Source of the DNA: a bacterium
GTDB taxonomy: Bacteria; Bacillota_I; Bacilli_A; RF39; UBA660
Reading direction: 5' to 3'
DNA length: 11,783 nucleotides
Assembly: GCA_004560915.1 (NCBI GenBank)
Contig: SFTR01000023.1
Coordinates: 1 to 11,783 of the forward strand
Position 1 is the stretch's first letter. Each line of letters begins with the position of its first letter. The notes beneath the pieces were generated by a model. It was given only the letters and a program-made list of their open reading frames with translations. It did not search any database and was not told the DNA's origin. Shown one piece after another: positions 1-11,783 of this stretch. Position numbers and translations under genes: made by a program.

Positions 1-135
1 TGCATTTCTACCCGGCGATAGAAAACTGTGTTTATTTATTATATTCTAAAATATGCACCGGCATATTTCAAGACCTAATCGCGCTTTCTCATTTTTTCAG
101 TTGACCCCGCCCGAAGGGCAGATGTTAGTATCGTT
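1..135. other. Non-coding leader region before the amidohydrolase fragment
   Basis: No gene is visible. It contains a short perfect hairpin GCCC-GAA-GGGC (110-120) without a T tract, so I do not call it a terminator. No convincing -35/-10 pair was found. Composition matches the GC-richer left block. Confidence 0.4.
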
Positions 136-177
136 ATGACAGATAACTCTCAGTTTTCAGATGACCGGAGGTGTGAC

Positions 178-798
178 ATGAAAAACAGTAATACTCTCGT
201 CTTTCTGAACGGAAAGATCTATACAGTAAATGACATGAACGAATGGGCCGAGGCGATCGTTGTAAAGGACGGCAGAATAATATACGTAGGCGGCAGCGAA
301 GATGCCCGCGGTTTTATCGATGACGGCACGGAAGTGATCGATCTTGAAGGCAGAATGATGCTTCCCGGATTTGTAGACAATCACTGCCATGTATTCTTAG
401 GCTCCGTTTACAACACCGGAATACAGATTGATTTTGAATGGGATGTGGAAACTACTAAAAAGGAAATCCGAAGATTCGTTGAGGAGCATCCCGAACGCGA
501 CTCATTCTTCGGTATGGGATATTCAGAGTGGCTGTTTCCTGAAGGACAGCCTGACAAAGAGCTTCTTGATGAGCTATGTCCTGACAAGCCGATTATCCTG
601 CTTTCAAGCGGCGGTCATGAGGGCTGGTGCAATACGAAGGCGCTTGAAGCGGCAAATCTTGCCGGTGCAGACGTGCAGGGCGCAGACGCCGATTTAAGAA
701 ACGCAAAAGAGGAATATATCAGAGCACAGGGCGACTTAAAGCTAATCTGCGACAAGCTTGATTCCTTTAACAAGCAAAAGGAAATACTTATTCACTAA
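178..798 (+). pseudogene. N-terminal fragment of a YtcJ-like amidohydrolase, truncated by a junction
   Basis: The first ~160 residues match the start of the Amidohydro_3/YtcJ family of metal-dependent hydrolases, cytosolic enzymes of usually undefined substrate. A small beta domain opens the protein (NGKIYTVND, then VVKDGRIIYVGG), followed by LPGFVDNHCHVFLG with the metal-binding HxH at H69/H71, and a GGHEGWCNTKALEAANL segment typical of the family. Start chosen at 178 rather than the in-frame ATG at 136 because GGAGG (167-171) sits six bases upstream. Family members usually run past 500 residues; here homology fades near nt 660-690 and the frame stops at 798 after a lysine/glutamate-rich stretch that does not look like amidohydrolase. 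Base composition and codons (GGC, GCG, CTG) are far more GC-rich than everything right of 790. It is either a genuinely broken foreign gene or part of a chimeric contig. Confidence 0.75.
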
Positions 799-800
799 AT
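674..800. other. Composition junction: GC-rich to AT-rich DNA, likely chimeric or recombined
   Basis: GC-rich amidohydrolase sequence gives way to AT-rich DNA here. The short piece between (about 690-775) has intermediate composition and, in the amidohydrolase frame, reads as a charged helical segment (DLRNAKEEYIRAQGDL...) that fits neither neighbour, so there may be two joins. A direct repeat GCAGACG occurs at 667-673 and 682-688, which could be microhomology. No transposase, inverted repeat or integrase site is visible. The exact breakpoint cannot be placed without a relative for comparison. Confidence 0.6.
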
Positions 801-1463
801 TTAAATTCAAAATATAAAGATGCATTCAATAACAAAGATTACGATGAAGATGACTTTAGATATGTAGAAAATAAAGTAGCCTATATAAATTCTAAATATA
901 AAGGTAAGTATAGTAATCTTGGTTTTGAACCATATTTTAAAGAACTAAAAGATGAAACAACTATTAAAGTAAATGGTAAAGATGAAAGTATAATTAAATA
1001 TGAAACTCAAAAGTTTATAAACTTAACTGATGCTAAAGTATCTGATGAATATAAAGATGATTATCAAGTATTACAATTAATTAATAGAGAATATAGAGAA
1101 CAATATGTTAAAATAATAAGCGTTTTAGAAGCTGATAATAAGCATAAAGATAAAAATATCAACTTTAAGTATTATAAAAATCTCAATGCTTTAATTGAAG
1201 AAGTAAAAACAGGTTCACCTGCAATGATATCTATTAGATGTTCATTAGGCGGACATTCAGTATTAGGTAATAAAGTTTACAAAGAAAATGGAAAAGAAAA
1301 CTATATAGTTGGAATATATGATTCTAATGTACCAGGAGAAGAAGGAAAAGCATATTTTGAAAGACAAACATCTTATGAAAAGAATTCAAAAAAACCTTAT
1401 TATTCATTTAGTTATACAGGAGGAAGTTTAAGTTTCAGTACTTTTGCTTATACTGGGGAATAG
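771..1463 (+). pseudogene. 5'-truncated gene, possible papain/C39-like cysteine peptidase C-terminal part
   Basis: One frame stays open from 771 (just after an in-frame TAA at 768) to the TAG at 1461-1463, giving about 230 residues. There is no ATG before 1224, so the original start is missing, probably lost at the composition junction. The body is lysine-, tyrosine- and aspartate-rich and AT-coded like the rest of the contig. The C-terminal part (SPAMISIRCSLGGHSVLG, then YIVGIYDSNVPGEEGK) resembles the His and Asp/Asn region of papain-fold C39-like peptidases, where a GH motif and a 'YDSN.PG' strand follow one another; the catalytic cysteine would lie in the missing N-terminal part. That assignment is a weak pattern match. 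A terminator follows directly. Starting the gene at the ATG at 1224 would give only 79 residues and cut a continuous frame, so I regard that start as false. Confidence 0.5.
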
Positions 1464-1465
1464 AT

Positions 1466-1494
1466 AAAAGACATCAAATGATGTCTTTTTATTT
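1466..1494 (+). terminator. Rho-independent terminator after the truncated peptidase-like gene
   Basis: A perfect 10-bp stem (AAAAGACATC, 1466-1475, pairing with GATGTCTTTT, 1480-1489) closes a four-base loop and runs into a T-rich tract. It begins three bases after the TAG stop at 1463. Confidence 0.85.
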
Positions 1495-1500
1495 GGTATT

Positions 1501-1533
1501 TGATATAATGATATAAGAAATATTATAAAGGAG
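1501..1533 (+). promoter_or_regulatory. Extended -10 promoter and RBS of the 93-residue gene
   Basis: TGATATAAT at 1501-1509 is a perfect extended -10 (TGnTATAAT); no good -35 is visible 17 bases upstream, because that stretch is the preceding terminator. AAAGGAG at 1527-1533 lies six bases before the ATG at 1540. Confidence 0.5.
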
Positions 1534-1539
1534 TAATAA

Positions 1540-1821
1540 ATGAAAGTAGCAATAAGTTATGGTACAAGTCTAGATGATAGTGATTATTTAAGTTTTAATA
1601 TTAAAAATATAGAGTTATATAAATTTTTGAATGATTTAGGAATTAAAATTAAAAAAGAAAATGATAGTGAAATAGAATATGAAGTTGGAAAACATATATT
1701 TCATGATGTATTTTGGGAAGGAACAATATTAAAAGTTGATGATTTAATTTTAATAATTTCATTCAAACAAGGTATTAAAAGAATAGCAAAAGGCCATCAT
1801 AGTATCAAGAAAATAATTTAG
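1540..1821 (+). CDS. Small hypothetical protein, 93 residues
   Basis: I do not recognise this protein. It has a strong Shine-Dalgarno (AAAGGAG, six-base spacing), an extended -10 just upstream and codon use like its neighbours, so it is likely real. There is no signal peptide or membrane segment; the sequence alternates charged/beta-like stretches (MKVAISYGTSLDDSDYLSF, then EYEVGKHIFHDVFWEGTILK) and ends in a basic tail (KRIAKGHHSIKKII). It lies convergent with the C-terminal half of the split PBP gene, and the two stop codons overlap (TAG 1819-1821 on +, TAA 1818-1820 on -), with no terminator between them. Its function cannot be inferred from context. Confidence 0.7.
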   Translation: MKVAISYGTSLDDSDYLSFNIKNIELYKFLNDLGIKIKKENDSEIEYEVGKHIFHDVFWEGTILKVDDLILIISFKQGIKRIAKGHHSIKKII

Positions 1822-2843
1822 TTTAATAATACTTTTATAGTACTACCTTCTTTAGTTCTTGAGTTAACACTAGGACTAGTATCAATAACTTTGTCACCAT
1901 CTCCTACAAATTCAATACTAAATCCATTAAGAAGCTTTCTAGCATCTTTTTTAGTTTTACCAATCACATCAGGTATCATTACATACTTAATATCATCCCA
2001 TCTATATACTTTAGGAAGTCCACTTACATCTTCCTTTAAATCATAAATTGATATTATATCTTTAAGTACATTACGAGCAATAGGAGCACTCACAACACCA
2101 CCATATTGAGTAACTCCTTTAGGATGATCAAGTGCAATATATATAACAAACTCCGGATCATTAGCAGGCATAAATCCAATAAACGAAAGAATATAGTTAC
2201 CACTCATATATCTTCCATCACTACCAACTTTTTGAGCAGTACCAGTTTTACCACCAACTCTATAGTTTTCAATATATGCGTTCCTTCCACTACCATTAGC
2301 AACAACACTCTCAAGAGCATACTTAACAACATCACTAGTTTCTTTACTAATAACATTCCTTCTTTTAATAGTTGGACTAATACTTCTATCACCAACTTCA
2401 CTAACTACATATGGAACATACAAAGAGCCACCATTAACTATAGAACTAACAGCGGTAACTTGTTGAATAGGTGTAACACTAATACCTTGGCCAAACGCAC
2501 TAGTAGCAAGTTCTACAGGCCCAATCTTATCCATTTTAAAAAGTATACCAGTTCCTTCACCATTTAAATCAATACCGGTTTTTTTACCAAAACCAAGCTC
2601 AGTAATATATTTAAATAATAATTCTTTACCAAGCTTTTGCCCTAAAGATACAAATCCTGGGTTACATGAATTTTCTACTACTTGCACATATGTTTGATCA
2701 CCATGACCTTTTCTTTTCCAACAGTGTAGGGTAGCATTAGCAACTTTAACTTTTCCAGTGTCATAAAAATGATCTTCAAATATATTAACTTTTCCTTCAT
2801 TAATAGCTGCAGCAAGAGTAACTATTTTGAACGTACTTACCAT
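1818..2843 (-). pseudogene. C-terminal half of split SpoVD/FtsI-type class B PBP (transpeptidase + PASTA)
   Basis: This is the distal part of a penicillin-binding transpeptidase that crosslinks peptidoglycan on the outer face of the membrane. Visible from its ATG: STFK at 3-6 (the first active-site motif), SCN at 59-61 (SxN motif), KTGT at 199-202, and one PASTA domain at about 287-341 (PDVIGKTKKDARKLL...). It lacks the membrane anchor, the dimerisation domain and the start of the transpeptidase domain, all of which are in the ORF at 6987-7943. The first codons (ATG GTA AGT ACG) come from the inserted element, and no convincing RBS precedes them (only GGATT about ten bases upstream), so it is probably not translated usefully while the element is present. 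An element-borne terminator lies just upstream. One PASTA domain and a joined length of about 629 residues fit SpoVD better than a divisome PBP2B, but there is no dcw cluster or sporulation gene nearby to settle this. Confidence 0.85.
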
Positions 2844-2851
2844 TTAGTGAT
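2815..2851 (-). other. Left element/chromosome junction (hybrid att site)
   Basis: PBP coding sequence lies left of the core TT (2827-2828, + strand) and element sequence lies right of it. The element end begins GAACGTACTTACC on the + strand. The shared stretch TTGAA (2827-2831) is repeated at 7063-7067, the other junction. The core assignment is inferred from comparing the two ends and from the palindrome formed when the element ends are joined. Confidence 0.75.
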
Positions 2852-2856
2852 AATCC

Positions 2857-2890
2857 AAATAAAAAAGGAATATATTTATTATATTCCTTA
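2857..2890 (-). terminator. Terminator of the cargo operon at the element's left edge
   Basis: AAGGAATATA (2865-2874) pairs with TATATTCCTT (2880-2889) over a five-base loop; on the minus strand it runs into TTTTTTATTT. The hairpin includes the TAA stop of the ArsC/Spx-like gene (2888-2890). It should stop transcription leaving the element just before the PBP C-terminal half. Confidence 0.85.
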
Positions 2891-3232
2891 AATGGTATTC
2901 CATTCTTTTTCTTTAAATCCTATTAAAACTGAATCATCTAATTCTAGTAATGGTCTTTTTACAAGCATACCATCACTACTCAGAACTTGTAATTTTTCTT
3001 CATAGGACATAGTTTGAATCTTATCTTTTAGTTTTAATTCTTTGTATTTTAATCCACTAGTATTAAAAAATTTATTAATATCTTTACCGGATTTTTGGAT
3101 TAATCTATCTAACTCATAAACATTTAGTTTATCAATAACTATATTTCTAATTTTATAATTAAAGTTTTTAGATTCTAAGTATTTTTTAGCTTTTTGACAA
3201 GTACTACATTTTGGATATTCAAATAATAACAT
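2888..3232 (-). CDS. ArsC/Spx-family thioredoxin-fold protein
   Basis: A 114-residue cytosolic protein of the ArsC/Spx family. It opens with a beta strand and a CxxC redox motif (YPKCSTCQKA, C9 and C12), has the family's mid-region NTSGLKYKEL at about 57-66, and carries VKRPLLEL at about 91-98 with the conserved Arg (R93) and cis-Pro. Family members are glutaredoxin-like arsenate reductases, Spx/MgsR regulators that bind RNA polymerase under disulfide stress, or uncharacterised reductases; the sequence alone does not separate these. The CxxC pair favours Spx/MgsR or a general thiol-redox role. It is the last gene of the minus-strand cargo operon, 29 bases after the Hrb-like gene, with its own AAAGGA-type RBS and a terminator overlapping its stop. 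The company of superoxide reductase and rubredoxin suggests oxidative-stress work (inference). Confidence 0.8.
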   Translation of the reverse strand: MLLFEYPKCSTCQKAKKYLESKNFNYKIRNIVIDKLNVYELDRLIQKSGKDINKFFNTSGLKYKELKLKDKIQTMSYEEKLQVLSSDGMLVKRPLLELDDSVLIGFKEKEWNTI

Positions 3233-3261
3233 ATATTATAGTCCTTTCTAAGATAGTATTA

Positions 3262-3909
3262 TTAATCCTCAATTAATTCAAAATATTCTTTTCCAACACC
3301 GCAGATAGGGCATACAAAATTATCAGGTAACTCATCGCCCTCATAAATATATCCGCAAAAAGAACATTTCCATTTTTTTGTTTTACCTTCCTTATTAGAT
3401 TGAGGTATACTTTTTTCTTCATAAGTTGGTGCATTTTTAGGTGAACTTCCTTTTAAGTATTCATGATAATATTTATATGTCATAGCATTTTCATTACTAT
3501 AATCGTCTGCTTCAACAACTTCACCTAAAAATATTGTATGAGTTGAAGTTTCCATCATATCAATTACTTTACAAACCATATATCCACAAGTATCTTCTAA
3601 AACTGGTATTTCTGAAATAACTTTAAAATTGATACCATCAAATTTATCAGTATCATTACTAGATTTAAAACCAAATGTTCCTATGATTTTAGGGTCTGTT
3701 GTTTCCTTTAATATTGAAACTCCAAATTTTTTAGTCTCTTTTATTATTTTGTTAGTGTAATTATCATGATTAATGCTAACTGCTATTACAGAAGGGTTTG
3801 AAGTAACTTGCATAATGCTATTGGCAACACAACCAATATTTCTATCTTTATCTTTACTTGTTACTACATAAACACCATAAGATAGATTTCTTAATACTTT
3901 CTTATCCAT
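3262..3909 (-). CDS. hrb: Flavin reductase-rubredoxin fusion (high-molecular-weight rubredoxin, Hrb-like)
   Basis: The 215-residue protein joins two domains. Residues ~1-150 are an FMN-binding flavin reductase/flavoredoxin-like domain ([39 protein letters not shown]). Residues ~178-215 are a rubredoxin with C182, C185, C200 and C203 holding one Fe(Cys)4 ([12 protein letters not shown]...[13 protein letters not shown]). In Moorella-type anaerobes such Hrb proteins take electrons from NAD(P)H and pass them to oxygen- or NO-reducing flavodiiron proteins; rubredoxins also serve superoxide reductase. That fits a partner role for the desulfoferrodoxin two genes upstream. The start codon lies two bases after the SDR stop, and its RBS (AAGGAG, six bases before ATG) is inside the SDR 3' end, so the two are probably translationally coupled. 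Cytosolic; no signal peptide. Confidence 0.9.
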
Positions 3910-3911
3910 AG

Positions 3912-4655
3912 TTAACTCCTTGCTGCTCCATCAACTGATAAAACAACTCCTGTTATATAGCTAGCCATATCGCTTGCTAAAAATAGAAATGCATTAGCTA
4001 TATCTTCTGGTGTACCAATTCTACCTAAAGGTATTCCTTGGATAATTGGTTCAATAACACTATCAGGTACATTTTTCATCATATCAGTTAGTGTAACACC
4101 AGGAGCAACTGCATTAACTCTTATATTGTCTTTTCCTAATTCTCTGGCTAATGATTTTGTAAGACCATTGACTGCAAATTTACTTGCTGGATAACCACAA
4201 CCAGATGGCTGTCCATAAATACTTACCATTGAAGAAGTATTTAAGATTACTCCACCACCATTTTTCTTCATATAATCTACAACTGCACGAGAACAATTGA
4301 ATACAGCATTTACATTTAAATCTATTATTTTTTTAAAATCTTCTTCTTTGTAATCATAAATCTTATCCATTGCACTCATTCCAGCATTGTTAACTAGAAT
4401 ATCAATTTTGCCATACTTTTCTATAATATGACTAAATGATTTTTTAACTGAAGTCAAATCACATAAATTTGGACAATCTCCATCTACTTCATAATTATCA
4501 TTTATATTTTTAAGTGTCTTAATTGCATTATCAACACTTTCTTTTTTGGAACCAAGTAGAAATACTTTAGCTCCATTTTTTAAAAATTTTTCTACTGTAG
4601 CAAAACCAATACCACGAGTACCACCTGTTACTACAGCAACTTTTCCTTCTAACAT
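3912..4655 (-). CDS. SDR-family oxidoreductase (FabG-like)
   Basis: A classical short-chain dehydrogenase of 247 residues, the usual family length. It shows the cofactor motif TGGTRGIG (10-17), NNAG at 89-92, the catalytic set Asn114, Ser142, Tyr155 and Lys159 (YPASK), and a C-terminal [17 protein letters not shown] stretch typical of FabG-like 3-oxoacyl-ACP reductases. It would reduce or oxidise a carbonyl/alcohol with NAD(P)H in the cytosol. The substrate is unknown: many SDRs annotated FabG are not fatty-acid enzymes, and a single copy inside a stress-type operon argues against a housekeeping role. Strong RBS (GGGAGGA). It sits 25 bases after the desulfoferrodoxin gene and two bases before the Hrb-like gene. 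The nicotinamide link to the neighbouring NAD(P)H-using flavin reductase is suggestive only. Confidence 0.88.
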
Positions 4656-4680
4656 ATTATTCCTCCCATATAATTTTTAT

Positions 4681-5046
4681 CTATTCAACTACTTTTGACC
4701 ATAAAGAATGTTTGTTACAATAAGAGTATATTGTTGCTCCTTTTACATATTTAAATGTTGCAATTGGTTCATCACCTGGATCAAAATAAACTATTTGTTC
4801 ATTATTATCATATACATAACTAATCCATTCTATATAATGTTCTTCTTCCATCACGTGATTAACTTTTACATTAATATTTTCACCATATATTTGATATTCT
4901 GGTACATGCTTTTCAAATGAAGCATCTACGCTATTAGGTTCTATATCCTCTAGTGTTTCGCCACAACATGTAATTTTACAGTTATCGCAATTACAATCTT
5001 CTAATACTTTTATAAGCAAACCACATTTATTACATCTTTTTAACAC
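4681..5046 (-). CDS. dfx: Desulfoferrodoxin (two-iron superoxide reductase)
   Basis: This 121-residue protein reduces superoxide to hydrogen peroxide without releasing oxygen, using electrons usually delivered by rubredoxin. The N-terminal desulforedoxin-like domain has C5, C8 and the adjacent pair C27-C28 for the Fe(Cys)4 centre. The C-terminal SOR domain has the EKHVPEY loop (E45, K46, H47), H64, H70 and the CNKH motif (C110, H113) that bind the catalytic iron. Three extra cysteines (CNCDNC, 18-23) lie between the two pairs and are not part of the canonical ligand set. The start is GTG at 5046: GGAGG lies six bases upstream, while the overlapping ATG at 5048 is out of frame and stops after two codons. 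It is the first cargo gene, 55 bases after the recombinase, with a TATAAT in the gap. Confidence 0.92.
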   Translation of the reverse strand: MLKRCNKCGLLIKVLEDCNCDNCKITCCGETLEDIEPNSVDASFEKHVPEYQIYGENINVKVNHVMEEEHYIEWISYVYDNNEQIVYFDPGDEPIATFKYVKGATIYSYCNKHSLWSKVVE

Positions 5047-5066
5047 ATTATTCCTCCTTATAAAAT

Positions 5067-5072
5067 ATTATA
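5067..5072 (-). promoter_or_regulatory. Candidate -10 box for the cargo operon
   Basis: A perfect TATAAT on the minus strand, about 20 bases before the desulfoferrodoxin GTG and its AAGGAGG RBS. The upstream -35 region is only a T-run, so the promoter is tentative; it would allow cargo expression independent of the recombinase. Confidence 0.4.
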
Positions 5073-5101
5073 CAATAATTTAATTAAATAAAAAAGTTAA
5101 A

Positions 5102-6832
5102 TTAAAATGTTTTTACATAGACATCATATGTAAATATATTAGTATTATCAAGTGATCTCTTAGATTCAACTGTGTTACAAGTTTGATTTTTTATATAAAG
5201 AATATAATCAGTAGTAGGACCGTTAATATGTCTTGCACCCTTAATTTTTAATTTTTCTTCTCCTAATAAATCTAAATATATATCAAGTTTAATATTATAT
5301 CTATCTCCATCTATTTTAGAGATAATTATTTCATCAACAAATTTTCTAATAAATTCGCTTAATGAACCACAATTAAGTTCTTTTTCAATTAATTCTGCCA
5401 TTACATTAAGATTATTATTACTATCATTTAATTGTTTGACTTGTTTAATTATAATAGTTTTCTTTTCATTCAAACTTTTAATTTCCTGCTCATACTTATC
5501 AAATTGAACCTTAACAGACTCTTTACTTATATCTCCGTTAAAAACTAATTCAAGAGTCATTGATTTCTTTTCTTCAATAATTTTTATTTTAGTATTAAGC
5601 AATTTTAATTCTTTATCATAGTAATCATTTTTATCTATATTTTCATATAACTTTAGCATATTTTTAATAATGTTTGTCTTTTGTGGGACGATACTAATCA
5701 TTATGGATGACATAATATTATATAAATCTACTTCTGCAATAATTGGAGATTTACATGCTGCTAATCTATGTTGTAGATACATACCACAACTCCATATCGG
5801 TCTACTTTTATTTTTATTACCATGTGATCTTTGAAAACTAGTATTATGTTCTTTACAATATATTTTAGAACTAAAAGCATATTTTAAGCCACCGGACCAA
5901 TAATTATTATTTTCATATCCTTTAGTACGCGATTTTAATATTCTGTTTGCTTGATTCCAAAGTTCCTCAGATATAATTGCTGGAATACTTCCGTCTTTAC
6001 ATTTATATAATATTTGTTCATCTAAATTATTTTTTTTTCGTCTTTTAGTTCTATAATCAAGTATCTCATAAGTTCTTGCGCGGTAATATCCTTTGTATTT
6101 AGGATTTTCTATCATACGTTTTAAAGAATCTTTATCATATAATTTTCCTTTTTTATTTAGATAGCCTAACTCTGATAGTTTCTTTGATAATTTTAGAAAA
6201 CCATATTTCCCAGTTGCATATAGTTCAAATAATGTTTTTATAAATTTTGCTTCATTTTCTACAATAACTAATTTACAATTATCTTTTCTATATCCAGTAA
6301 TATTTGAGCTACCTAACACATGACCATTTTCAATTGCCTGTCTATGTCCAAATTTTACTCTTGAAGATAATTTTCTTGACTCATCTTGAGCTAAATTAAA
6401 CATTATATTTAATATAAGCTCAGAATTATAATCAAATGTATTCAAATTTTGATTTTCAAAAAACACACCAACTCCAGAATCTTTTAACTCTCTTATATAA
6501 TGAATACTATCTTCTAAATCACGAGCAAATCTGGATACTTCTTTTGTAATTATCAAATCAAATTTTTTATGTTTTGCATCTTGTATCATTTTTTTAAAAC
6601 TTGGTCTAACATCAACTCTAACACCTGTTTTACCTTCTTCAATATAGCCACCAGAAAATATCCATTTTGGTTTTGATTTAATATAGTTTTCATAATATTC
6701 TAATTGATTATCTAGCGAATTTAATTGGACATCAGAATCTGTTGAAACTCTACAATAATAACATACTCTAAGAGGAAGATTATAAATTTTTTCTCCAAGC
6801 ATTATTGCTTTTAATATTTCATCATAATTCAT
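5102..6832 (-). CDS. Large serine recombinase (site-specific integrase)
   Basis: A 576-residue member of the large serine recombinase family, which integrates and excises DNA by double-strand cleavage at 2-bp staggered cores. The resolvase-type catalytic domain (~20-165) contains YYCRVST with nucleophile Ser30 and Arg28, and EVSRFARD (~98-105) with the catalytic arginines. A 'Recombinase' DNA-binding domain spans ~175-300 (NPKYKGYYRARTYEI). A zinc ribbon follows, with ligands apparently C326, H329, C349 and C360 (CxxH in place of the usual first CxxC). A charged coiled-coil (~385-470) precedes the tail. All parts needed for activity appear intact. RBS AGAGGA lies seven bases before ATG. It is the only recombinase in the element and faces the same way as the interrupted PBP, so it may be transcribed from the PBP promoter. 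Confidence 0.95.
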   Translation of the reverse strand: MNYDEILKAIMLGEKIYNLPLRVCYYCRVSTDSDVQLNSLDNQLEYYENYIKSKPKWIFSGGYIEEGKTGVRVDVRPSFKKMIQDAKHKKFDLIITKEVSRFARDLEDSIHYIRELKDSGVGVFFENQNLNTFDYNSELILNIMFNLAQDESRKLSSRVKFGHRQAIENGHVLGSSNITGYRKDNCKLVIVENEAKFIKTLFELYATGKYGFLKLSKKLSELGYLNKKGKLYDKDSLKRMIENPKYKGYYRARTYEILDYRTKRRKKNNLDEQILYKCKDGSIPAIISEELWNQANRILKSRTKGYENNNYWSGGLKYAFSSKIYCKEHNTSFQRSHGNKNKSRPIWSCGMYLQHRLAACKSPIIAEVDLYNIMSSIMISIVPQKTNIIKNMLKLYENIDKNDYYDKELKLLNTKIKIIEEKKSMTLELVFNGDISKESVKVQFDKYEQEIKSLNEKKTIIIKQVKQLNDSNNNLNVMAELIEKELNCGSLSEFIRKFVDEIIISKIDGDRYNIKLDIYLDLLGEEKLKIKGARHINGPTTDYILYIKNQTCNTVESKRSLDNTNIFTYDVYVKTF

Positions 6833-6850
6833 AATAGATTCCTCTCATAA

Positions 6851-6997
6851 TTAATAAGTGTTTTGCAATACTTTGAGATTTTTTAATAGTTTATCATTTA
6901 CTTTTGAAAATGTATTTTCATCAATTAAATTTTTTCTATATAAATTATTATTAATTATTATTTGTATTTGAACTTCAAAAATTTTATTATTTATCAA
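6851..6997 (-). CDS. 48-residue ORF directly upstream of the recombinase (SHOCT-like, candidate accessory factor)
   Basis: A short open frame starts at TTG (6995-6997), with GGTGA six bases upstream, and ends TAA at 6851-6853, 18 bases before the recombinase ATG. The product is helical and charged (KIFEVQIQIII, NLYRKNLIDENTFSKVNDKLL). A pattern of 'L..k.LI....f.k.n.kLL' resembles the small SHOCT-like proteins often encoded immediately ahead of clostridial large serine recombinases. It overlaps the artificial 3' end of the PBP N-terminal half, so its translation could be coupled to ribosomes finishing that ORF. Its role is unknown; an excision or directionality factor is a guess from position. 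The unusual start and short length lower confidence. Confidence 0.5.
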   Translation of the reverse strand: MINNKIFEVQIQIIINNNLYRKNLIDENTFSKVNDKLLKNLKVLQNTY

Positions 6998-7943
6998 TCA
7001 TCATCACCAATAAATAATATTTATAAATAAAAAAATAATTACTAAAAAGTAGAGTGACGTTCTTGAAAGTAGAACCTGGTTCAAAGTTAGACCATATTGC
7101 AAGATTTCTATTTATTACTTCAGTACTATATTCTTTATAATTAGCTGGTTCAAAAGAAGGATAACTACTCATTGCAAGAATTTCACCAGTTTTAGGATTC
7201 ATAACAAGTCCTATAGCTCCTTCAGCTTCATACTTAGTGTAAGCATTTGAAAGCTCATTTTCTAGTGATAACTGAATATCTAAATCAATAGTAAGCTTTA
7301 TATCATTACCATTTTCTGGTTCACTATATATTTCAGGCATAGAAAGTCTTTTACCTTTGCCATCACTAAAATACTTAATACTACCATTCTTACCAGTTAA
7401 TTCTTTATCATACTTAAGTTCAAGCCCGCTAAGACCTTGATTATCAATACCAGTGTATCCAATTACGTGAGATAAAACATTCTTATATTTATAATCTCTT
7501 TTAGATTCTTTTAATAAATAAACTCCATCATAATTATAACTATTTATTTTATCAGCTATTTCAAAATCTAAATTTCTACCTTCAGGATGGACTCTTTCAA
7601 TTGATGTTTTCTTACTTACATGTTTCATCATCTCTTCATAACTAACGCCAAGTATTTCAGATAACGTTCTAGCAACCTCTTCTTTATTAAGTATTTGACT
7701 AGGTACTAAGTATAGTCCAACAGTAGTAACATTATCTACAATAACTTTACCATTTCTATCAAGTATTTTACCTCTATCAGCCTGTACTGTTAAATTACGA
7801 CTCCATAGTTCACTTGCAAGAGTATTTAATTTTCTATATTCAATAACTTGTATATAAAAAATTTTAACTATAATAAAAAAGAACACTATAAGTGAAATAA
7901 CAAATACAATTCTTATTCTTTTATTTTGTATACTTTGAAACAC
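6987..7943 (-). CDS. N-terminal half of split SpoVD/FtsI-type class B PBP
   Basis: This half holds a short cytoplasmic tail, a membrane anchor (about 12-32), the PBP dimerisation domain (RGKILDRNG at 57-65), HVIGYTG and the opening of the transpeptidase domain (IGLVMNPKTGEILAMSSYPSF), ending in FEPGSTFK with catalytic Ser291 and Lys294. The last 24 residues (NVTLLFSNYFF...) are encoded by the inserted element and replace IVTLAAAI and all later motifs. The product can insert in the membrane but lacks SxN, KTG and PASTA, so it cannot be an active transpeptidase. The start is GTG (7941-7943) with GGTGA upstream; a nearby ATG is out of frame. Divergent from lemA. If membrane-inserted, a truncated product could compete with full-length protein or be degraded. 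Confidence 0.88.
   Translation of the reverse strand: MFQSIQNKRIRIVFVISLIVFFFIIVKIFYIQVIEYRKLNTLASELWSRNLTVQADRGKILDRNGKVIVDNVTTVGLYLVPSQILNKEEVARTLSEILGVSYEEMMKHVSKKTSIERVHPEGRNLDFEIADKINSYNYDGVYLLKESKRDYKYKNVLSHVIGYTGIDNQGLSGLELKYDKELTGKNGSIKYFSDGKGKRLSMPEIYSEPENGNDIKLTIDLDIQLSLENELSNAYTKYEAEGAIGLVMNPKTGEILAMSSYPSFEPANYKEYSTEVINRNLAIWSNFEPGSTFKNVTLLFSNYFFIYKYYLLVMMIDK
7041..7085 (-). other. Right element/chromosome junction (hybrid att site)
   Basis: PBP sequence lies right of the core TT (7063-7064, + strand); element sequence lies left. The element end reads GTGACGTTC into the core on the + strand, mirror-matching GAACGT at 2829-2834. An outer block ACTAAA occurs at both element ends in inverted orientation (7041-7046 here; read on the minus strand at the left end) at slightly different distances. 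Confidence 0.75.
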
Positions 7944-7971
7944 AATATCACCATTAAATTATATTCAAAGA

Positions 7972-8000
7972 TTGAAAAAACATAATAATTATTATATACT
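7972..8000 (+). promoter_or_regulatory. Sigma-A-type promoter of the lemA operon
   Basis: TTGAAA (7972-7977) and TATACT (7995-8000) are separated by exactly 17 bases, 23 bases before the lemA ATG. The spacer contains the palindrome ATAATAATTATTAT (7982-7995), which could serve as a regulator site or hold a -10 for the divergent PBP gene (TATAAT on the minus strand at 7991-7996). Confidence 0.6.
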
Positions 8001-8023
8001 TATCTTAAGAAAGTAGGGAAATT

Positions 8024-8584
8024 ATGAAAAAGAGTTATACAGGACTTATAATACTTATTATATTAATTATTTTAGCTGGAGGTTTTATATCTATACATAA
8101 TAATATAGTAAGATCTAGTGAAGAAGTTGATGCTAAATATTCAGACATTGATGTTCAACTAAAAAGAAGAGCTGACTTAATACCTAATCTTATTAGTACT
8201 GTCAAAGGATATATGGCTCACGAAGAAAAAATAATAGAAAGTATTACTGAAGCAAGAACAAACTTATTAAATGCTAAAACTATTAGTGAAAAAGCAAAAG
8301 CTGATAATGAATTAACTAAGGCATTAAGTTCATTTAATGTAATCGTAGAAAACTATCCAGACTTAAAAGCTAATACTAATTTTATATCATTACAAGATGA
8401 ACTAGCAGGTACTGAGAATAGAATTGCTAATGCACGTAAATCATATAATGATGCAGTTAAAAGTTATAATCAATTAGTTAGTGTATTTCCAAGTAAAATC
8501 GTAGCTAATATGTTTAATTTTGAAAAGAAACAATACTTTGAAGCAAGTGAAACTGATACAGGTGTTCCAAATGTTGAGTTCTAG
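8024..8584 (+). CDS. lemA: LemA family membrane protein
   Basis: A 186-residue LemA protein: a single N-terminal membrane helix (about 7-22) with a very short cytoplasmic start, then a long helical domain outside. The family signature is clear in RRADLIPNLISTVKGYMAHE (about 48-67), and the ending NFEKKQYFEAS is also characteristic. The molecular role of LemA is not settled; it is commonly found beside TPM-domain proteins, as here, and has been linked to envelope functions. The RBS is AGGG eight bases before the ATG. The downstream TPM gene overlaps its end by 14 bases, indicating one transcript and coupled translation. Divergent from the PBP, sharing an 80-base intergenic region. Nothing appears broken. 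Confidence 0.93.
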   Translation: MKKSYTGLIILIILIILAGGFISIHNNIVRSSEEVDAKYSDIDVQLKRRADLIPNLISTVKGYMAHEEKIIESITEARTNLLNAKTISEKAKADNELTKALSSFNVIVENYPDLKANTNFISLQDELAGTENRIANARKSYNDAVKSYNQLVSVFPSKIVANMFNFEKKQYFEASETDTGVPNVEF

Positions 8585-9470
8585 GATTAAAAAATTTTTA
8601 ATCCTTCTTTTATTAGTATTTAGTTTTATAAGAGTTGATGCTATAGTAAAGCCTACTAATAATTATTATATAAATGACTATGCTGGTATCTTAAGAGAAG
8701 AAATGCAAAAATATATTTTAAAAAGAAGTATAGCATTAGATAGAGCTAGTCAAATACAAGTAGTAGTTGTTACTATTAGTAGTACAGAAGGCATGAGTAT
8801 AGAAGAATATGCAAATACTTTATATAATAATTTTAAGATAGGAAAAGACAATAAAGGTGCTTTAATACTCTTATGTCCACAAGAAAGAGTAATTAGAATA
8901 GAAATAGGTGATGGACTAGGTGGAATACTACCTGATGGTAAAGTAGGAAGAATACTTGATGATTATGTAATACCTACATTAAAAAAAGATGACTGGAATC
9001 AAGGAATAAAAAATGCATATGATGCAATATATCAAACAATAGTCGAAGAATACAATTTAAATTTAGACTATACTATTCCAACTAGACAATATCCCGTAGA
9101 AAATATATCTATAACAGAAAAATCAGGCTATTATATTTATGGCTTTATATTTGGAGTATTCATAGGAGTAATAATAAATATTATAGTATTTAAAAATAAT
9201 AAGAAGTTACAAACAACTATTTTAGCTTTATATTTAATTTTTGTTGGTATTATGTATATAATTGTTAATGTATATAGAATATCTTTCTTAGTATACTTTT
9301 TCTCATTATCAAATGTATTTGGATATTTAATAACTCTAAATGGTTCTACTGGTGGAACTTATTATAGAGGACATGGAAGATATATGAGTACAGGAAGAAG
9401 TTCTAGTTCTTATCATATAGGAGGACATGGAGGTCACTCAAGTGGAGGAGGAGCAACAAGAAAATTTTAG
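8571..9470 (+). CDS. TPM-domain membrane protein (YgcG-like) with Gly/Ser/His-rich tail
   Basis: Start chosen at the ATG at 8571 (AGGTG six bases upstream), giving 299 residues that open with a hydrophobic signal sequence (KKFLILLLLVFSFIRVDA). An earlier in-frame ATG at 8520 would bury the signal behind 17 charged residues. Residues ~30-160 form a TPM (TLP18.3/Psb32/MOLO-1) domain: YINDYAGIL, QIQVVVVTI, GKDNKGALILL, EIGDGLGGILPDG. Membrane helices follow at about 188-207 and 214-245. The tail (about 258-299) is rich in Gly, Ser and His (GGHGGHSSGGG), common in this family. Related TPM proteins act in photosystem repair or as phosphatases in other groups; the bacterial role is unclear. Operon partner of lemA; ends in a terminator that uses its stop codon. 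Confidence 0.88.
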   Translation: MLSSRIKKFLILLLLVFSFIRVDAIVKPTNNYYINDYAGILREEMQKYILKRSIALDRASQIQVVVVTISSTEGMSIEEYANTLYNNFKIGKDNKGALILLCPQERVIRIEIGDGLGGILPDGKVGRILDDYVIPTLKKDDWNQGIKNAYDAIYQTIVEEYNLNLDYTIPTRQYPVENISITEKSGYYIYGFIFGVFIGVIINIIVFKNNKKLQTTILALYLIFVGIMYIIVNVYRISFLVYFFSLSNVFGYLITLNGSTGGTYYRGHGRYMSTGRSSSSYHIGGHGGHSSGGGATRKF

Positions 9471-9495
9471 TAGTAGAAATACTACTTTTATTTTA
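9469..9495 (+). terminator. Terminator after the TPM gene
   Basis: AGTAGTA (9469-9475), GAAA tetraloop, TACTACT (9480-9486), then a T-rich tract. The stem starts inside the TAG stop (9468-9470). The same hairpin recurs after the next gene. Confidence 0.85.
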
Positions 9496-9561
9496 AATTA
9501 AACCAATAGTATGTGTAATTTATCTAATTAAAATGTTATATTTATTATGAAAGAGGTAACT

Positions 9562-10764
9562 ATGAATCAAGAAAAAATAGGCAAGTTTATTGCTAAAAAT
9601 AGAAAAGACAAAGGTCTAACACAAGAAGCATTAGCAGAAAAACTAGGAATAAGTACAAATGCAGTAAGTAAATGGGAAAGAGGACTTTCTTTTCCAGATG
9701 TATCTTTATTTAAAAAGTTATGTAGTGAACTTGATATAAGTATAGAAGAGTTAATAAATGGTGAAAAAAGCAAAAGTACTGAATCAAAAGATAAAGCAAT
9801 TATTGCATCTTTAGAAGAAAAAACAAAAATAGAAAAGAAATCAAAAAAGAAAATAATCATACTTAGTATCTTTATACTTCTAATAATAGCATTCTCAGTT
9901 ATTTATAGTAGTACTTTAAAAATAAATTTAATAAATGAATCTAGCGAACTATACGATATCGCAATAGATTATTTAAGAAATAAAGAATTTAAGAGTAATC
10001 CTGATTCTTCAAAAGAAGATTTTAATGTATTTTATAGTTATCATAGTTTTGGTATAGAAAAGAAAGGTAATTATAAATATTTATATTTGTGGCTTTATAG
10101 TGGAAGTTACTATCTTGAAGAAGATGATGCGTTAGTTATATCAACAGGAAGTTCATTACCGGTAAAAATAACTATAAAAGATAATAAAGTAGTAAACACA
10201 GAATATTCAAAAGATGGTAATGAATATACAAAATCAATATATAAATTATTCCCAAGAACTATTGCAAAACAAATATTAAATTTTGACAATGAAAAAAATA
10301 TAAATAAACTTTATAATGAAATGAGTACAAAGAAAAATAAATATTATAATTATCTAAATTTAGATATGGGAAAACTTACAATAGATGATATAAGTTACGA
10401 TAATCACATATTCAGTATCACAAAAAATAAAGAATGTATAACAGTAAATTTAGCAGTATATAAAGATAATAAATATAGATTAAGTACTGCATATAAAGCA
10501 TGCAAACCTGATCAAATATGCAATTCTGATTTAAGATACACAAAGTTTAAAGAAGGAACATACAACTATAACATAATGGAAATAATTAAACATAGTAGTG
10601 ATGCAAATCTCTTACAATTTAATAATGATAATTTACTAGTATATGAAATATATACAGGAAAAGGACAACGTTTTATAACAGATGAAGATAACAAATACTT
10701 AAAAGAATTCTTAAAGAGTATTAACGTAGATTTATCTCTTTGTGCAGAACCAGACTATAAGTAG
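9562..10764 (+). CDS. XRE-family regulator with membrane anchor and extracytoplasmic domain
   Basis: The start at 9562 has AGAGG five bases upstream; the in-frame ATG at 9547 lacks a site and would place that RBS inside the gene. The 400-residue product begins with a Cro/C1-type helix-turn-helix (about 5-65: GLTQEALAEKLGISTNAVSKWERG), a lysine-rich linker, and one membrane helix (about 98-116, IIILSIFILLIIAFSVIYS). The remaining ~280 residues should lie outside the cell; I recognise no domain there. It has a cysteine pair near the end (ACKPDQIC) plus a last Cys in CAEPDYK. This layout suggests a DNA-binding protein that senses an outside or membrane signal, or one that is simply membrane-tethered. 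Regulated genes are unknown; it has its own terminator and follows another, so it is probably monocistronic. Confidence 0.82.
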   Translation: MNQEKIGKFIAKNRKDKGLTQEALAEKLGISTNAVSKWERGLSFPDVSLFKKLCSELDISIEELINGEKSKSTESKDKAIIASLEEKTKIEKKSKKKIIILSIFILLIIAFSVIYSSTLKINLINESSELYDIAIDYLRNKEFKSNPDSSKEDFNVFYSYHSFGIEKKGNYKYLYLWLYSGSYYLEEDDALVISTGSSLPVKITIKDNKVVNTEYSKDGNEYTKSIYKLFPRTIAKQILNFDNEKNINKLYNEMSTKKNKYYNYLNLDMGKLTIDDISYDNHIFSITKNKECITVNLAVYKDNKYRLSTAYKACKPDQICNSDLRYTKFKEGTYNYNIMEIIKHSSDANLLQFNNDNLLVYEIYTGKGQRFITDEDNKYLKEFLKSINVDLSLCAEPDYK

Positions 10765-10784
10765 TAGAAATACTACTTTTTTAA
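10760..10784 (+). terminator. Terminator after the XRE-membrane regulator
   Basis: The same stem AGTAGTA/TACTACT with GAAA loop (10760-10777) and a T6 run as after the TPM gene. The stem overlaps the TAG stop at 10762-10764. Confidence 0.85.
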
Positions 10785-10787
10785 TAC

Positions 10788-10811
10788 ATAAAAAAAGAAA
10801 CCGAAGTTTCT
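10788..10811 (-). terminator. Terminator of the PilB/GspE-type ATPase gene
   Basis: On the minus strand AGAAAC-TTCG-GTTTCT (10796-10811), a stable UUCG tetraloop hairpin, runs into a T7 tract. It overlaps the TAG stop (10810-10812). Faces the terminator at 10760-10784, so the two convergent genes end back to back. Confidence 0.85.
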
Positions 10812-11783
10812 ATAAGTTAAAATATTCAATCTCACCAGGTCTAGCAGTATCATGAGGTATTTCATTCTTATGATTGTCAGGATCACTTGGAATTAATGCT
10901 TCATAATCTATATCTGGTTCATTTGACATAATTTCTAATTTATCTTCTTTAGGTTCCTCTTTAACTTCTTCTTTCTTAACACTTTCATTATGATTTTGAC
11001 TATCGCTTATACTATTTTGTAAATTATCATCTTCATAGTTAGATAAGTCATTATCAAGATCAACAGCTTTAAGTATTTCACTAAATGAAGTTTCTCCTAG
11101 TAAAACTTTTTCAAGACCATCTTGAAGTAGAGTAATAACGTCACTCTTATAAACTAATTTTCTAAGTTCATGCTTAGGCATAGCATTAGTAATAGCATCT
11201 CTAATATCTTCATTCATAAGAAGAACTTCATAAAGACCAATACGTCCATTATATCCTCTAAAACATTTATCACAACCATCTTTATTAGCATCAAACATTT
11301 GGTTAACTTCTTTATTTAAAACTACTTTAAACACATTCTTTTCATATGGAGTAGTATCTCTTAATTGTTTACAATGAGGACAAAGACGTCTAGCTAACTT
11401 TTGAGATATAATTCCTGTAAGAGCAGAACCAAGTAAGTAACGTTCTACATCCATATCAGTAAGTCTTTCTATTGTATTTAATGAGTTATTTGTATGTATT
11501 GTTGATAATACTTTGTGTCCAGTGATAGATGCTCTTACGGCTATTCTTGCAGTTTCGTCATCTCTAATCTCACCAATCATAATAATATCAGGGTCTTGTC
11601 TTAATATACTTCTTAAAACATTTGCAAAAGTAAGACCAATCTCAGAGTTAGCTTGTACTTGGTTAATACCAGCTATATCCATTTCAACTGGGTCTTCAAC
11701 TGTAATTATATTAACATCGGGAGTATTCATTTTTTGAAGAATAGAGTAAACAGTAGTAGATTTACCTGAACCAGTAGCACCTG
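10810..11783 (-). CDS. Type IV pilus/type II secretion assembly ATPase (PilB/GspE family), 5' end outside window
   Basis: The frame is open to the window edge; the first visible residues are GATGSGKSTTVYSIL, the Walker A loop, so the ATG at 11730 is internal. Then follow VEDPVE (Asp box), DPDIIMIGEIRDDETA (Walker B), GHKVLSTIHTN (His box), and two CxxC pairs (CPHC, CDKC) of the zinc-binding insert seen in PilB/GspE and missing from the shorter ComGA. The enzyme hydrolyses ATP at the inner face of the membrane to drive pilin or pseudopilin assembly. After the usual C-terminal end (SFSEILKAVD) there are about 80 extra residues, acidic and low in complexity (YEDDNLQNS, KKEEVKEEPKEDKLE), probably disordered. 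No pilin or platform gene is in view. About two thirds to half of the protein is visible. Confidence 0.9.
   Translation of the reverse strand, partial: GATGSGKSTTVYSILQKMNTPDVNIITVEDPVEMDIAGINQVQANSEIGLTFANVLRSILRQDPDIIMIGEIRDDETARIAVRASITGHKVLSTIHTNNSLNTIERLTDMDVERYLLGSALTGIISQKLARRLCPHCKQLRDTTPYEKNVFKVVLNKEVNQMFDANKDGCDKCFRGYNGRIGLYEVLLMNEDIRDAITNAMPKHELRKLVYKSDVITLLQDGLEKVLLGETSFSEILKAVDLDNDLSNYEDDNLQNSISDSQNHNESVKKEEVKEEPKEDKLEIMSNEPDIDYEALIPSDPDNHKNEIPHDTARPGEIEYFNL

Follow-up and report, generated by a model that had tools for sequence, protein, structure and literature searches.

The window, by which we mean the whole stretch of 11,783 nucleotides that was analysed and that comes from an uncultured gut bacterium, encodes a class B penicillin-binding protein in two ordered parts on the minus strand, 7943–7063 and 2831–1818. 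The 5′ part (7063–7943) has a GTG start and runs up to the crossover core, beyond which its open frame continues to 6987 within the intervening element; this N-terminal ORF (6987–7943) matches positions 3–296 of TIGR02214 (SpoVD) and contains the Pfam domain PBP_dimer and the first part of Transpeptidase. The C-terminal ORF (1818–2843), which includes the 3′ part (1818–2831), matches positions 289–632 of the same model and supplies the remainder of Transpeptidase together with PASTA. The sequence TTCAA is common to both ends, as an attL core within the S-T-F-K codons (7067–7063) and an attR core (2831–2827) 4,236 bp apart, and joining the parts there gives 629 residues followed by a stop. Only this short core is shared by the two ends, and no long direct repeat spanning both was found among 20 of 37 repeat families listed. 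Upstream of the 5′ part, the region 7944–8023 (read on the minus strand) separates spoVD from a divergent LemA gene and would contain the spoVD promoter. The left end of the window, where the G+C content drops from 0.44 to about 0.25, is probably chimeric.

The intervening element (2832–7067, minus strand; 4,236 bp with one copy of the core counted) encodes a large serine recombinase (LSR) of 576 amino acids, with Resolvase and Recombinase domains in an intact frame (5102–6832). Four cargo genes of redox type were recognised with Pfam and NCBIfam, encoding a desulfoferrodoxin-like protein (4681–5046), a short-chain dehydrogenase/reductase (3912–4655), a flavin reductase with a rubredoxin domain (3262–3909) and an ArsC/Spx-family protein (2888–3232), and these and the LSR all lie on the same strand as spoVD. 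A small ORF of 48 amino acids (6851–6997, minus strand), with a TTG start after GGTGATGATGA, is a candidate recombination directionality factor; it matched no Pfam family above its cut-off. An A+T-rich hairpin followed by a T run (2861–2889, minus strand), seen by eye and below the threshold of the terminator scan, may form a weak terminator before attR. The scan of the window itself was uninformative, with 46 promoter-like sites against 42.7 expected and no terminators. Phage structural proteins were not found in the five long ORFs of the element with Pfam and NCBIfam, nor conjugation genes (relaxase, coupling protein) in its ORFs; the other elements discussed below were inspected for both by eye only.

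An earlier note had read this locus as a penicillin-binding protein split at its SxxK motif by a serine-recombinase element, and the two parts, consecutive on TIGR02214 with an intact LSR between them across 4,236 bp, bear that reading out. Its predicted product of about 629 residues is not only unbroken on paper: a search of 5.8 billion proteins with the joined 629-residue sequence returned an uninterrupted match at 100% identity and 100% coverage. Among the best 120 of 7,998 matches, 34 clusters are 98–100% identical to the joined protein over its full length, and two of them lie on contigs of 1.38 and 1.41 Mb. The joined protein has transpeptidase and PASTA domains, as in SpoVD, and intact alleles score 695.7 (P0121), 694.8 (P0123) and 694.6 bits (P0132) against TIGR02214, with a cut-off of 688. 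Judged by these profile matches, the interrupted gene is spoVD, as the note's term "spoVD-like" had suggested (695.7 bits for the intact allele against 688). Thus near-identical occupied and empty alleles both exist, the empty allele having the predicted sequence, and they presumably belong to one species. The note had also proposed a search for unsplit relatives; these do exist, and neither halves of different origin nor a residue missing at the window's join was found.

To place the window among its relatives, 193 genomes were drawn evenly from the order of G004, itself a carrier. By eye, and among the matches listed, 111 of these genomes have a full-length spoVD, 17 a gene ending near residue 417 and 43 other pieces, while 18 have only a weaker match and 4 none. 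The weaker matches are mostly an FtsI-like paralogue, and some of these 18 genomes may hide a spoVD piece. The breaks in the 43 pieced genes lie near 350 (SxN) in 28 and near 297 (SxxK) in 12, and are unclear in three (G027, G076 and G096). In total, 57 of 168 classifiable spoVD genes are broken among the matches listed, at three codon positions that we take to be the motifs SxxK, SxN and GQGxxxTPxQ (sites 1, 2 and 3). Sites 2 and 3 cut the same transpeptidase domain as site 1, elsewhere. When the 43 pieced-gene genomes were combined with 7 further carriers from a recombinase scan, 16 of the 50 were read as carrying two or three breaks, G017 and G171 having all three, with no decay apparent. 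Strain mixtures may make this number too high, since many pieces lie on different contigs and those of G185 conflict with one another.

All 21 same-contig junctions (12 at site 1 including the window, 5 at site 2, 4 at site 3) can be rejoined in frame without a stop. The motif region is restored without gain or loss of residues in 20 of the 21, as scored by a script that takes the crossover best fitting the reference and so favours restoration. The exception is site 2 of L003, where the motif comes out three residues too long, perhaps through the tblastn register. Given these junctions and the uninterrupted allele at 100% identity, the join in the window is not a product of chance.

Relatives of the recombinase were then considered. 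All clusters among the best 120 of 6,446 matches are 97–100% identical to the window recombinase, and two of the clusters occur on 27 and 45 contigs of up to 361 kb. Related recombinases were located at 47 loci by scanning genome contigs. Eleven of these (L001–L011, at least 60% identity) each have a spoVD piece ending or starting at SxxK beside the LSR; the other 36 gave no match to the penicillin-binding protein queries (E 1e-5), and 24 of the 36 contain an ORF of the ABC substrate-binding protein family, which the element splits in the loci read. The sister LSR family adjoins an ABC substrate-binding protein gene and not a sporulation gene. No relative of the recombinase was found in the viral_contigs collection, all matches in phages and plasmids were below 60% identity, and the window DNA had no plasmid match. 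Matches at E ≤ 1e-110 occur in 8 of 395 genomes of the class, all 8 from the order sample.

In a quick tree of 56 of the 70 extracted LSRs (L048–L078 were left out of the extraction), the LSRs of the fetched loci form one clade per site, with 17 at site 1, 8 at site 2 and 7 at site 3 (SH-aLRT 100). The earlier note's suggestion that conserved active-site codons are the target thus extends to three LSR clades at three spoVD motifs. Of these 32 LSRs, L112 (site 2) has one internal stop, L088 (site 3) has 349 amino acids, and those of L010 and L087 reach or come near a contig end; the rest are open over 517 to 634 codons. A similar-looking small ORF, likeness being judged by eye, lies directly before the LSR in 17/17 site-1, 8/8 site-2 and 7/7 site-3 loci, and in two site-1 relatives it has a weak match to SHOCT_2 (E 0.014 and 0.071). 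Some LSRs, among them that of the window, are located behind the spoVD 5′ part and others before the 3′ part; in G007 (L007, L115) the LSR is reversed. The 21 elements compared range from 2.5 to 15.5 kb and differ greatly in gene content, with some genes common to related elements.

The history of the elements is not that of their host genes. Across 136 site-1 locus pairs, the identity of the recombinases does not follow that of the spoVD N parts (r = 0.07), and the window and L001 share 82% identity in the recombinase but 58% in the host protein, which argues for horizontal transfer of the elements with repeated entry at these codons. The tree of spoVD N parts has 52 rows, only 14 of them unsplit and these selected for proximity to the window; on it the distribution of site 1 takes 12 changes to explain, and the starred branches force no fewer than 8 of them. 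The average for shuffled labels is 15.6 changes, and 18 of 500 shuffles reached 12 or fewer, which indicates some clustering. The empty allele at 100% identity, the r of 0.07 and the label changes on the N-part tree speak against a fixed switch passed on by vertical inheritance, and that reading was rejected. The likeness to skin drawn in the earlier note consequently stands for an element that splits a sporulation gene, here spoVD, and falls for a fixed switch, given near-identical occupied and empty alleles and movement between species.

The dN/dS ratios, which are blind to whether constraint acted while the genes were split, are 0.02 to 0.10 for the N pieces (five pairs) and 0.02 to 0.14 for the C pieces (four pairs), and indicate that the pieces and the LSRs are under purifying selection. 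For the G002–G010 pair, dS is 0.15 in the LSR and 0.69 in the spoVD N part; the elements may thus be younger than the lineages that carry them, and intact pieces do not prove use.

Evidence on excision points in both directions. Break points facing the low contig end lie within 150 bp of it in 12 of 41 cases, against 3 of 111 for unsplit genes (by eye; Fisher p = 9e-6). Since assemblers stop where the path forks, the alternative junction is probably present in the samples. Mixed strains can also produce both this clustering at edges and the allele polymorphism. Two junction patterns gave 0 matches in viral_contigs. On the attR side, the position of the catalytic Ser is occupied by A, V, G or T in all 11 other site-1 same-contig loci read, while the window reads S by chance; with an attR side lacking this residue the parts are not separate enzymes, and only the join supplies it. 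From sequence, we infer excision in vivo, its timing in the mother cell and the role of the small protein.

To see whether splitting extends to other genes, spoIVA, spoIID, spoVAD, gyrB and the FtsI-like paralogue were examined; we take spoVD, spoIVA and spoIID to be mother-cell genes, spoVAD a forespore gene and gyrB a housekeeping gene. In 26 re-searched genomes in which it looked fragmentary, spoIVA is broken near position 122 in 13 and near 402 in 4, with G185 unclear. Of 14 loci fetched, 7 have an LSR next to the spoIVA piece, and most others stop at a contig edge; these LSRs are weakly related at the first spoIVA site, and at the second they have 44% identity to the site-3 type. Among the matches listed, no splitting of gyrB was seen in the 90 of 97 genomes with an over-cut-off match, each such match covering at least 631 of 639 positions; the remaining 7 have none over the cut-off (G035 has three matches). 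None of the 83 of 97 genomes in which spoVAD was found has two part-length pieces. For spoIID, over the cut-off in 36 of 60 genomes, no recurrent break was seen; G022 has two pieces on two contigs, and two rows have internal stops. The FtsI-like paralogue gave one row per genome in 50 genomes, with frames of 575–795 amino acids and no second piece among the matches listed. Recurrent splitting was therefore seen in two mother-cell genes; spoVAD, gyrB and the FtsI-like close paralogue showed none, and spoIID indicates that mother-cell genes are not affected as a rule.

Among the matches listed, spoIVA (TIGR02836) is present in 177 of the 193 genomes, 163 of them above the family cut-off, and of 14 control genomes in B. 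subtilis alone, which suggests that most of the order probably sporulates or recently did. Of 52 spoVD upstream regions, 39 have within 60 bp the motif CATANNNT, which we take to resemble the −10 element of mother-cell sigma factors, mostly 22–26 bp before the start; shuffles gave 4.8 on average and at most 14. In the window that place reads AATATAAT, not CATA. The motif is not enriched in the 150 bp upstream of the LSRs at spoVD sites. CATA[TC]A was seen in 7 of 19 regions upstream of transporter-type LSRs, with a shuffle maximum of 5. As the small ORF and the LSR lie directly behind the spoVD 5′ part in the window, read-through from the spoVD promoter could express both in the right cell.

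We hypothesize that an element without recognised phage genes, encoding an LSR, integrated site-specifically, with the SxxK codons of spoVD serving as attB. Neither spoVD part alone would then yield the whole enzyme, and the LSR, probably aided by the upstream small protein, would restore spoVD by a precise excision from attL to attR, most likely in the mother cell during sporulation. The mother cell requires SpoVD but hands no DNA down, so the element would stay in the spore line at little cost to the host. The insertion is probably tolerated since the only cell with a need for spoVD, the mother cell, is doomed, and the element could be excised there. Taken as a whole, a mobile intervening element in the SxxK codons that is excised by its LSR in the mother cell is the explanation we favour, and we consider it probable. 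Counting against it are the sister LSR family at an ABC substrate-binding protein gene, the lack of motif enrichment upstream of the spoVD-site LSRs, the window's own spoVD upstream region without CATA, the lack of recurrent splitting in spoIID, the stop in the L112 LSR and the short L088 LSR. Opinion could go either way on the broader proposition that, in a single order of gut Bacilli with small genomes, mother-cell spore genes resemble genes with DNA introns, with three motif-specialised LSR clades, up to three elements per gene spliced out only in the mother cell, and the divide between germ line and soma and the near-invariance of active-site codons exploited to spread from species to species.

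Ordinary mobile elements in a dispensable spoVD offer a different account, in which the gene is inactivated, cortex formation or sporulation is lost and the element departs solely by moving elsewhere, with no programmed excision. It would fit the occupied and empty alleles in apparently one species, the independent evolution of recombinase and host gene, the related LSR family beside a transporter gene and the lack of a sporulation motif upstream of the LSRs. SpoVD is moreover dispensable for growth, strains without it forming cortexless spores (available text of PMC3906833). Against such inactivation, the pieces remain open and conserved (N dN/dS 0.02 to 0.10, C 0.02 to 0.14), a weak argument, as the elements may be young; no decay is apparent in the 16 of 50 genomes with two or three breaks; and about a third of spoVD genes are split although the order keeps spoIVA in most genomes. 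Among the rivals this account is the strongest, possible but rather unlikely.

A further reading is that the DNA is never rejoined and that two separately made polypeptides form the active enzyme together; the window might suggest it, since an in-frame ATG is present in the 3′ part, which happens to read S-T-F-K. It is very improbable, given A, V, G or T at the catalytic Ser position in the other 11 site-1 loci and a break that cuts the transpeptidase domain, which sites 2 and 3 cut elsewhere. The probable chimera at the window's left end might likewise raise the suspicion of an assembly artefact joining unrelated contigs; since independent genomes show this arrangement at identical codons, and recombinase clusters occur on 27 and 45 contigs of up to 361 kb, we give this next to no credence.

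The element in spoVD can be compared with known systems, as described in those portions of the cited reports available to us. Like skin in sigK (B. subtilis spoIVCA; C. difficile; PMC5025042, PMC10747680), the window element contains an LSR and splits a mother-cell gene, and spoIVCA (PMC10747680) and the window LSR both lie behind the 5′ part in the same orientation. Unlike skin, the window element is 4.2 kb, has an enzyme gene (spoVD) as its target, contains no recognised phage genes and moves horizontally; excision of skin is demonstrated, whereas here it is a prediction. The gin element in gerE of B. cereus (PMC5595907) is similarly non-phage, with a serine recombinase, a short shared core and precise rejoining. 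It has a small directionality factor where the window has only a candidate small ORF, and it comprises 28.6 kb, 31 genes and three recombinases at one site in one gene, compared to one recombinase in the window element and three sites in one gene across many species (PMC5595907).

SPbeta in spsM (PMC4191935), vfbin in spoVFB and yin in yabG (PMC10747680) are further elements in sporulation genes, and yin, like the window element, has two states and is absent from close relatives (PMC10747680). These three are prophages or prophage-like and lie in other genes, and the available portions of those reports describe no multiple motif-specific LSR clades. ICEBs1 has been found as a mobile element in spoVD of B. 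subtilis itself, at a secondary site seen in laboratory work that differs from attB at 8 positions and shows excision below 1e-4, none being detected (available text of PMC3715440), in contrast to the recurrent site of dedicated LSR clades described here.

A 2023 list of element-bearing sporulation genes comprises sigK, spsM, spoVFB, gerE and yabG (PMC10747680, as available to us). No report of an intervening element in spoVD was found in the open-access papers searched, most subscription papers being outside the scope of the search, and the titles and abstract openings of work on elements in gut metagenome-assembled genomes and on LSR attachment sites in penicillin-binding proteins contained nothing on spoVD. 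A target in spoVD, three motif-specific clades, multiple occupancy and evident mobility set these elements apart from the known ones; the type of recombinase, its place and the precise join are shared with elements of the skin kind.

In roughly one third of the sampled species of an order, one and the same enzyme gene is entered at three motifs by three dedicated LSR clades. In a survey, spoVD came out as reduced or absent for the order RF39 (PMC10868615, as available to us); if the order sampled here is RF39, as seems likely, splitting of spoVD could contribute to that result, which bears on the calling of sporulation from genomes. If excision is confirmed, matched pairs of recombinase and attB with known target codons would be at hand, and sporulation would look like a general refuge for mobile DNA.

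The cargo carried by the element in the window (positions 2888–5046) comprises genes for a desulfoferrodoxin-like protein, a dehydrogenase, a flavin reductase-rubredoxin and an ArsC/Spx protein, a set that looks like an operon for redox functions or oxygen stress. The gene content of the other elements differs from this redox-type cargo. In the 13.8 kb element inserted at site 3 of spoVD, the GQGxxxTPxQ codons, in genome G168 (locus L091, 3919–17714), the ORFs resemble a radical-SAM peptide or natural-product cluster, as judged by eye only. At the left end of the window (positions 1–800), the G+C content drops from 0.44 to 0.24, and an amidohydrolase fragment is present whose ORF runs out into an unrelated coiled-coil-like tail; this stretch is probably a chimeric contig end.

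Recurrent breaks in the sporulation gene spoIVA were observed at loci L119–L132, at positions ~122 and ~402 of the model TIGR02836, and the gene pieces are adjoined by large serine recombinases (LSRs) from other clades in 7 of these 14 loci. A sister LSR family is located at an ABC substrate-binding protein gene (24 loci within L012–L042), and here too a small ORF precedes the LSR, in 20 of the 22 rows inspected. The target gene of this family is a non-sporulation gene.
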